Origin: Paracoccaceae bacterium
GTDB lineage: Bacteria > Pseudomonadota > Alphaproteobacteria > Rhodobacterales > Rhodobacteraceae
NCBI GenBank assembly: GCA_024642725.1
Contig: JAHEAO010000001.1
Location: 1,343 to 65,342 of the forward strand
Reading direction: 5' to 3'
DNA length: 64,000 nucleotides
Shown: piece after piece, positions 1 through 64,000 of the stretch
Numbering within the stretch: position 1 is the first letter of the stretch
How the letters are laid out: every line of letters begins with the position of its first letter
Position numbers and translations under genes: made by a program
Notes under the pieces: model-generated
The model's database searches: none
What the model was told of the DNA's origin: nothing
The model's input: only the letters and a program-made list of their open reading frames with translations

Positions 1-87
1 GAATGCGGCGAAGACATCGCCCCCGACCGGTTGACCCTCGACCCCGCCATCGCCCTTTGCGCCGATTGCATGAGGCGCGGGCAATAG
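1..87 (+). CDS. TraR/DksA-type zinc-finger protein, C-terminal fragment
   Basis: The window opens inside a reading frame. The last 28 codons read ECGEDIAPDRLT, then LDPAIALCADCM, ending at TAG. The pattern C-G-E-x-I-x-x-x-R-L followed by C-x-x-C is the second half of the TraR/DksA four-cysteine zinc finger; the first cysteine pair would lie upstream of the window. Members of this family bind the RNA polymerase secondary channel or serve as small zinc proteins. The length and the rest of the domain cannot be seen, so the subfamily (DksA-like or short TraR-like) is undecided. Confidence 0.75.
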   Translation, partial: ECGEDIAPDRLTLDPAIALCADCMRRGQ

Positions 88-104
88 CCCGTTCAAAATG
101 AAAT

Positions 105-130
105 CTGGCCCGCAAGGAGCTGCGGGCCAG
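105..130. terminator. Perfect 10-bp hairpin after the zinc-finger gene
   Basis: CTGGCCCGCA and TGCGGGCCAG form a perfect 10-bp stem with a six-base loop (AGGAGC), 17 bases after the stop of the zinc-finger gene. Read on the minus strand the stem is followed by a T-rich run, so it would terminate leftward transcription best. On the plus strand the tail is not T-rich. It probably separates the two directions. Confidence 0.6.
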
Positions 131-198
131 TCGCTTCTGCTCTGGAAGAGTTCCCTTTCGGCCACCGGCGGCGCGGATGAAACGCCACCGCTTTCCGA

Positions 199-519
199 TC
201 AGGACACGACGTACTGCCTTGTCAATTCGTCGCAACGTGAAAGCAACTGTTCGACAGGAGGGAAACGGCGATCCCGATACTCACCGATCCGAACAACGAC
301 GCTTGCCACAGCAGCATCGGATTCCGCCGAATTCGCAGTGGTCCGAGGGATTGTATCGCTATAAGTCCGTTTCGTGAGCAGATATGGCATTTCCGTCCCC
401 AATCCTTGGCAGCGTAACCGCGCGGTTGTGTCCAATGGGATGATTCTGACCACTTCCGCACGCTTAATGGCAACAATGTGGCACGAGCTAGATGTACCTA
501 AGGCAAACAACTCATTCAT
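199..519 (-). CDS. Possible small hypothetical protein
   Basis: A 106-codon frame starting MNELFALG. I recognise no family and see no clear Shine-Dalgarno sequence. Third codon positions are much less GC-rich than in the surrounding genes, so it is either a chance frame or acquired DNA. The one supporting point is the hairpin at 105-130, whose T-rich side faces this direction about 70 bases beyond its stop. It is listed as a weak candidate only. Confidence 0.22.
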   Translation of the reverse strand: MNELFALGTSSSCHIVAIKRAEVVRIIPLDTTARLRCQGLGTEMPYLLTKRTYSDTIPRTTANSAESDAAVASVVVRIGEYRDRRFPPVEQLLSRCDELTRQYVVS

Positions 520-704
520 CTTCGGTTCACATTGCAGAAAGCCCGTAAGTACATGAGAAAATATAGGTAAATTCTACTCATCGTGGTGCCCCGGCGCTGT
601 TGCGAGGTCACTCCATGATCCGAGGGGCCGTCTTTGCCCCCGGTCAGGCGGCCAAGCTGTCGTAAATTATCCGAAACCGCCCTGCCCCTGCCTGCCCGTG
701 CCAA

Positions 705-732
705 GATGATCCTGTCAGAAGAAAGGATCATC
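705..732. repeat. Perfect 9-bp inverted repeat before a short ORF
   Basis: GATGATCCT and AGGATCATC are exact reverse complements separated by ten bases. The right arm ends two bases before an ATG at 735 and includes the AGGA that would be its ribosome-binding site. It could be an operator, a hairpin hiding the start site, or the end of a mobile-element remnant. Confidence 0.5.
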
Positions 733-734
733 CC

Positions 735-815
735 ATGCCCGGCCAAACTGAAACCGACGCCCCGCAGTCCCCGTCCCCAACGGGCTATCGCTTCACCGAC
801 TGGGCGATGATCTGA
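735..815 (+). pseudogene. 26-codon ORF, possible truncated gene start
   Basis: ATG with an AAAGGA-type ribosome-binding site six to eleven bases upstream opens a 26-codon frame ending in [10 protein letters not shown] and then TGA. The N-terminus looks like the start of a longer protein cut off by an early stop. The Y-R-x-T-x-W pattern loosely recalls the beginning of some IS5-type transposases, but this is a weak resemblance. It may equally be a stand-alone small protein or chance. Confidence 0.2.
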
Positions 816-904
816 CCAGCGGACCGGCGGAACTGGCGACCGTGCGGCATCCCTCCCGTGCCTCGGCCCCTTTTCGCCGGTTCCGCTCCTTTCCCCGATT
901 CCCC

Positions 905-933
905 TTGCTTTCTTGTCCCGCAGCATCCATATG
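905..933 (+). promoter_or_regulatory. Sigma-70-type promoter of first cspA
   Basis: TTGCTT (905-910), a 17-base spacer and CATATG (928-933) form a plausible -35/-10 pair. The same two hexamers with the same 17-base spacer occur before the second cspA gene, which strongly supports the assignment. Predicted transcription start is near 940, giving a leader of about 120 bases. Confidence 0.6.
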
Positions 934-1059
934 CGGCCTGCGAATGTTATTCTCTTTCGACCCGCTGTTCTCCTTAACCGGCCGCAGTCTTTCGATTTTG
1001 TACTGACTAAGCCGGGCTGCCGCATTCCGTGGGCAGCGACAATATATGGAGTAACTCGG
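934..1059 (+). promoter_or_regulatory. Long conserved 5' leader of first cspA
   Basis: About 120 untranslated bases separate the promoter from the start codon. Blocks are shared with the leader of the second cspA: GCGAA.GTTATT, TTTCGACCC.CTGTTCTCC and TGAC.AAGCCGGGC. Long structured leaders that refold at low temperature are known for E. coli cspA. By analogy this leader probably gives cold-responsive translation. Confidence 0.5.
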
Positions 1060-1266
1060 ATGGCCAATGGCACCGTGAAATGGTTCAACGCAACTAAAGG
1101 TTTTGGCTTCATCGAGCCTGAAGGCGGCAAAAAAGACGTGTTCGTGCACATCTCCGCTCTCGAGCGTTCGGGCCTGAGCTCGCTGGCTGACGGCGCGAAA
1201 GTCACCTTCGACATCGAAGCTGGCCGCGACGGGCGCGAAAGCGCCATCAACCTCGCAATGGCTTAA
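1060..1266 (+). CDS. cspA: Cold-shock protein, CspA family (copy 1)
   Basis: A 68-residue single cold-shock domain, the normal CspA length. It has both RNA-binding motifs, KGFGFI (RNP1) and VFVHIS (RNP2), and begins [14 protein letters not shown]. Such proteins bind single-stranded RNA and melt structure in the cytoplasm. The start was placed at the ATG preceded by GGAG at 1049-1052, because a longer frame upstream is just leader sequence. It differs from copy 2 at only about six positions, mostly after residue 45. A GC-rich hairpin follows the stop. Confidence 0.95.
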
Positions 1267-1274
1267 AGACTTCC

Positions 1275-1297
1275 GGGCGCGCGGCCAACGCGCGCCC
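1275..1297 (+). terminator. Hairpin after cspA copy 1
   Basis: GGGCGCGCG and CGCGCGCCC form a perfect 9-bp stem around a five-base loop, eight bases after the cspA stop. No T-run follows, so it may stabilise the 3' end as much as terminate. Confidence 0.6.
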
Positions 1298-1391
1298 ACC
1301 CCTGCCGACCATTTGTCGCATCCGTCCCCGGTTGTTCGCGCCTTAGCCGCTGCCCATGTCATACAAGACGTGACAAACACCGGAGCCGAAA

Positions 1392-1778
1392 ATGTCCTAC
1401 ACAATTTCCCGCATCATTGCTGACGCCAATTTCGATGACGTCGATGCACGCACGCGCGCCGCTCTGGCCGATGGCGGCTTTGGCGTGCTGACCGAAATCG
1501 ACGTGGCCGCGACAATGAAGAAGAAGCTTGGCAAAGACATGGCCCCCTACCGAATATTGGGCGCCTGCAATCCCGGCATGGCCTGGCAAGCGATAGGCAT
1601 GGAGCCGCGCGTTGGCGCGATGCTCCCCTGCAACGTCATTCTGCGCGCCGTTGATGGCGGCGTCGAGGTTTCGGCAGTCGATCCCGAGGCGTCGATGGCA
1701 GGCATCGACAACGACGATCTCAAGACCGTCGCAGGTGAGGTGCGCGTCATGCTCGAAAAGGTCGTGGCTGCGGTCTGA
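1392..1778 (+). CDS. DUF302 domain protein
   Basis: A 128-residue cytoplasmic protein of the DUF302 family, which folds as a small alpha/beta domain of unknown biochemical role. Family traits include the N-terminal segment in which a short helix precedes a central G-F-G-V-L-T-E-I-D strand, the K-K-K-L motif around residue 45, and the ILGACNP segment with a single conserved cysteine. The start is an ATG about six bases after GGAGCC. It sits between the two cspA genes and has no obvious functional link to them. Confidence 0.85.
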   Translation: MSYTISRIIADANFDDVDARTRAALADGGFGVLTEIDVAATMKKKLGKDMAPYRILGACNPGMAWQAIGMEPRVGAMLPCNVILRAVDGGVEVSAVDPEASMAGIDNDDLKTVAGEVRVMLEKVVAAV

Positions 1779-1882
1779 CGCGGCATCTTCGTACGAAAGC
1801 GGTCGTACGGACAGGGACAAAACGTACCTTTTGGGTGTTACAACCCCGGTAGAGTGGTGCTGCGACAATTTACAGATTTTTC

Positions 1883-1911
1883 TTGCTTTTTCTCTGCCGC
1901 CGCCCCATATG
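1883..1911 (+). promoter_or_regulatory. Sigma-70-type promoter of second cspA
   Basis: TTGCTT (1883-1888) and CATATG (1906-1911) with a 17-base spacer, identical in both hexamers and spacing to the promoter of cspA copy 1. Predicted start near 1918. Confidence 0.6.
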
Positions 1912-2038
1912 CGCCTCGCGAACGTTATTGATTTTCGACCCACTGTTCTCCTTACGGCTACAGTCAATCGATCTTGCACTGACCAAGCCGGGCCATCGCA
2001 CCACCGCGGATGGCATTGAAAAACTAGGAGAATACGGA
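1912..2038 (+). promoter_or_regulatory. Long conserved 5' leader of second cspA
   Basis: A leader of about 120 bases sharing ordered blocks with the first cspA leader, including GCGAACGTTATT, TTTCGACCCACTG, TTCTCCTTA and TGACCAAGCCGGGC. AGGAG at 2028-2032 is the ribosome-binding site. The shared blocks outside the coding region point to a functional RNA element. Confidence 0.5.
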
Positions 2039-2245
2039 ATGGCCAATGGCACCGTAAAATGGTTCAACGCAACTAAAGGCTTCGGCTTCATCGAGCCCGA
2101 AGGCGGCAAGAAGGACGTGTTCGTGCACATTTCCGCCGTAGAGCGTTCGGGTCTCACCACCCTGAAAGACGGCGCGAAAGTCACCTTCGACATCGAAGCT
2201 GGCCGCGACGGACGCGAAAGCGCAGTGAACCTTTCGCTGGCTTAA
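2039..2245 (+). CDS. cspA: Cold-shock protein, CspA family (copy 2)
   Basis: A 68-residue single cold-shock domain with KGFGFI and VFVHIS RNA-binding motifs, nearly identical to copy 1 (differences such as SAVERSGLTTLKD versus [13 protein letters not shown]). The start ATG follows an AGGAG site. It is expected to act as an RNA chaperone. A strong intrinsic terminator follows. The two copies and their leaders look like a duplication that has kept both regulation and product. Confidence 0.95.
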   Translation: MANGTVKWFNATKGFGFIEPEGGKKDVFVHISAVERSGLTTLKDGAKVTFDIEAGRDGRESAVNLSLA

Positions 2246-2265
2246 GTCAAAGCTGCAAGAGATTG

Positions 2266-2294
2266 AAAAGGCGCGGGTTTTCCGCGCCTTTTTT
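2266..2294 (+). terminator. Intrinsic terminator of cspA copy 2
   Basis: AAAAGGCGCGG, loop GTTTT, CCGCGCCTTTT, then further T residues. This is an 11-bp stem with a U-tract, a classical rho-independent terminator about 20 bases after the stop. Confidence 0.9.
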
Positions 2295-2461
2295 CGTACG
2301 AGATCAGGCTCCAAACGCATACTCCGTCTCTTGTATCTTTCTTCGACGCAATGTCGCTATTGCAGCGAGATTGTAAAATCCTTGTGTTGCGCTTCGAAAA
2401 CCGCACATTTTCGCATCTTCCATTTGTAGTCGGAACGCAGAGATGCGACGTTGGGTATAGG

Positions 2462-2479
2462 TTTCAGTTCGCACTGAAC
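2462..2479. repeat. Short inverted repeat upstream of tamA
   Basis: TTCAGT-TCGC-ACTGAA (2463-2478), a perfect 6-bp inverted repeat about 40 bases before the tamA start. It may be an operator or a small leader hairpin. Nothing else in the 2295-2517 gap is recognisable. Confidence 0.3.
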
Positions 2480-2517
2480 CAATAGGGTCAGGCCATGGGT
2501 GGTTGGGTTCGTTGGGA

Positions 2518-4308
2518 ATGATCTTCAAGACGCTTCAAGCGTTCGGACTATCAATTGTTGTTTGTTTGGCGCCGATGGCCGCCGCCGCGTTCGATCTCGC
2601 GATTCAATCTGACGGCGACGCGGCAATTGCGGTTGCGCTTGAGGCCGGTTCATCTCTTGAAGCGGCGAAACGAAATGATACCCGAAACGCGCAGGACATC
2701 CTTGCCGCCGCCCGCGCAGAATACCGTCAACTTATCGGCATACTTTACAGATATGGATACTACTCCGGCAGCGTCCGGGTTCTTGTTGACGGTCAGGAAG
2801 CAGCTGATTTCCCCCCTTTCTACACTCCGAAAACGATCTCGAGCGTCGTGGTCCGGGTGAGAACGGGCAAGCCCTTTAAGTTCGGCAACATCAGCATAGA
2901 TCCTTTGGCCAAGGGCACAAAACTGCCTCTCGAATTCGCCAAGGGCAGCACCGCGGGCAGCTCTGTTATCGGTGACGCCGTTGGCAGTGCCATCCTGGGG
3001 TGGCGGGAGGCGGGGCACGCCAAAGCGGCCCTGGCCTCGCAGACCCTGATCGCCGATCACAACCGGAACCGGCTGGACGCGGCGGTGACATTGGACCCCG
3101 GGCCGCTCGTCTATTTTGGCTCTCTGAGAGTTGAAGGGGCCGAAAACGTCAGGGAACGACGTATCCGGGAAATCGCCGGGCTGCCCAAAGGCAAGGTCTA
3201 TTCGCCACAGGCGATGGACGAAGTCAGCCGGCGGTTGCGAGAGACAGGCACCTTCCGGTCCGTCGCTCTTTCAGAAGGCGAAGTCGTGGATACGGATGGT
3301 TCCATGGATGTAACGGTCGAACTTGTCGAACAGAAGCCTCGGAGATTCGGGTTTGGTGCTGAAATCCTTTCAGAAGAAGGGCTTACGCTTTCCAGTTACT
3401 GGATGCACCGCAACATTCTTGGCGGTGCCGAACGTCTTCGCTTTGATGGCAAGATCGGCGGGTTAGGTGGTAGCAACAGCGATCTCGACTACTGGCTCTC
3501 GGCACAATTCTCGCGTCCGGGAACCTTTGCCGCCGCGAACACGCTGGTCCTGTCCGCCGAAATCGCAAGGGAAGATGAACCGGAATATTATTCGGAGAGC
3601 CTGACACTCGGAGTTGGCGTCACGCGCCGCTTATCGGAACGGGTGGAATACGGTGTGACACTGCAATATCGCTATTCGGATGTTGAGGATGACCTTGGCT
3701 CACGCGAGTTCAACCACCTGCTCCTGCCTGTCGTCGGCCGTTTCGATGCACGCGATGATCTTCTCGACCCTCGAAAGGGCCAGTTCGTGGAAGCGGAAAT
3801 TACGCCATTTCTCGGCATAGATGGAAGCGCGTCGGGAGGCCGATTCTTCGCCGACAGCCGGGCCTATTTCACTTTTGGCGAGTCAACGCCTGTCACCGTG
3901 GCAGGAAGGGCCCAAGTCGGCTCTGTCGTCGGGTCGGGGATCCGAGAGACGCCGCCGGACCTGCTGTTTTTCTCTGGCGGCGGCGGAACCGTCCGAGGAC
4001 AGCCCTATCAATCTTTGTCGGTCGATCTCGACAAGAACGTCAGCGTCGGCGGCCGAAATTTCATAGGTCTGTCGGGTGAGGCCCGTGTCAGGGCCTTTGA
4101 GAAGGTCAGCCTCGTCCTGTTCGCAGATGCAGGCTTCATCGGGGCTTCCTCGATGCCAGGCCAGGATGGCGAATGGCATAGCGGGGCTGGTCTGGGGGTT
4201 CGCTACAACACGGGAATTGGTCCAATCCGCTTTGATGTCGCCGCCCCTGTCAGCGGCGATACCGGCGATGGGATTCAAATATACGTCGGCATAGGACAGG
4301 CGTTTTGA
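2518..4308 (+). CDS. tamA: Outer-membrane assembly factor TamA
   Basis: A 596-residue Omp85-family protein. A signal peptide (MIFKTLQAFGLSIVV through AAAA, about 23 residues) is followed by POTRA domains, one starting near FGSLRVEGAENVRERRI. A C-terminal 16-strand-type barrel follows, with the GGGGTVRGQP motif typical of the Omp85 substrate-binding loop, and the last residue is phenylalanine. TamA sits in the outer membrane and works with TamB to insert or export outer-membrane proteins. An ATG at 2518 was chosen because it starts the signal peptide; an in-frame TTG at 2503 is possible. The next gene, tamB, overlaps its stop. Confidence 0.9.
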   Translation: MIFKTLQAFGLSIVVCLAPMAAAAFDLAIQSDGDAAIAVALEAGSSLEAAKRNDTRNAQDILAAARAEYRQLIGILYRYGYYSGSVRVLVDGQEAADFPPFYTPKTISSVVVRVRTGKPFKFGNISIDPLAKGTKLPLEFAKGSTAGSSVIGDAVGSAILGWREAGHAKAALASQTLIADHNRNRLDAAVTLDPGPLVYFGSLRVEGAENVRERRIREIAGLPKGKVYSPQAMDEVSRRLRETGTFRSVALSEGEVVDTDGSMDVTVELVEQKPRRFGFGAEILSEEGLTLSSYWMHRNILGGAERLRFDGKIGGLGGSNSDLDYWLSAQFSRPGTFAAANTLVLSAEIAREDEPEYYSESLTLGVGVTRRLSERVEYGVTLQYRYSDVEDDLGSREFNHLLLPVVGRFDARDDLLDPRKGQFVEAEITPFLGIDGSASGGRFFADSRAYFTFGESTPVTVAGRAQVGSVVGSGIRETPPDLLFFSGGGGTVRGQPYQSLSVDLDKNVSVGGRNFIGLSGEARVRAFEKVSLVLFADAGFIGASSMPGQDGEWHSGAGLGVRYNTGIGPIRFDVAAPVSGDTGDGIQIYVGIGQAF

Positions 4309-7300
4309 ACAGACTCGCAAAAATAGCCCTACTCTGCTTGCTGCCTTGTCTGGCCCTGGCCCAGGACAATACGACTAGCGAACAGGACAAAGGCTTCCTG
4401 ACCAACTGGCTGGAAAACAACCTGTCCGGCGCGGGACGCGAAGTACGCATCGAAGGCTTTGCAGGTGCGCTGAGTTCCACCGCCCGCATGGAAAAGCTGA
4501 CTATCGCCGACGAGGAAGGGATATGGATAACGCTGGAGAACGCGACGCTCGATTGGAACCGCAGCGCCCTTCTGCGCGGCAATCTCAGCGTCAACGAACT
4601 GTCCGCCGCGTCTATTGAACTCGTGCGGTGGCCGGTTTCAACGGCCGCAGCACCCACCCCGGAAGCGAGCGAGTTCAAGCTTCCCGAACTTCCGGTCACG
4701 GTCCAGATCAATCGCTTATCCGTCGAAAGCGTTACTCTCGGCGCTGACATCTTGGGTGAACAGGCTGTCGTCAGCCTTGCAGGAAGCCTTGAACTGGTCG
4801 CAGGCGATGGTCGCGCCGACATTGCGATTGCCAGAATAGACGAAAAGAACGGTTCGCTTGACCTGAAGGCGAGCTATTCAAACTCGACAAAGCAGCTTGG
4901 CATCGATTTATCGGTTTCTGAAGAACCCGGCGGCATTGCCGTCAACCTGCTGAACATTCCCGAAGCGCCGTCACTGGACCTCAATGTTTCGGGGACCGGT
5001 CCGACATCGGACTTCCATGCCGATCTGGAACTTGCGACCGACGGTGCCCCCCGCGTCACCGGCGCGGTTCACTTGACTTCGTCAATTGACGACAGTGGCG
5101 GCACGACAAAGGCATTTCAGGCGGATCTCTCGGGCGACGTCGCCCCACTTCTGGCGCAGAGGTTTCGGGCATTCGTCGGGGAAAGCGCAGAACTGAGGGT
5201 TGCCGGCGCCCTGCTGCCAGACAAAAGTTTTGAAATCAGCGAGTTCAAGTTGGACTCCGCAGCGCTACGACTCGGCGGAACGCTCGCCTTGTCCGAAGAC
5301 GGACTGCCGGAGGCTTTTGACGTCGCAGGTTCGATCTCCCCGGTGAGCGGCGACGATGTTGTATTGCCCATTTCGGGGCCGGAAACACGGATTGGCTCTG
5401 CAAAGATCAAGGCGTCCTTCGTTGCGGGTACCAGCGACGACTGGTTTCTGGATGCCGAATTCATCGGCCTGCGCCGGGAAGGCTTCAGTGTTGGCAGCGG
5501 CAAAATCACAGCCAAGGGCCTGATCCAACGCATTCTCGTAGCCGACGAGACCAAACGGCGTGTGACCGCGACCATCGGGTCAGACCTTTCCGGAGTCAGT
5601 GTCCCTGACCCCGCAACCCAGGCAGCTATCGGATCGAGCGTCTCGGCAAATGTCGCACTAGACTGGCAGGACGGTGATCCGGTACGGATCGGATTTCTTG
5701 ATCTGCGTGCGGGTGATCTGGGTCTCATTGGTTCAGGTGGTATCGAGGGGTTCGACCGCAACTTCCGGCTGTCCGCTGACATCGCTGCAAACCTGCCATC
5801 GCTGGCCCGGTTTTCCGCGCTGGCAGACCGGCCGATCGAAGGTTCGCTCCAGATCGGGCTGCGCGGCTGGTATGAGCCGCTGGGCGGTGCCTTCGATGCG
5901 GATATCGACGGTAAGTCCAAAGGGTTGGAACTCGGGACAACGCCGGCAATCGGGCTGGTGGAGGGCGACGGGTCCTTTGAACTGAAAGCGGCGCGAGACA
6001 CTGCGGGTCTGACCATTGAAGCAATGTCGGTTAAGACTTCGGAACTTTCTGCCGAATTGGCAGGTCTGCTGAAAACAAACGCAAGCGACTTGCGCGCGAG
6101 TGTCGCGCTCAGAGACCTCAGCCGTCTTGTGACTGGTATCAACGGCCCAGCGGACCTGTCCGGGACTGTCCGGCAAGACGGTCCCGGTTGGAATCTCGAT
6201 CTGAGCGGCTCTGGGCCGGGCGGGTCCAGGCTCGCCCTCCGCGGTTCAGTCGCCCAGCAACTCGACACAGTCGATTTGCTGGTAACAGGCGCCTTGCCAG
6301 TCGGTCTTGTGAATGGTTTCGTCTCGGCCCCAATTGATGTCCAAGGCACCGCGAATTTCAATCTGGCCATCAAAGGCAAGCCATCGCTCGACGCAATTTC
6401 AGGCACTGTTTCTACAACCGATTCCCGGATCTCAGTCCCGGCAATGCGCATCGCCCTTCGCAAGATAGAGGCGACGGCCCAGCTATCCGGTGGGCGGGCT
6501 GCATTGGCAGTTGCAGGGGGCTTTTCGAGCGGCGGACGCGTCAAAGTGGATGGAACACTCGGCCTTTCACAACCATTCACCGCAGATATGAAAATTGACC
6601 TCGTGAATGCGGAGTTCACTGACGCGCCGACCTACACAACAACCGCAAACGGAACGCTGACGATTGCAGGGCCTTTGGTTGGTGGGGCGAGTCTTGCCGG
6701 CAAGCTGGAGTTGAGCAACACAGAGATCAGACTCGCACCGACGACGTCAGGCCGAGGCATTCCCGAAATAAGGCATCTCGGCGAGTCTCCCGCAGTTGCA
6801 AAGACCCGTGAACGGGCCGGTCTGGTTGTGAGCGAGGATAGAAAGCAGGACTCCGGGTCCTCCCGCCCGCTAAATCTGGACATACTGATTGATGCCCCCA
6901 ACCGCATCTTCATCCGCGGCCGCGGGCTGGATACAGAACTCGGTGGCAGTCTTCGCATCACCGGAACAACGGCGGCTGTCATTCCGATCGGGCAGTTCGA
7001 CCTGATACGCGGGCGGATGGATATCCTTGGCAAGCGTTTGGAGATGCAGGAAGGGCGTTTGCTGATCCAGGGCACGCTTGATCCCTGGTTCCGGATGGTC
7101 GCGGCCACCAAGACCAGCAATGCAAACGTTCGGATTATCACCGAAGGGACGCCACAGTCGCCGACAGTCACGTTCGAATCCGATCCGGATCTGCCTGACG
7201 ACGAAATCCTGGCCAATCTCTTATTTGGGAGGGATGCTGCTTCGATGTCGCCCCTCCAGGCAGCGCAACTTGCAGCGGCGGTCGCCACTCTGGCCGGAAA

Positions 7301-7562
7301 CGGCGGCGACGGTGCCCTTGGGCGATTGAGACAACGGCTCAATCTGGACGACTTTGATCTCACAACCGACGACAACGGTGCCGCCGCGCTCCGGTTCGGA
7401 AAATATCTCAGCGACAACGTCTATAGCGACGTGGAGCTAAGCTCCGAGGGACGCAGCCAGATAAACCTCAACCTGGACATCACACCAAGCATCGTGGCCA
7501 AGGGAAGACTCGATTCCGATGGGGAGACGGGGTTGGGCGTCTTTTTTGAAAAGGACTATTGA
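4305..7562 (+). CDS. tamB: Inner-membrane-anchored assembly protein TamB
   Basis: A 1085-residue protein with an N-terminal signal/anchor (NRLAKIALLCLLPCLALAQ) and a long periplasmic region of repeating beta-strand segments. The conserved TamB (DUF490) C-terminal domain ends in FFEKDY, with motifs such as RGRGLDTELGG and PDDEILANLLFGRD. TamB bridges the periplasm to TamA, and the family is now also linked to phospholipid transport. The start is a TTG overlapping the tamA stop (TTGA), indicating translational coupling. The stop lies only eight bases from the convergent uxaA stop. Confidence 0.9.
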   Translation: MNRLAKIALLCLLPCLALAQDNTTSEQDKGFLTNWLENNLSGAGREVRIEGFAGALSSTARMEKLTIADEEGIWITLENATLDWNRSALLRGNLSVNELSAASIELVRWPVSTAAAPTPEASEFKLPELPVTVQINRLSVESVTLGADILGEQAVVSLAGSLELVAGDGRADIAIARIDEKNGSLDLKASYSNSTKQLGIDLSVSEEPGGIAVNLLNIPEAPSLDLNVSGTGPTSDFHADLELATDGAPRVTGAVHLTSSIDDSGGTTKAFQADLSGDVAPLLAQRFRAFVGESAELRVAGALLPDKSFEISEFKLDSAALRLGGTLALSEDGLPEAFDVAGSISPVSGDDVVLPISGPETRIGSAKIKASFVAGTSDDWFLDAEFIGLRREGFSVGSGKITAKGLIQRILVADETKRRVTATIGSDLSGVSVPDPATQAAIGSSVSANVALDWQDGDPVRIGFLDLRAGDLGLIGSGGIEGFDRNFRLSADIAANLPSLARFSALADRPIEGSLQIGLRGWYEPLGGAFDADIDGKSKGLELGTTPAIGLVEGDGSFELKAARDTAGLTIEAMSVKTSELSAELAGLLKTNASDLRASVALRDLSRLVTGINGPADLSGTVRQDGPGWNLDLSGSGPGGSRLALRGSVAQQLDTVDLLVTGALPVGLVNGFVSAPIDVQGTANFNLAIKGKPSLDAISGTVSTTDSRISVPAMRIALRKIEATAQLSGGRAALAVAGGFSSGGRVKVDGTLGLSQPFTADMKIDLVNAEFTDAPTYTTTANGTLTIAGPLVGGASLAGKLELSNTEIRLAPTTSGRGIPEIRHLGESPAVAKTRERAGLVVSEDRKQDSGSSRPLNLDILIDAPNRIFIRGRGLDTELGGSLRITGTTAAVIPIGQFDLIRGRMDILGKRLEMQEGRLLIQGTLDPWFRMVAATKTSNANVRIITEGTPQSPTVTFESDPDLPDDEILANLLFGRDAASMSPLQAAQLAAAVATLAGNGGDGALGRLRQRLNLDDFDLTTDDNGAAALRFGKYLSDNVYSDVELSSEGRSQINLNLDITPSIVAKGRLDSDGETGLGVFFEKDY

Positions 7563-7570
7563 GCAGGCGC

Positions 7571-9094
7571 CTACATAACGCACCCGATTTGCCAGGGCAC
7601 AAACTCGTTGTCGCCTAGACCCAAAGCCTCGCTCTTGGTCTTTTCACCGGACGCCACCCGCAGGATCATGTCCAGAATAACTTGCCCTTTCTGGGCCATT
7701 GGAACACCTGCACTGACGATGTCGCCGCAATTGATGTCCATGTCATCGGTCATCGAAGCATAGAGCGCATCATTGGTGGCGAGCTTGATCGTCGGCGCGG
7801 GCTTCGACCCGAAAGCCGACCCTCGACCTGTCGTAAAAACAACGATCTGGGCTCCCGAAGCGATCTGCCCGGTGACCGATGCCGGATCGTATCCGGGTGA
7901 ATCCATGAAAACGAATCCCGGACGATTTGATTTTTCCCCATAGGCCAGAACATCGGTCAATGGAGTCGTGCCACCTTTTGCCGCGGCGCCGAGCGATTTC
8001 TCGAGGATCGTCGTAAGACCGCCTGCCTTATTGCCCGGTGATGGATTGTTGTCCATGGAACCGCCATTCATCGCTGTATATTCTTCCCACCATCTGATCC
8101 TTTCGATCAGCTTGTCAGCAACCTCCCCGTCCGCTGCACGACGCAGAAGAAGTTGCTCTGCGCCGTAAATCTCTGGCGTTTCGGCCAGAATTGCCGTTCC
8201 TCCCAGTCCGACTAGCAAATCCGACGCCGCCCCAAGGGCCGGGTTGGCCGTTATGCCTGAAAACCCGTCCGAGCCTCCGCATTGCAGCGCAACCTTGAGC
8301 GCCGATGCCGGAACCTCTTCCCGCCGGACCTTGTTGACCTCTGGCAGCAGCTCCTTAACCATGGCGACAATTGCAGCCACCGTTTTCGTTGTCCCACCCG
8401 TGTCTTGAATCGTAAGACCATGAAACCGGTCCGATCCCGCTGCGTCGAAGACCTGTTTCATCCGGGCAATCTGCATCACCTCGCATCCCAGGCCGACGAA
8501 GATTGCGGCCCCCACATTCGGATGGGTCGCATGCCCCCAAAGAACGCGCTGCAGGTTCGAGAAGCCAGGGCCTTCTGTATTCATCGCACAGCCGGTTCCG
8601 TGCGCGAACGCGACGACTCCATCGACGTTCGGATAGTCGCGCAGGATACCGCACGAGTTGATCTCGTCGGCTGCCCTTCGGATGACAGTCGCTGAACAGT
8701 TGACCGTGGCACAGACGGCTATGAAATTGCGCGTGCCCACCTGTCCACCCGCCCGGCGATAGCCCTGAAAAACCGCAGGAGCGACTTTCGGGATCGCCGC
8801 CGTGGCCACCCCGAGATCGACGCCAATCTGATAGTCCTGGTCGTGGGCACCGATTTCGCAGTTCTGCGTATGCACATGACTTCCTTGGGGAATATCGGTT
8901 GTCGCGTAGCCAATGATTTGTCCGAACTTCAGGACGGCCTGCCCTTTAGGTATCGCGACCCTCGCGATCTTATGACCCGACGACACGGGTTTCTCAAGCG
9001 CGACGCCTTCACCCAAAGGCTTCGAGCCGGCTCCGGCCCGTTCCGTCAGAATGGCGACATTATCGCTGGGATGAAGCAAGATCGGTTCAGGCAT
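7571..9094 (-). CDS. uxaA: Altronate dehydratase (UxaA family)
   Basis: A 507-residue full-length UxaA-type enzyme. An N-terminal SAF domain (about residues 10-90) is followed by the UxaA core, with HGTGCAMN, GLGCEVMQ, QCGGSDGFSG and TTGRGSAFG motifs that contribute the metal/cysteine active site. The reaction is D-altronate to 2-keto-3-deoxy-D-gluconate; galactarate dehydratases share the fold, so the substrate is inferred. The divergent neighbour is a 2-keto-3-deoxygluconate kinase, which would use the product. No uxaB or uxaC is in the window. Confidence 0.85.
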   Translation of the reverse strand: MPEPILLHPSDNVAILTERAGAGSKPLGEGVALEKPVSSGHKIARVAIPKGQAVLKFGQIIGYATTDIPQGSHVHTQNCEIGAHDQDYQIGVDLGVATAAIPKVAPAVFQGYRRAGGQVGTRNFIAVCATVNCSATVIRRAADEINSCGILRDYPNVDGVVAFAHGTGCAMNTEGPGFSNLQRVLWGHATHPNVGAAIFVGLGCEVMQIARMKQVFDAAGSDRFHGLTIQDTGGTTKTVAAIVAMVKELLPEVNKVRREEVPASALKVALQCGGSDGFSGITANPALGAASDLLVGLGGTAILAETPEIYGAEQLLLRRAADGEVADKLIERIRWWEEYTAMNGGSMDNNPSPGNKAGGLTTILEKSLGAAAKGGTTPLTDVLAYGEKSNRPGFVFMDSPGYDPASVTGQIASGAQIVVFTTGRGSAFGSKPAPTIKLATNDALYASMTDDMDINCGDIVSAGVPMAQKGQVILDMILRVASGEKTKSEALGLGDNEFVPWQIGCVM

Positions 9095-9252
9095 TCTACG
9101 GCTCCAAATATTTTAGGCGAGATCCAGTCAGATTAGTCAGGTTCCTTCATCGGATTAAAGCCCCGACTGACGGTCCCCCGCCTACTTTCTTCTTTTCGGC
9201 GAGACCGAGACAGGTATTGTCCGGGGGCCAAAGACCAATGAACGAGGATGGC

Positions 9253-10143
9253 ATGAGCAGTTTCTTATCGATCGGTGAATGCATGGTCGAATTCGCACCG
9301 AGCGGCGATGGTCATTTCACTATGTCCTTCGCAGGCGACACCTTCAATACTGCCTGGTATCTCCGCCGTATGCTTTCAGGGCAGCATGACGTTGGCTATG
9401 CAACCATGATCGGCACAGACAGCATCTCGGATGCGATGCAGGCCTTCATGCAGGAGGCCGGCATCAATATCGGGGCGGTTCATCGCGAAAGTGCCAGAAC
9501 CGTGGGGCTTTATCTTATTCAGTTGAAGGATGGAGAACGCAGCTTCAGCTATTGGCGCAGCCAGTCGGCCGCGCGGCAATATGCCAGTGATCGGATGCGC
9601 TTGCAGGCGGATTTGGCAGGACGTGACATGATCTTCTTTTCCGGTATCTCTCTGGCAATCCTGCCCGAAGCGGATCGGTCTGTCTTTCTCGAAACCTTGG
9701 CCGACACAAGACAAAGTGGCACCAAGGTCGTCTTCGACACGAACCTGCGACCGCGACTTTGGCCCACTGTTCCGGCGATGCGCGAATGGACGGAACGGGC
9801 CGCCGCTATCGCCGATATCGTCATGCCATCATTCGAGGATGAAGCCCTTTACTTCGGGGACAAGTCGCCTGCGGCAACAGTCGAACGATACGGGGGGAAT
9901 TCCGAAACGGTCGTGGTCAAGAATGCCTCTGATCCTGTCCTCGTTTCCTCTGGCGGTAACAAGTTCACCGTATCGATCCATCCGGTCGATCAGGTTGTGG
10001 ATTCCACAGCCGCAGGAGATTCCTTTGATGCCGGCTTCCTTGCAGCAATCCTGAACGGTGAAAGTCTGCATGATGCCGTCGGACAGGGCGCAGCCCTTGC
10101 CGCAAAGGTCGTGCAGGGCAGAGGCGCCTTGGTCCCGGTCTAA
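9253..10143 (+). CDS. kdgK: 2-keto-3-deoxygluconate kinase (PfkB family)
   Basis: A 296-residue ribokinase/PfkB-family sugar kinase. It starts with GECMVEFAPSG, as KdgK proteins do, and ends with the family signature DSTAAGDSFDAGF containing the catalytic aspartate. It phosphorylates 2-keto-3-deoxygluconate to KDPG, feeding the Entner-Doudoroff aldolase. The ATG at 9253 was chosen because GAGG lies at good spacing; ATGs at 9217 and 9238 are possible. It is divergent from uxaA across about 160 bases. Its stop overlaps the stop of the convergent FAH-family gene. Confidence 0.85.
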   Translation: MSSFLSIGECMVEFAPSGDGHFTMSFAGDTFNTAWYLRRMLSGQHDVGYATMIGTDSISDAMQAFMQEAGINIGAVHRESARTVGLYLIQLKDGERSFSYWRSQSAARQYASDRMRLQADLAGRDMIFFSGISLAILPEADRSVFLETLADTRQSGTKVVFDTNLRPRLWPTVPAMREWTERAAAIADIVMPSFEDEALYFGDKSPAATVERYGGNSETVVVKNASDPVLVSSGGNKFTVSIHPVDQVVDSTAAGDSFDAGFLAAILNGESLHDAVGQGAALAAKVVQGRGALVPV

Positions 10144-11288
10144 AGCAAATCTCGTACAGCCAGATTGCGCATCAAAGCGGCCGTTCCGAAGGTCCATTCC
10201 GGGCAATTCGTCGACAGGTCAACGGTATTCCGCAGGACCCCAAGCCCCGGGGCCGAGATTGTCACGACATCTCCGATCTTATGGGTGAATCCCTCACCAA
10301 CGGCGTCCCGATCTTGGGTCGGGGCAAAAAGCGTGCCAAGGAACAGCATGAAGCCGTCGGGGTACTGGTGATGACGTCCGATCGTCTGGCCAACGATGTC
10401 GGCCGGATCGCGGCTGATTTCCTTCATTGAAGAATGGCCATCGAGGACAAATCCATCGGTGCCTTCAACCCTGAGCGCCAATTCGAACCGGCGAACTTCG
10501 TCCAGCGTAAACTGATCATCGAATAGCCGGATCACCGGGCCAATCGAACAGGAAGCATTGTTGTCCTTGGCCTTCGGAAGCAACAGCGCGGAGCGACCTT
10601 CTATGTCGCGCAGATTGACATCGTTTCCCAATGCCGCGCCGACAATCCGCCCCCTCGAATTCACGGCCAGAACAATCTCTGGTTCAGGGTTGTTCCAGAT
10701 CGATATTGGATGCAACCCGATGGCCGCGCCGGGACCAACCGACGAGAGAACCGGTGCCTTTGAAAAGACCTCAGCATCGGGACCGATACCAACCTCGAGG
10801 TATTGGGACCAAAGGCCCTCAGCGATAAGCGCCGCCTTAACCTTGGCCGCCTCCGGCGATCCCGGACGAATGTTGCTGAGGCTGTCTCCAAGAATGGCAC
10901 CCACTCGTTTCCGGATCGCCTCAGCCTTCTTTGGGTCACCCGCCGCCTGTTCCTCGATGACGCGTTCGACCATCGAGCCTGCAAATGTCACGCCGCTGGC
11001 CTTGATGACCTGCAAATCGCACGGCGCAAGAAAGTGGAGCTGCGACAGGTCTGCGGGCGGCGCGGCAGCAATGTCCGCCAGGCTCCCGAGCTTCACGCCG
11101 GACGCACCGCGCACATAAGCGGCCGGGTTGTCCATCTCACAGATGTCCCTGACCAAAGGTGCCTTTTTTGATGTTATATCGAATACATCGCCATCCCTTA
11201 TCGTCACGACACAGGGCCCCTTGACGGTTGGGTTCCAAACCCGACCCAACAGACAGCCCGCTTCGGCCTTCGCATCAAGAAATGTCAT
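10140..11288 (-). CDS. Fumarylacetoacetate hydrolase-family enzyme, probable 2-keto-3-deoxy-pentonate dehydratase
   Basis: A 382-residue FAH-fold enzyme. The C-terminal half carries the metal-binding pattern of the family: PEPEIVL, NDVNLRDIEGR and a C-terminal GEGFTHKIGDVV segment. Length and N-terminal extension resemble XylX/2-keto-3-deoxy-xylonate or -arabinonate dehydratases of alphaproteobacteria, which make 2-oxoglutarate semialdehyde; the exact substrate is inferred. The start is the ATG preceded by GGGGGACGG. It lies between kdgK and a sugar-kinase gene in a sugar-acid cluster. Confidence 0.75.
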   Translation of the reverse strand: MTFLDAKAEAGCLLGRVWNPTVKGPCVVTIRDGDVFDITSKKAPLVRDICEMDNPAAYVRGASGVKLGSLADIAAAPPADLSQLHFLAPCDLQVIKASGVTFAGSMVERVIEEQAAGDPKKAEAIRKRVGAILGDSLSNIRPGSPEAAKVKAALIAEGLWSQYLEVGIGPDAEVFSKAPVLSSVGPGAAIGLHPISIWNNPEPEIVLAVNSRGRIVGAALGNDVNLRDIEGRSALLLPKAKDNNASCSIGPVIRLFDDQFTLDEVRRFELALRVEGTDGFVLDGHSSMKEISRDPADIVGQTIGRHHQYPDGFMLFLGTLFAPTQDRDAVGEGFTHKIGDVVTISAPGLGVLRNTVDLSTNCPEWTFGTAALMRNLAVRDLL

Positions 11289-11451
11289 TCCGTCCCCCTT
11301 CAAAATCCATCGTGCCGGCAGCATCTCTCGGTCCTGCAAATCGAGCGGCAGGAAACCGCCAATCCGCGTGCGGCGCAACCACAAAAGCTAAGGGCACATC
11401 CCGAGCCTGCCCGCCCGAAACGGCAGCAAAACGCATCGCCCGACCATTGCT

Positions 11452-12108
11452 TCAACCTTTGTCCGCGATCCTGAGCGACAGATCGCAATCGCCCTTCTCA
11501 CGGATGATCCGATCGGCGTTGGGGATATCGTTTCGTCGTGCCCTTTGTTCTGCGTCAGAACGCGACAATCCGTGATCGAGCCATCTTTGCGTCAGCCGCG
11601 CTTCAAGAATTTCATGCGGGACGTCGAGCCAGGCTGACAGGTCCCAAATCGACTGCAAGTCCCGCCAGGGCTCTTCGTTGAAGCACAGGTAGTTGCCCTC
11701 GACGACCGCAATCTTATGTCCGCGTTCAACCGCAATCGTGCCTGCAATGGCAATGTCGCGGGACCGGTCAAATGACGGAAAGGCAACCTCTGCATCCGAT
11801 TTCAATCTCTTGATTGCATGAACGAAGCCCGAAGCGTCGAAGGTTTCCGGCGCGCCTTTCCGATCCAGGATACCCCGTTGCCGCAATATCTGATTGTCGA
11901 GGTGAAATCCGTCCATAGGGACCAGGATGGCAGGCAGGCCCATGTCCGTAAGCTTGTCTGTCACGGCAGAAGCCAAGGTCGATTTTCCCGATGCGGGCGG
12001 ACCCGACAAAGCCAGCAGGATCCTGTCGGATGAACCTCCGGCCAAATCTGCTCCTCTTCGGGCAAGTTGTTCAACTGCCTCACTCTTCGAGACCACCAGC
12101 GTCGACAT
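11452..12108 (-). CDS. P-loop kinase, FrcK/uridine-kinase-like
   Basis: A 218-residue P-loop kinase with Walker A GPPASGKST, a substrate-side motif PMDGFHLDN and VVEGNYLCF. These are shared by the pantothenate/uridine kinase superfamily and by FrcK, the fructose-import-associated kinase of rhizobia. It is probably a sugar or nucleoside kinase in the cytoplasm; the substrate cannot be read from sequence. The start ATG follows GTGAGG. It is about 160 bases downstream (in its own direction) of tRNA-Ala and precedes the FAH gene, perhaps as one unit. Confidence 0.7.
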   Translation of the reverse strand: MSTLVVSKSEAVEQLARRGADLAGGSSDRILLALSGPPASGKSTLASAVTDKLTDMGLPAILVPMDGFHLDNQILRQRGILDRKGAPETFDASGFVHAIKRLKSDAEVAFPSFDRSRDIAIAGTIAVERGHKIAVVEGNYLCFNEEPWRDLQSIWDLSAWLDVPHEILEARLTQRWLDHGLSRSDAEQRARRNDIPNADRIIREKGDCDLSLRIADKG

Positions 12109-12240
12109 AGCAAGAAACACCTCACGGGGAATGATCAAGACGCCGTAAGACTGCGGGCGCCCGGGAACTGTGCAATGCATCGCACGCTTTCGCAACGATC
12201 TCTTGCGATCAGAACGGGCAGAAGTGAAAAGCGCGAAGAC

Positions 12241-12316
<76 letters not shown>

Positions 12317-12578
12317 AGCGGTCTGAGATGTGGGCAATCGGGCGAGGCTTGTCAAGCGTCACGGGATGCGCAGCACGTACAGATTCTTGATACGCTCAAG
12401 TAGGCCGAACGCACCGCAAGGATTTGTCAAATTGGCGATCACGCGGTGCCTCAATCCCCAAGCCGAATCTGAGCTTGCCGTCTGCGTCCGCCGTCACCCG
12501 ACAACGCATCATTCATTGCACAAGACGCCAGGAAAACAATGCAAAACTTCATCTCGGCTCCTGCAATGATCGGCATCG

Positions 12579-12977
12579 TCACCCCCACTGTTCGCCAAGC
12601 GCCCGCAATATGTCGGCGCGGCTCACCTGACCGACGAGCCTGCCATCCTGCATCACCGGGAACCGTCGAAACGTGCTGGCTACGAAAGCTTCCGCGGCAG
12701 AAACGATGTCCATGCCGGCGTCAAGCGTCTGCACGTCCTTCGACATGTAGTCGGCGACAGATCCTCCCCAGTCCCGGTAATAACTCGCATGTAATGCGGC
12801 CTTGAGACAGTCCTTCTTCGACAGAACCCCGACAAGCCCACCCGCGGCGTCGACCACGGGCGCGCCGGAAATGTGGCGCTCAAGCAAGATGTGCATCGCC
12901 TGATTTATCTCTGTCTCGGGGGCCAGAGTGATCAGATTGGTTGCCATGTAGTGCGAAATTCTGGGCCGGTCGTTCAT
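12579..12977 (-). CDS. CBS-domain pair protein in the nqr operon
   Basis: A 132-residue protein made of two CBS motifs: ITLAPETEINQAMHILLE with HISGAPVVDAAGGLVGVLS, and VQTLDAGMDIVSAAEAF with RRFPVMQDGRLVGQVSR. Tandem CBS domains bind adenine nucleotides or S-adenosyl compounds and act as energy sensors. The start was set at 12977 because its ATG overlaps the nqrM stop (ATGA), implying translational coupling. It is the last gene of the Nqr operon and has no fused effector domain. A role in sensing for the complex is inference. Confidence 0.85.
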   Translation of the reverse strand: MNDRPRISHYMATNLITLAPETEINQAMHILLERHISGAPVVDAAGGLVGVLSKKDCLKAALHASYYRDWGGSVADYMSKDVQTLDAGMDIVSAAEAFVASTFRRFPVMQDGRLVGQVSRADILRALGEQWG

Positions 12978-13135
12978 GATGGTTTCTTCGCTTTGCAGAC
13001 GCCGCAATCAGCCCCCTTGATGCAGTTCAGCCCCCCGCAGGATCCCTTGATTGGCGCGCGCCCGAAGACCACGCCAAGCGCCAGCCCCCCGATCGCCAGA
13101 AGGATCAGCAGAAATGCCAGCAAAAAAGTCCCCAT
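12974..13135 (-). CDS. nqrM: Na+-NQR maturation protein NqrM
   Basis: A 53-residue protein: one N-terminal transmembrane helix (FLLAFLLILLAIGGLALGVV) followed by a short cysteine-rich tail with Cys33, Cys38, Cys44 and Cys47 (SCGGLNCIKGADCGVC). This is the DUF539/NqrM family, required in Vibrio for inserting the iron centre between NqrD and NqrE; Cys33 is in the position reported as essential. AGGAG lies eight bases before the ATG. It lies between apbE and the CBS gene, overlapping the latter by four bases. Confidence 0.92.
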   Translation of the reverse strand: MGTFLLAFLLILLAIGGLALGVVFGRAPIKGSCGGLNCIKGADCGVCKAKKPS

Positions 13136-13146
13136 ACCGATTTCTC

Positions 13147-14115
13147 CTAGACGATGACCTGGCGCATGAAATCACCTGTCATGACTTCGGTCCCCACATT
13201 TTCCCTGACACTGACGAATAGCGCGTCGATACCAAGTCCGCGCGCCCTATCCGCGCCCTTCTCAGGTCCCATGACAGTCAGCGCCGTTGCCAGAGCATCC
13301 GCGCGCATTCCGCTTTCCGCAACGACCGAGACAGAAAACGCCTCGCCCGAGATTGGCCGACCCGTCCCGGGATCGATCAAATGAGCGATGCTGCGGCCTT
13401 GATCCGCATAGCCCTGCGCCGCTGTTCCCGAGGTCGCAAGCGCAAGACCCGCGCCAATCGCCACCACACGCTGCATTTCAAGACCGGGCGCGCCCGGACG
13501 CTCTATGCCGACGCGCCAGAGCGACCCATTCGGGCGCAGGCCGATGGCCTTCACGTCGCCGCCAAGGTCAATCAGCGCATCAGAGATCCCTTGGGCCTCA
13601 AGTCCCACCGCGATGCGGTCCAGCGCATATCCCTTCGCAATTCCGCAAAAATCGAGCGTCCGCCCCGCAGCAGTTTTCCGCAGTCGTCCCGGTTCTGTCA
13701 CGATATCCTGCCAGCGACCCGCACGGCCCTCTATCGGTCCGAAACCATAGCGCGAGACAATCGGGCCGACCGTCGGATTGAAGGCCCCGTCGGTCAGGTC
13801 CGCGATTTCCAGAGAAGCGGCGGCAACTTCAGAAATCTCATCTCCGCAACGATGCCACCGTGTATCGGCCGATCTGTTGAAGCGGCTGATTTCCGAGCTT
13901 TCGCGCCACGGCGAAAGCGTGGCATCGACCTGTTCGATGACCTGCTCTACAACATTGGCCGCGACGATCAGATCCGCCTCTGTCGGCAGAGCAAGCCGCC
14001 AGCTTCCGCCAAAAGCTCGCCCTTCAATAGAATGACCGCCTGCCCAAGCCGGAAACGCCACGGCGAGTGCCGCACCACCGGTCGCCAGGATCATATCGCG
14101 TCGTGAAAGCGTCAT
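13147..14115 (-). CDS. apbE: FAD:protein FMN transferase ApbE
   Basis: A 322-residue ApbE flavin transferase. The N-terminus LSRRDMILATGG with a hydrophobic stretch ending AWA looks like a Tat-type export signal. Family motifs are DGAFNPTVGPI, LIDLGGDVKAIG and HLIDPGTGRP. It cleaves FAD and attaches FMN to Thr/Ser in D-x-x-(S/T)-G-A-(T/S) motifs of periplasmic domains; here the obvious target is NqrC. The start is three bases after the nqrF stop, so it is part of the same transcript. Confidence 0.92.
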   Translation of the reverse strand: MTLSRRDMILATGGAALAVAFPAWAGGHSIEGRAFGGSWRLALPTEADLIVAANVVEQVIEQVDATLSPWRESSEISRFNRSADTRWHRCGDEISEVAAASLEIADLTDGAFNPTVGPIVSRYGFGPIEGRAGRWQDIVTEPGRLRKTAAGRTLDFCGIAKGYALDRIAVGLEAQGISDALIDLGGDVKAIGLRPNGSLWRVGIERPGAPGLEMQRVVAIGAGLALATSGTAAQGYADQGRSIAHLIDPGTGRPISGEAFSVSVVAESGMRADALATALTVMGPEKGADRARGLGIDALFVSVRENVGTEVMTGDFMRQVIV

Positions 14116-14118
14116 GGC

Positions 14119-15339
14119 TCAGACTCCAAAATCATCAGCGAATACATGGTCGTCTTCAACCCCGGCGTCCGCAAGCATGGCCTTGACGGCGCGGATCATC
14201 AGTGGCGGGCCGCAAAGGTAGTATTCGCAGGCTTCCGGCGCCGGATGCTGTGCCAGGTATTCCTGGAAGACGACGCTGTGGACGAAACCCGTCGCACCGG
14301 TCCAGTTGTCTTCGACCTGCGGATCAGACAGCACGACGGTCCAACGGAAATTCGGATGCGCCTTTTCCAGTGCCGCGAATTCATCTGCGTAAAACAATTC
14401 TGACAGGCTACGGGCACCGTACCAATAGCTGATGGCCCGGTCCGAAACGGTACGCGACAACTGGTCGTGGATGATCGCCCGCAGCGGCGCCATCCCCACG
14501 CCGCCACCGATCACCACCATCTCTGCGCCCGTTTCCTGAGCGCGGAAACTTCCGAACGGTCCAGACGCGATCACCCGATCACCGGGCGCCAGACCGAAAA
14601 GCCACGATGAAACGATGCCGGGCGAAACCTCCGGGCTGGACGGCGGCGGCAGGGCAAGACGGATGTTCAGCACAATGCGCCCCGCTGCCGTGTCTTCAGG
14701 GCGATTTGCAACCGAATAAGCCCGAGTCACCGGCTCGTCGGACTGCACGGAAAGACTGCGGATCGTTTTCCAGCTCGGTTCATGCGCCACCGGTACGTCG
14801 TAATCCCGGTAGCTCAGCCGGTAAGGGGGTGCTGTGACCTGAACGAAGGAACCGGCCTCGATGTCCGGACGCATTCCCGGCGGCAACTGTAAAACGACCT
14901 CACGGATAAGCGGCGCGAGTGGACGGACGCTTTCGACTTTGCATTCGAATTCTTCGGCGCCGATCAGGTCTTGAGGCACCTCGATCGCCATCGCGGTCCG
15001 CACCGTTACCTGGCAGGCAAGATGCACCCCGTCCCTCATCTCTGACTTTGTCAGGCGCGAAGCTTCGGTCGGCACGGCCGGTCCGCCGCCCGAAAGCACC
15101 TTGACCCTGCACAGACCGCAGGTGCCGGCGCCCGCGCAGGCTGATGGAACCAGAACGCCGTTGTCGTTCAACGCGCCCAGCAACTTGGCCCCCGTATGTG
15201 TCTCGATCCGGGTCGCCCCATTGATCGTCAGGGTTACCGGGCGCGCCGGCATCAGAACCGACCGCGCCGCAATGACCAAGAGTGCCAGAACCAGAACGAG
15301 CGCCGTCAGCAACAGGCTGCCAAGAAAAATTTCCGTCAT
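14119..15339 (-). CDS. nqrF: Na+-NQR subunit F, NADH dehydrogenase module
   Basis: A 406-residue subunit: an N-terminal membrane helix (about residues 5-26), then a 2Fe-2S domain with Cys68, Cys74, Cys77 and Cys109, matching the Vibrio pattern offset by two. An FAD-binding motif [11 protein letters not shown] and an NADH-binding motif [12 protein letters not shown] follow. It takes electrons from NADH and passes them FAD to 2Fe-2S to the membrane subunits. The length is the family norm. It overlaps the nqrE stop by four bases (ATGA). Confidence 0.95.
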
Positions 15340-15935
15340 GGCGCGACCCCGGCGAAGGCGGAGAAACCAAGAGAAAGCAGCCCGGTGACGATGAAGGCGC
15401 TCGCCAACCCCTGCACACCCTTGGGCATGTCGCTGTATTTCAGGCGCTCCCGTATCGCTGCGAAGGTGACGATGGCAAGCGCCCAGCCGACGCCGCTGCC
15501 AAACCCGTATGTCAGGGCTTCGCCCATTTCATACTGGCGCTCGACCATGAAAAGACTGCCGCCAAGAATCGCGCAGTTCACCGTGATCAGCGGCAGGAAG
15601 ATACCAAGCGCGCGGTAGAGTGCCGGGGCATAGCGATCCAGAACCATTTCAAGGATCTGAACCATCGCTGCAATGACACCGATGAAGGATACCAACTTGA
15701 GGAAGGTCAAATCGACATCGGGAAGGCCGATCCAACTCCAGGCGCCCTCGACCAGAAGTCCGTTGAAAATCAGGTTGTTGACCGGCACGGTTATGGTCTG
15801 AACCACGATCACGGCCAGCCCCAGCCCCGCAGCCGTCTCAACTCGTTTCGAGACCGCGAGAAAAGTGCACATGCCAAGGAAGAACGAAAGCGCAAGGTTC
15901 TCTTCAAAAACGGATTTCAGGAACAGCTCAATCAC
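15336..15935 (-). CDS. nqrE: Na+-NQR subunit E
   Basis: A 199-residue membrane protein with six predicted helices. It retains the two iron-ligand half-motifs [12 protein letters not shown] (Cys23) and VNCAILGG (Cys121), which with NqrD bind the membrane-centre iron cluster. The GTG at 15935 was chosen because family members start just before E-L-F-L-K-S-V-F; the upstream frame is not membrane-like. It overlaps the nqrD stop by eight bases. Confidence 0.93.
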
Positions 15936-16581
15936 GGTCCGGCCTCCCGGTCCTGATCCGGAACTCCGGTTCCTCGGCCTGTTCGGGCCAGATGGCCCGT
16001 GCCAGCCAGACCAGAAGGCCCAGTATGAAGAAGGCCGAAGGCGCAAGCTGCATCAGGCCCAATGGCTGGAACCAGCCGCCATCGGCGACGGTCGGCAATA
16101 TCGTTCGCCCCATGAGCGAACCCGCGCCCAGAAGCTCCCGCAGGCTTCCGACGATCACGAGGATCAGACTGTATCCCAGTCCATTGCCAAGTCCGTCGAG
16201 CATGCTGGGCAGAACCGGATTGCGCATGGCAAAGGCCTCTGCCCGGCCAAGCACAAGACAGTTCGTCACGATCAGCCCGACGAAGATCGAAAGCCGCTTG
16301 CTCATTTCAAATGCATAGGCCTGCAAGATCTCATCGATCACGATCACCAGAGACGCGATGATCGTAATCTGCACGATCAGCCGGATTGACGTTGGAACAT
16401 GGCGGCGAATGGCGCTGATGATGGCACCCGAAGCAATCAGAACACCCGTTAGTGCCACCGACATCGTGACGGCTGTCGAAAGCGAGGTTGTCACCGCCAG
16501 CGCGGAGCAAATGCCAAGGATCTGAAGCGTTACAGGATTGCCCCGGATCAGCGGGTCGGTGACATGGCGGATCAGCGACAT
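15928..16581 (-). CDS. nqrD: Na+-NQR subunit D
   Basis: A 217-residue, six-helix membrane subunit and paralogue of NqrE. The iron-ligand motifs are [11 protein letters not shown] (Cys25) and [13 protein letters not shown] (Cys108), equivalent to Vibrio Cys29 and Cys112. The start at 16581 ([10 protein letters not shown]) matches the family; upstream sequence is nqrC in another frame. The nqrC stop is at 16583, immediately before this start. The C-terminus has an extra charged tail ([10 protein letters not shown]). Confidence 0.93.
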
Positions 16582-16582
16582 C

Positions 16583-17383
16583 TCAAATCCCCTCCGCCCG
16601 AAGCCGGTCCAGAAAAGGCCCGAACCCGTGATCGCCCAGCCAGAACCGTAGCATGTTGGTGATCCCGGTGCCGGTTTTCGATGCGCCCGAGATGCCATCG
16701 ACTTCATAGGGCTCGCGCGCCTCGCCACGGACCACCGAAATTGCAATATTGCCATCCGCATCCGAGATTTTCTTGCCCGGCCAGAGCGCCTGCCATTCCG
16801 GTTCCTCGATGCGGGAGCCCAACCCCGGCGTGTCGCCCTGTTCGACGATCGTTAACGCGGCGATGGTAACAAGATCGGCCTCCAACGCCAGCATCGCGCG
16901 GATCGTCGACTGATAGCCCGCACCCTGAACCGGCAGCACGATCAGAAGCAGCTTTCCGTCCCTTTCCAGCAGGTAGACCGGTGCGTATTGCGCAATGCGT
17001 TTCAGCCCGGCGATATCGGCGTCGGGGGAAAGGATGATGCTGGTCTCAGGATCTTCCGCGGCTTTGACCAAGTCATAGGATGCAGGATCGACACCCTCTG
17101 CAAAGCTGCCGTCGCTGAGGTCGACCACGCGGGTTTCAAGCCCGTCCACGCCCGCTTCGAGCATGAGATTTCGCAGCCCCGGCAAGGTATCGAGCATCTT
17201 ATCCATCCGGGCCTGACGTTCCGCCGCAAGATGGGCCTCCTGCAGGGGTTTCAGCGTGACCGAGGTCACGGACACGACCAGCGCGGAAACCAGCGCCACC
17301 AGAAAGGCAATGCCAATCGTCTTGACGCGGTCGTCGTTCGGCCGTGCCAGAAACCGGCGCCATGGATGAAACCGGCTAGCCAC
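16583..17383 (-). CDS. nqrC: Na+-NQR subunit C (covalent FMN carrier), SGAS variant
   Basis: A 266-residue subunit with one N-terminal helix ([18 protein letters not shown]) and a periplasmic FMN-binding domain. The flavin attachment motif reads [10 protein letters not shown], so the acceptor position is Ser235; Vibrio and most NqrC proteins have Thr (SGAT). The conserved end [12 protein letters not shown] is intact. The GTG at 17383 gives the best N-terminus and overlaps the nqrB stop by eight bases. ApbE can in principle use Ser or Thr, so flavinylation is likely but unproven. Confidence 0.92.
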
Positions 17384-18203
17384 GTTTGCGCCTCCGCCAT
17401 GCGACCATCGCCATAACGACGAGATGATCAATCAGGGGGGCAAATATGCTGCCCAGAAGCGCTGCGAAGACCAGCGCATTCAAGGACGGAGCAGAGCCTG
17501 CGCCCGTATCGAAGAAGATGGCAAGCCCGCCAACCAGCAGGCCGTAGACCCAACGCCCCAAGTTTGTCGACGCGGCGGCCAGCGGGTCTGCGACGAGGAA
17601 AAGCAACGCAAAGGCAATCGCCGTCAAAAGGACCACCAAGTCCGCCTCGCCGGTCGACAGCGTGACGGAAAAAGCCAGAGCCGCGAAGGCCGAGATAAGG
17701 ACCCGCCATGAAACAAGCCCCGTCAAGATCAGGGCCATCGCCCCCGGCAAGGTGCTGGCGGCAACCAGCGGCGTGTTCGCGGCAATCCCCGAACCGGGGA
17801 AGGAGAAAATGAGGAAGGCGAGAGATACCACCGCGGCATTTGCAAAACCGAAACCTCTTCCGCCGAAGACGAGTTCCGCCAGCACGACGCCGAAACTCGC
17901 GGCCAGGGCAAGTTGCCACACGGGCACTGTGCCAGGCAGCATGACCAGAAGGATCAACGCCGTGGTTGCCGAATTCCATGTCAGCGCCCGATGGCGAATT
18001 AGGGCAAAGGCACCTTCCCAAACCAGCGTCACCGCAGCCAGCGCCGCTGCCGCCTGTGCGCCCGCGAAGCCAGTCTGGTAAAGCGTCGCCATGACCGGAG
18101 GCAGCAGCGCGGCAATCTGAACAAGCGTCACCGCGCCCGGCGTCAAAGCCAAGCGGACGAAAGGCGGCCCTTGGCGATACCCCGAAGCAGCAAGACTCCT
18201 CAT
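17376..18203 (-). CDS. nqrB: Short NqrB/RnfD-family membrane subunit without the FMN motif
   Basis: A 275-residue membrane protein in the nqrB position. Family motifs remain: FGVVLAELVFGGRGFGFANAA, VADPLAAASTNLGRWVYG and FAPLIDHLV. Standard NqrB is about 400-415 residues. The missing parts are the N-terminal region and the periplasmic segment that carries the D-G-x-S-G-A-T flavinylation motif: after FLIFSFPGSG the chain goes almost directly to SWRVLISAF. The frame is open and codon use is normal, so this is a real short form. NqrB normally carries covalent FMN, riboflavin and the Na+ path. Confidence 0.85.
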   Translation of the reverse strand: MRSLAASGYRQGPPFVRLALTPGAVTLVQIAALLPPVMATLYQTGFAGAQAAAALAAVTLVWEGAFALIRHRALTWNSATTALILLVMLPGTVPVWQLALAASFGVVLAELVFGGRGFGFANAAVVSLAFLIFSFPGSGIAANTPLVAASTLPGAMALILTGLVSWRVLISAFAALAFSVTLSTGEADLVVLLTAIAFALLFLVADPLAAASTNLGRWVYGLLVGGLAIFFDTGAGSAPSLNALVFAALLGSIFAPLIDHLVVMAMVAWRRRKRG

Positions 18204-19447
18204 GCCGAATCTTCCAGTTCGTCAAGTACCCTGCGCAGCAACGGCCCATAATCCGCGCCGCTCGTGCAAAGCGCCGACAAGAGCGCGACATCTTCTTCGA
18301 TCAAATCCCGGCAACCCAGACGCTCGGCGGCCTCGGCGTCCCCGACCGCCAGAGCCCGCAACAGGGGTACGACGGGCAGCCCGAACGGCAATCCCGCCTC
18401 GAGTCGCGACGTCGGAACAAGCGCCGACGGCCCATCTCCGCCTGTCCTGTCTCTCCGCCGCCCTTGGCTGGCGGTCGCCACTCGCGCAATCAGGCTGATC
18501 TGGCGATGCCTGTAACCCAACCAAGCCGACTCTCGGCCCGAAAAGACCGACCCTGAAATCGCTCTAGCCGCTTCCGGTTCGGCGGCGCCGGCTGCCAGAT
18601 CCGCAATGCGTCCGCCAATGACGGTTTGAACAAGGCGGGGCTTCGAACAATTCGGACCCCCAATCGAAATGATCCGCTCAGGCAGGAACTCACCAGTCTC
18701 AAGCAAATGGCCGACTGCAACGACATCCTGATAGCCGATCGTCCAGACCGGCCCGCCCGTGGCGCCAAGACCAAGCCGCCGCAGATGCGTTCCGGCGAGC
18801 CCTTCCGGATGGCGTCCGGCAACCTCGGTTGTTCGCAACCGCGCCCCCGCGATCGTTCCAAGTCCATGGCCGGAGGGAAGGCATAGATGCACCGGTCCGC
18901 CAGTCAGCAGGGTCAACGCTTGGGCGCCTTTCGCGAATAGATCCTTGCGGTCCTGCAAGGCGATCATCGGGTCCGGGGCCCACGGCTCGGTCTCGGTTGC
19001 GACAATCAAGATCGCATCGGGACTCTCGCCCGGATCGGGGACATGACCAAAAGGCCGGCTTTGAAATGCCGGCCAAAGTCCGCGTTCCAACAGCGTTGCG
19101 CGCAATGCCGCGGCCGTTGAAACGTCGACCTTTCGCCGGGGTGGCTCACGCTCGCCCTGATCCGCCGCGATCACAACAGAAGACAACATGCGACGCGGCG
19201 CGAAATCTATCGAGTCGACGATTCCCGATAACGGCGCGACCCAACAGATTTCTGGATGCGCGCGATCCCGGAACAGAACGTCACCTGCATGCACCGCATC
19301 GCCCTTGGCAACTGCAAGCACTGGGCGGACCTTCGGGAAATCGACACCCGTGATCGCGGCGGCCTTCACGTCGCACCGCTTCACCGGCCCCGCGACAAGG
19401 GGAGCGTCCAGCGGTGACCCGATGCGGTGCCAGAATGCTAAACCCAA
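18200..19447 (-). CDS. nqrA: Na+-NQR subunit A
   Basis: A 415-residue cytoplasmic subunit, slightly shorter than the Vibrio 446. The N-terminal barrel-sandwich part has G-S-P-L-D-A-P, GDAVHAGDVLF and APLSGIVDSI. Later motifs include LPSGHGLGTIAG, TIGYQDVVAVGHLLETG and IGGPNCSKPRLVQT. NqrA binds quinone at the interface with NqrB. It is the first gene of the operon and its stop overlaps the nqrB start (ATGA). About 205 bases separate it from the divergent cytochrome gene, with an FNR box between. Confidence 0.9.
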   Translation of the reverse strand: MGLAFWHRIGSPLDAPLVAGPVKRCDVKAAAITGVDFPKVRPVLAVAKGDAVHAGDVLFRDRAHPEICWVAPLSGIVDSIDFAPRRMLSSVVIAADQGEREPPRRKVDVSTAAALRATLLERGLWPAFQSRPFGHVPDPGESPDAILIVATETEPWAPDPMIALQDRKDLFAKGAQALTLLTGGPVHLCLPSGHGLGTIAGARLRTTEVAGRHPEGLAGTHLRRLGLGATGGPVWTIGYQDVVAVGHLLETGEFLPERIISIGGPNCSKPRLVQTVIGGRIADLAAGAAEPEAARAISGSVFSGRESAWLGYRHRQISLIARVATASQGRRRDRTGGDGPSALVPTSRLEAGLPFGLPVVPLLRALAVGDAEAAERLGCRDLIEEDVALLSALCTSGADYGPLLRRVLDELEDSA

Positions 19448-19547
19448 ACGTCCTCTCCACCTTGTCAGTTCGCTTCGTAATTCCGGCTGTCACCGATCCG
19501 CTTGGCGCAACTGCCGCTGAACCTCCCGGCTCTACCTCTTGGGCGCT

Positions 19548-19561
19548 TTGATCGAGATCAA
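19548..19561. promoter_or_regulatory. Perfect FNR/FnrL box
   Basis: TTGATCGAGATCAA is an exact match to the FNR-family consensus TTGAT-N4-ATCAA. It lies in the divergent gap between nqrA (start 19447) and the five-haem cytochrome gene (start 19653). FNR-type regulators bind this palindrome when their 4Fe-4S cluster is intact at low oxygen. Confidence 0.8.
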
Positions 19562-19579
19562 CCGAAGGACATAACTGTC

Positions 19580-19596
19580 ATGTTAACATAGTAACG
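19580..19596 (+). promoter_or_regulatory. Predicted -10 region of the cytochrome promoter
   Basis: TAACAT at 19584-19589 is a good -10 hexamer. A start near 19596 would put the FNR box centre (19554.5) at -41.5, the classical class II activation spacing. ATGTTAACAT (19580-19589) is also a 10-bp palindrome. The equivalent position on the nqrA side has no -10-like sequence. Confidence 0.5.
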
Positions 19597-19652
19597 CCAG
19601 ATCACTCAGCACGAGCCCCGCCCGAATGTCCCTCCCTGCAACAGAGGTCCTC

Positions 19653-20744
19653 ATGAAAACCAACCGAGTTCAAACATTCGCATTTGCCCTTCTTACCGCG
19701 TTTTCCTTCAGCACCCTCCCGGTAAAGGCGCAGGATGGTCCGTCTCTGACCGAAGTGGTAGAGGCTTGGCTTGCGTCGCCTCATGCCGACAGGACATCCG
19801 AGGCCTTCCGGCACTGGGACAAGGACGGCGAGGTTCCCGAGAGCTGCGCGACCTGCCATTCCGGGCCGGGTTTCATGGACTTCATCGGGGCTGACGGTTC
19901 CGCCGCCGGGGTTGTCGATCACCCTGCCCCGATCGGTTCGCCCATCGACTGCGCAACTTGCCACAACGACACGGCCAGCAAGCTTGACTCGGTCACGTTC
20001 CCTTCCGGCGTCGTCATGTCTGAACTCGGGTCTTCAGGCATCTGCATGGTCTGCCATCAGGGGCGCGAGTCTTCGGACAGCGTGAATGCTGCAATCGCCG
20101 GCATGGAGGATGATACGGTCTCGGGCGACCTCGGGTTCCTGAACGTGCACTACCGCGCCGCTGCGGCCACGATGATGGGCGGCAGCGCACGCGGTGGCTA
20201 CCAGTATGATGGCAAGGACTACACCCAGCGCTTCAATCACCCCGCGCCACTCAACACATGCGTTGGCTGCCATGACCCGCACTCGACCGGTGCCGCCACG
20301 GCGCAGTGCGTTGCCTGCCACAAGGATATTGAATCCACCAAGGCAATCCGCACGACAACCGTGGATGTGAACGGCAACGGCGATACGACGGAAGGCATCG
20401 CCGCCGAAATCGTCTCGCTGCACGACCGGCTGGCGCAGGCAATCCAATCCTACGCGTCGGAAGTCGCGGGCACGCCGATAGCCTACGATGCCCATGCCTA
20501 TCCCTATTTCTTTGCCGATACCGATGGCGACGGTGAAGCCGGTTCAGCCGAAGCGACCTTCCCGAACCGCTATCAAAGCTGGACCCCAAGGCTGATGCGC
20601 GCCGCCTATAACTACCAGTTCGTGGCAAAGGACCCGGGGGCTTGGGTTCACAACCCGCATTATGCGCTGCAGCTTCTGTTCGACAGCATCGAAAGCCTGT
20701 CCGAGAAGGCATCTGTTGACGTGACTGGCTTGCTCCGGCCCTGA
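19653..20744 (+). CDS. Secreted five-haem cytochrome c
   Basis: A 363-residue protein with a Sec signal peptide (FAFALLTAFSFSTLPVKAQ) and five C-x-x-C-H haem sites at about residues 65, 100, 131, 203 and 219. Further histidines after the haem region may be distal ligands. Two Ca-binding-like loops, DVNGNGDTTEG and DTDGDGEAGSAE, follow, and a conserved tail (YNYQFVAKDPGAWVHNP) is typical of some multihaem cytochromes. It is a periplasmic electron carrier of unknown partner. The ATG at 19653 starts the signal peptide. The FNR box and Nqr operon are divergent neighbours. Confidence 0.85.
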   Translation: MKTNRVQTFAFALLTAFSFSTLPVKAQDGPSLTEVVEAWLASPHADRTSEAFRHWDKDGEVPESCATCHSGPGFMDFIGADGSAAGVVDHPAPIGSPIDCATCHNDTASKLDSVTFPSGVVMSELGSSGICMVCHQGRESSDSVNAAIAGMEDDTVSGDLGFLNVHYRAAAATMMGGSARGGYQYDGKDYTQRFNHPAPLNTCVGCHDPHSTGAATAQCVACHKDIESTKAIRTTTVDVNGNGDTTEGIAAEIVSLHDRLAQAIQSYASEVAGTPIAYDAHAYPYFFADTDGDGEAGSAEATFPNRYQSWTPRLMRAAYNYQFVAKDPGAWVHNPHYALQLLFDSIESLSEKASVDVTGLLRP

Positions 20745-20796
20745 TCGTCTGGCGCTCCGACCAGGGGCGCCACACCAACCATGGGTTCAACGCATC

Positions 20797-21978
20797 ATGG
20801 CTTCAGCTGATCTTCTGATCGCGATCGGAATTCTCTTTCTGGCAGGGCTGGCGCTCGATGCCGTCGGGCGGCATATGCACGTGCCCCGCGTGACGCTTCT
20901 GATCCTTCTGGGCGCGTTCGTCGGCCCCCCGGTTCTGGACATGCTGCCATCCGGCGTAGACGGAACCCACGATCTCTATGCGCCCACCGCGCTGACAATG
21001 GTCGCCTTTCTTCTGGGCGGTTCGCTGCACTCGGACACGCTGCGCAAACACGGCAGGGCCATCATTGTGGTATCGCTCAGTGTGGTCTTCGCATCGGTTC
21101 TGATTGTATCGGGAGGGATGCTGCTGGCCGGACTGCCGCTGGGCTTCGCTCTCATGCTGGGGGCAATTGCGGCAGCGACAGACCCGGCGGCGACCCGGGA
21201 CGTGATCGTTCAGACAAAGTCCACCGGACAGTTTTCCACCAATGTCCTCGGGATCGTGGCAATCGACGACGCCTGGGGACTGCTGGCCTTCAGCCTCGCC
21301 ATCACGCTCGCCGGTCTGCTGACAGGTACGGCTGCCGATGGCGCGCTTATGGAAGGGCTTTGGGAGGTCGGCGGGGCGATTGGCCTTGGGCTTCTGATCG
21401 GCCTGCCCTCGGCCTATCTGACGGGCCGGATCAAGCCGGGCGAACCTACCCTGATCGAAGCGCTTGGCATCGTTTTCCTCTGTTCTGGTCTGGCGCTCTG
21501 GCTTGACTTGTCGTTCCTGCTGACCGGGATGGTCTGCGGCACCGTGATCGTCAACCTCGCGCGGCACCACGACCAGCCCTTTCACGAAATCGAACGGATC
21601 GAATGGCCGTTCATGCTGCTGTTTTTCGTGATGGCGGGTGCATCACTGGAACTCGACGCGCTGGCCGAGGTCAGCGGCATCGCGCTTGCCTACATCGCCT
21701 TACGCGCGATTTCGAGGCTGGTCGGCGGATGGGTCGGAGGGACGATTGCCCGGCTGCCCCGCCGCGAGCGCCGGTACATGGGCTTGGCGTTGATGCCGCA
21801 AGCGGGCGTCGCCATTGGCATGGCGCTGGTCGCGGCGGACAAATTTCCGGAAATCGCCCGCCCGCTTCTGGCCATCACCATCGGTGGCACCATCGCCTTT
21901 GAGGTCTTCGGCCCGTTGCTGACCCAGTTCGCCCTGTCAAAGGTCACCGGGGGACAGGCAGATGATGCGCACGCATGA
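20797..21978 (+). CDS. CPA-family cation:proton antiporter
   Basis: A 393-residue membrane protein with about 12 helices. The ion-binding motifs are ATDPAATRDV in one half and IVAIDDAWGLLAF, with the paired aspartates typical of electrogenic Na+/H+ exchangers (CPA2/NhaA-like fold). It exchanges Na+ or K+ for H+ across the inner membrane. It lies about 50 bases after the cytochrome gene on the same strand, so co-transcription is plausible. Beside an Nqr pump this suggests sodium handling, but ion specificity is not readable from sequence. Confidence 0.85.
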   Translation: MASADLLIAIGILFLAGLALDAVGRHMHVPRVTLLILLGAFVGPPVLDMLPSGVDGTHDLYAPTALTMVAFLLGGSLHSDTLRKHGRAIIVVSLSVVFASVLIVSGGMLLAGLPLGFALMLGAIAAATDPAATRDVIVQTKSTGQFSTNVLGIVAIDDAWGLLAFSLAITLAGLLTGTAADGALMEGLWEVGGAIGLGLLIGLPSAYLTGRIKPGEPTLIEALGIVFLCSGLALWLDLSFLLTGMVCGTVIVNLARHHDQPFHEIERIEWPFMLLFFVMAGASLELDALAEVSGIALAYIALRAISRLVGGWVGGTIARLPRRERRYMGLALMPQAGVAIGMALVAADKFPEIARPLLAITIGGTIAFEVFGPLLTQFALSKVTGGQADDAHA

Positions 21979-22060
21979 CCGTTCCGGGCCCCATGGCCCG
22001 GACGCCGCGGCCCAAATCCGGATGGCGACATTTACCGGTAACCCAGAGTAGTCTGGCGCC

Positions 22061-22786
22061 ATGAATCCGCCAAATCCCAACCCGCTGCCGGCCTTCAGGA
22101 CCATGGACCTGACCAAGACCTATGGCTCCGGAACGGCACAAGTCCGGGCGCTGCAGGGGGTCGATATCGAAGTTCCTGCGGGCGAGCTGAACGTGTTGCT
22201 GGGACCCTCCGGCAGCGGCAAGTCAACGCTCCTGAACATCCTCGGTGGGCTGGACCGGGCAACCGAAGGCACCGCCTTCTTCGAAGATCAGAACCTGACC
22301 GAAATGACCGACCGCGAACTCACGCAATACCGCCGGCGCAATGTCGGTTTCGTCTTTCAATTCTACAATCTCATGCCCAGCCTGACTGCACTTGAAAACG
22401 TCGAACTGGTCACCGAAATCGCCGATGATCCGATGGAGGCGCATGAGGCCCTCAGGCTGGTCGGACTGGCCGAACGCGTCACGCATTTTCCCTCGCAGAT
22501 GTCCGGCGGCGAACAGCAACGCGTCGCGATAGCCCGCGCCGTCGCCAAGCGGCCCCGGGTGCTTTTCTGCGACGAACCGACAGGAGCGCTCGACAGCACG
22601 ACGGGACGGGCTGTTCTGAAGGTGCTGCAGGACGTGAACCAGGAACTTGGCGCAACGGTCTTTATCGTCACACATGCGGCGGCGACGGCCGCGATGGCCG
22701 ACAGGGTCATTCATTTCGCCGACGGCAGGATCCGCGACGTCGTCATCAACCGCACCAAGGTCTCTGCCGAAGAGGTGGAATGGTGA
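22061..22786 (+). CDS. ABC transporter ATP-binding protein (LolD/MacB-like)
   Basis: A 241-residue ATPase with Walker [10 protein letters not shown], the Q-loop [12 protein letters not shown], signature [14 protein letters not shown], Walker [14 protein letters not shown] and switch VTHAAAT. This subgroup drives FtsX-type permeases in lipoprotein release or export. Its last codons overlap the start of the permease gene, and an HlyD-type adaptor follows, so the three form one export operon. A role in lipid or peptide export is inferred from the permease type. Confidence 0.9.
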
Positions 22787-25146
22787 ACATTCTGGACACC
22801 AAGCTTGGCCGGGACCTCTGGCGGATAAAGGGGCAATCACTGGCGATCGGCGCAGTCATCGCGGTTGGGGTGCTCATGCTGGTCATGATGCAGGGCCTCG
22901 TTGTCACCCTTCAAGAAACCAAGGCCGCGTATTACGAACGCTACAGGCTGGCCGATGTCTTCGCCACGGCGGTTCGGGCCCCGGACCGGACGCTTGATCG
23001 TCTGGCGCAGATCCCGGGCGTGGCCGCGGTCGAAGGCCGCATCATTGGCAGCGCCCTGATCTCGCTGCCCGGTATCGACCTGCCCATTCAGGCGCAGGCC
23101 GTATCGCTGGCCGACACCGGCCCACCGGTTCTGAACGACATCTATCTGACCGACGGCCGCCGTCCCGACCCGACCCATAAGGATGAAATCGTTCTTCTTC
23201 AAGGGTTTGCGCAGGCACATGACTTGCGGCCGGGCGGCATGATCTCGGCCACGATGAATGGCGCACGCCGCAGCTTCCGGATCGTTGGCCTCGCTCAGTC
23301 ACCGGAATTTCTCTACAATACGCCACCCGGCGAACTGATGCCCGACGCGTCGCGATTTGCGGTCATCTGGATGAGCAGGGCAGCGCTCGCGGCCGCGTTC
23401 GACCAGAAGGGCGCCTTCAACCAGGCCTTGCTGTCTCTGACCCGAGACGCCCGTATCTCGGAGGTGCTGAATGAGGTCGACAGGGTGCTTGACCCCTTTG
23501 GCGGCCTTGGTGCCTACGGGCTGGAAGATCAGCTGTCCAACCGCCTCGTCAGTCAGGAAATCAGCCAGCTGCGCGTGACGTCGTCGGTGGTGCCGCCGAT
23601 CTTCCTCGGCGTTGCCGCCTTCCTTCTTTACATCGTCATTTCGCGCATGGTGCAGGCCGAACGCGAAGAAATCGGGCTGATGATGGCCTTTGGCTATTCT
23701 GCGCATGAAGTCGGACTGCACTACCTCAAGTTCACCTTGGCAATCGCGGTCGGCGGCGCCATCGTCGGATGTCTCGGTGGCGTGCTGTCCGGTCGGGCTT
23801 TGGCCAGCTACTACCAGAATTACTTCAAATTTCCCTTTATCGCCTTCCAGATTGATCCCGGCACATTCGTCACGGGGGTTCTGGTTTCCATTCTGGCGGC
23901 ATCCGCTGGCGGGGCACTCGTGCTGCGCCGGGTGTTCCTGTTGACCCCGGCCGTTGCCATGCGGCCCCCGGCCCCACCCGATTTCAGCAAGTCGATCAAG
24001 TTCGGTCCTCGGATGAAGGCCTTTCTGGACCAGCCCAGCCGAATGGTGCTGCGCAATCTGATGCGGAATCCGGGCCGCGTGGCGGGCGGCATCATCGGCA
24101 TCTCTGCGGGGATGGGGCTGTCGGTCGCGTCTTTGACGGTGCTTGATGCCTTCAATATTGCAATCGATCAGGCCTTCGGCGTCATCGACCGCAGCGACGC
24201 CTTGGTATCCTTCGAAACTCCGGTATCGGATCGCACGGTCTATGAACTTCAATCGGTCACGGGCGTTATCGAAGTCGAGCCTTTCCGCTCTGTCCCGGCG
24301 ATCTTGCGCCACGGACTTCGCAGTTATCGCGGTTCAATCGAGGGCCTGATCGAAGAGCCGCGTCTGAATCGCGCCGTCGCCAAGGACATGTCCACAATAC
24401 GCCTGCGCGACGACGGGCTCATCCTCGGCGTCGGGCTTGCCGAAACCTTGCAGATTTCCGTGGGCGAGACTCTCACCGTCAACATACGCGAAGGCCGCCG
24501 CCCGGTGCTTCAACTCCCCGTCGTCGGCATCGCCGAAACGTTGATGGGATCACCGGCCTATCTGGAACTCGGCGCCTTGAATCGCGCGCTCAGGGAACCG
24601 GGTCGGATCTCGGGTGCCTATCTGCGCATCGACAGCGCCAGCAGCAGCGATGTCTACCGTGAAATCAAAGACATGCCTGCCGTTGCCGGCGTAAGCCTGA
24701 AAGCGGACGCGCGGCGGTCCCTAAAAAGGATCATGGATGAAGGTGCGGGGGCGCAGCGGTTCATCATGCTCATGGTCACGGCCGTCATCACCTTCGGCAT
24801 CGTCTACAATTCCGCCCGCATCGCCTTTGCCGAACGCGCCCGCGACCTCGCAAGCCTGCGGGTGATCGGCCTGACGCGTGGTGAGGTCGGGTTCATCCTG
24901 CTTGCCGAACTCGGGATCGTGACGTTTGCCGCCATTCCGCTCGGGGCCGGGCTCGGATACTACCTGTCCAACCTGATGTCGGCCGGATTCAGCACCGACC
25001 TCTATCGTATTCCGGCCAGTTTCAGCCCGTCGAGCTACGGCGTCGCTGCCCTTGCGATCATCGGGGCCGCAGGTGTTTCCGGCTGGCTGGTCAAGATGGA
25101 CATAGACAGGCTCGATCTCGTGTCTGTGCTAAAGACGAGGGAATAA
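22780..25146 (+). CDS. FtsX-like permease of the ABC export system
   Basis: A 788-residue permease with an N-terminal helix (about residues 20-45), a large periplasmic domain, two FtsX core domains of three to four helices each (centred near residues 275-390 and 660-770), and a second periplasmic domain between them. The starts ATG 22780 and GTG 22783 are both possible. It couples to the overlapping ATPase. The size and the HlyD partner resemble DevC/DevBCA-type exporters rather than LolCE. Confidence 0.88.
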
Positions 25147-25158
25147 GAGGACCGCGCG

Positions 25159-26394
25159 ATGGCACAAAACAGGAAACGCTCTCGAATCTGGGTAACGCTC
25201 GGTGCGGCGGCGCTGATCGGTATCGGGCTGACCTACGCGTTCTGGCCCCGCCCCATCGCGGTCGATCTTGGCAAGGTCACCTCTGGTCCGATGATGGTCA
25301 CGGTGAATGAGGAAGGCCGCACCAATGTGCGGGAAACCTATGTGGTTTCGACCCCGATCGCAGGCCGGTTGATGCGGGTTCAGGTCGAACCCGGGGACTA
25401 TGTCGAAAGCGGCAAGACCATTATCGCGCGGATGCTGCCGATCAATCCCGAGGCACTCGACATCCGCTCTCGCGAACAGGCCCGGGCCGACGTCAGTTCC
25501 GCAGAAGCCGCCCTGCGCCTCGCTCAGGCCGAAATGAACAAGGCGATGGCCGACAAATCCCTTGCCGACAGCGATTTTGCGCGGGCGCGTTCATTGTTCG
25601 ACCGGGGCACCATCAGTCAGGCAGGACTTGACCGGGCAGAACAGACAGCGCGATCCGCGCAAGCTGCGCTGGATACCTCACGCGCCGCGATTTCGATGCG
25701 CATTGCGAACCTCGACAGCGCCAACGCGCGGCTCATCAGTTTCAATGATCCAGACCAGATCGCTGCCGCTGAAAGCCAGCTGAACCAGATAACGACAATC
25801 AAGGCACCGGTGTCCGGCAGCATCCTGCGCGTTATCCAGGTCAGCGAAATCACCCTTTCCGCCGGAACACCAATTCTCGAGATCGGCGACATATCGAACG
25901 ATCTCGAGGTGGTCGTCGAACTTCTGTCGACGGATGCCGTCAAAGTGGCCACCGGGGACCGAGTCATCATCGACGACTGGGGCGGATCCTCCACTTTGTC
26001 GGGTGTCGTCGACCGGATCGAGCCTTGGGGTTTCACCAAATTCTCGGCGCTTGGCGTCGAAGAACAGCGGGTCAACACCGTGATCCGGTTCAGCAATTCC
26101 GAAGAGCGCCGGGAAAGCCTTGGCCATGGCTTCCGGGTCGAAGTCCGGATCGTGATCTGGGAGGACCAGAACGCCCTGAAGGTCCCGTCAAGCGCGCTCT
26201 TTCGCGAAGGCGAAAACTGGGCCGTCTTCGCCGTCAAAGCGGCGCGCGCGGTTCTGACCCCGGTGTCCATCGGGCACAATAACGGGGTGGAAGCCGAAGT
26301 CCTGAACGGCCTCGATCCGGGCGAGGTGATAATCCTCTATCCCGGCGCCGGCATCACCGACGGGACGAGGGTCGAACAACGCGTCATCAACTGA
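25159..26394 (+). CDS. HlyD-family periplasmic adaptor
   Basis: A 411-residue membrane-fusion protein. An N-terminal anchor helix (ALIGIGLTYAFWP) is followed by a lipoyl half (VSTPIAGRLMRVQVEPGDYV), an alpha-helical hairpin (about residues 95-190, Ala/Glu/Arg rich), the second lipoyl half (IKAPVSGSILRV) and a beta-barrel/MPD tail. It links the ABC pump to an outer-membrane channel; no TolC-like gene is adjacent. It lies 12 bases after the permease stop with GAGG before its start. Confidence 0.9.
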   Translation: MAQNRKRSRIWVTLGAAALIGIGLTYAFWPRPIAVDLGKVTSGPMMVTVNEEGRTNVRETYVVSTPIAGRLMRVQVEPGDYVESGKTIIARMLPINPEALDIRSREQARADVSSAEAALRLAQAEMNKAMADKSLADSDFARARSLFDRGTISQAGLDRAEQTARSAQAALDTSRAAISMRIANLDSANARLISFNDPDQIAAAESQLNQITTIKAPVSGSILRVIQVSEITLSAGTPILEIGDISNDLEVVVELLSTDAVKVATGDRVIIDDWGGSSTLSGVVDRIEPWGFTKFSALGVEEQRVNTVIRFSNSEERRESLGHGFRVEVRIVIWEDQNALKVPSSALFREGENWAVFAVKAARAVLTPVSIGHNNGVEAEVLNGLDPGEVIILYPGAGITDGTRVEQRVIN

Positions 26395-26492
26395 TCGGCC
26401 GGGCGCGCGGGCGGCATCCGGGTCCCTGCGCCTCTTGTATCCCCATCCCCGGCTTCGTAACCTAACCTCTGCCGAAAGGAACGAGGCGCTCA

Positions 26493-27761
26493 TTGATCCT
26501 GTACCGAATCTCACTCGTTCTGTTGGCCCCGGTTCTGGCAATCGTCTTTGCTTTGCGCTGGCTGCGCGGTCGTGAAACCAGCGATGGGCTGGCCGAACGG
26601 CTGGCCTTGTCCGGCCCGCCTTCACCCGCATCCCCGATGATATGGGTCCACGGCGCCAGCCTTGGAGAACTTACCGCAGCACGGTCTTTGTTTGACGGAC
26701 TGCTGGATCGCGACCCCGGCCTTCATCTGATTGTCACGATGAATACCTACACCGCCCGCGCCAAGGTCAGAGGGTGGGGCAACGCCCGTATTCATGCGCA
26801 GATGGCGCCGCTTGACTACCGCTTCGTGATCCAGAAATTCTGTTCCAACTGGTCGCCCAGGGCGCTTGTCATTCTGGAAAACGAGCTGTGGCCAAACCGT
26901 CTTGCGTGGTGCCGAAAAATGGCCGTCCCTGTCGTTATCGCCGGTGGCCGCATGTCCGCACGCGCCCATTCGATGTGGTCGCGCTTTGCATCGCTTTCCC
27001 GGTCGGTGATCGGATCGGTATCCTATCTCGCCCCGCTCGACCGCACAGCGGCGGATCGCTTCCAAAGCCTCGGCCTTAGAGCGGACCTTATCGGCGCACC
27101 GCTTCTGCTCAAATCCGCGGTGTCGCTGCCCGACCCTGACCCAAGCGCGCTGTCCCGGCTGGCGGCGGCCTTCGAGCGCGGCAAGACAATTCTTGCCGCG
27201 TCGACGCATGAAGGCGAAGATGAGGTGATCCTCCGCGCATTTCTCGGCGCGCGCGCAACACATCCGGACCTGCGCCTGATCATCGCCCCCCGCCACTCCG
27301 ACCGGGCACCCGCCATCGCCCGGCTTCTCGGCGAAACCGGCCTGCCCTTCCATGTCCGGTCGACAGGTCAAGAAACCCCGCCCGATTGCGTCATCCTGCT
27401 CGCCGACACAACTGGCGAGATGGAGCTTTGGTACGCGCTGGCCGGAATCACGCTGATCGCTGGCACATGGGTGCCGAAAGGCGGGCATACGCCCTTCGAA
27501 CCCGCTCAGTTCAGCAGCGCCGTGATCCACGGCCCAAGCGTCGAAAATCATGCTGAAGCATTTGACGCGCTCGATCGAAACGGCGGCGCAATTGCCGCGG
27601 AAGACGATGCCTCTTTGCAAAAAGCGCTGGTCGACCTGCTCGACGAACAGCGCAGAACCGCCCAGACATTGGCCGCAACTGCGGCTCTCTCGCCGCTGCG
27701 CGCAAATGCCGTGCCCATGACCCAGCTTGTCAATCAGATTGCAAAGCTGTCCGGCCTCTAA
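26493..27761 (+). CDS. waaA: 3-deoxy-D-manno-octulosonic acid (Kdo) transferase
   Basis: A 422-residue GT-B glycosyltransferase. It has an N-terminal membrane anchor, the WVHGASLGE motif (catalytic Glu) and ENELWPNRL, and the C-terminal donor-binding region GGHTPFEPAQF. It adds Kdo to lipid A precursor at the inner membrane face. The TTG at 26493 gives the usual N-terminus of the family. It is about 100 bases after the adaptor gene. Confidence 0.85.
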   Translation: MILYRISLVLLAPVLAIVFALRWLRGRETSDGLAERLALSGPPSPASPMIWVHGASLGELTAARSLFDGLLDRDPGLHLIVTMNTYTARAKVRGWGNARIHAQMAPLDYRFVIQKFCSNWSPRALVILENELWPNRLAWCRKMAVPVVIAGGRMSARAHSMWSRFASLSRSVIGSVSYLAPLDRTAADRFQSLGLRADLIGAPLLLKSAVSLPDPDPSALSRLAAAFERGKTILAASTHEGEDEVILRAFLGARATHPDLRLIIAPRHSDRAPAIARLLGETGLPFHVRSTGQETPPDCVILLADTTGEMELWYALAGITLIAGTWVPKGGHTPFEPAQFSSAVIHGPSVENHAEAFDALDRNGGAIAAEDDASLQKALVDLLDEQRRTAQTLAATAALSPLRANAVPMTQLVNQIAKLSGL

Positions 27762-27871
27762 GTCGCACCTGCAATTTGCGCAACAGGACTTCACATTTGC
27801 GCAGTGCTGCGTATCGTATGCTAAAAGAGTTCAACAGAACCACTCTCCAGGCGATTGCGACACATCGAGGC

Positions 27872-28339
27872 ATGACGAAACTAAAACAGAATCCGATTGT
27901 TCTACCGGGGGCCGAGAAAACCGCCCTGCGCACCCAGTTCGGGGCGCTCTGTTATCGAATTCAGCGGGACAAGGTGCAGGTGCTGCTCGTCACCAGCCGC
28001 ACCAGCAAACGCTGGATCGTGCCGAAGGGCTGGCCCGTGCATGGCGCCACACCGGTCGAGGCCGCGTTGCGCGAGGCGCATGAAGAGGCCGGTGTCGAGG
28101 GCAAGGTCACCGGCAACTGCATCGGCATCTACTCTTATGTCAAATCGCTGAACGAAAAGGATCAGCTTCCCTGTGTCGTGGCGATTTACCCGGTCCGCGT
28201 GACCCGGCTGGAATTCGACTATCCCGAAAAGTCGCAACGAAAGCGCAAGTGGGTAAGCATCAAGAAGGCCGTGACAATGATCGACCAGCCGGAACTGCGA
28301 CACATCATCAAGGAATTCGACCCTCGACAGAGCACTTGA
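27872..28339 (+). CDS. NUDIX hydrolase
   Basis: A 155-residue NUDIX protein; the Nudix box reads GWPVHGATPVEAALREAHEEAG with R-E-x-x-E-E intact. The N-terminal TQFGALCYRI and the sequence around the box match diphosphoinositol-type or general small NUDIX proteins of Rhodobacteraceae. It probably cleaves a nucleoside diphosphate derivative; the substrate is unknown. The ATG at 27872 was preferred for family resemblance; an earlier in-frame ATG exists at 27818. A long-stem terminator follows. Confidence 0.85.
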   Translation: MTKLKQNPIVLPGAEKTALRTQFGALCYRIQRDKVQVLLVTSRTSKRWIVPKGWPVHGATPVEAALREAHEEAGVEGKVTGNCIGIYSYVKSLNEKDQLPCVVAIYPVRVTRLEFDYPEKSQRKRKWVSIKKAVTMIDQPELRHIIKEFDPRQST

Positions 28340-28359
28340 GATCGAGGCTCGCAAACAAA

Positions 28360-28390
28360 GTCGGCCCCGGTTTCTTAACCTGGGCCGATT
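28360..28390 (+). terminator. Long-stem hairpin after the NUDIX gene
   Basis: TCGGCCCCGGTT, loop TCTT, AACCTGGGCCGA pair in a near-perfect 12-bp stem with one C/T mismatch, flanked by A and T residues. It lies about 20 bases after the NUDIX stop. Confidence 0.75.
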
Positions 28391-28413
28391 TGGTTCGTAC
28401 TTAGGCTTTCGCC

Positions 28414-28690
28414 TTAGTAGAGGTCGACCCGGAACCGCGAGGTCGTCCAGGACAGAGCGGCAAGTTGCAGGATTCGCTCCAGCGGATCGGACTGCGCCGG
28501 GCCAGCGTCGAAACGCGCCAGAACCTCGTCCATTGCCTTCTGACTGCCGGCACCGAATGCCCCGTCAACACCGACCTCGCCGCCAAGTTCGGCGATCAGC
28601 TTCTGCGCGCCGCCATCCAGCGCATTGCGCGGAAAGGAGGCGATCAGATCACGGGAGCGCTCAGCTGCATCACGATTACCGGCTCGAACG
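28414..28690 (-). pseudogene. Possible C-terminal remnant of a minus-strand gene
   Basis: Reading leftward, this part of a longer open frame has natural codon use and a protein-like end: an L-I-A-E-L-G-G-E-V-G-V-D-G-A-F-G segment like a peptidoglycan-binding repeat, then ALSWTTSRFRVDLY and TAA. Upstream of about 28690 the same frame turns into a typical antisense shadow of the plus-strand gene. It may be the surviving 3' end of a gene whose 5' part was deleted. The right boundary is approximate and the family assignment is weak. Confidence 0.3.
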
Positions 28691-29175
28691 GCCACGATTA
28701 CCTTTTGCACCTGACGCAGTTCCTGTTCTTCCTGCAGGCCCTCGATTGCACCGATGCCGACCAGATTTCGAATTTCATCGAGGCCCATAACCAGAAGATC
28801 GAGTCTGAGATTTCCGACCCCGGGTTTACCAAAAGCAAGAATGAGTTTCGCAAGGCGATCATCCGCCCCGAACGCAAGGCCAAGATCCTCGACACGATCC
28901 GGACCCTGCGCCGCCCGGTCTTTGCAATCTATGAATTCGGCCACCTGCTGATTGACGACATGTCCCCGAAGACCACCGAAAAACTGATCGAGGACCTGCG
29001 CCACGGCAACCTGCTGGTCCGCCGCATCGACGACCGCATCTCGGTCGATCAGAAACGCGTGCTGATCGCCTCGTCCGGATTTCTCGAAGACACCTACCGC
29101 ACGTCGCTCCTGATGCAGCGCCGCATGATTGCGCATTCCATGTCAGAGGCTGAATTCCACAAGGCCAAGACCTGA
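28465..29175 (+). CDS. Unrecognised protein with uncertain non-ATG start
   Basis: I do not recognise this protein. From about 28690 codon use is strongly native (for example runs of atc, gag, ctg, cgc). The segment contains a hydrophobic stretch (HLTQFLFFLQALD) and a charged helical region (NEFRKAIIRPERKAKILDTIRTL) suggestive of a small winged-helix or helical bundle. No ATG exists before the last ten residues or so. Candidate starts are TTG 28465, TTG 28705, or an in-frame ATC at 28648 that sits seven bases after AAAGGAGG. The 5' third overlaps a minus-strand coding-like frame, so the gene may be 5'-truncated. Confidence 0.55.
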   Translation: MQDSLQRIGLRRASVETRQNLVHCLLTAGTECPVNTDLAAKFGDQLLRAAIQRIARKGGDQITGALSCITITGSNGHDYLLHLTQFLFFLQALDCTDADQISNFIEAHNQKIESEISDPGFTKSKNEFRKAIIRPERKAKILDTIRTLRRPVFAIYEFGHLLIDDMSPKTTEKLIEDLRHGNLLVRRIDDRISVDQKRVLIASSGFLEDTYRTSLLMQRRMIAHSMSEAEFHKAKT

Positions 29176-29179
29176 TCCG

Positions 29180-30052
29180 CTAACCCAGAACCCGCCCCGC
29201 CACCGCATCGAGCTTGGCGACAAGCGCCGGATCGCGCGCGTCCGGCGCGGTCAGAATCGCATAATCAAGTGCCCGGTCGCAGCCCTGCGCGCAGTCGTGG
29301 CGCTCTGCCCCCAGAAGCGCCGGCAGCCTGCTGACCAGCCCTCGCGCCTTGTCGGCATTGCCCATCAAGGTCCGGATGATCTCGCTGACATCAACTTCGC
29401 CATGCTCCGGGTGCCAGCTGTCGTAATCGGTGATCATCGCGACGCTGGCATAGCAAAGCTCTGCCTCACGCGCGAGCTTGGCTTCCGGCATGTTGGTCAT
29501 TCCGATCACATCGCAGCCCCAGACCTCGCGATACAGCTTGGATTCCGCAAGGCTGGAAAACTGTGGCCCTTCCATCGCCAGATACGTGCCGCCCCGGTGC
29601 ACGGTGACACCCTCGGCCTCGGCCGCATCCGCACAGGCCGCTGACAGATGCGGGCAGGTCGGGTGCGCCACTGAAACATGGGCCACCAAGCCCTTGCCAA
29701 AGAATGATTTTTCACGCGCGAAGGTGCGGTCGATGAACTGGTCCACGATCACGAAATCGCCGGGCGCCATCGCCTCGCGGAAGGATCCGCAGGCCGACAC
29801 CGAAACTACATCCGTCACCCCCAACCGCTTGAGCGCGTCGATATTCGCGCGGTAGGGCACGGTCGTCGGTGAATGCACATGACCACGCCCGTGACGCGGC
29901 AGAAAGGCCATCTGCACGCCACCAAGGGCGCCAGTCAGGATCTGGTCCGAAGGCTCCCCCCAGGGGCTTTCCACGCTTTGCCAGCGGGCGTCTTCCAGAC
30001 CGCTGATCTCGTATACGCCCGAACCGCCGATAATGCCGATGATCCTGCTCAT
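29180..30052 (-). CDS. mtnP: S-methyl-5'-thioadenosine phosphorylase
   Basis: A 290-residue PNP/MTAP-family phosphorylase. It starts IIGIIGGSGVYEI and has the phosphate-binding PRHGRGH, the signature VSACGSFRE and the substrate segment MEGPQFSSLAES with NMPEAKLAREAELCY. It cleaves methylthioadenosine to adenine and methylthioribose-1-phosphate for methionine salvage. The start was moved to 30052, where the family begins; the longer upstream frame is not conserved-looking. Confidence 0.92.
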   Translation of the reverse strand: MSRIIGIIGGSGVYEISGLEDARWQSVESPWGEPSDQILTGALGGVQMAFLPRHGRGHVHSPTTVPYRANIDALKRLGVTDVVSVSACGSFREAMAPGDFVIVDQFIDRTFAREKSFFGKGLVAHVSVAHPTCPHLSAACADAAEAEGVTVHRGGTYLAMEGPQFSSLAESKLYREVWGCDVIGMTNMPEAKLAREAELCYASVAMITDYDSWHPEHGEVDVSEIIRTLMGNADKARGLVSRLPALLGAERHDCAQGCDRALDYAILTAPDARDPALVAKLDAVAGRVLG

Positions 30053-30223
30053 TGCCGCCTCCATGTGTTTTCGCCCGGACCCTAGGCCAAGCCCCGCGAC
30101 GATGGAAGCGGGTCCAGCCATGCACCAAGCGCATGGAAGTTTCCCGCCCCCGACGGGTTATATCCCGCAGGCTTTCCTGTTACACGCCCCCGAACGCGAA
30201 CAATCCCTTATCCGGTAGTTACC

Positions 30224-31855
30224 TTGACCAAATCGACTTGGACGGCTTTTGCCGAACGCCTCTCTCTTTCCGACATGTCCTTCAAGGCCCCGGCCCGGCT
30301 GTCGCCGCTTCAGGCAAAAACCGAGGTCCTCTCGGGCCTCACGGTCGCCTTGGCGCTGGTGCCAGAGGCCGTCGCCTTTGCATTCGTCGCGGGCGTCCAC
30401 CCGCTGGTCGGTCTTTACGCCGCCTTCATCGTCGGCCTGATCACCGCGCTCATTGGCGGGCGGCCCGGCATGATCTCGGGGGCGACGGGCGCGCTGGCTG
30501 TCGTGATGGTGTCGCTGGTGGCCGAACATGGCGTCGAATACCTGTTTGCCACCGTCGTGCTGATGGGGCTGATCCAGATCGCCGCAGGTGTGTTCAAGCT
30601 GGGCAAGTTCATCCGGCTGGTGCCGCATCCGGTCATGCTGGGCTTTGTCAACGGGCTGGCCATCGTGATCTTCCTTGCACAGCTCAGCCAGTTTCAGGTG
30701 CCCGGAACGGCCGAGGCCGCAGGCCACGGCATCGCGGGCGGCGAATGGATGACGGGCTGGCCGCTGGTGACCATGCTGGCACTGACCGTGCTGACCATGG
30801 CGATCATCTGGGTCATGCCGCGCATCACCCGCGCCTTTCCCGCACCCCTTGCCGGTATCGGCATTGTGGCGGCCATCGTGATCGGCCTTGGGATCGACGT
30901 GCCGCGCGTCGGCGATCTCGCTTCGATCGAAGGCGGCCTGCCGATGTTCCACATCCCCGCCGTCCCGATGACCTTCGCGACGCTCGAAATAATCCTGCCC
31001 TATGCGCTGATCCTTGCCGCCATCGGCCTGATCGAAAGCCTGCTGACGCTGAACCTTGTCGGAGAGATCACCGGCGAACGCGGTGGCGCGTCCAAGGAAT
31101 GCGTGGCCCAAGGCGTCGCCAACACCGTCACCGGCGTTTTCGGCGGCATGGGCGGCTGCGCGATGATCGGGCAATCGATGATCAACGTGAAATCGGGCGG
31201 CCGCACCCGGCTGTCGGGCATCTCCGCGGCACTCTTCCTTCTGGCCTTCATCGTCGTGGCCTCGCCGCTGATCGAACAGATCCCGCTCGCGGCCCTCGTA
31301 GGCGTGATGTTCATGGTGGTGATCGGCACCTTCGCCTGGAACTCGCTGACCATCCTGCGCCGGGTGCCGGCGACAGATGCCTTCGTCATCGGCCTCGTCA
31401 CAATCGTGACCGTCGCGACGGATCTGGCCACCGCCGTCGTCGTCGGCGTGATCGTCTCGGCGCTGGCCTATGCATGGCAGAACGCCAAGCGCATCCATGC
31501 CAAGACCTACATCACGCCCGAAGGCGCCAAGGTCTATCAGGTGCAGGGGCCGCTCTTTTTCGGCTCGACCGATGGTTTTACAGAGCTTTTCGACCCTGAA
31601 AACGACCCCGACACCGTGATCGTCGATTTCGCCGACAGCCGCGTTGCCGACCAGTCCGCCCTGACCGCCATCGAACAGATGGCCGCGCGCTACGAGGCGG
31701 CGCACAAGCAGTTGCAACTGCGCCACCTCAGCCACGACTGCCACCGCCTGCTGTCCAAGGCCGGCCAGCTTATCGTCGATTCAGACGATGACCCGGATTA
31801 CGAAATCGCAGTCGATTACTCGGTCCGGACAGGCATCCTCGGGGCTGGTCACTAG
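30224..31855 (+). CDS. SulP-family anion transporter with STAS domain
   Basis: A 543-residue SulP protein. It has about ten to twelve helices beginning LSGLTVALALVPEAVAFA (the SulP signature region) and GGRPGMISGATGA, and a C-terminal STAS domain (about residues 435-530). The family carries sulfate, bicarbonate or other anions with H+ or Na+; BicA-type bicarbonate transport is an alternative to sulfate. The start is unclear: TTG at 30224 gives the full N-terminus, while an ATG at 30275 also works; neither has a strong ribosome-binding site. Confidence 0.88.
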   Translation: MTKSTWTAFAERLSLSDMSFKAPARLSPLQAKTEVLSGLTVALALVPEAVAFAFVAGVHPLVGLYAAFIVGLITALIGGRPGMISGATGALAVVMVSLVAEHGVEYLFATVVLMGLIQIAAGVFKLGKFIRLVPHPVMLGFVNGLAIVIFLAQLSQFQVPGTAEAAGHGIAGGEWMTGWPLVTMLALTVLTMAIIWVMPRITRAFPAPLAGIGIVAAIVIGLGIDVPRVGDLASIEGGLPMFHIPAVPMTFATLEIILPYALILAAIGLIESLLTLNLVGEITGERGGASKECVAQGVANTVTGVFGGMGGCAMIGQSMINVKSGGRTRLSGISAALFLLAFIVVASPLIEQIPLAALVGVMFMVVIGTFAWNSLTILRRVPATDAFVIGLVTIVTVATDLATAVVVGVIVSALAYAWQNAKRIHAKTYITPEGAKVYQVQGPLFFGSTDGFTELFDPENDPDTVIVDFADSRVADQSALTAIEQMAARYEAAHKQLQLRHLSHDCHRLLSKAGQLIVDSDDDPDYEIAVDYSVRTGILGAGH

Positions 31856-31952
31856 GGCAGAGCCGTCGCCGTAGCACAGGCAAGCAGCGCGAGCCTGCAC
31901 AATCGCCTGCGCCTGTGGTAAAGTGCCCGGTGATCGATGTCGGTGGTGAGCC

Positions 31953-32468
31953 ATGCTGAAAATCGAACTGGTCAGAAACCACGAACAAGCCGATGCCGTA
32001 TACGGCCTTGCCCATGAATTCGTTGCCTGGCTCAGGGGCCGCTATCCGGAGATGGCAGTCGAGATTGATCGCTATCTCGAGCTTCAGAAATTCGACGAGC
32101 AGATTCAGAATGTCCTGACACATTTCAATCCGCCCAGGGGCGAATGTCTGCTGGCCGTGAATGACGGGCAGCCGATCGGCATCTTGATGCTGAAAGATAT
32201 TGGCGAAGGTGCTTGCGAGATGAACCGCATGTTCGTGCGCGACAGCGCCAGGGGACTGGGTGCCGGGCGGGCACTTGTCGAGCGGCTCAAGCAGCGCGCG
32301 GTCGAGATGGGCTTTACGCAGATGACGCTCGGCGCGCTTCCACGGCACCACGAAGCGCTCTCGCTCTATCGCTCCTGCGGCTTCCAACCCGACGACCGGG
32401 TGCCAAAACAAGAGAATGCGTCAAACGCAATCCTGATGCGGATCGATTTGCCGGCCGCTTCGGCCTGA
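31953..32468 (+). CDS. GNAT-family N-acetyltransferase
   Basis: A 171-residue single GNAT domain. The acetyl-CoA-binding stretch is MFVRDSARGLGAGRALVERL (motif A, R-x-x-G-x-G/A) followed by ALSLYRSCGFQP (motif B). The acceptor substrate is unknown. It has its own promoter region of about 95 bases after sulP. The ATG lies six bases after GGTGAG. Confidence 0.85.
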   Translation: MLKIELVRNHEQADAVYGLAHEFVAWLRGRYPEMAVEIDRYLELQKFDEQIQNVLTHFNPPRGECLLAVNDGQPIGILMLKDIGEGACEMNRMFVRDSARGLGAGRALVERLKQRAVEMGFTQMTLGALPRHHEALSLYRSCGFQPDDRVPKQENASNAILMRIDLPAASA

Positions 32469-32490
32469 TCCTCCTGCCCGTCGCGCGGTC

Positions 32491-33096
32491 CTATTCCCCC
32501 GGTCGCTTCAGGCTGAAAAGATTGTCGACGCAGCAATAGTCGCGATAGCCCAAACGCGCCATGGGCCGGAAGGTCGTCACATCGAACCGCCCGTCGACCA
32601 TGCAGTCGTCGCGCATGTAGACGCCGGTCACCTCGCCGAAGACGCAGTAATTCGCAACGCCTTCCAGCGCCACGATCTGCGTCAGCCGGCATTCCAGCGC
32701 TGCCGGCGCGCGCGCCACGCGTGAACAGGCCACGGTCTCGCAATCCGCGCGTTCCAGCCCCGCCAGATCAAACTCATCGACCTCCGCCCCGTAAGACCCG
32801 GAACTGACATTCATCGCGTCGCGCATCGCATATTCGACGATGTTCACGCAAAAGACGCCCGTGTCCTTGATGTTGGCAACCGAATCCTTGCCGAATTCAC
32901 GGTCCGCCTTGCCGCTCGTGGATGCGAACATCACCTGCGGCGGCGTATATGCCACGGCATTGAAAAAGGAATACGGCGCAAGGTTTTCGCGCCCGTCCTT
33001 GCCCCGCGTCGATATCCAGCCGATGGGGCGCGGCGCGACGATGGCGTTGAAAGGGTTATGCGGCAATCCGTGGCCATCGGCGGGACGGTAAAACAT
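32491..33096 (-). CDS. Flavin reductase-like FMN-binding protein
   Basis: A 201-residue flavin-reductase-like split-barrel protein. The FMN-binding motif is APRPIGWISTRGKDG with APYSFFNAVAYTPP, and GKDSVANIKDTGVFCVN follows. Such proteins bind FMN and reduce it with NAD(P)H or serve as flavin-dependent oxygenase partners; no oxygenase is adjacent. It is convergent with the preceding acetyltransferase gene (22-base gap). Confidence 0.88.
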   Translation of the reverse strand: MFYRPADGHGLPHNPFNAIVAPRPIGWISTRGKDGRENLAPYSFFNAVAYTPPQVMFASTSGKADREFGKDSVANIKDTGVFCVNIVEYAMRDAMNVSSGSYGAEVDEFDLAGLERADCETVACSRVARAPAALECRLTQIVALEGVANYCVFGEVTGVYMRDDCMVDGRFDVTTFRPMARLGYRDYCCVDNLFSLKRPGE

Positions 33097-33185
33097 CGGG
33101 GCTCCTCGTTCGTTGCCCCTGACCTAGCCCCGTGCTAGCAGGCTTTCCAGTCTTGAATGATAAAAACACGGGTGAGGAGGCAAGG

Positions 33186-33689
33186 GTGTATCGCCTCGAA
33201 GAGGAAACGCCGCAGGATTGGTGGGAGGTAGAGGCACTGATGGACCTGTGCTTTGCGCCGGGCCGCGAGGCGCTGTCCTCCTACCGTCTGCGCGACAACG
33301 TGCCCCCTGTCAAAGCGCTCTGCACCACCCTGCGCGACCCCGACGGCACCTTGGCCGCCGCGATCCGGTACTGGCCGGTCACGGTCGGCGGGCAGCCCGT
33401 TCTGCTGCTTGGCCCCATCGCCGTCCACCCGACCCGGCAGGGCGAAGGGCTTGGCGCGCTGTTGATCGTCGAAACCATGGGCGAGGCGCTGCGAGAAGGC
33501 TGGACCCGCGTGCTACTGGTTGGCGACGCCCCCTATTACCGACGCTTCGGCTTTTCGAAATTACCTGATGTCGTGATGCCGCCCCCCACCAACCCCGACC
33601 GCGTTCTTGGCCACGAACTGGTGCCGGGCGCATGGGACGGGATTGTCGGTCCGGTCAAGAAATGGCCGCAAGGCGAAGCCGCATCCTGA
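33186..33689 (+). CDS. YhbS-like GNAT acetyltransferase
   Basis: A 167-residue GNAT domain with LLLGPIAVHPTRQGEGLGALL (CoA-binding motif A) and VGDAPYYRRFGFSK (motif B), the YhbS/COG3153 pattern. The start was placed at the GTG of V-Y-R-L-E-E because AGGAGG lies five bases upstream. The longer frame from 33132 lacks a ribosome-binding site. The substrate is unknown. Confidence 0.85.
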   Translation: MYRLEEETPQDWWEVEALMDLCFAPGREALSSYRLRDNVPPVKALCTTLRDPDGTLAAAIRYWPVTVGGQPVLLLGPIAVHPTRQGEGLGALLIVETMGEALREGWTRVLLVGDAPYYRRFGFSKLPDVVMPPPTNPDRVLGHELVPGAWDGIVGPVKKWPQGEAAS

Positions 33690-33746
33690 CCGGCCATGGC
33701 GGTTCCCGGATCGGGCGCAGCGACAGGCAAAACGCGGCACCCGCCA

Positions 33747-33808
33747 TGACCTGTGGCAATCAAAGGATATTGACCTGCGGTAACCCAAGGATATTGTCAA
33801 ACTTGCGG
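33747..33808. repeat. 24-bp tandem repeat, two full and one partial copy
   Basis: Copies at 33747-33770 and 33771-33794 match at 20 of 24 positions. Both contain TGACCTG.GG.AA and end AAGGATAT. A third, decayed partial copy runs from 33795 to 33808. The array lies about 55 bases before the amidohydrolase start, so it may be regulatory. Confidence 0.7.
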
Positions 33809-33862
33809 CGAAGGTTTCTTGGCCGAGACTGGCACCAAGTGCGTAATTTCGGGAGAAGAGTA

Positions 33863-35989
33863 ATGAGACTCAACCGCTACGGCACCGCCCTTCTGACGCT
33901 TCTGGCAACGGGCCTTTCGCCCCTGATAGCCAGCGCGCAGGATCTGGCACAATCCATCTACAGAGGCGGCGACATCCTGACCATGGCGGGCGACGATCCC
34001 ACCTATGTCGAAGCCCTCGCAGTCAGCGACGGCAAGATCCTGTTTGCCGGACCGGAAGACCAGGCGATGGCGCTGAAAGGCGACGCGACAACGGTCATCG
34101 ACCTTGGCGGCAAAACCTTGATGCCGTCGTTCATTGACGCACACGGCCATTACATTAACTCGTTGCTGGTCGCCAATCAGGCCAAGCTCTACGCCCCGCC
34201 GTCCGGCCCCGGCAAAGATGTGCCCAGCATCATCGCCGAACTCAAACGCTTCGCCGCCGAACGCAATATCCCCAAGGGCGAGATGATCATGGCCTACGGC
34301 TATGACGATTCCGTCATGCCCGACGGCCGGCTTCTGAACCGCGACGATCTGGACGAGGCGTTTCCCGACAATCCGGTCCGCGTCGATCACGTGTCGATGC
34401 ACGGCGCGGTGATGAACAGCCTCGCTTTGGCAAAATACGGCATCTCAGCCGATACCGAGACCCCTCCGGGCGGCGTCATCGTGCGAAAGCCGGGGACAGA
34501 AGAGCCTTGGGGCCTGATCATGGAAACCGCATTTTTGTCGGTCATGGAACAGGCAGAACCGATGACGGCACAACAAGAAATCGAATGGACCCGTGCCGGT
34601 CAGATGCTGTACGCCGAGGCCGGGATCACGACCGCACATGAAGGCGCAACGCATCTGCCGCAGTTCCAGACGATTCAGCGCGCCAGCGAAGCCGGTGCCA
34701 ACATCATTGATGTCGTCGCCTATCCCTTTATCACCGACGCCGAAAAGGTGCTGGCGGAATTCCCCGTGACCGAATGGGGCACCTATCACAACCGTTTCAA
34801 GGTCGGCGGCATCAAGATCACGCTGGATGGCTCGCCACAGGGCCGGACCGCCTTTTTCACCACGCCCTATCTTCAGGGCGGCCCCGACGGTCAGGAAAAC
34901 TGGACCGGAGAACCGACCTTCCCGCAGGATCTTGCCCGCAAGATGGTCAAGAAGGTCTACGAACTGGGCGTTCCGCTGCTGGTTCACACAAACGGTGACG
35001 CTGCGATCGATGCCTTCCTCGACGCCTATGAATTCGCCCGCGATGGCGATTACAGCAAGCCGTGGAACGTCACCACGATCCACACCCAGTTCATCCGCAA
35101 AGACCAGATTCCCAAATTTGTCGAATACAAGGTGCGTCCATCGTTCTACACGCTGCACACCTTTTATTTCGCAGATACCCATATCGCCAACCGGGGCGAG
35201 GAACAGGGCAGCTACATCAGCCCCATGCGCGACGCGATCGACGCAGGTCTGCGGCCGACCAACCACACTGATTTCGTCGTCGCCCCGCTGGACCAGATGA
35301 TGATGCTCTGGACCGCCGTGAACCGCATCTCGCGCGGCGGGCGCGAGGTCGGTCCGGACCAGCGGGTCACGCCGTTCGAGGGCCTCAAGGCGATGACCGA
35401 ATGGGCCGCCGAACAATATGACGAACAGGACAGCAAGGGCACGCTTGCGGCAGGCAAACTCGCTGACCTCGTCATCCTCGATCAGAACCCGCTCAAGGTC
35501 GATCCGATGGCGATCCGCGACATCAAGGTCGTCGAAACGATCAAGGAAGGTGCCACGATCTACCCCGCCTCGGCTGCAACCCTGCCGCCGCTGCCGACGG
35601 CCGCGGACCCCTCGGCCACGTATGCGTGGGCAGTCGAAGCCTGCGACATGGACGCAGTCAACACCGCTGGCGGCAAGGAATGGACGCTTGTCAGCCTCAA
35701 CGGTCAGGCCGTGGATGTGGCCCAGCCGCCGACGATGATGTTTGCCAAGGGCCAGCTTTCAATCTTTGGCGGCGTCAACAGGATGAACGGATCCTATGCG
35801 CTGATCCGCGAATCCGTCATCATGGGGGACATCGCCAGCACCAAGATGGCCGGCCCGCCGGAATTGATGGAGCTGGAGAACAAGTTCACCGCGACGCTGG
35901 TCAAGGTCGATGGCTTCACCGTCGCGGGCAACCAGCTGACGCTGTTGACCGACGGCGGCGAAGTCGCCGTTTTCAGCTCGGTCGAATGA
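33863..35989 (+). CDS. Exported amidohydrolase (family 3) with C-terminal META domain
   Basis: A 708-residue protein with a signal peptide (LNRYGTALLTLLATGLSPLIASAQ). It has an amidohydrolase core of the YtcJ/AtzF-like type with metal ligands in DAHGHY and HTNGDAAIDA, and a HTDF motif. The last 110 residues (about 598-708) form a META/HslJ-like domain: KEWTLVSLNGQAVD, FGGVNRMNGSYAL and MAGPPELMELENKF. The substrate is unknown. The ATG is set at 33863 by GGGAGAAGAG and the signal peptide. The two-domain fusion is unusual. Confidence 0.88.
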   Translation: MRLNRYGTALLTLLATGLSPLIASAQDLAQSIYRGGDILTMAGDDPTYVEALAVSDGKILFAGPEDQAMALKGDATTVIDLGGKTLMPSFIDAHGHYINSLLVANQAKLYAPPSGPGKDVPSIIAELKRFAAERNIPKGEMIMAYGYDDSVMPDGRLLNRDDLDEAFPDNPVRVDHVSMHGAVMNSLALAKYGISADTETPPGGVIVRKPGTEEPWGLIMETAFLSVMEQAEPMTAQQEIEWTRAGQMLYAEAGITTAHEGATHLPQFQTIQRASEAGANIIDVVAYPFITDAEKVLAEFPVTEWGTYHNRFKVGGIKITLDGSPQGRTAFFTTPYLQGGPDGQENWTGEPTFPQDLARKMVKKVYELGVPLLVHTNGDAAIDAFLDAYEFARDGDYSKPWNVTTIHTQFIRKDQIPKFVEYKVRPSFYTLHTFYFADTHIANRGEEQGSYISPMRDAIDAGLRPTNHTDFVVAPLDQMMMLWTAVNRISRGGREVGPDQRVTPFEGLKAMTEWAAEQYDEQDSKGTLAAGKLADLVILDQNPLKVDPMAIRDIKVVETIKEGATIYPASAATLPPLPTAADPSATYAWAVEACDMDAVNTAGGKEWTLVSLNGQAVDVAQPPTMMFAKGQLSIFGGVNRMNGSYALIRESVIMGDIASTKMAGPPELMELENKFTATLVKVDGFTVAGNQLTLLTDGGEVAVFSSVE

Positions 35990-36014
35990 CGTAGCGAAAC
36001 CCGCTGGCATGGGC

Positions 36015-36049
36015 ATCGCCGGCCCGGATACAAAAATCCGGCCGGCGAT
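36015..36049. terminator. Bidirectional hairpin between amidohydrolase and ptsP
   Basis: ATCGCCGGCCCGGAT and ATCCGGCCGGCGAT pair over 14 bp with one bulged C, around ACAAAA. It lies between two convergent stops (35989 and 36053) and probably terminates both. Confidence 0.7.
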
Positions 36050-36052
36050 CGC

Positions 36053-38296
36053 CTAGTCCAGTCCGCGCAGATATTCCATGACTGCAGGGCGCACAGACTG
36101 CGCCCCGGATGCCGATGCGTCGTCGATGACCTTTCGCAGGTCGGTCAGATTTACGCGCCGGATCAGATGCTTGACAGGCCCGATTGATGCAGGGCGCATT
36201 GACAGGGACCGCAATCCAAGGGCTGCAAAGCAGATCGCCTCGATCGGTCGCCCCGCGTCCTCGCCACAGAACGAAACCGGTGTGTCGGTCTCTGCACAGC
36301 GGTCGACGATCTGCCGGATCAGCGCAAGGAATGACACGTTCAGCGTGTCATAGCGCCGCCGCACCCGCTCATTCTCGCGGTCGGCCGCATAGAAAAATTG
36401 CTTAAGGTCATTGCCGCCAATCGAAATGAAATCGGCCTCTTCGAAGAACTGGCGTGGCGCAAAGGCCATACTTGGCGTTTCCAGCATGGCGCCGATCTCC
36501 AGCGTCACCGGCGCGGGATGGCCAAGCCTTTGTTCTCGCTCGACTTCGGCCACGAGATGCGCGCGCGCCTGACGGAATTCATCGGTCTGCGCGATGAAGG
36601 GGAACATTATGGTCAGCGGCCTGCCAGCGGCCGCGCGCAACAGCGCCTGCAACTGCATCCGCATGACGCCCTTCTTGTCCAGCCCGACCCGGATCGCGCG
36701 CCAGCCCATCGCCGGGTTCGGTTCGTCCTGCGGCTTCATGTAGGGCAGCACCTTGTCCGACCCGATGTCGAGCGTCCGGAACGCAACCCGCTTGCCATCG
36801 GCCGCACCGAGCACGCGGCTGTAAAGCGAGGCAAGCTCACCCCGGCGCGGCACCTTGTTGCGGATCAGGAACTGCAACTCGGTGCGGAAAAGCCCGACAC
36901 CCTCCGCCCCCGACCCGGCAAGCGACGGCAGGTCCGCCATCAGCCCCGCGTTCATGTTTAAAGAGATTGTCACCCCCGACAGATCCGTCGCCGGCTTGTC
37001 GCGCAGCCCGGCGTAGCGCTCCTGCGCGGCGGCCTGCATCGCGATCTTGTCCCGAAAGGCAGAGGCCACGTTTTCCTCGGGCCGCAGATGGACGATACCC
37101 TGTTCCCCGTCGACCAGAATCCGGTCGCCGTTCAGCGCTTCCGTGGTGATCCGGTCGGCATGGATCACCAGAGGAATGGCCAGCGCGCGCGCGACGATGG
37201 CCGCATGCGATCCCACCGATCCCTGTTCCAGCACGATGCCCTTCAGCGACCGCCCGTATTCCAGCAACTCGCCCGGGCCGATATTGCGCGCCACGAGGAT
37301 CGGGTTGTCGGGAAGCTCCGCCCCCGTCTCGCTGCCCTGCCCGGTCAGGATGCGCAACAGCCGGTTCGACAGGTCGTCAAGGTCGTGCAGCCGCTCGCGC
37401 AGATAGGCGTCGGGCACCTGCGCCATACGCACCCGCGCCGAAGTCTGTTCCTTCTCGACAGCCGCTTCCGCCGACAGGCCGCTGGAGATGTCTTCCTCCA
37501 TCCGGGTGATCCAGCTGCGCGAATTGGCGAACATCCGGTAGGTCTGCAACACCTCGCGCTGCTCCTTGTCGCCGGTATCTGCCAGCGACAGCATGTCGTC
37601 GACCGACAGCCGCAGCGCATTGACCGCTTCCTGCAGCCGGATCAGCTCGGCCTTCGGGTCGTCTGCCACCGGATTGGTGACCACGACCCGCGGCTCGTGC
37701 AGATAGACCTGACCCTCGGCCACGCCTTCCTGCCCGACGGCACCGCGAAACATCACCGGCTGCTGGTGCAAAGCCGATAGTGCTGCGCCTTCACCGACGA
37801 AAGCGCCCAGTTCGGTCATCTCGGCCAGAACCATCGCGACGACTTCCAGCCCGTAAACCTCGTCTTCGGAAAACTCGCGCGCGTCCTTGGACTGCACGAC
37901 AAGCACGCCCAGCGATTCGCCAAGGCGCTGCACCGGAACCCCCAGGAAAGACGAAAATATCTCCTCGCCGGTCTCCGGCATGAACCGAAAGCCCTTGGTC
38001 TGGGGCGCATTGGCAGCATTGACCGGCGTTCCGGTCCGCGCCACCCGCCCGACAAGCCCTTCGCCGATCCGCATCCGCGTCTTGTGCACCGCTTCCGCGT
38101 TCAGGCCCTGCGTGGCGCAAAGCTCCAGCGTGTCCTCGTCGCGGAACAGGTAGATCGAACAGACCTCGGTCTGCATCGAATCCGCGATCAGATGCGTGAT
38201 CCGGTCCAGCCGCGCTTGCCCTGCGCTTGATTCAGCAAGCGCGTCGCGCAAGCGTCCCAAAAGCTTGCGGCTTTCACTTTCTGTGCGTTCCGCCAT
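36053..38296 (-). CDS. ptsP: Nitrogen-PTS phosphoenolpyruvate phosphotransferase (EI-Ntr)
   Basis: A 747-residue EI-Ntr. An N-terminal GAF domain (about residues 15-160) is followed by the EI N-terminal domain, with the phospho-histidine segment GSVGSHAAIVARALAIP, and a PEP-binding TIM barrel with GVGLFRTELQFLIRN and SIGGNDLKQFFYA. It phosphorylates NPr from PEP to signal nitrogen/carbon state through glutamine/2-oxoglutarate sensing in the GAF domain. In this family it is usually next to lysC; here about 2.9 kb separates them. Confidence 0.95.
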   Translation of the reverse strand: MAERTESESRKLLGRLRDALAESSAGQARLDRITHLIADSMQTEVCSIYLFRDEDTLELCATQGLNAEAVHKTRMRIGEGLVGRVARTGTPVNAANAPQTKGFRFMPETGEEIFSSFLGVPVQRLGESLGVLVVQSKDAREFSEDEVYGLEVVAMVLAEMTELGAFVGEGAALSALHQQPVMFRGAVGQEGVAEGQVYLHEPRVVVTNPVADDPKAELIRLQEAVNALRLSVDDMLSLADTGDKEQREVLQTYRMFANSRSWITRMEEDISSGLSAEAAVEKEQTSARVRMAQVPDAYLRERLHDLDDLSNRLLRILTGQGSETGAELPDNPILVARNIGPGELLEYGRSLKGIVLEQGSVGSHAAIVARALAIPLVIHADRITTEALNGDRILVDGEQGIVHLRPEENVASAFRDKIAMQAAAQERYAGLRDKPATDLSGVTISLNMNAGLMADLPSLAGSGAEGVGLFRTELQFLIRNKVPRRGELASLYSRVLGAADGKRVAFRTLDIGSDKVLPYMKPQDEPNPAMGWRAIRVGLDKKGVMRMQLQALLRAAAGRPLTIMFPFIAQTDEFRQARAHLVAEVEREQRLGHPAPVTLEIGAMLETPSMAFAPRQFFEEADFISIGGNDLKQFFYAADRENERVRRRYDTLNVSFLALIRQIVDRCAETDTPVSFCGEDAGRPIEAICFAALGLRSLSMRPASIGPVKHLIRRVNLTDLRKVIDDASASGAQSVRPAVMEYLRGLD

Positions 38297-38767
38297 GCCT
38301 GTCCCATGTCTCGTTCAGGGAAGTTATAGGCAACTTGCCAAAGGAAGGGGAGAGGCGATTGTCATGGCCCGGACCGGCCCGGGCAACATATCACGATCCT
38401 TGGCGCAGACATATGATCGGACAGGAGTCTGAAGGTGGGCAGGCTGGTGGTCTGTCCGGCGTTCCGGACGGTCGCGGTGGTGTTGGTCAAGGCGCGGGCG
38501 CGGCGGAGGTTGCAGCCCAGACGATCAATGGCAGCTTTGCGATTTGCAGCGGATGCCGCGAAAAGCACCAAGGCCGGATAACAGACGTTGGCTGCTCTGT
38601 GCGCCAGTGCCCGCTTTTGCGGACGGACTTTACGGTCGGCCCGGTCGGCCGCCCGACTGAGCCATTGTCAAGCAGGGGTGTTTTGTCACTTTTTTTCTGG
38701 CACGGTCCTATCTACGCTGCCAGATGAAAGTTTTGGGCAGTTGAAAGCCTATTCAGGAGAGAATTCG
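38297..38767. other. Intergenic region before the winged-helix regulator
   Basis: About 470 bases without a convincing gene. Short frames on both strands lack ribosome-binding sites and family matches. Two TTGTCA hexamers (38665-38670 and 38683-38688) occur about 80-100 bases before the regulator start and may be -35 elements. The region around 38560-38640 looks like a degenerate repeat element rather than coding DNA, but this is a weak impression. Confidence 0.5.
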
Positions 38768-40420
38768 TTGTCATCCTTCCGCTTCGGCGATTTCATCTTG
38801 GCGCCGGACGAGCGCAAGCTGACCCGCAACGGGATCGAATTGACTCTGGGCGCCCGGGCTTTCGACATGTTGAACTTTCTCGTCGCGAACCGTCATCGCG
38901 TCCTGACCAAGGCAGAGATACTCGACGCTGTCTGGCCGGATGTCGCGGTCGAGGAAAGCAATCTGACCGTTCAGGTCTCGGCCCTGCGAAAGGCGCTTGG
39001 CCCCAAGTCGCTGGTAACGATACCGGGTCGGGGCTACCAGTTCGTGCTTTCGGTCGAAGAGGTCGCACCCGCTTCCGCGCAAGTGGCTGAGACACCCGCT
39101 GCGTCAAACCCGAAGATCCTCGTGCTCCCGTTCACCAACACCTCGAATGACCCCGATCAGGAGTATTTCTCTGACGGAATCACCGAAGACATTATCACCG
39201 ATCTCTCCAAAGTCGCTGCCCTGTCCGTGGTCGCCCGAAACACGGCCTTCACGTTCAAGGGCCGCGCCATAGACGTTGCGCACACTGCTCAGCGCATGAA
39301 TCTGACCCATGTGGTCGAAGGCAGCGTCCGCAAGTCTGGCAATCGGGTTCGTATCAACGCCCAACTCGTTGACGGCGCGACCGGGCATCCGATCTGGGCG
39401 CATCGCTTCGACCGCGACCTGACTGACATCTTCGATCTACAGGACCAGATTACTGAGGCCATCGTCGCCGCACTCAGGGTAAGACTGATCCCGTCCGAGC
39501 GCGCGGCGATCCAGTCGCGCCCGACCGACAATCCACAAGCCTATGAGATCTACCTGCAAGCCCGCTATCACCATCTGCGTTTGGACAAACAAAACTACGC
39601 CATTGCCAGCCGCCTTGCTCAACAGGCGCTTGATATCGACCCCGAATATGATCTGGCATGGGCGCTTCTGGCGATCAGTCAGACGGGGCTTTTTGGCCTT
39701 TCGGCCTCGGCTGAACATGGCCTCCAAGCGGCTGAACGCGCCCTCGCTCTGAATCCGGATCTATCCGAAGCACTTGCGGCCAAGGCTTTCGTCCTGGCCG
39801 GTCTTGGTCGCTTCGACGAGGCTTTCAAGCTTCACGAACGATCACTGCAACTCGACCCGAATTCCTACGATGTGCGCTTTCTATATGGCCGTGCGTGTTT
39901 TCAAACCGGACGGCACGCCGATGCGATTGTGCACTGGGAACGTGCCGCCGAACTCTCGGAAACGGCTTTGCCGGCCACTACCAATCTGTCGATGAGCTAC
40001 GAAGCAACAGGCCAGCACGAGAAAGCGCTGGATTCGGCCCGCCGCTCGCTCGCGCGGGCGGAACGCGCATTATCCGAGAATTCGTCGGATTCTTACGCAT
40101 TGATCTGCGGTGCCCTTGCCCTTGCGAAATTGGGCGAAGCCGAACGCACCAAGCAATGGGCGCTGCGGGTCAAGGCCGTTGATCCCGATGATCCAAGCAT
40201 CGACTACAACATTGCTTGCGCATTGGCGCTGCTCGGCGAAACAGAGACCGCGCTCGACACGCTCGAAGCCTGCCTGCCGAAGGTCGACCCAGTCACCTTC
40301 TCTGTCTGGGTAAAGCAGGATACCGACCTCGACTCCTTACGCGGCACCCCACGCTTTCAGCGCCTCGTTCAAGACCTCGATGCACGCGTGGCCAACGCGA
40401 AAACAAAGCTGGACGACTGA
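38768..40420 (+). CDS. Winged-helix regulator with FlgO-like and TPR domains
   Basis: A 550-residue protein. An OmpR/PhoB-type winged-helix domain (residues 1-100, with ALRKALG and TIPGRGYQF) is followed by a FlgO/TolB-like segment (about 120-245, FSDGITEDIITDLSK to VEGSVRKSGNRVRINAQLVDG). A TPR array follows to the end (ALDIDPEYDLAWALLAI, ERALALNPDLSEALAAKA, ERSLQLDPNSYDVRFLYG). CadC-like regulators and adenylate-cyclase-linked families share this layout. No transmembrane helix is seen, so it is cytoplasmic. A TTG start at 38768 was chosen because AGGAGA lies seven bases upstream. Confidence 0.85.
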   Translation: MSSFRFGDFILAPDERKLTRNGIELTLGARAFDMLNFLVANRHRVLTKAEILDAVWPDVAVEESNLTVQVSALRKALGPKSLVTIPGRGYQFVLSVEEVAPASAQVAETPAASNPKILVLPFTNTSNDPDQEYFSDGITEDIITDLSKVAALSVVARNTAFTFKGRAIDVAHTAQRMNLTHVVEGSVRKSGNRVRINAQLVDGATGHPIWAHRFDRDLTDIFDLQDQITEAIVAALRVRLIPSERAAIQSRPTDNPQAYEIYLQARYHHLRLDKQNYAIASRLAQQALDIDPEYDLAWALLAISQTGLFGLSASAEHGLQAAERALALNPDLSEALAAKAFVLAGLGRFDEAFKLHERSLQLDPNSYDVRFLYGRACFQTGRHADAIVHWERAAELSETALPATTNLSMSYEATGQHEKALDSARRSLARAERALSENSSDSYALICGALALAKLGEAERTKQWALRVKAVDPDDPSIDYNIACALALLGETETALDTLEACLPKVDPVTFSVWVKQDTDLDSLRGTPRFQRLVQDLDARVANAKTKLDD

Positions 40421-40623
40421 CCCTTTAGCGCTGGTCTTGGGCCCTCTTCGCTGGGAATTCGGCGGCCGAACCTTGGGACTCGCCCACAAACCCTGCGCCC
40501 CTTCCGAACGTTTCCGAAGTTTTCGGATCGCTTCGGGGCCGTTTCAGGACATGCAACCTTCTCTTTGCCAGTTTGGTCACACGAACCAGCCATTCCGGCA
40601 AAGACTTCAGAAGGATAGCCGCC

Positions 40624-40836
40624 ATGACCGACATTTCGACACAGCAATCTATGTCTTTTCCCGCTAGGCCCGAACGCGGCCTGCGCCTTCCATTGAAACT
40701 CCTGAAGTATCTCTTCAGGTCGCGCCGCACCCCGCAAATCGACCTCCGCTACGCCAATGAGCATCTGCTCAAGGACATCGGCCTTCGCCGCAGTCATGAG
40801 GCTCCGCCAGTTCCCCCGATTGGAAGAATTTTTTGA
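40624..40836 (+). CDS. DUF1127 (YjiS-like) small protein
   Basis: A 70-residue protein whose second half has the DUF1127 pattern: arginine-rich YLFRSRRTPQIDLR followed by LLKDIGLRRS. Small arginine-rich DUF1127 proteins in alphaproteobacteria are linked to phosphate and carbon metabolism and to RNA handling. The ATG follows AAGGATAGCCGCC. It is about 200 bases after the TPR regulator gene; a shared transcript is possible but not shown. Confidence 0.8.
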   Translation: MTDISTQQSMSFPARPERGLRLPLKLLKYLFRSRRTPQIDLRYANEHLLKDIGLRRSHEAPPVPPIGRIF

Positions 40837-41184
40837 TCCAGGCAGCGAGGCTCAGGCAATCAGCATTGCTATTTCGAAACTGCGCTGCGGGACGGCAATA
40901 ACCGCCGCTATTTGGTCAGGTGCTCGAAACCGGGCATTCGCCGCGAGACAGAAAATCGCCAGAATGGGCTCGAACCGGACTTTCGCCGCGGCGACCGTCA
41001 ATGTCGGGTCAGACCAACCGACTGCCCGGCAGCCGGGCCGGGTTTCCCCGGCCTCCCATATCTGGCGTCAAGCCCCGCCGCGCGGCGCAACAAAAGGGTT
41101 AAGGCCGGGTAAACGCGAACGGCTCTTTTCGTTATATATCAATACCTTGGCTTTCTGTCCACATGTGGACACCCCGCCATCGCC
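40837..41184. other. Intergenic region between DUF1127 gene and lysC end
   Basis: About 350 bases without a gene. It holds a GC hairpin, GGCCGGG-TTTC-CCCGGCC (41036-41053), and the palindrome at 41157-41170. Neither is followed by a clear T-run. An AT-rich patch (GTTATATATCAATAC, about 41131-41145) may be a promoter element. No small reading frame was convincing. Confidence 0.5.
41157..41170. repeat. 14-bp perfect palindrome downstream of lysC
   Basis: GTCCACATGTGGAC is a perfect 14-bp palindrome 15 bases past the lysC stop. It could be a protein-binding site or a compact 3' hairpin. Confidence 0.5.
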
Positions 41185-42420
41185 TCAGGCCTTTTCCAGC
41201 TCGAACGTATCGTGCAGCGCCTGCACCGCCAGTTCCATATACTTGCGGTCGATCAGCACCGAGATCTTGATCTCCGAGGTGGTGATGACCTTGATATTGA
41301 TCCCCTCGGCGCTCAGGGCCCGGAACATCTGGGCCGCGACCCCGGCATGGCTCCGCATCCCGATCCCGACCACCGAAACTTTTGCCACGTCGGTATCTGC
41401 CACCAGTTCGTGAAAGTTGATCGCGCCCTTTTCCTTGGCAGCGTTCATCGCTTTCTCTGCCCGCGCCAGCTGATCGACCGGCAGAGAGAACGTCATATCC
41501 GTCCGACCCTCCTCGGATATGTTCTGCACGATCATGTCGACATTGACCCCGGCCTCGGCCAGCGGCCCGAAGATCGCTGCCGCGATTCCCGGTCGGTCAG
41601 CCACCGAAATCAGCGTCACTTTCGCTTCGTCGCGGCTATAGGCGACACCGGCAACAGCTTTGCTTTCCACGATATCCTCCTCGTCGCAGACCAGCGTGCC
41701 TGCGCTTTCATTGTTGTCCTCGAAACTCGACAGAACCCGCAGCCGCACCTTGAAGCGCATCGCCAGCTCAACCGACCGCGTCTGCAAGACCTTCGCCCCA
41801 AGAGACGCAAGCTCCAGCATTTCCTCGAACGCGATCTTGTCCAGCTTCCGGGCCTTGGATGTTATCCGGGGATCGGTCGTATAGACCCCATCCACATCGG
41901 TATAGATATCGCAACGTTCGGCCCCGAAAGCGGCGGCGAAGGCCACCGCGGTCGTATCCGACCCGCCCCGGCCAAGCGTGGTGATCCGGTTTTCGGGGCT
42001 GATACCCTGAAAGCCCGCGATCACGGCCACTTTCATGCCCTGACCGAACTTGGCCATGATATTATCGGTCGGTATCTCTTCGATACGGGCCGAGCTATGC
42101 GCCGAATTGGTCTTCAGCGGAACCTGCCAGCCCTGCCAACTTCGGGCCGGAATATCCATTTCCTGCAGCCGCAGCGCCATCAACCCGGCGGTGACATTCT
42201 CTCCCGAGGACACCACGGCATCGTATTCGCGCGCATCGTAGAACTTCGAAGTCTCATCAACCCAACCGACCAGTTCGTTGGTCTTGCCCGACATAGCCGA
42301 GACGACAACAATGACGTCATAGCCATTGGCGACCTCGCGCGCGACGCGTTTGGAGGCACGGTGTATCCGGTCCAGTGTAGCGACGGACGTGCCGCCGAAT
42401 TTCATCACAAGGATTGGCAT
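41185..42420 (-). CDS. lysC: Aspartate kinase
   Basis: A 411-residue aspartokinase. The N-terminal kinase domain starts with the KFGGTSV signature and has TTLGRGGSDTTAVA; two C-terminal ACT domains (VTLISVADRPGIAAAIF and VSVVGIGMRSHAGVAAQMF) give feedback control by lysine/threonine. It makes aspartyl phosphate for lysine, threonine, methionine and diaminopimelate. The length is normal for the alpha/beta single-gene type. The start is at the conserved MPILVMKFGG. Confidence 0.95.
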   Translation of the reverse strand: MPILVMKFGGTSVATLDRIHRASKRVAREVANGYDVIVVVSAMSGKTNELVGWVDETSKFYDAREYDAVVSSGENVTAGLMALRLQEMDIPARSWQGWQVPLKTNSAHSSARIEEIPTDNIMAKFGQGMKVAVIAGFQGISPENRITTLGRGGSDTTAVAFAAAFGAERCDIYTDVDGVYTTDPRITSKARKLDKIAFEEMLELASLGAKVLQTRSVELAMRFKVRLRVLSSFEDNNESAGTLVCDEEDIVESKAVAGVAYSRDEAKVTLISVADRPGIAAAIFGPLAEAGVNVDMIVQNISEEGRTDMTFSLPVDQLARAEKAMNAAKEKGAINFHELVADTDVAKVSVVGIGMRSHAGVAAQMFRALSAEGINIKVITTSEIKISVLIDRKYMELAVQALHDTFELEKA

Positions 42421-42487
42421 TTACGCGCCCTGCTTCCCTAAATTCAACGCGCTTATTATGCGGCGCGCGCGTGAAGGGCAAGGCGCT

Positions 42488-43135
42488 TCAATAGGGGTGT
42501 GGCCGACCGTCCCACGTCTCGAAACAACCCGTGTTTGCCAGCGAAAGTGTATCGAACCGCGCTTTCAAACCACTTGCCGCCTCAGCCGGCTTAATCTCGG
42601 CCCCCGTCCCGCCCATGTCCGTCTGAACCCAGCCCGGGTGATAGATTCCAACGGCGATCCCGTCCCGCTTCAAATCCATGGCGAGGTTGCGGCCGAGGTT
42701 CAGCGCCGCCGCCTTCGATGCACGATATATCAGCGACCCGCCCGGCGCGCGTTCATCGCTGGCCATCTGGGACGAAATGATCGCGATCTTGGGCGCGCTC
42801 GACTGCCTTAGATTTGGCAGCAACGCCTGAATACACAGAAAGACGCCAGTAACATTGGCCGCAAAGGACTGCGCCCACATATCGGGCGGATAGCCGGTTG
42901 CCACATTCTGACCTTTGTCGAGGTACACACCGGCATTACAGATCAGTAGGTCGATGGTCCGACCAGCGAGGGTCCGGGCGAACTGGTCCGCTGAATCCTG
43001 GCGGGTAACATCCAGTTCCAGGTAGTGTGGCGACTCGGATCTCGACGTGCCAAGGACCGCGATGTCAGAGCGCTCGTATATCTCAAATAAAGCCCTGCCG
43101 ATGCCACGGTTCGCACCGGTAATAAGAACTGTCAA
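42488..43135 (-). CDS. Short-chain dehydrogenase/reductase
   Basis: A 215-residue SDR. The cofactor motif is TGANRGIG, the structural motif NAG, and the catalytic residues appear as Ser in ISSQMAS and Tyr-x-x-x-Lys in YRASK. Shorter SDRs of this pattern are often annotated C-factor/CsgA-like. The substrate is unknown. The TTG at 43135 fits the SDR N-terminus and lies seven bases after the DUF1178 stop, so the two genes are coupled. Confidence 0.87.
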   Translation of the reverse strand: MTVLITGANRGIGRALFEIYERSDIAVLGTSRSESPHYLELDVTRQDSADQFARTLAGRTIDLLICNAGVYLDKGQNVATGYPPDMWAQSFAANVTGVFLCIQALLPNLRQSSAPKIAIISSQMASDERAPGGSLIYRASKAAALNLGRNLAMDLKRDGIAVGIYHPGWVQTDMGGTGAEIKPAEAASGLKARFDTLSLANTGCFETWDGRPHPY

Positions 43136-43142
43136 AGTTGTC

Positions 43143-43598
43143 TCAGTTCGCCTTACGAGTTGTAAAAAACGGCAGCGGTGCCACCGGCACACCGTCTTCG
43201 ATCAACGACTGGGCGTCATCCCTCGTCGCTTCGCCATAGATTGACCGCTCGGGGGCGTCGCCGTCGTGAATCAGGCGCGCTTCCTTTGCAAAATCCTTCC
43301 CTACATATTCCGAATGTTCTTGGATCTTGCGTTTCAACTCTTTCATGGCGGCCTCGGCCGGCGAAGCCGGTGCCGTCAGGGCATGCATCGGAACCTGGCC
43401 TGACCGTTCACCTTCTTCGCTGGGTGCCGCGGTGGAACCTTGAACACGGGGGGCCATGATTGCCTTGTCGACGGCTTCAGTCCCGCAATCCGGGCAGCTC
43501 AGAAGACCGGCGTCACGCAATTTGTCGAATGCGTCCGCGGATTGGAACCAACTTTCGAACCGGTGATTGATTTCGCATTTCAGGGCGTAACGGATCAT
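43143..43598 (-). CDS. DUF1178 family protein with zinc ribbon
   Basis: A 151-residue DUF1178 protein typical of alphaproteobacteria. The N-terminal IRYALKCEINHRFESWF and C-P-D-C-G knuckle form a zinc-ribbon-like head; a charged coiled middle (KELKRKIQEHSEYVG) and a conserved tail (ARLIHDGDAPERSIYGEAT, GVPVAPLPF) follow. The function is unknown. It precedes the SDR gene on the same strand. The 120 bases upstream are AT-rich. Confidence 0.93.
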   Translation of the reverse strand: MIRYALKCEINHRFESWFQSADAFDKLRDAGLLSCPDCGTEAVDKAIMAPRVQGSTAAPSEEGERSGQVPMHALTAPASPAEAAMKELKRKIQEHSEYVGKDFAKEARLIHDGDAPERSIYGEATRDDAQSLIEDGVPVAPLPFFTTRKAN

Positions 43599-43718
43599 CT
43601 GGGCCTCAGAGATTTCGATTGGTCAAAAATATAGATGCAAGATCAAATATCAACCTTAGACTGGTCAAACTCCGGATCCCGATTTCTCGACCTTCCGGAT
43701 CAACATAATCTGGCCCGT

Positions 43719-44528
43719 TCAATCCGGAACGAAGAACGTCAATGCCGCCCACAGCGATTCCCAGACAGCTTCGGTCGCCGGGTCGTCGGCTACAAGCGGC
43801 AACATCACAACCGCATCGAGCAGGTATTCGTTTCCCTTTGTAACGGGAACGACCGCGTGCCCCGCTTCATCAGTCATCAGGGTGCTGATCGTCACGTCGC
43901 CCGACGGTCCGCGCTCAAAAACTTCAATCTGCGCTGCCGCGCGGGGCGCTCCTTGAAACAGTACCAAAACGGGCAGCCCGGCCGATAGGTCGTCCGTGTA
44001 GGGATTGGCCAATGCCACGATCTCGGTCCGCAAACCGATTTCCCGATCAGATCCGCTGCCCCCGGCAACCGCGACAAGCGCCTTGGCAAAGCGCCGATAG
44101 CGTTCCTTGATGCCGTCTTGCGACAGCCCTCGGTCGGCATGGTCCTGAAGCGTGCTTCCGAGTTTCTTGTGTTCAACAAAACTGACGAACTTTTCCCAGC
44201 TGTCCCATTTCAGGAGGCTGTCGGTCGTCTCATGCACAATGATCCAAAGCCCCTCGCCCGGGGCCGCCATGTTGAGTGCGGGGCGGTCCCCTATCCGACC
44301 TTCAACCGGGATAGCCTCGTCAGCCTGAACGATCTCAAACCTGACGAAATTCTGAGGAAGATAGCCAAAGGCCGCGCCTTTGAAGCCTTGGCCAACGCGG
44401 AGATCAGCGATGATCCGTTCGGAAGTCTCTACCGAATAGTCCTCTGGCGATATCCAAAACTCGTGGCCAATGCCCGGTAGCGTGCTAACTATCAGGAAAG
44501 CAACAGACTTCAGGATTGTCAGTTTCAT
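43719..44528 (-). CDS. DUF4198-like exported protein
   Basis: A 269-residue protein with a signal peptide (LTILKSVAFLIVSTLPGIG) and the HEFWISPEDYSV start shared with DUF4198 proteins. These are periplasmic beta-sandwich proteins often beside metal transporters. The C-terminal half (AAAQIEVFERGPSGDVTIST) resembles the NikM-like beta domain. Metal handling is inference. It is divergent from HupE; the two nominal ATGs overlap. Its final residues include a second short hydrophobic stretch. Confidence 0.75.
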   Translation of the reverse strand: MKLTILKSVAFLIVSTLPGIGHEFWISPEDYSVETSERIIADLRVGQGFKGAAFGYLPQNFVRFEIVQADEAIPVEGRIGDRPALNMAAPGEGLWIIVHETTDSLLKWDSWEKFVSFVEHKKLGSTLQDHADRGLSQDGIKERYRRFAKALVAVAGGSGSDREIGLRTEIVALANPYTDDLSAGLPVLVLFQGAPRAAAQIEVFERGPSGDVTISTLMTDEAGHAVVPVTKGNEYLLDAVVMLPLVADDPATEAVWESLWAALTFFVPD

Positions 44529-44574
44529 GATATGTCGCGCTCCGCTCTGGCTGGGGATAAAGCTGGCACGCTTC

Positions 44575-45696
44575 GTGCGTCAGTCAAGCCTCCTTATGTT
44601 CATGTTCGGGGCCTGTTTCGCCTCAAACTCGGTGAGCGCCCATGAAATCCGCCCCGCAATCGCAAATGTCAGTGTTTCGGACACCCGCGTTGACATCGAC
44701 ATTCTACTGTCTCTCGAACCCTTGGTAGCCGGCATCAATCTGGCACTGGTCAATGATACGAATGATTCGCCGCTTGCCCAAGAATACGATGCCCTTAGGG
44801 CCAAGACGACAACCGGGCTGGCAGAGGAGTTCCAGACCGTCTGGCCGGACATAGCCAGCGGCATTCGCCTCCGCGCTGGGGAAAAGACGCTCGCCCTCGT
44901 GCTTGAGAACATCGAGGTCGTCAATGAACCTGACCTTGACCTGCCGCGCGAGTCCCTGCTGCGGATCTCCGCGACCTTGCCCGCGAACGACAGCGCCGTG
45001 ACATTGGGCTGGAGCCCCTCCTATGGTCCGCTTGTCGTTCGGCAGGTTCTCGCGGAAGGCGGCGGCTATGCGGGATACCTTGCTGCCGGAGAGGACAGCG
45101 AACCGATACCCCGCACCGGAAGTGCCGAACAACCTTGGGCCGCGGCCTTCCTCGATTACATCGTGATCGGATTCGAGCATATCGTGCCCAAAGGGCTGGA
45201 TCATATCCTCTTCGTTTTGGGACTGTTCTTCTTCTCACTGAAGTTGCGGCCGCTGCTCTATCAGGTGTCCGCCTTCACCGTCGCGCATACGGTTAGCCTT
45301 GCCCTTGCAATCCTCGGCTATGTTCAGATTTCCGCCGCGATTGTCGAACCGCTGATCGCGGCTTCAATCGTTTACGTTGCAGTTGAGAACATCCTGATGA
45401 CCCGCTACCGGCCATGGCGAACTGCTGTCGTCTTTGGCTTTGGCTTGCTGCATGGTTTGGGTTTCGCGTCGGTTCTTGGCGACATCGGGCTCAACCCCGC
45501 ACGCTTCATTACCGGGTTGATTGGTTTCAACATAGGAGTCGAACTGGGCCAACTCACGGTCATCGTCGCGGCATTCTTTTCGGTGGGTTATTGGTTTGGC
45601 AAGGCAGACTGGTATCGAAGCGTCATCGCGGTCCCGGCCTCGACTGCAATCGCAATCATCGGCGCATACTGGTTCATAGAACGTGTTTTTCTGTAG
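44575..45696 (+). CDS. HupE/UreJ-like membrane protein
   Basis: A 373-residue protein: a signal peptide ending SVSAHE, an N-terminal periplasmic region of about 160 residues, then seven or so helices carrying the HupE/UreJ signature (PKGLDHILFVLGLFFF, FTVAHTVSLALAIL, GFGLLHGLGFA). HupE/UreJ proteins are nickel or cobalt permeases. The GTG at 44575 was preferred because the ATG at 44527 overlaps the divergent gene's start; either is possible. Its stop is seven bases from the convergent gene. Confidence 0.8.
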   Translation: MRQSSLLMFMFGACFASNSVSAHEIRPAIANVSVSDTRVDIDILLSLEPLVAGINLALVNDTNDSPLAQEYDALRAKTTTGLAEEFQTVWPDIASGIRLRAGEKTLALVLENIEVVNEPDLDLPRESLLRISATLPANDSAVTLGWSPSYGPLVVRQVLAEGGGYAGYLAAGEDSEPIPRTGSAEQPWAAAFLDYIVIGFEHIVPKGLDHILFVLGLFFFSLKLRPLLYQVSAFTVAHTVSLALAILGYVQISAAIVEPLIAASIVYVAVENILMTRYRPWRTAVVFGFGLLHGLGFASVLGDIGLNPARFITGLIGFNIGVELGQLTVIVAAFFSVGYWFGKADWYRSVIAVPASTAIAIIGAYWFIERVFL

Positions 45697-45702
45697 CAGA
45701 GG

Positions 45703-46158
45703 CTATGACGCCTCGTTTTCCAGATGCAGCTTAATGCTAAGAAGAATCTCTTGCATCGCGGTGGTTTCACGAAGCAGTCTTTTCGCCTCGTTAATGGTAA
45801 TGATCCCATCCTCGATTGACTGGTTGTATTCCGCCATCAGCATCCCGAACCGCTGACTAAGGGTTACAACATCGCTGTTGACCCCGCCGCCCGTCGAATT
45901 TCTCTGTGAGGCATCATAGGACAGTGTGATCTTCTGAAGCTCGGCCAATGCGCTGGTGATGTGCGGATATTTTGCCCCTGCCTCCAACGCAGCAACAGTA
46001 TCAATTGGCATGAAACGATCAGCATGCTCCGGTGCGTCAGAATAGTACCGCCCTAGGGTGGCTTTTGATTTGCCCGTCATCGCGCAAGCGGCTTCAAGGC
46101 CAACATCTTTCACCAATGCTTCTGTATGTTTCTTCAGGTAGTTGCCGATCACTGTCAT
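45703..46158 (-). CDS. Putative HTH regulatory protein, CII-like
   Basis: A 151-residue protein; residues about 20-45 (AACAMTGKSKATLGRYYS) look like a helix-turn-helix, followed by a FMPIDTVAALE segment as in phage CII-type regulators. The rest is helical. I do not recognise a close family. Codons are less GC-biased than those of the neighbours, hinting at transfer. ATG 46158 was chosen (an upstream TTG at 46164 is possible). An inverted repeat lies about 55 bases upstream. Confidence 0.5.
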   Translation of the reverse strand: MTVIGNYLKKHTEALVKDVGLEAACAMTGKSKATLGRYYSDAPEHADRFMPIDTVAALEAGAKYPHITSALAELQKITLSYDASQRNSTGGGVNSDVVTLSQRFGMLMAEYNQSIEDGIITINEAKRLLRETTAMQEILLSIKLHLENEAS

Positions 46159-46531
46159 TAACAAAATTCCACTCTTCTACCGCTAAGGGGGAATACCCCT
46201 GCCCTTTTCCCATTAATGACCTCTGAAATGAATGTCATCAATGAGTTGTTCCGCCAAGGCGGGATACTGTGAGTGGCCGACGGTGTTTTTCGTCGGTTAG
46301 AGGCGGAGGCCTGCACCCCCATTTGCGGTGTGGTCGACCCAGCGCGAGGACACTCTCGTTGGCAGGCGGTGCGTTGAGAATTAAGCGGTATGAGGTCCGT
46401 TCCATCCCCAAGGGCGCAAGCCCCGACCTCAATTGACAAGTTATCAGTCCGCACTGGCCTCCCCTCGCCGTTTCAGCGTTGGCTCGACCAAAGCCTTGAA
46501 ATCTCCAGTGGCCGATTGATACATCCGACGC
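46159..46531. other. Intergenic region between the HTH gene and tdk
   Basis: About 370 bases with no supported gene. It contains the inverted repeat at 46212-46242, a short AGGGG-GAATA-CCCCT hairpin near 46182-46196, and TTGACA near 46432 that could be a -35 for tdk, though no clear -10 follows at the right distance. No RNA gene was recognised. Confidence 0.5.
46212..46242. repeat. Operator-like inverted repeat upstream of the HTH gene
   Basis: ATTAATGAC (46212-46220) and GTCATCAAT (46234-46242) are reverse complements at eight of nine positions, with a 13-base spacer. It lies in the divergent gap between the HTH-like gene and tdk and may be its own operator. Confidence 0.4.
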
Positions 46532-47125
46532 ATGGCGAAACTGTATTTCCACTATTCGACGATGAATGCCGGCAAATCGACGCTGCTGCTTCAGGCCTCC
46601 CACAACTATCGCGAACGCGGTATGGACACCTACCTGCTTACTGCGCAATTAGACAATCGATCTGGCAAAGGCCGCATCGGATCCAGAATTGGAATCAGCG
46701 AGATCGCTGATACTTTCGCACCCGGTGAAGATCTTTTGATAAAAGTCGAAAACCGGATCAACGAAGGCCCGGTCGCGTGCATATTCATTGATGAGGCACA
46801 GTTTCTTGATGAAGAGCAGGTATGGCAGCTCGCGCGCGCAGTCGACGATCTTGGTGTTCCGATAATGTGCTATGGTCTGCGCGTGGATTTTCGAGGCAAG
46901 TTATTTCCGGGCTCTGCTGCTCTGCTCGCGCTTGCTGATGAAATGCGTGAGGCCAGAACAATCTGCCATTGCGGCAAGAAGGCAACCATGGTTGTCCGGC
47001 AGGATGAGAATGGCGCGGTCATCAAGGACGGCGCCCAGATTCAGATTGGCGGAAATGAAACCTATGTCTCGCTTTGCCGACGGCATTGGCGCGAAGCCAT
47101 GGGTGAACGACCTGCCGATCCTTAG
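46532..47125 (+). CDS. tdk: Thymidine kinase
   Basis: A 197-residue type II thymidine kinase with Walker A MNAGKST, the IFIDEAQFLD Walker B region and the lasso/zinc motif ICHCGKK with CRRH near the end. It phosphorylates thymidine in the salvage pathway. The length is the family norm. It is convergent with csaA, overlapping its stop by four bases. Confidence 0.95.
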   Translation: MAKLYFHYSTMNAGKSTLLLQASHNYRERGMDTYLLTAQLDNRSGKGRIGSRIGISEIADTFAPGEDLLIKVENRINEGPVACIFIDEAQFLDEEQVWQLARAVDDLGVPIMCYGLRVDFRGKLFPGSAALLALADEMREARTICHCGKKATMVVRQDENGAVIKDGAQIQIGGNETYVSLCRRHWREAMGERPADP

Positions 47126-47460
47126 TATAGGCGGCCACCGACCGGCACATCAAGGTCTGGCCTCAGCAAGACGACCTCTCCGTCGGAATCCGGCACTCCC
47201 AGAACCAGAACCTCAGACATCACCTTTCCAATCTGCCGCGGCGGAAAATTGACCACCGCCAGAACCTGCCTGCCAACGAGCGTGTCGGGTGAATAATGCC
47301 GGGTGATCTGGGCGGAGCTCTTCTTTTCTCCAATTTCCGCGCCGAAATCGACCCAAAGCTTGATGGCCGGCTTGCGGGCCTCGGGGAACGGTTCCGCCCG
47401 CGTTACGACCCCGACGCGAATATCGACCTTCAGAAAGTCATCAAAACCAATCTCGGTCAT
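47122..47460 (-). CDS. csaA: CsaA-type tRNA-binding domain protein
   Basis: A 112-residue stand-alone tRNA-binding OB-fold: FLKVDIRVGVVTRAEPFPEARKPA, KKSSAQITRHY and QVLAVVNFPPRQIG. CsaA-type proteins are homodimeric and reported to have export-related chaperone activity and to bind tRNA. Its ATG overlaps the proC stop, so it is co-translated with proC. Confidence 0.9.
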   Translation of the reverse strand: MTEIGFDDFLKVDIRVGVVTRAEPFPEARKPAIKLWVDFGAEIGEKKSSAQITRHYSPDTLVGRQVLAVVNFPPRQIGKVMSEVLVLGVPDSDGEVVLLRPDLDVPVGGRLY

Positions 47461-48272
47461 TTGCCCAGTTCCCGGCTACGGTCCGCGGCGGCGCGTACCG
47501 CGTGTCTGAGAAGCTTCGGGAAGCCGCTCGATTCCTCCATCAAGACAGCCAGCGCCGCAGCGGTGGTGCCGCCCGGGCTGGTCACGTTGACACGTAGCTG
47601 GGCCGGATCTTCCTCCGCGGCTTCTGCCAGGGCACCCGCCCCGGCGACAGTCGCCTTCGCCAGTTTCATCGCCATTTCCGGCGGCAAGCCTTCCGCCTCA
47701 CCTGCGGCTGCGAGCGTTTCAATAAGATGAAACACATAGGCCGGGCCGGATCCAGAGACAGCCGTGGCAGCATCCATCTGGCCTTCATGATCCAGACGAA
47801 CGACCTGACCAACCGCGGCCAGAAGGTTTTCAGCCATATCCATGTGTCTCGCCGTGGCCTGGCCGTTTGCGACAATTGCCGTGATCCCGCGCCCGACGGC
47901 GGCCGGCGTGTTTGGCATTGCGCGAATGATCGGCGTTTTGGACCCGAGCACAGCCTCATAGGCTGCGATCGGCGTTCCGGCGGCCACTGACAGAAACAGC
48001 GTCGCCCCATTCCCGAGGGAGCGCAGCACCGGCAACGCTTCCTCCATCATCTGCGGCTTCACCGCGACAAGTACGATTGCCGGAGCCTCTGGAAGAGGCT
48101 CGTTGATATGCAGGCCAGGAAGCGACTTCAGCCAGTCAGACGGGTATGGATCCAGAATCCAAACAGAATTGGGCGGAAGGCGATCCTTCAGCCATCCCTG
48201 CAGCATCGCGGATCCCATTTTTCCGCAGCCCAGCAATACCAAGCCCCTGGCCGCGATATCTGACATGTCCAT
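47457..48272 (-). CDS. proC: Pyrroline-5-carboxylate reductase
   Basis: A 271-residue enzyme with an N-terminal Rossmann motif LLGCGKMGSAML, the middle MPNTPAAVGRG signature and the C-terminal VTSPGGTTAAAL. It makes proline from pyrroline-5-carboxylate with NADPH. The length is normal. The start is likely 48272 or the ATG four residues later. The next gene on this strand, csaA, overlaps its stop. Confidence 0.93.
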   Translation of the reverse strand: MDMSDIAARGLVLLGCGKMGSAMLQGWLKDRLPPNSVWILDPYPSDWLKSLPGLHINEPLPEAPAIVLVAVKPQMMEEALPVLRSLGNGATLFLSVAAGTPIAAYEAVLGSKTPIIRAMPNTPAAVGRGITAIVANGQATARHMDMAENLLAAVGQVVRLDHEGQMDAATAVSGSGPAYVFHLIETLAAAGEAEGLPPEMAMKLAKATVAGAGALAEAAEEDPAQLRVNVTSPGGTTAAALAVLMEESSGFPKLLRHAVRAAADRSRELGK

Positions 48273-48357
48273 GATTTCCTCCTACTGCCGCAACGAGACT
48301 ACTAAGCCGTTGCGAGAAGGAAAACCGTGAAATCAAATGCTGTGATCGTCCGCTCTT

Positions 48358-48861
48358 TCAGGCACGCCCGTAGGCTTCGGCGATCGCGACTTGCATCGCG
48401 TCATCAATACCGCGGTCGCCCCAAGCAACCAGTTGGAATGCCGGATAGAACCTTTCGGCAGAAAGAACCGCCGTATTGATCAGCGTGTCGATCTGCTCGG
48501 GTCCCGCCATCTGACCACCGGCCAGAACCAGACCGTAGCGATAAACCATCAGCTTCTGCTCAGGCCAAAACGTGAAGGCACCTGCCCAGCACTTGTCGTT
48601 GATCCGGTTCAAAACTTCGTAGATCTCGCCGTGCTTTTCCTCCGGCGGCTCCATTTCGAAGGTACAAATCAAACGAAGAGTTTCATCGTAGCCCGACCAG
48701 GCGAGCGTTATCGAATAGGTCCGCCACTGCCCTACGACCGCCATCGCGATCTGGTCGTCCGCGACACGGTCAAAGTCCCACTCATGATGCTCGGCGATGT
48801 GTTCGACGATATCAATTGGATGAAGTTCTTCTGACAGAAAGTCCTGCTCTGAAAGCGACAT
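48358..48861 (-). CDS. YbjN domain protein
   Basis: A 167-residue YbjN-family protein: HPIDIVEHIAEHHEWDFDR, the LICTFEMEPPEEKHGEIYEVLN core and QMAGPEQIDTLINTAVLSAERFYPAFQL. YbjN proteins are soluble alpha/beta proteins of unclear function, sometimes acting as sensory modifiers. The ATG at 48861 was chosen because GAGG lies five to six bases upstream; an earlier ATG is at 48873. Confidence 0.88.
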   Translation of the reverse strand: MSLSEQDFLSEELHPIDIVEHIAEHHEWDFDRVADDQIAMAVVGQWRTYSITLAWSGYDETLRLICTFEMEPPEEKHGEIYEVLNRINDKCWAGAFTFWPEQKLMVYRYGLVLAGGQMAGPEQIDTLINTAVLSAERFYPAFQLVAWGDRGIDDAMQVAIAEAYGRA

Positions 48862-49080
48862 GCCCGGCCTCATTTGTTGTAGCTTTGCGGGTACTGCGAC
48901 CCACTAAAACTAGGTGCCTGCTCAAGGTTCGGCGGTGCTTTCCGCCGCCCTTACTAGATATGGTGTGATGAAACGCCCCCCCCTGTAAAGGAGTATTTTC
49001 CCGGAATCACGGATTATGTTTGCTTGACCGGATCTCTCGTAACGTTGCAGCGTCGCGAGTCCTCCACAGGGGCATCCGTG

Positions 49081-49089
49081 TTATCCACA
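49081..49089 (+). promoter_or_regulatory. Single consensus DnaA box
   Basis: TTATCCACA is a perfect 9-mer DnaA box, sitting just left of the ubiK terminator. No second box or AT-rich unwinding element was seen near it, so it is probably not an origin. Confidence 0.3.
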
Positions 49090-49092
49090 AAC

Positions 49093-49116
49093 AAAAACGC
49101 GCCCGGAAGGGCGCGC
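49093..49116 (-). terminator. Intrinsic terminator of ubiK
   Basis: On the minus strand CGCGCCC-TTCC-GGGCGCG forms a 7-bp GC stem followed by TTTTT, about 20 bases after the ubiK stop. A classical rho-independent terminator. Confidence 0.85.
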
Positions 49117-49137
49117 TTAGTGCGGATTGCCTGTGGC

Positions 49138-49413
49138 TCAGGATTTCTTGGCTGTCGTCCGGGCCGGCTTCTTTCCGGATGCTTCCAGCGCTTCAATGCG
49201 CGCCAGAAGAGCCGCGTTTTCTTCGCGCGCTTTCTGCGCCATGGCTCGAACCGCATCGAATTCCTCGCGTGTCACCAAGTCCCGGTCGGCCAGCCAACGA
49301 TCAATCCAGCCTTTCATCGCGGTTTCGGCCTCATCCCTCGCCCCTTGCGCAACGCCCATGGCGTTCGTCATCAACTGCGAGAAATCATCAAGAATCTTGT
49401 TGCGGGTCTGCAT
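49138..49413 (-). CDS. ubiK: Ubiquinone biosynthesis accessory factor UbiK (BMFP)
   Basis: A 91-residue protein with an N-terminal amphipathic helix ([20 protein letters not shown]), a coiled-coil segment ([29 protein letters not shown]) and a basic tail. The family binds UbiJ and lipids to assist the soluble Ubi complex. The ATG at 49413 was chosen because GGAGG is five bases upstream. It is divergent from lgt, a common arrangement in this group. Confidence 0.9.
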
Positions 49414-49508
49414 TGCGGCCTCCATCGCCTCGTCTTGCACCTATATGCGCGTCTGACCGGAAAAGCTCAAGGTTGACTTCCCCAAATGCGGCGCTCATTT
49501 CTGCCGCC

Positions 49509-50399
49509 ATGTTCGCCGCCGCCATCCCCTTTCCTGACATCGGACCAGAGATCTTCTCGGTCCAGATCGGCGATTTCACTCTGGCTCTACGCTGGTATGC
49601 GCTGGCCTATATCGTGGGAATACTGATTGGCTGGCGGCTGGTGGTCCGTGCACTCAGGACCGATCGGCTATGGCCCTCTAACAAGCCGCCGATGACACCG
49701 GCCCAGTTAGAGGACTTGCTGACGTGGATCATCATCGGCGTGATCATCGGCGGACGGCTGGGGTTCGTGCTGTTTTACCAACCGCGGTATTACCTGTCCC
49801 ACCCGGCGGACATCCTGATGGTCTGGCAAGGTGGAATGTCCTTCCACGGAGGATTCCTGGGCGTTGTTATTGCCGTCTGGTGGTTCTGCCGCCGGAATGG
49901 ATTACCGACGGCCCAGATCGCCGACGCCATGGCCTTCGCCGCACCACCCGGACTGCTTCTGGGCCGCATGGCCAATTTCGTGAACGCAGAGCTTTGGGGG
50001 CGGCCCTCGACGGTCCCTTGGGCGGTGATCTTCCCCGGTGACGAGGCGCAATACTGTCCCGGTTTTTTAGGCGACCTCTGCGCTCGCCATCCCTCCCAAC
50101 TCTACGAAGCAGGACTGGAAGGAGTCATGCTCGGGGCGCTGCTGCTGTTCTTGGTCTGGCGCCGCGATTGGCTGAAAATGCCCGGCCAGATCGCCGGGCT
50201 CTTTCTTGTCGGCTACGGCCTGTCTCGCTTCACGGTCGAATTTTTCCGGCAGGCGGATGCGCAATTCGTCACCCCCGAAAACCCGTTCGGCTACATCGTG
50301 CAGGCCGGTGGATTCGGACTTACCATGGGGCAGTTGTTTTCGCTTCCGATGATCTTGATTGGACTGGTTGCAATTCATCGCGCACGCCGGCCGCTATGA
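49509..50399 (+). CDS. lgt: Prolipoprotein diacylglyceryl transferase
   Basis: A 296-residue, seven-helix membrane enzyme with the Lgt signature [11 protein letters not shown] (catalytic His), [28 protein letters not shown] and the [13 protein letters not shown] motif. It attaches diacylglycerol to the lipobox cysteine of prelipoproteins. The start at 49509 gives the family N-terminus; the open frame upstream overlaps ubiK and is not coding. The stop overlaps the next gene's ATG. Confidence 0.95.
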
Positions 50400-51460
50400 C
50401 GGGCCTGAAGGATCTACTACTGCGAAAGATCGCCGCCAATGGTCCAATGACCCTCGCGGATTACATGTCTGAATGCCTTCTGCATCCGCAATTCGGCTAT
50501 TACACGACGCGCGATCCGCTTGGCGCAGCCGGTGATTTCACGACGTCGCCCGAGATCAGCCAGATGTTCGGCGAACTGCTTGGACTGTGCTTGGCGCAGG
50601 CGTGGTTGGACCACGGCGCGCCGGAGACCTTCACCCTTGCCGAACTCGGGCCTGGGCGCGGCACACTGATGGCCGATATCTTGCGCGCTGGTGCCGCCGT
50701 TCCGGGGTTTCTAACCGCTGCTCGCGTGTATCTGCTGGAAGTGTCGCAAAACCTTCGCGAAAAACAACACCAGATGCTGGCAGGCCAAGACGTGCAATGG
50801 ATCGAAACCATCGCCGATCTTCCCGATGCTCCCCTGTGCCTAGTTGCCAACGAGTTCTTCGATGCCCTGCCGATCCGACAGTTCACCCGCGACCGGCAGG
50901 GCTGGCGCGAAACGCAGGTCGGCGCGGTGGACCACGATCTTGCATTTGGCCTTTCGGCACCGGCCCCGATCGCCGTACTTGACCATCGGCTGGCCGATAC
51001 CGAACCCGGTGACATCGTCGAGATTTGCCCGCAGGCAGAGCCGATCGTCCTGGAAATCTCTGATCGCATCAGTCGACACGGAGGCGTTGCTCTGCTCATC
51101 GACTACGGTGACTGGCGCTCGCTCGGCGATACATTTCAAGCCGTGCGCCATCACAAGACAGAACACCCGCTGGCGTGGCCCGGCATGGCGGATCTGACTG
51201 CCCATGTCGATTTCGAGGCGCTCGCGACCGCAGCCAAGGGAGTCGACGTAACCCCCCTGACCCCGCAGGGCATCGTGCTTGAACGGCTAGGCATCAGCGC
51301 TCGGGCCAACGCATTGGCGCGGCGCTTGCAGGGGCCCGCGTTAGACTCGCATATCGCTGCACATCGCAGGTTGACGCACCCCACTGAAATGGGGACGCTG
51401 TTCAAAATGATCGCCTTTCACCATCCCGGCAGTCCGCTGCCCCCTGGATTTGTGCAATGA
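50396..51460 (+). CDS. MidA/NDUFAF7-type methyltransferase
   Basis: A 354-residue SAM-dependent methyltransferase (COG1565): the [19 protein letters not shown] motif, [14 protein letters not shown] and [14 protein letters not shown]7 methylates an arginine of a complex I subunit (NDUFS2/NuoD); here the role is inferred by homology. It starts at the ATG overlapping lgt's stop and ends overlapping pgeF. Confidence 0.9.
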
Positions 51461-52215
51461 CGCTGGAGATCATCACGCACCCCTCCCTTGCTCCGTTCCG
51501 ACACGGGTTCTTCACCCGTCGCGGAGGCGCATCCTCGGGCATTTTTCAGGGATTGAACTGCGGCCCCGGCTCAACAGACCAAAGCGAGATCGTCACGATC
51601 AACCGGGCGCGCGTGGCCGAGGCGCTGGACGTGGCGCCCGACCGCCTTCTGACGACCCATCAAGTTCATTCCCCGAAGGTTGTCACCGTCACGGACGGGG
51701 AGTCGGTGGCAGGGGTTCAGGCGGATGCCATGGTAACAGCCGTTCCGGGGTTGGCGATCGGCGTTCTGACCGCAGACTGTCAGCCGGTCCTTTTCGCCGA
51801 CCCTGCCGGCCAAGTCGTCGGCGTTGCTCATGCCGGCTGGAAAGGGGCGATAAGCGGTATCCTTGAGGCAACCGTAGCCGCAATGACCGCGCTGGGTGCG
51901 AAACGCGCAAACATCGTCGCGATCATCGGCCCGTCGATTAGCCAGCAGGCCTACGAGGTCGGCCCGGAGTTTCTTGATGGCTTCTTGGCGGAAGACCCCG
52001 AAAACGCGCGCTTCTTCGCCAACGGCGTAGACGACCGGTATCATTTCAATCTACCCGGCTTCGGCCTCGACAGGCTGCGCCGGTCAGGTGTCGGGCGCGC
52101 AGAATGGACAAGACACTGCACCTATGGCGATCCGGACAGATTCTATTCATATCGAAGAACGGTCCATGCCAAGGAAGCGGACTATGGGCGACTGATTTCG
52201 GCCATCCGGCTCTAG
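51457..52215 (+). CDS. pgeF: Peptidoglycan editing factor PgeF
   Basis: A 252-residue protein of the YfiH/DUF152 family: HGFFTRRGGASSGIF, the metal ligands in THQVHS, LTADCQPVLF and HAGWKG. PgeF removes mis-incorporated residues from UDP-MurNAc peptides; older names (polyphenol oxidase) reflect the copper/laccase-like fold. The start overlaps the methyltransferase stop, so lgt, the methyltransferase and pgeF form one ATGA-linked unit. Confidence 0.93.
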   Translation: MTLEIITHPSLAPFRHGFFTRRGGASSGIFQGLNCGPGSTDQSEIVTINRARVAEALDVAPDRLLTTHQVHSPKVVTVTDGESVAGVQADAMVTAVPGLAIGVLTADCQPVLFADPAGQVVGVAHAGWKGAISGILEATVAAMTALGAKRANIVAIIGPSISQQAYEVGPEFLDGFLAEDPENARFFANGVDDRYHFNLPGFGLDRLRRSGVGRAEWTRHCTYGDPDRFYSYRRTVHAKEADYGRLISAIRL

Positions 52216-52460
52216 CTGGACACGATTCGAATCTTTTCCGCGAAGGCTCCGAAAACAGGGGGCAAGCGTGGCAAGATCTTGTTCTCCGTCGCTCATATTT
52301 TGCCTCAATTCCGCTCAACAATGCCTAGCCGTGAGGCAGGATTGTTTACCTTCACTTTCGAATCTCTCCAATTTCGACGTGTTTCCCCTAGGTCAGGGGC
52401 TACCAAACTGATCTGCCACATTCCGCACCGTCTGGTGCCGAAGAAATGTTGAGGACCGCC
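52216..52460. other. Gap after pgeF with a weak hairpin
   Basis: About 245 bases with no gene. TGCCT (52322-52326) and AGGCA (52334-52338) make a weak hairpin. Together with the following tiny ORF this gap of about 340 bases likely holds the promoter of the 49-residue ORF at 52558. Confidence 0.4.
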
Positions 52461-52529
52461 ATGCAAGTGCCTGAAACAAAGTGCAGAATTAGCCAAAGAA
52501 AAAGAGACAGGTCGACTGCAGGCAAGTAA
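52461..52529 (+). CDS. Possible 22-residue basic peptide (leader ORF)
   Basis: ATG with GAGG six bases upstream opens a 22-codon frame (MQVPETKCRISQRKRDRSTA then G-K, TAA). It is strongly basic and ends 28 bases before the next small ORF. It may be a leader peptide or chance; no family is known to me. Confidence 0.3.
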   Translation: MQVPETKCRISQRKRDRSTAGK

Positions 52530-52557
52530 CCGCCGGACCCACAGGAGGAGTAGACAG

Positions 52558-52707
52558 ATGAAGACGAAACGCCGCTGGCTGAATTCCGTTCTGAACGAAG
52601 CTGCAAAATCCAATACCAAGATGCCATGGGTTCGTGGACAGCGCCGTGCTGAAACGACCGCGCGCCGAAATGCGGGCCAGACCCCAAAGACGGTCGCCAG
52701 TGCCTGA
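52558..52707 (+). CDS. 49-residue basic small protein
   Basis: AGGAGG seven to twelve bases before an ATG opens a 49-codon frame (TKRRWLNSVLNEAA, then KMPWVRGQRRAETTA). It is rich in Arg and Lys, has no membrane helix, and codon use is native. The strong ribosome-binding site and the perfect terminator right after it argue that it is a real gene. I recall small uncharacterised proteins of this look in Rhodobacteraceae but cannot name a function. Confidence 0.7.
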   Translation: MKTKRRWLNSVLNEAAKSNTKMPWVRGQRRAETTARRNAGQTPKTVASA

Positions 52708-52736
52708 GACAGAGATAAGTTTTCCACTTCGTTCAG

Positions 52737-52761
52737 CAGGCCGTTTCAATGAAACGGCCTG
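52737..52761 (+). terminator. Terminator after the 49-residue ORF
   Basis: CAGGCCGTTTC-AAT-GAAACGGCCTG is a perfect 11-bp stem followed by TTTG, thirty bases after the stop. Confidence 0.85.
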
Positions 52762-52871
52762 TTTGATTCTAAATATTTGTTTAACGCAGCGGCATTTCCG
52801 CACCTCAAAGAAACAATCCCGGGGAGCCTCCCCGAGACTGTTCAGGATCGCGCCGCTTTTGCGAAACTTCT

Positions 52872-52901
52872 TTGACAGCCAAGGTTCAAATGCTGCATGA
52901 T
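52872..52901 (+). promoter_or_regulatory. Probable promoter and leader hairpin of the Hint-domain gene
   Basis: TTGACA (52872-52877) with an 18-base spacer to CATGAT (52896-52901) is a plausible sigma-70 promoter. Immediately after it a leader hairpin, CCCACC.AAGT around ACTTGGGTGGG (about 52904-52932), precedes the start codon by about 40 bases. The hairpin may influence translation or simply stabilise the leader. Confidence 0.45.
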
Positions 52902-52972
52902 CCACCCACCAAGTCCTCTGCACTTGGGTGGGGGCGTAATGCAGATGTGACCAGGACGTAAGGACTGATCGC

Positions 52973-53701
52973 ATGGCCAATTTACGCTACAACATGGCGG
53001 TTCCGGCACGAGCCCGGATGCCGGTTTACGATTCCGCGCTGCCGACTAAGAATGTTCAGGCCAACACCCGGTTGCGAACAGTGCAGTTTTCCTGGCTGTC
53101 TCGATTTGGAGAGCTGGAAAGCCGGACGACGAATGTTCCCGACATGCCGCTGTTTCACATGGCGTTCAATGCGTTTGCTCGCGGGACACTGGTGCAGACA
53201 CCGCAAGGTCCGGTCGCCATAGAAGACCTCGAACCGGGTAAGATGGTCGAAACCGTGGGCGGTGCCCCGTGCAGGATCAACTGGACCGGGACGATGGCAA
53301 GCGATGCGCCAGCCAATACTGGTCGCGCCTCCTTCCTCTATCGCGTCACCGAATGCAGCTATGGTCTTGGTCACGGCAAGCCCGATCTTCTGCTCGGACC
53401 GGGCGCTCGCCTCATGCGCCCGTCACGGATCGGTTTGGATACGGCGCGGCTGGACTTGGTGTCCGACCTCGTCGACGGGCAGCAGATCGTACAGGTCGCG
53501 CCGCGAACTCCGGTTCAACTCTACCATATCGCGCTGCCTTCGCATCGCCTTATCAGGGCCAACGATGTCGCAGTGGAGAGCTTTCATCCCGGCCATGCCG
53601 CTAGTCTCGCGGTTGCCGACGATCTATTCGGCCAGTTCGTTTCACTGTTCCCGCAGGTTCGCACACTCGGGGAGTTCGGTCCGCTCAACTACCTGCGTTG
53701 A
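52973..53701 (+). CDS. Hint-domain protein
   Basis: A 242-residue protein whose centre (about residues 65-220) is a Hint (hedgehog/intein) module: FARGTLVQTPQGPVAIEDLEPGK, CRINWTG, LLGPGARLMRP and LYHIALPSHRLIRANDVAVESF. The first residue of the module is alanine (F-N-A-F-A-R-G) rather than the cysteine used for self-splicing, so splicing is doubtful. Many Roseobacters have such stand-alone Hint proteins of unknown role. No signal peptide. Confidence 0.8.
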   Translation: MANLRYNMAVPARARMPVYDSALPTKNVQANTRLRTVQFSWLSRFGELESRTTNVPDMPLFHMAFNAFARGTLVQTPQGPVAIEDLEPGKMVETVGGAPCRINWTGTMASDAPANTGRASFLYRVTECSYGLGHGKPDLLLGPGARLMRPSRIGLDTARLDLVSDLVDGQQIVQVAPRTPVQLYHIALPSHRLIRANDVAVESFHPGHAASLAVADDLFGQFVSLFPQVRTLGEFGPLNYLR

Positions 53702-53705
53702 GACG

Positions 53706-54206
53706 TCAGGCGTTCTTGTTCAGTCGGCTTTCAAGCACGTCGAACGGAACGCCGGGCAAATCCTTGGCGCAGCGGATCACAAGCGACGTCTTGACGCTCG
53801 CCACGTTGTCAGCCGCCGTCAGCTGCTCAGTCAGGAAATTCTGGAATGTCGACAGGTCCGGCGCCACGCATTTCAGGATAAAGTCGACTTCGCCATTGAG
53901 CATGTGACACTCCCTGACCAGCGCCCAATCCCGGCAGCGTTTCTCAAATGCCGACAAGTCCGCTTCGGCCTGACTTTGCAACCCCACCATTGCAAAGACC
54001 TGAACCTCGAACCCAAGCTGGCGGCTATCGACATCCGCATGGTAACCCTTGATGAAACCGCTTTCTTCAAGGGTGCGCACCCGGCGCAAACAGGGAGGAG
54101 CAGAAATCCCAACCCGTTTCGCCAATTCAACATTGGTCATCCGCCCGTCAGCTTGCAGTTCCGCCAGGATTTGACGATCAATAGGGTCGAGTTTGCTAAC
54201 GGCCAT
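53706..54206 (-). CDS. Lrp/AsnC-family transcriptional regulator
   Basis: A 166-residue Lrp-type regulator: an N-terminal HTH (KLDPIDRQILAELQADGRMTNVELAKRVGIS) and C-terminal RAM ligand domain (DWALVRECHMLNGEVDFILKC). Such proteins sense amino acids. AGGAGG sits five bases before the ATG at 54206. It is divergent from trxB with about 190 bases between; a role in regulating trxB is possible but not shown. Confidence 0.93.
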   Translation of the reverse strand: MAVSKLDPIDRQILAELQADGRMTNVELAKRVGISAPPCLRRVRTLEESGFIKGYHADVDSRQLGFEVQVFAMVGLQSQAEADLSAFEKRCRDWALVRECHMLNGEVDFILKCVAPDLSTFQNFLTEQLTAADNVASVKTSLVIRCAKDLPGVPFDVLESRLNKNA

Positions 54207-54288
54207 GGAACCTCCTGACTGGCTATTCGAGACATTACTCTTGCGCCCCGAAAGACGCAATATTATTTCGATTCCGCGCAACATCTGA

Positions 54289-55341
<1,053 letters not shown>

Positions 55342-55572
55342 GGTCCCCGACAAGGTGGCGGGCCTGCGAATCCAGTCCCCCCAAAGCAGGGCGCGCCACA
55401 TCGCGCCCGATGCGGTCCCCGAATGAGCAATGATCTGGGCGGGTATCAGCCATTCGCCCAGAATCTGGGTCAATCGCAAGCCGGGGCTTGAAATTTGCCT
55501 GACAAAGGGGCTAGGTCCGCGCGAAATCTCTTCCCGCCCGCGGGCTCTTATTCAAGTGGACCAGTTGCGATC

Positions 55573-57279
55573 ATGCAGAATTCTAACCTAACCCCAATCC
55601 CCGAGCTTTATGTTTCATACGAGTCTTCTCAGAAACTCAAGATGGAAGCCGCAGACCTTGTAAGCTTGGATCTGACGCCTCGCCAGATCTGCGACCTTGA
55701 GCTTCTGATGAATGGGGGCTTCAACCCGCTCAAGGGATTTCTGTCGCAGGCCGACTACGACAGCGTCGTTGAGAACATGCGCCTTGCCGACGGCGCACTT
55801 TGGCCAATCCCGATCACGCTCGATGTCAGCGAGAAATTTGCGGCCAGCGTCGAGAATGGCCAGGACATCGCCCTGCGTGATCAGGAAGGCGTGATCCTAG
55901 CGACCATGACGGTCACCGACAACTGGGTGCCGGACAAGAAGCGTGAAGCCGAGAAAGTATTCGGAGCCGACGATAGTGCTCATCCAGCGGTCAACTATCT
56001 GCACAACGCTGCGGGAAAGGTTTATCTGGGCGGCCCGGTCACCGGCATCCAGCAGCCGGTACATTACGATTTCCGCGCCCGCCGGGACACACCGAACGAA
56101 CTGCGTGCATATTTCCGCAAAGTCGGATGGCGGCGGGTCGTCGCGTTCCAGACCCGCAACCCGCTGCACCGCGCACATCAGGAACTGACCTTCCGCGCAG
56201 CCAAGGAAGCACAGGCCAACCTGCTGATTCACCCCGTTGTCGGAATGACAAAGCCGGGTGACGTCGATCATTTCACACGCGTGCGCTGCTACGAAGCCGT
56301 GCTTGATAAATACCCGGCCTCGACAACGACAATGAGCCTGCTGAACCTCGCCATGCGCATGGCGGGCCCGCGCGAGGCCGTCTGGCACGGCCTGATCCGC
56401 GCCAACCACGGCTGCACGCACTTCATTGTCGGCCGCGACCACGCCGGGCCGGGCAAGAACAGCCAAGGCAAGGACTTCTACGGCCCCTACGACGCTCAGG
56501 AGCTTTTCAAGAAGCACGAATCGGAAATCGGCCTTGAAATGGTTGACTTCAAGCACATGGTCTATGTGCAGGAGAAAGCACAGTATTTCCCGGTAGACGA
56601 AGTGCCGAAAGACTCGACCGTCTTGGACATTTCGGGAACCGAACTGCGCCGTCGTCTGGCGGAAGGTCTTGAGATCCCTGAATGGTTCTCGTTCCCCGAG
56701 GTGGTGAAAGAGCTGCGCCGCACCCGGCCACCGCGGTCCAAGCAGGGCTTCACCGTCTTCTTCACTGGCTTCTCCGGTTCGGGAAAGTCGACCATCGCGA
56801 ACGCGCTCATGGTCAAGCTGATGGAAATGGGCGGTCGGCCGGTCACACTTCTGGATGGCGATCTGGTTCGCAAGAACCTGTCCTCCGAACTCGGCTTCTC
56901 GAAAGAACACCGCGACCTCAACATTCGCCGTATCGGCTATGTCGCATCCGAGATCACGAAGAATGGCGGCATCGCCATCTGTGCGCCGATCGCGCCCTAT
57001 GCCTCGACCCGCCGCGCGGTCCGCGAAGATATAGAGCAGTTCGGGGCCTTCCTCGAAGTGCATGTCGCAACCTCGATCGAGGAATGCGAACGCCGCGACC
57101 GGAAAGGTCTCTATAAGCTCGCTCGCGAGGGCAAGATCAAGGAGTTCACGGGCATTTCCGACCCCTACGATGAGCCGCAGAATCCCGAATTGCGCGTTGA
57201 GACAGAGAATGTTGACGTCGACAATTGCGCACATCAGGTCATTCTGAAGCTCGAAAGCATGGGGCTGATCGCTGCCTGA
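55573..57279 (+). CDS. Bifunctional sulfate adenylyltransferase / APS kinase
   Basis: A 568-residue fusion: an ATP-sulfurylase part (about residues 1-385) with TRNPLHRAH (194-202) and GRDHAGPGK (287-295), and a C-terminal APS kinase (about 390-568) with Walker A GFSGSGKST (399-407). It makes PAPS from sulfate for assimilation. Both active sites look intact, and the fused order SAT-APSK is typical of these alphaproteobacteria. The start at 55573 gives the family N-terminus. A hairpin terminator follows. Confidence 0.95.
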   Translation: MQNSNLTPIPELYVSYESSQKLKMEAADLVSLDLTPRQICDLELLMNGGFNPLKGFLSQADYDSVVENMRLADGALWPIPITLDVSEKFAASVENGQDIALRDQEGVILATMTVTDNWVPDKKREAEKVFGADDSAHPAVNYLHNAAGKVYLGGPVTGIQQPVHYDFRARRDTPNELRAYFRKVGWRRVVAFQTRNPLHRAHQELTFRAAKEAQANLLIHPVVGMTKPGDVDHFTRVRCYEAVLDKYPASTTTMSLLNLAMRMAGPREAVWHGLIRANHGCTHFIVGRDHAGPGKNSQGKDFYGPYDAQELFKKHESEIGLEMVDFKHMVYVQEKAQYFPVDEVPKDSTVLDISGTELRRRLAEGLEIPEWFSFPEVVKELRRTRPPRSKQGFTVFFTGFSGSGKSTIANALMVKLMEMGGRPVTLLDGDLVRKNLSSELGFSKEHRDLNIRRIGYVASEITKNGGIAICAPIAPYASTRRAVREDIEQFGAFLEVHVATSIEECERRDRKGLYKLAREGKIKEFTGISDPYDEPQNPELRVETENVDVDNCAHQVILKLESMGLIAA

Positions 57280-57312
57280 GATCCGGCAGGGCAACACCCG
57301 ATCGAATTTGTC

Positions 57313-57333
57313 GCCCCGGCCAAGTGCCGGGGC
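57313..57333 (+). terminator. Terminator after the sulfate-activation gene
   Basis: GCCCCGGC-CAAGT-GCCGGGGC, an 8-bp GC stem followed by GTTTCAATTTC, between the two convergent genes. Confidence 0.8.
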
Positions 57334-57342
57334 GTTTCAATT

Positions 57343-58317
57343 TCAGCCAGCGGCGGGGGTTCTGCCAGCAAGAACTTCGGCAAACAGCGGCAGGTCCATG
57401 TTGCCGCCACTGAGGATCACGGCAACCTTCCGTCCCGCCAGTTTCTTGCGCTCCTGAAGCGCCGCGGCCAGCGGCGCGGCCCCGGCACCTTCAGCCAAGT
57501 TGTGGATCGCTCTGAAGTAGATGCGTATGGCCCCCGCCACCTCATCGTCGCTCACAGCAACGATGCGGGCCGCGCCTTTCGAATAGATGTCATAGGCCGC
57601 CTGAACCGGTATCCGAACTGCCATTCCGTCGGCGATTGTGCGGGCGGAATTGGTTTCAATAAGCCGTCCCGCTTCGACGGACAGTTTGACCGTTTGTGCC
57701 TCCGTCGACACGACCCCGACCACCTCCGCCTTGCAGCCAAGCGCATCGCGCGCGGCGATGACGCCGCATATTCCTGATCCGCAACCAATCGGAACGTAGA
57801 CCGTTTCCAGATCCGGATGTTCGCTGAAAAGCTCCAGCCCGTAGGTGGCGACACCGCGAAGAAGTTCGGTGTGAAACGGTGGCACCGGGAACAGCCCTTC
57901 TGCTTCGGCAAGCCGCATCGCCTCGCAGCGCGCCTCGTCGAAATCCCGGCCGAACTCAACCAGCTCGGCCCCAAAAGACTTCATCGCCGCGTTCTTCTCT
58001 GTCGAATTTCCAAATGGCACCAGTATCTTGGCACGCAACCCTGCCGCGACCGCAGCGCGCGCCTGACTTTGACCGTGATTGCCTCTTGTCGCGGTGATGA
58101 TACCGGGGACTTGGGCGTGCTCGCGTTTCAGCCATTCCACGAACGTGATTCCGCCACGCACCTTGAACGCCCCGGTCGGCGCGTGGTTTTCATGCTTCAC
58201 GATGACTTCGGTGCCCACCTCGCCGGAAATGGCAGGCCACATGTATTGTGGCGTCGGTTGCATGAAGCGTTTCACGATGTCATGCGCAGCGTTCAGGTCT
58301 TGTTGGGTAAATAACAT
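57343..58317 (-). CDS. Threonine dehydratase-like PLP enzyme
   Basis: A 324-residue PLP enzyme of the serine/threonine dehydratase family: the lysine motif TGAFKVRGG (Lys52), the phosphate-binding GCGSGICG, and ILSGGNMDL. It lacks the C-terminal regulatory domain of biosynthetic IlvA, so it is the catabolic or racemase-type. It is convergent with the sulfate-activation gene. Serine versus threonine preference is not readable. Confidence 0.88.
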   Translation of the reverse strand: MLFTQQDLNAAHDIVKRFMQPTPQYMWPAISGEVGTEVIVKHENHAPTGAFKVRGGITFVEWLKREHAQVPGIITATRGNHGQSQARAAVAAGLRAKILVPFGNSTEKNAAMKSFGAELVEFGRDFDEARCEAMRLAEAEGLFPVPPFHTELLRGVATYGLELFSEHPDLETVYVPIGCGSGICGVIAARDALGCKAEVVGVVSTEAQTVKLSVEAGRLIETNSARTIADGMAVRIPVQAAYDIYSKGAARIVAVSDDEVAGAIRIYFRAIHNLAEGAGAAPLAAALQERKKLAGRKVAVILSGGNMDLPLFAEVLAGRTPAAG

Positions 58318-58389
58318 GTCGGGACCGGCACCATCTTTTCGGATCAGGGCAGCATAGCTTCTCGTCCCGGTCTCACAAGCCGGGGATGT

Positions 58390-58872
58390 TCAGCCGGCAC
58401 GCATCATCCGCCCGATCAGACCGTCCTTGAGCACATACTGGTGAAACAGCGCCGCAGCCGTGTGCATTGCGACAACGATCCATCCGGCGTTGAACAGAAC
58501 CTCGTGAACTTCACCGGCCTCTCTGACGCCACCAAACCAAGCCATCAGGCCGGATATCGGCAACAGGACGAGGACCAGATACAGCGCCGCATGCGTCAGC
58601 CCCGCCACCCGGTTCAGCAAAGAATTCGCGCCCGGCTCAGATGCGGGCACGCCGCGCCGCCAGCGAAGCGCAAGGCGGATCAAAACCAGCACCAGAACGG
58701 CAATCCCCGTGTACACGTGCACAGGCACACCCGTTCCAGTGATCTCCTGTCCCTTAAGGAAAGCGCGCCAACCGTCCTTCATCGCCTCGTGCGACACGAA
58801 ACTGACAATCAGAAGCGCCGCTGTCACCCAATGCAGGATGATCTGAAACCGGCTGTAACCTTGTGGTGCCAT
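58390..58872 (-). CDS. Cytochrome b561 family protein
   Basis: A 160-residue, four-helix membrane protein; histidines in ILHWVTAA, VPVHVYTG and MHTAAALFHQY are the expected haem ligands. Such cytochrome b561 proteins oxidise quinol or pass electrons to superoxide/thiol acceptors. The ATG begins MAPQGYSRFQIILHW. It has no obvious partner here. Confidence 0.9.
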   Translation of the reverse strand: MAPQGYSRFQIILHWVTAALLIVSFVSHEAMKDGWRAFLKGQEITGTGVPVHVYTGIAVLVLVLIRLALRWRRGVPASEPGANSLLNRVAGLTHAALYLVLVLLPISGLMAWFGGVREAGEVHEVLFNAGWIVVAMHTAAALFHQYVLKDGLIGRMMRAG

Positions 58873-58959
58873 GACTGTGAAAACTCCTGCTGCTCAGATC
58901 GTGCCGATCACGATCGACTATTTGAGCACATACGCTGGAAAGGAGCTTTTCCGTCGCGC

Positions 58960-59187
58960 CTAATGCACATTTACCGGGGCAAGGTCATTTTGCCGCGCCA
59001 GCACGAAGGCCATGTGACGGTCGCGGACCAGTGCCAGACGCTCGCCGTCGGCGTTGTGCACGGCGTAAAGCTTGTCGGCGCCTTCAGCTGCCTCCTGCAC
59101 TTCGGCAGGCAAATCTATGACCGCAACGGCGCGCACATAGACAATCCTGTCTTCGTTGCCCGGCAGATTCTCGAATTTGGTATTCAT
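58960..59187 (-). CDS. DUF1150 family protein
   Basis: A 75-residue DUF1150 protein (VIDLPAEVQEAAEGADKLYAVHNADGERLALVRDR, then AFVLARQNDLAPVNVH). DUF1150 is alphaproteobacterial and commonly paired with small heat-shock proteins. It lies 14 bases after the hsp20 stop, in the same operon. Function unknown. Confidence 0.9.
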   Translation of the reverse strand: MNTKFENLPGNEDRIVYVRAVAVIDLPAEVQEAAEGADKLYAVHNADGERLALVRDRHMAFVLARQNDLAPVNVH

Positions 59188-59201
59188 GCTCTTCCCCTCT
59201 T

Positions 59202-59615
59202 CTATCCACGGTCGATCTTGATCGTCTGTACGACAGATCTGGCCTGTGACCGGTTCAGGTCCACGTGCAAAAGACCGTTCTCCATGCTGGCCCCGGCAAC
59301 ATCCACGCCCTCTGCCAGCACAAAGCTGCGCTGGAATTGCCGCGCGGCTATGCCACGATGCAGAAAAATGCGGTCATCGCTCGGGTCGGATTGGCGCCCG
59401 CGTATCACCAACTGGCGGTCTTCAACCGTAATCTCAAGATCCGCTTCGGAAAAACCCGCGACCGCAAGCGTGATCCGAAAGGAATGATCGCTCGTCTGTT
59501 CGATATTGAAAGGCGGGTATCCACCCAGATCCGTCTTTGCAGCACGCTCCATCAGTCTTTCCAACTGATCGAACCCCAGAAGCATGGGATGGGTACTTAG
59601 CGTCAGTTTCGTCAT
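59202..59615 (-). CDS. Small heat-shock protein (Hsp20/IbpA-like)
   Basis: A 137-residue alpha-crystallin chaperone. The core domain (about residues 35-130) has FRITLAVAGFSEADLEITVE, RGIAARQFQRSF and NGLLHVDL. It holds unfolding proteins at high temperature. The ATG at 59615 was chosen because AAAGGA lies seven bases upstream, while the GTG six bases earlier is too close to it. A sigma-32-type promoter is present upstream. Confidence 0.92.
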   Translation of the reverse strand: MTKLTLSTHPMLLGFDQLERLMERAAKTDLGGYPPFNIEQTSDHSFRITLAVAGFSEADLEITVEDRQLVIRGRQSDPSDDRIFLHRGIAARQFQRSFVLAEGVDVAGASMENGLLHVDLNRSQARSVVQTIKIDRG

Positions 59616-59680
59616 CGACACGTCCTTTAAGAAAGCGACCGTCCTTCACAAGGCCCCGTCCAACGGCGGCCTCGGTTAAA

Positions 59681-59709
59681 ATATGGGGAGTGCAAGTCAC
59701 AACCGCAAG
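59681..59709 (-). promoter_or_regulatory. Candidate sigma-32 (RpoH) promoter of the hsp20 operon
   Basis: On the minus strand CTTGCG (59709-59704), a 15-base spacer and CCCCATAT (59688-59681) match the heat-shock sigma consensus (CTTG then CCCCATnT). The predicted 5' untranslated region is about 55 bases. Confidence 0.5.
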
Positions 59710-59799
59710 AGCTTGAAGCCGCGGCGCAAACCCTTTGCGCAGGGACGTATTCTAGATACTCTGCATCGGGCCAGCTGAAAGCGAGTCGGAAAGCCATCA

Positions 59800-60018
59800 A
59801 TGAACAAATCCAGCCGAATGGATCATTTTGAAGTCATCCGTGTCAGGCTTGAAGTCTTGCGGCGCGAACATCGTGACCTCGACGATGCCATTCACGCGCT
59901 TGAGCAAAGCGGTCGCGCTGATCAGCTCAGGCTGCGTCGCCTGAAGAAGCAGAAGCTCCACCTCAAGGACCAGATCGCGCAGATCGAGGATGAACTGACT
60001 CCGGACATTATTGCGTGA
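59800..60018 (+). CDS. YdcH-like DUF465 protein
   Basis: A 72-residue helical protein: VRLEVLRREHRDLDDAIHALEQ and LRRLKKQKLHLKDQIAQIE, the two-helix DUF465/YdcH pattern. Function unknown. It is about 48 bases before purE and may share its transcript. The ATG follows AAAGC rather than a strong ribosome-binding site. Confidence 0.88.
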   Translation: MNKSSRMDHFEVIRVRLEVLRREHRDLDDAIHALEQSGRADQLRLRRLKKQKLHLKDQIAQIEDELTPDIIA

Positions 60019-60065
60019 CAGCATGATCTGGCTATAGTGCCGCTTCCCTGAACCGGAGCGACACG

Positions 60066-60554
60066 ATGACAAAAGTGAAAGTCGGTATCATCATGGGCAG
60101 CCAGTCCGACTGGCCGACCATGAAGGAAGCCGCATCTGTGCTCGATGAACTGGGCATTACCCACGAAACCAAGATCGTCTCGGCTCATCGCACCCCCGAC
60201 CGGCTCTGGGCCTACGGCAAGACAGCGGTTGACCGCGGTCTACAGGTCATCATCGCGGGCGCTGGCGGCGCCGCGCATCTGCCGGGAATGATGGCATCCA
60301 AGACCCGCGTTCCGGTCATCGGCGTCCCCATCCAAACCAAGGCTTTGAATGGAATAGACAGCCTGTATTCAATCGTTCAGATGCCAAAGGGCTATCCCGT
60401 CGCGACGATGGCAATCGGTGCGGCCGGTGCCGCGAACGCAGGCCTGATGGCCGCGCAAATCCTGTCCCTACAGGACGATGGACTCGCGGCGAGACTCGAC
60501 AGCTGGCGGCAATCGCTTTCGGCCTCTATTCCGGAAGAGCCGAGCAATGATTGA
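60066..60554 (+). CDS. purE: N5-carboxyaminoimidazole ribonucleotide mutase
   Basis: A 162-residue class I Pur[14 protein letters not shown] (phosphate-binding), [10 protein letters not shown] (catalytic His) and [11 protein letters not shown]. It rearranges N5-CAIR to CAIR in purine synthesis. The last eight bases overlap the start of purK, giving a purEK operon. Confidence 0.95.
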
Positions 60555-61614
60555 ACCCCTGTCACCAGGCGCCAGGATCGGCATCCTCGGCGGTGGGCAA
60601 CTCGGCCGCATGCTATCAGTTGCGGCCTCGCGCCTTGGGTTCAGCTGCCATATCTACGAACCCGGAGCCAACCCGCCCGCCGGGCATGTTGCGGAAAAGG
60701 TGACGACTGCGGGATATGATGACACTGCGGCACTGACGCGTTTCGCCCAGTCCGTCGATGTCATCACCTATGAATTCGAGAACATCCCGACAGCGGCGCT
60801 CGACACGCTTGAAGCGCTGCGCCCGGTTCGCCCGAACCGCGAGGCATTGCGGATCAGTCAGGACCGGCTGACCGAAAAGACCTTCCTGCAGGGTCTAGGG
60901 CTGAACACCGCGCCGTTTGCTACAGTCGATAGCCTGAAGGATTTGCAACAAAGCCTGATCACGATCGGAACGCCGTCGATCGTCAAGACCCGGACGCTGG
61001 GGTACGATGGCAAAGGTCAATGGCGCATCACTGACACCGTTGATCCGGAGGCCGTCTATGGCGATATGGCTGGCGCCGCCGCAATACTCGAGGGTTTCGT
61101 CGACTTCAGCCATGAGGTCTCGGTCGTCGGTGCACGAAGCCTCTCGGGGCAGATCGCTTGCTTTGACCCGGGCGAAAACGTCCACAGAAATGGCATCTTG
61201 CACACAACCCGGGTCCCCGCCCGACTCTCACCTTCGCAACGCACCGACGCGGTGCTGATCGCCGCGAAAATCCTGAACGAGCTGGACTATGTCGGCGTTA
61301 TCGGGGTCGAGCTTTTCGTGACCAAGGGCGGTCTGGTGGTCAATGAATTTGCGCCGCGCGTCCACAATTCCGGGCACTGGACTCAAAACGGCTGCGTGAT
61401 CGACCAATTCGAACAGCATATCCGGGCAATTGCGGGCTGGCCCCTTGGTGACGGCAGCCGTCATTCGGACATAGAAATGCTGAACCTGATCGGCGATGAC
61501 ATCGAGCGCATTCCCGAAATAGCCTCTGACGGAACCAGCGCGATCCATCTCTACGGAAAAGCCGAGGCGAAGCCCGGCCGGAAAATGGGCCATGTCAACA
61601 AGGTCGTCGGCTAG
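60547..61614 (+). CDS. purK: N5-carboxyaminoimidazole ribonucleotide synthase
   Basis: A 355-residue ATP-grasp enzyme with [12 protein letters not shown], the ATP-binding [15 protein letters not shown] and [13 protein letters not shown]. It makes N5-CAIR from AIR, bicarbonate and ATP. The ATG at 60547 overlaps purE and gives the normal N-terminus. Confidence 0.95.
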
Positions 61615-61659
61615 GACGCAGAGGCACATCTGCATCCCGGCGCGCAGACCAGAAAACAT

Positions 61660-62403
61660 CTATTTTTCAATCGCTTCACGAACTGCGTCACTGACTTCGC
61701 GCATGACATCTGACAGCGTCAGGCTATGATCGAACTGACCATTTTGCAGAAACTCGATCACCTCTGCGATCACCAGCGGGTTCAGCATCATGAAGGTGTG
61801 GGTCACCGGCAGGATAATGTGGTCATCCATCCCGGCCAGAATGGTGGATTCGACCGATACCTTGCCGTCATCCTCCCCCTCGATCAGGTTTGAATACAGC
61901 GGGTTCAGCGACCGGTTGCCAGCGATTACGCCCAATTCGAAATCGGGAAAACCCAACTGTCTTGGCAGGCTGTCGTCAGAGGTTCCCAGTTCCAGCCCTG
62001 CGGGCCCATTGATCCATTGAAACGGCCCCAGATCACCAAAATAATCCACAAGCTCAGACCCGCGGTTCGGCGGAGCCATCATGACGACCCGACCCATCTG
62101 CGCCGGGCGGTTCCCCGCCAGCCATGCACGCGCCAGAATTCCACCCATCGAATGGGTAACGAAATGCACCTTCGTCTCACCGCAAGCGGCAACAGCCGGC
62201 GTCACCTGTGCGACCAGATCCTCGATCGGTGCCTTGGTCGACGGATACCCCTTGTTGACAACAGTGTATCCCGCCGCCTTCAGCGCCTCCTCCATGAGCA
62301 GCATCGAGTTCTCTGTCCTCGCAAGCCCATGCAGAAGCACGACGCATTCTGCCTGTGCAAGCGCGGGCACCATATAGGCCATCAGGGTAATTATCCTTAA
62401 CAT
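61660..62403 (-). CDS. Exported alpha/beta-hydrolase (lipase/esterase-like)
   Basis: A 247-residue hydrolase with a short signal peptide ([14 protein letters not shown]), an oxyanion segment [10 protein letters not shown], the nucleophile elbow THSMGG (Ser) and [13 protein letters not shown]. The His is probably that in LPVTHTFMM. Substrates are likely small esters or lipids in the periplasm. It is divergent from the next NUDIX gene. Confidence 0.85.
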
Positions 62404-62481
62404 GCGCCAATGATAGTCGGTCTTTTTTCCAAGTTCGAGATCACGCTTGCAAATGCGGGCTGCAAAACGTCATCAAGTGGC

Positions 62482-62937
62482 ATGAGACACCGTTCGCCCA
62501 GACTGGCCGCCCGCGCAATCATCGTCAATGAGGCTCGATTGCTGTTGGTCAACGCCTATCCGAAGGCCAATCGATCCGACCTCTGGTGCGCACCCGGAGG
62601 CGGCGTCACCATCGGAACCTCCCTTCCCGACAATCTGGCGCGCGAGGTTCACGAAGAAACCGGACTAACCGTATCGGTCGGCGCTCTGGCCCTGGTGAAC
62701 GAGTTTCATGACCCTTCAAGCGGATTTCATCAGGTCGAACTGTTTTTCCGCTGTCAGATCATCAACGGCGAACTGCAGGACGACTGGCGCGACCCCGAGG
62801 GCATCGTGACCAGCCGTCGGTTCTTCACACTGGCAGAACTTCGCACCATCCGCCTGAAACCCGATAGCCTGCCCGATGTAGCATTCGGCGCGTCCGGCCC
62901 GGCCCATTACGACCAGCTTGAAAGAATCGTCCCCTAG
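62482..62937 (+). CDS. NUDIX hydrolase
   Basis: A 151-residue NUDIX domain: GGGVTIGTSLPDNLAREVHEETG with the R-E-x-x-E-E core. The start was placed at the ATG before RHRSPRLAARAIIV, the usual family beginning; an in-frame start at 62410 is less likely. The substrate is unknown. Confidence 0.85.
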   Translation: MRHRSPRLAARAIIVNEARLLLVNAYPKANRSDLWCAPGGGVTIGTSLPDNLAREVHEETGLTVSVGALALVNEFHDPSSGFHQVELFFRCQIINGELQDDWRDPEGIVTSRRFFTLAELRTIRLKPDSLPDVAFGASGPAHYDQLERIVP

Positions 62938-62951
62938 CGATCGCGTGAAAT

Positions 62952-63698
62952 TCAGCGGCGAGAAGAGCTTCCCCAGCTTCTGAACCACCCTAGGATTCGC
63001 GACATAAAGCCACTGGCACGTTCGACTGCGGCATCCGAAGCTTCGTCGATGTCTTCCAGAAGCGGGTCGATTGAACGTTCGCGAAATTGCGCCAGAATCC
63101 GCCATGCGGTGAAAAGCAGTATCGCCAGTGCCGTCAGAACAACGATGTTCACCCAAGGGATGATACGCACGTCTGGCCCTGCCACGGCCTTTATCGAAAT
63201 CGCGTTCGGGTAGATCGACAGGAACGGCAGCCGCCAGCCATAATGGGTCATCACCGCCCATTCCGGCGCTGCGGAGGTCGATTTCACGTTGGAGGACTCT
63301 GCCTGTAGGTTTGAACTGTCATACTTGAAATAGGGCGGCCAGACCCATCCTGTGTCCTCATTGCGGTAGACGATGACTTTTCCGTTCGGGCGAACGGCCT
63401 CGATGAAACGAACATCCCTCGTTTCGCCGGTTTCCGCCGTACCGACGTCAGGCGCCGCGTAGAACAGCCAGTTGGACCCGATCGTCGTGATCCGGTTGTA
63501 GGTATCCGTGACACGAATGATGTCATGCTGCGGCAAGGTGTAATGCAAGAAAGCACTGACAGACAAAATCAAGAGGCCCCAGAATGACCACTTCAGCCTT
63601 CTGCGCCCCTTGCTGCCTCTTGGGAATTTGAAATGGAGCACGGCCGCCGCAACGCCAATCAGGACAATCCAGAACACCCACCAGCCATAGCCCGACAT
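62952..63698 (-). CDS. DUF1523 membrane protein
   Basis: A 248-residue DUF1523 protein of alphaproteobacteria: two N-terminal helices (WWVFWIVLIGVAAAVLHF and LKWSFWGLLILSVSAFLHY), a periplasmic region with NRITTIGSNWLFYAAPDVG, and a third helix near residues 180-205. Function unknown. Operon with the following small membrane protein. Confidence 0.88.
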   Translation of the reverse strand: MSGYGWWVFWIVLIGVAAAVLHFKFPRGSKGRRRLKWSFWGLLILSVSAFLHYTLPQHDIIRVTDTYNRITTIGSNWLFYAAPDVGTAETGETRDVRFIEAVRPNGKVIVYRNEDTGWVWPPYFKYDSSNLQAESSNVKSTSAAPEWAVMTHYGWRLPFLSIYPNAISIKAVAGPDVRIIPWVNIVVLTALAILLFTAWRILAQFRERSIDPLLEDIDEASDAAVERASGFMSRILGWFRSWGSSSRR

Positions 63699-63708
63699 CT
63701 TAATTCTC

Positions 63709-63987
63709 CTATTGGTAGTTCACGAGGTAAACGGTGACCATGAAGACGGCAATTGGCACGACGAAAACCAGCCAGATGAGCTTTCTGCGAAAACCTTTTT
63801 CGTATTTGCGCATTCCCGCGTTAATAAATGCGGTCCGCGCGGCCTCGTCCCGGCTGTCGCCGTATTTTTCGTCCCATCGGTTTTCCAGCTTCTCTCTGCG
63901 GATCGACCGTGAATAGACCGACACCAGAAGGTAGATCACCGACAGTCCCAAAAACCCGAAAACCGCAAGACGGACAAGCGCTATCAT
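63709..63987 (-). CDS. Small membrane protein
   Basis: A 92-residue protein with helices near both ends (VRLAVFGFLGLSVIYLLVSVY and LIWLVFVVPIAVFMVTVYLV) and a charged middle (REKLENRWDEKYGDSRDEAA). I recognise no named family. It lies ten bases before the DUF1523 start on the same strand, so the two are probably co-transcribed. The ATG at 63987 is the start. Confidence 0.7.
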   Translation of the reverse strand: MIALVRLAVFGFLGLSVIYLLVSVYSRSIRREKLENRWDEKYGDSRDEAARTAFINAGMRKYEKGFRRKLIWLVFVVPIAVFMVTVYLVNYQ

Positions 63988-64000
63988 CTGCGGTTCCTTC

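Follow-up and report, generated by a model that had tools for sequence, protein, structure and literature searches.

The window analysed here, a 64,000-nt stretch of Paracoccaceae contig JAHEAO010000001.1, encodes all six NQR subunits (NqrA–F) together in an operon on the reverse strand. nqrA (18200..19447, 415 aa) is followed by a short nqrB (17376..18203, 275 aa), an nqrC ORF (16583..17431) with a likely GTG start at 17383, nqrD (15928..16581), nqrE (15336..15935) and nqrF (14119..15339), and then by the FMN transferase gene apbE (13147..14115) and an nqrM-like 53-aa ORF (12974..13135), assigned by sequence and position. A CBS-domain protein gene (12579..12983), also on the reverse strand, marks the end of the operon; it closes 31/34 short-NqrB operons and may have a regulatory role. 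On the forward strand, divergent to nqrA, lies a gene for a periplasmic five-haem cytochrome c (19626..20744; 372 aa, five CXXCH motifs), and after it a cation:proton antiporter-like gene (20797–21978), homologues of which lie nearby in 14/34 short loci and 0/6 full-length loci; such a neighbour would fit a sodium cycle. The window NqrB is the sole PF03116 protein in the genome (98.95 % complete), and by this profile there is no second complete nqr or rnf set; complex I is also encoded.

Segments missing from NqrB

The original prediction held that nqrB encodes only 275 residues, overlaps its neighbours normally and lacks the segment carrying covalent FMN. The ORF coordinates bear out the length and the overlaps (4 bases with nqrA, a few bases with nqrC), and the loss is equally evident: PF03116 matches the window NqrB in two stretches (profile 5–132 and 175–292), with positions 133–174 missing. 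Using Vibrio cholerae NqrB numbering, taken from a phmmer alignment, we compared 70 short NqrBs, comprising the window protein and 69 from the genome-contig collection, a set that partly overlaps the family sample of 34 relatives. T236, the threonine that carries covalent FMN, falls in a gap in 70/70, and the FMN-segment gap recurs in 34/34 relatives of the family sample. The loss extends beyond the FMN loop to the N-terminal quinone arm and the TM1–TM2 loop, both of which the original prediction overlooked: the window protein lacks residues 223–270 (including T236), 1–42 and 70–119, and the same three stretches are absent in >80 % of the 70 short NqrBs. RnfD likewise lacks 1–35 and 70–119, yet retains most of 223–270; because RnfD is also without the arm and the TM1–TM2 loop, the FMN segment is the only piece absent relative to both NqrB and RnfD. 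The AlphaFold2 model of the short NqrB has ten helices (pLDDT 91.9), and among PDB structures it most closely resembles NqrB/RnfD.

A frameshift or assembly error was ruled out, as the identical gap is conserved across independent genomes. We also rejected a degenerate SGAT retained in place: phmmer set PGAMAL on SGATAL, but multiple alignments put this stretch after the gap. An alternative flavinylation motif was sought in the 70 short NqrBs, and the one motif-like match was taken as chance.

In V. cholerae NqrB, the arm that makes up the binding site for ubiquinone and inhibitors lies within region 1–42 (PMC9325719, PMC10643135). The arm residues are gapped in 70/70 short NqrBs, and the contact residues E157, F159 and G141, near-invariant in full-length NqrB, are replaced, leaving the ubiquinone-site features of NqrB absent or not conserved in the short group. 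NqrA is shorter too, by about 26–30 residues, within the stretch that in V. cholerae wraps the NqrB N-terminal arm (PMC9325719); V. cholerae positions 328–368 correspond to 322–336 of the window protein.

The short form is conserved clade-wide. In the family sample of 296 genomes, approximately 35 returned a gap-free match through the join and approximately 40 encode a 400-residue NqrB, whose match is split in two; G099 and G125 carry both types. Scanning 84,980 species genomes yielded 174 relatives, of which we kept 80, belonging to Rhodobacterales, Hyphomicrobiales (Devosia, Pelagibacterium, Maritalea, Rhizobium, Kaistia and Microvirga), two Burkholderiales MAGs and Alloalcanivorax. Across the phylum, only eight of 397 sampled genomes had the gap-free form, and all eight are Alphaproteobacteria. 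The same cluster is present on a Shinella plasmid, where NCBI names its NqrB 'RnfABCDGE type subunit D'. In a tree built by a quick method on 262 core columns, with the deleted segment left out and some long branches, one branch each separates short NqrB, full NqrB and RnfD from the rest (SH-aLRT 99, 98 and 100, respectively); the tree is unrooted and compatible with loss or primary absence of the quinone arm alike. Two loci are irregular. Paracoccus aminophilus plasmid pAMI8 (L074:7667-14037) carries short-type nqrABC, after which come genes for a recombinase and a Tn3 transposase, with no nqrDEF nearby, and the short operon of G013 (L039) is in fragments (nqrA, nqrC, nqrF and the cytochrome), apparently as a decaying copy or through poor sequence.

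Retained cofactor sites and linked haem proteins

Judged by its conserved residues, the electron-input half of the complex (NqrF FAD and [2Fe-2S], NqrD/E [2Fe-2S], and the NqrC covalent-FMN motif with ApbE) is intact. The window NqrC keeps the flavinylation motif DGISGASKT, NqrD and NqrE each keep both cluster cysteines, and NqrF keeps its [2Fe-2S] cysteines and FAD/NADH domains. Across short operons, the G-A of the NqrC motif and its final T/S are each present in 78/78, the cluster cysteines of NqrD and NqrE in 78/78 and 76/76, and the NqrF Fe-S cysteines in 74–75 of 75. Much of the NqrB riboflavin site, though not all of it, persists in the 70 short proteins (G198 and D346 in 70/70, T162 as T/S in 63/70, N200 and N203 in about half); N200 is G in the window protein. 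D397 is invariant among short NqrBs.

The five-haem cytochrome gene lies upstream of nqrA, nearly always divergently, in 30/34 short operons of the family sample vs 0/6 full-length operons, in which apbE takes the divergent position instead. Its product has five invariant CXXCH motifs and a confident model (pLDDT 90.9). Identity with the known cytochromes NrfA or OcwA was rejected, as fold matches were weak only (OcwA: E value 0.042, TM 0.37). More broadly, a multihaem cytochrome gene lies beside nqrA or is fused to nqrC in approximately 78/94 short vs 0/26 full operons, although the two groups are separate clades, so that the Fisher p-value of this contrast overstates the independence of the loci. 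(The script returned 76/92 vs 2/28; L062 and L063 prove to encode short NqrBs, giving the corrected counts.) Some 16/94 short operons lack a multihaem cytochrome gene in their vicinity. Among those of Rhizobiaceae/Kaistia (L124, L136, L147 and L075), L124, L147 and L075 have a DUF1269-like and a stress-type gene upstream.

Because short and full operons are separate clades, replacements inside the short clade are more telling than the short-vs-full count. In a Bauldia MAG (L104:9582-10952), NqrC itself bears, as a fusion at its C terminus, a tetrahaem cytochrome c3-type domain (Cytochrom_c3_2). In two further loci (L092:3363-7178 and L116:5483-7518), the short nqr operon has as neighbours an FAD_binding_2 flavoprotein and a cytochrome with four or six haems; L141 resembles this arrangement, by sequence similarity only. 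The slot is occupied by an EB_dh haem protein with one CXXCH in L087 and by a PccH cytochrome in L097. The flavocytochrome-c-type modules of L092 and L116 are possible periplasmic reductases.

Possible destinations of the NADH electrons

The original prediction proposed that the complex works with one flavin fewer or uses another carrier, perhaps the five-haem cytochrome. A missing flavin and a role for the cytochrome fit the truncation, the otherwise intact cofactor sites and the gene linkage; because the ubiquinone site is gone too, a changed electron destination, with export at NqrC, appears a better reading than a substitute carrier within the same quinone-reducing circuit. We therefore favour, with reasonable though far from full confidence, a cytochrome-coupled NQR in which NADH electrons would be exported via NqrC to a periplasmic cytochrome without quinone reduction. 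NADH would be oxidised at NqrF, and electrons would cross the membrane via the NqrDE cluster to the NqrC FMN and pass from there to the periplasmic cytochrome, which would itself be, or would feed, a periplasmic reductase. NqrB would retain a structural or an ion-handling role, probably with riboflavin still bound, and Na+ could be exported at the NqrDE step. We infer the direction of the electrons, the independence of quinone and the Na+ coupling; the cofactor-site losses and the gene neighbourhood are read directly from the sequences. A pure export model is challenged chiefly by the largely retained riboflavin site, which would be unneeded if electrons never reached NqrB.

That site speaks for a second reading, which we consider unlikely, that the complex is still a quinone reductase: the NqrC FMN would dock directly on the NqrB riboflavin, an altered site would reduce membrane quinone and the cytochrome would form a side branch. 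The ten helices are kept along with most riboflavin residues, NqrA is retained and, for two-subunit complexes, it has been proposed that an extracytosolic FMN samples the NqrB-like flavin site directly (Huang 2024, PMC11334425). However, the quinone arm is absent, F159, E157 and G141 have given way to other residues, as they have in RnfD, a subunit without quinone-reductase activity, and the NqrA clasp for the arm is shortened; the tight linkage to periplasmic haem proteins would also be left unexplained.

More doubtful still is reverse flow, whereby NqrC would receive electrons that the cytochrome takes from a periplasmic donor, and the ion gradient would drive NAD+ reduction. The PccH in one locus (L097) could be read in this way, as PccH is linked to electron uptake from electrodes. 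In three loci an FAD_binding_2 flavoprotein accompanies a cytochrome-c3-type protein (L141 by sequence similarity only), which points the other way, this arrangement being known from periplasmic reductases, and no donor oxidase is conserved near short operons. Redox complexes of the NQR/Rnf family are nonetheless reversible, as seen for Rnf (PMC12174285). Finally, that the truncated operon is a functionless relic is suggested by single broken cases (the fragmented G013 and pAMI8, cut beside its Tn3 element) but is very improbable, as the same truncation and intact cofactor residues recur in dozens of genera, in one clade with conserved sites, and some genomes hold both operon types; the original view that the operon is not simply degraded, given its apbE and nqrM-like ORF, thus stands.

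Taken further, the export reading would define a distinct respiratory class, an NADH:periplasmic-cytochrome oxidoreductase that keeps the NQR input half, pumps Na+ at NqrDE, bypasses the quinone pool and is widespread in Alphaproteobacteria; this broader proposal we put forward only tentatively. If export is correct, alphaproteobacteria could dispose of NADH electrons without recourse to quinone, and an NQR annotation need not mean that an operon encodes a quinone reductase. Two published models conflict over the Na+ route, one placing it through NqrB (Hau 2023, PMC10643135) and one through the RnfA/E (NqrE/D) pair, with RnfD carrying electrons only (Kumar 2025, PMC11889175). A natural enzyme with the NqrDE–NqrC half and without the NqrB FMN and quinone site could help to separate them.

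Comparison with known systems

The short system shares with the Na+-NQR of V. cholerae its six subunits, gene order, ApbE, NqrM and the FAD, Fe-S and NqrC-FMN sites, and differs from it in lacking the NqrB FMN segment and the quinone arm and in having a shortened NqrA clasp and a linked multihaem cytochrome. Because neither the NqrB covalent-FMN threonine nor the ubiquinone site was found, we class it as an NQR variant and not as a quinone-reducing NQR. Our search of the open-access literature returned no six-subunit NQR of this kind; this is a weak absence, and the short-NqrB NQR is widespread and apparently previously undescribed.

Two-subunit Nqr/Rnf-like complexes (Meheust 2021, Huang 2024) also combine an NqrB/RnfD-like subunit lacking a flavinylation site with a flavinylated NqrC-like partner, and outward electron flow has been proposed for them. 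They differ in that the NqrB-like protein is fused to an NAD domain, NqrA, NqrD and NqrE are absent and they occur mainly in Actinobacteria and CPR; the PF00175 fusion of this type was not found in the window NqrB, which carries PF03116 only.

The Rnf of Methanosarcina acetivorans may be a close functional parallel, sharing a six-subunit Rnf/NQR-type core and a multihaem cytochrome, MmcA, which has seven haems and is related to the octahaem tetrathionate reductases (PMC11024163). It differs in being archaeal and ferredoxin-dependent, with RnfB/RnfC in place of NqrF/NqrA; these Rnf Fe-S subunits were not found at the window operon, which encodes the NqrA and NqrF families instead. In M. acetivorans, covalent FMN is on RnfG, RnfD has a degenerate SGTF only and, in the authors' model, RnfG passes electrons to the multihaem cytochrome (PMC4023990).
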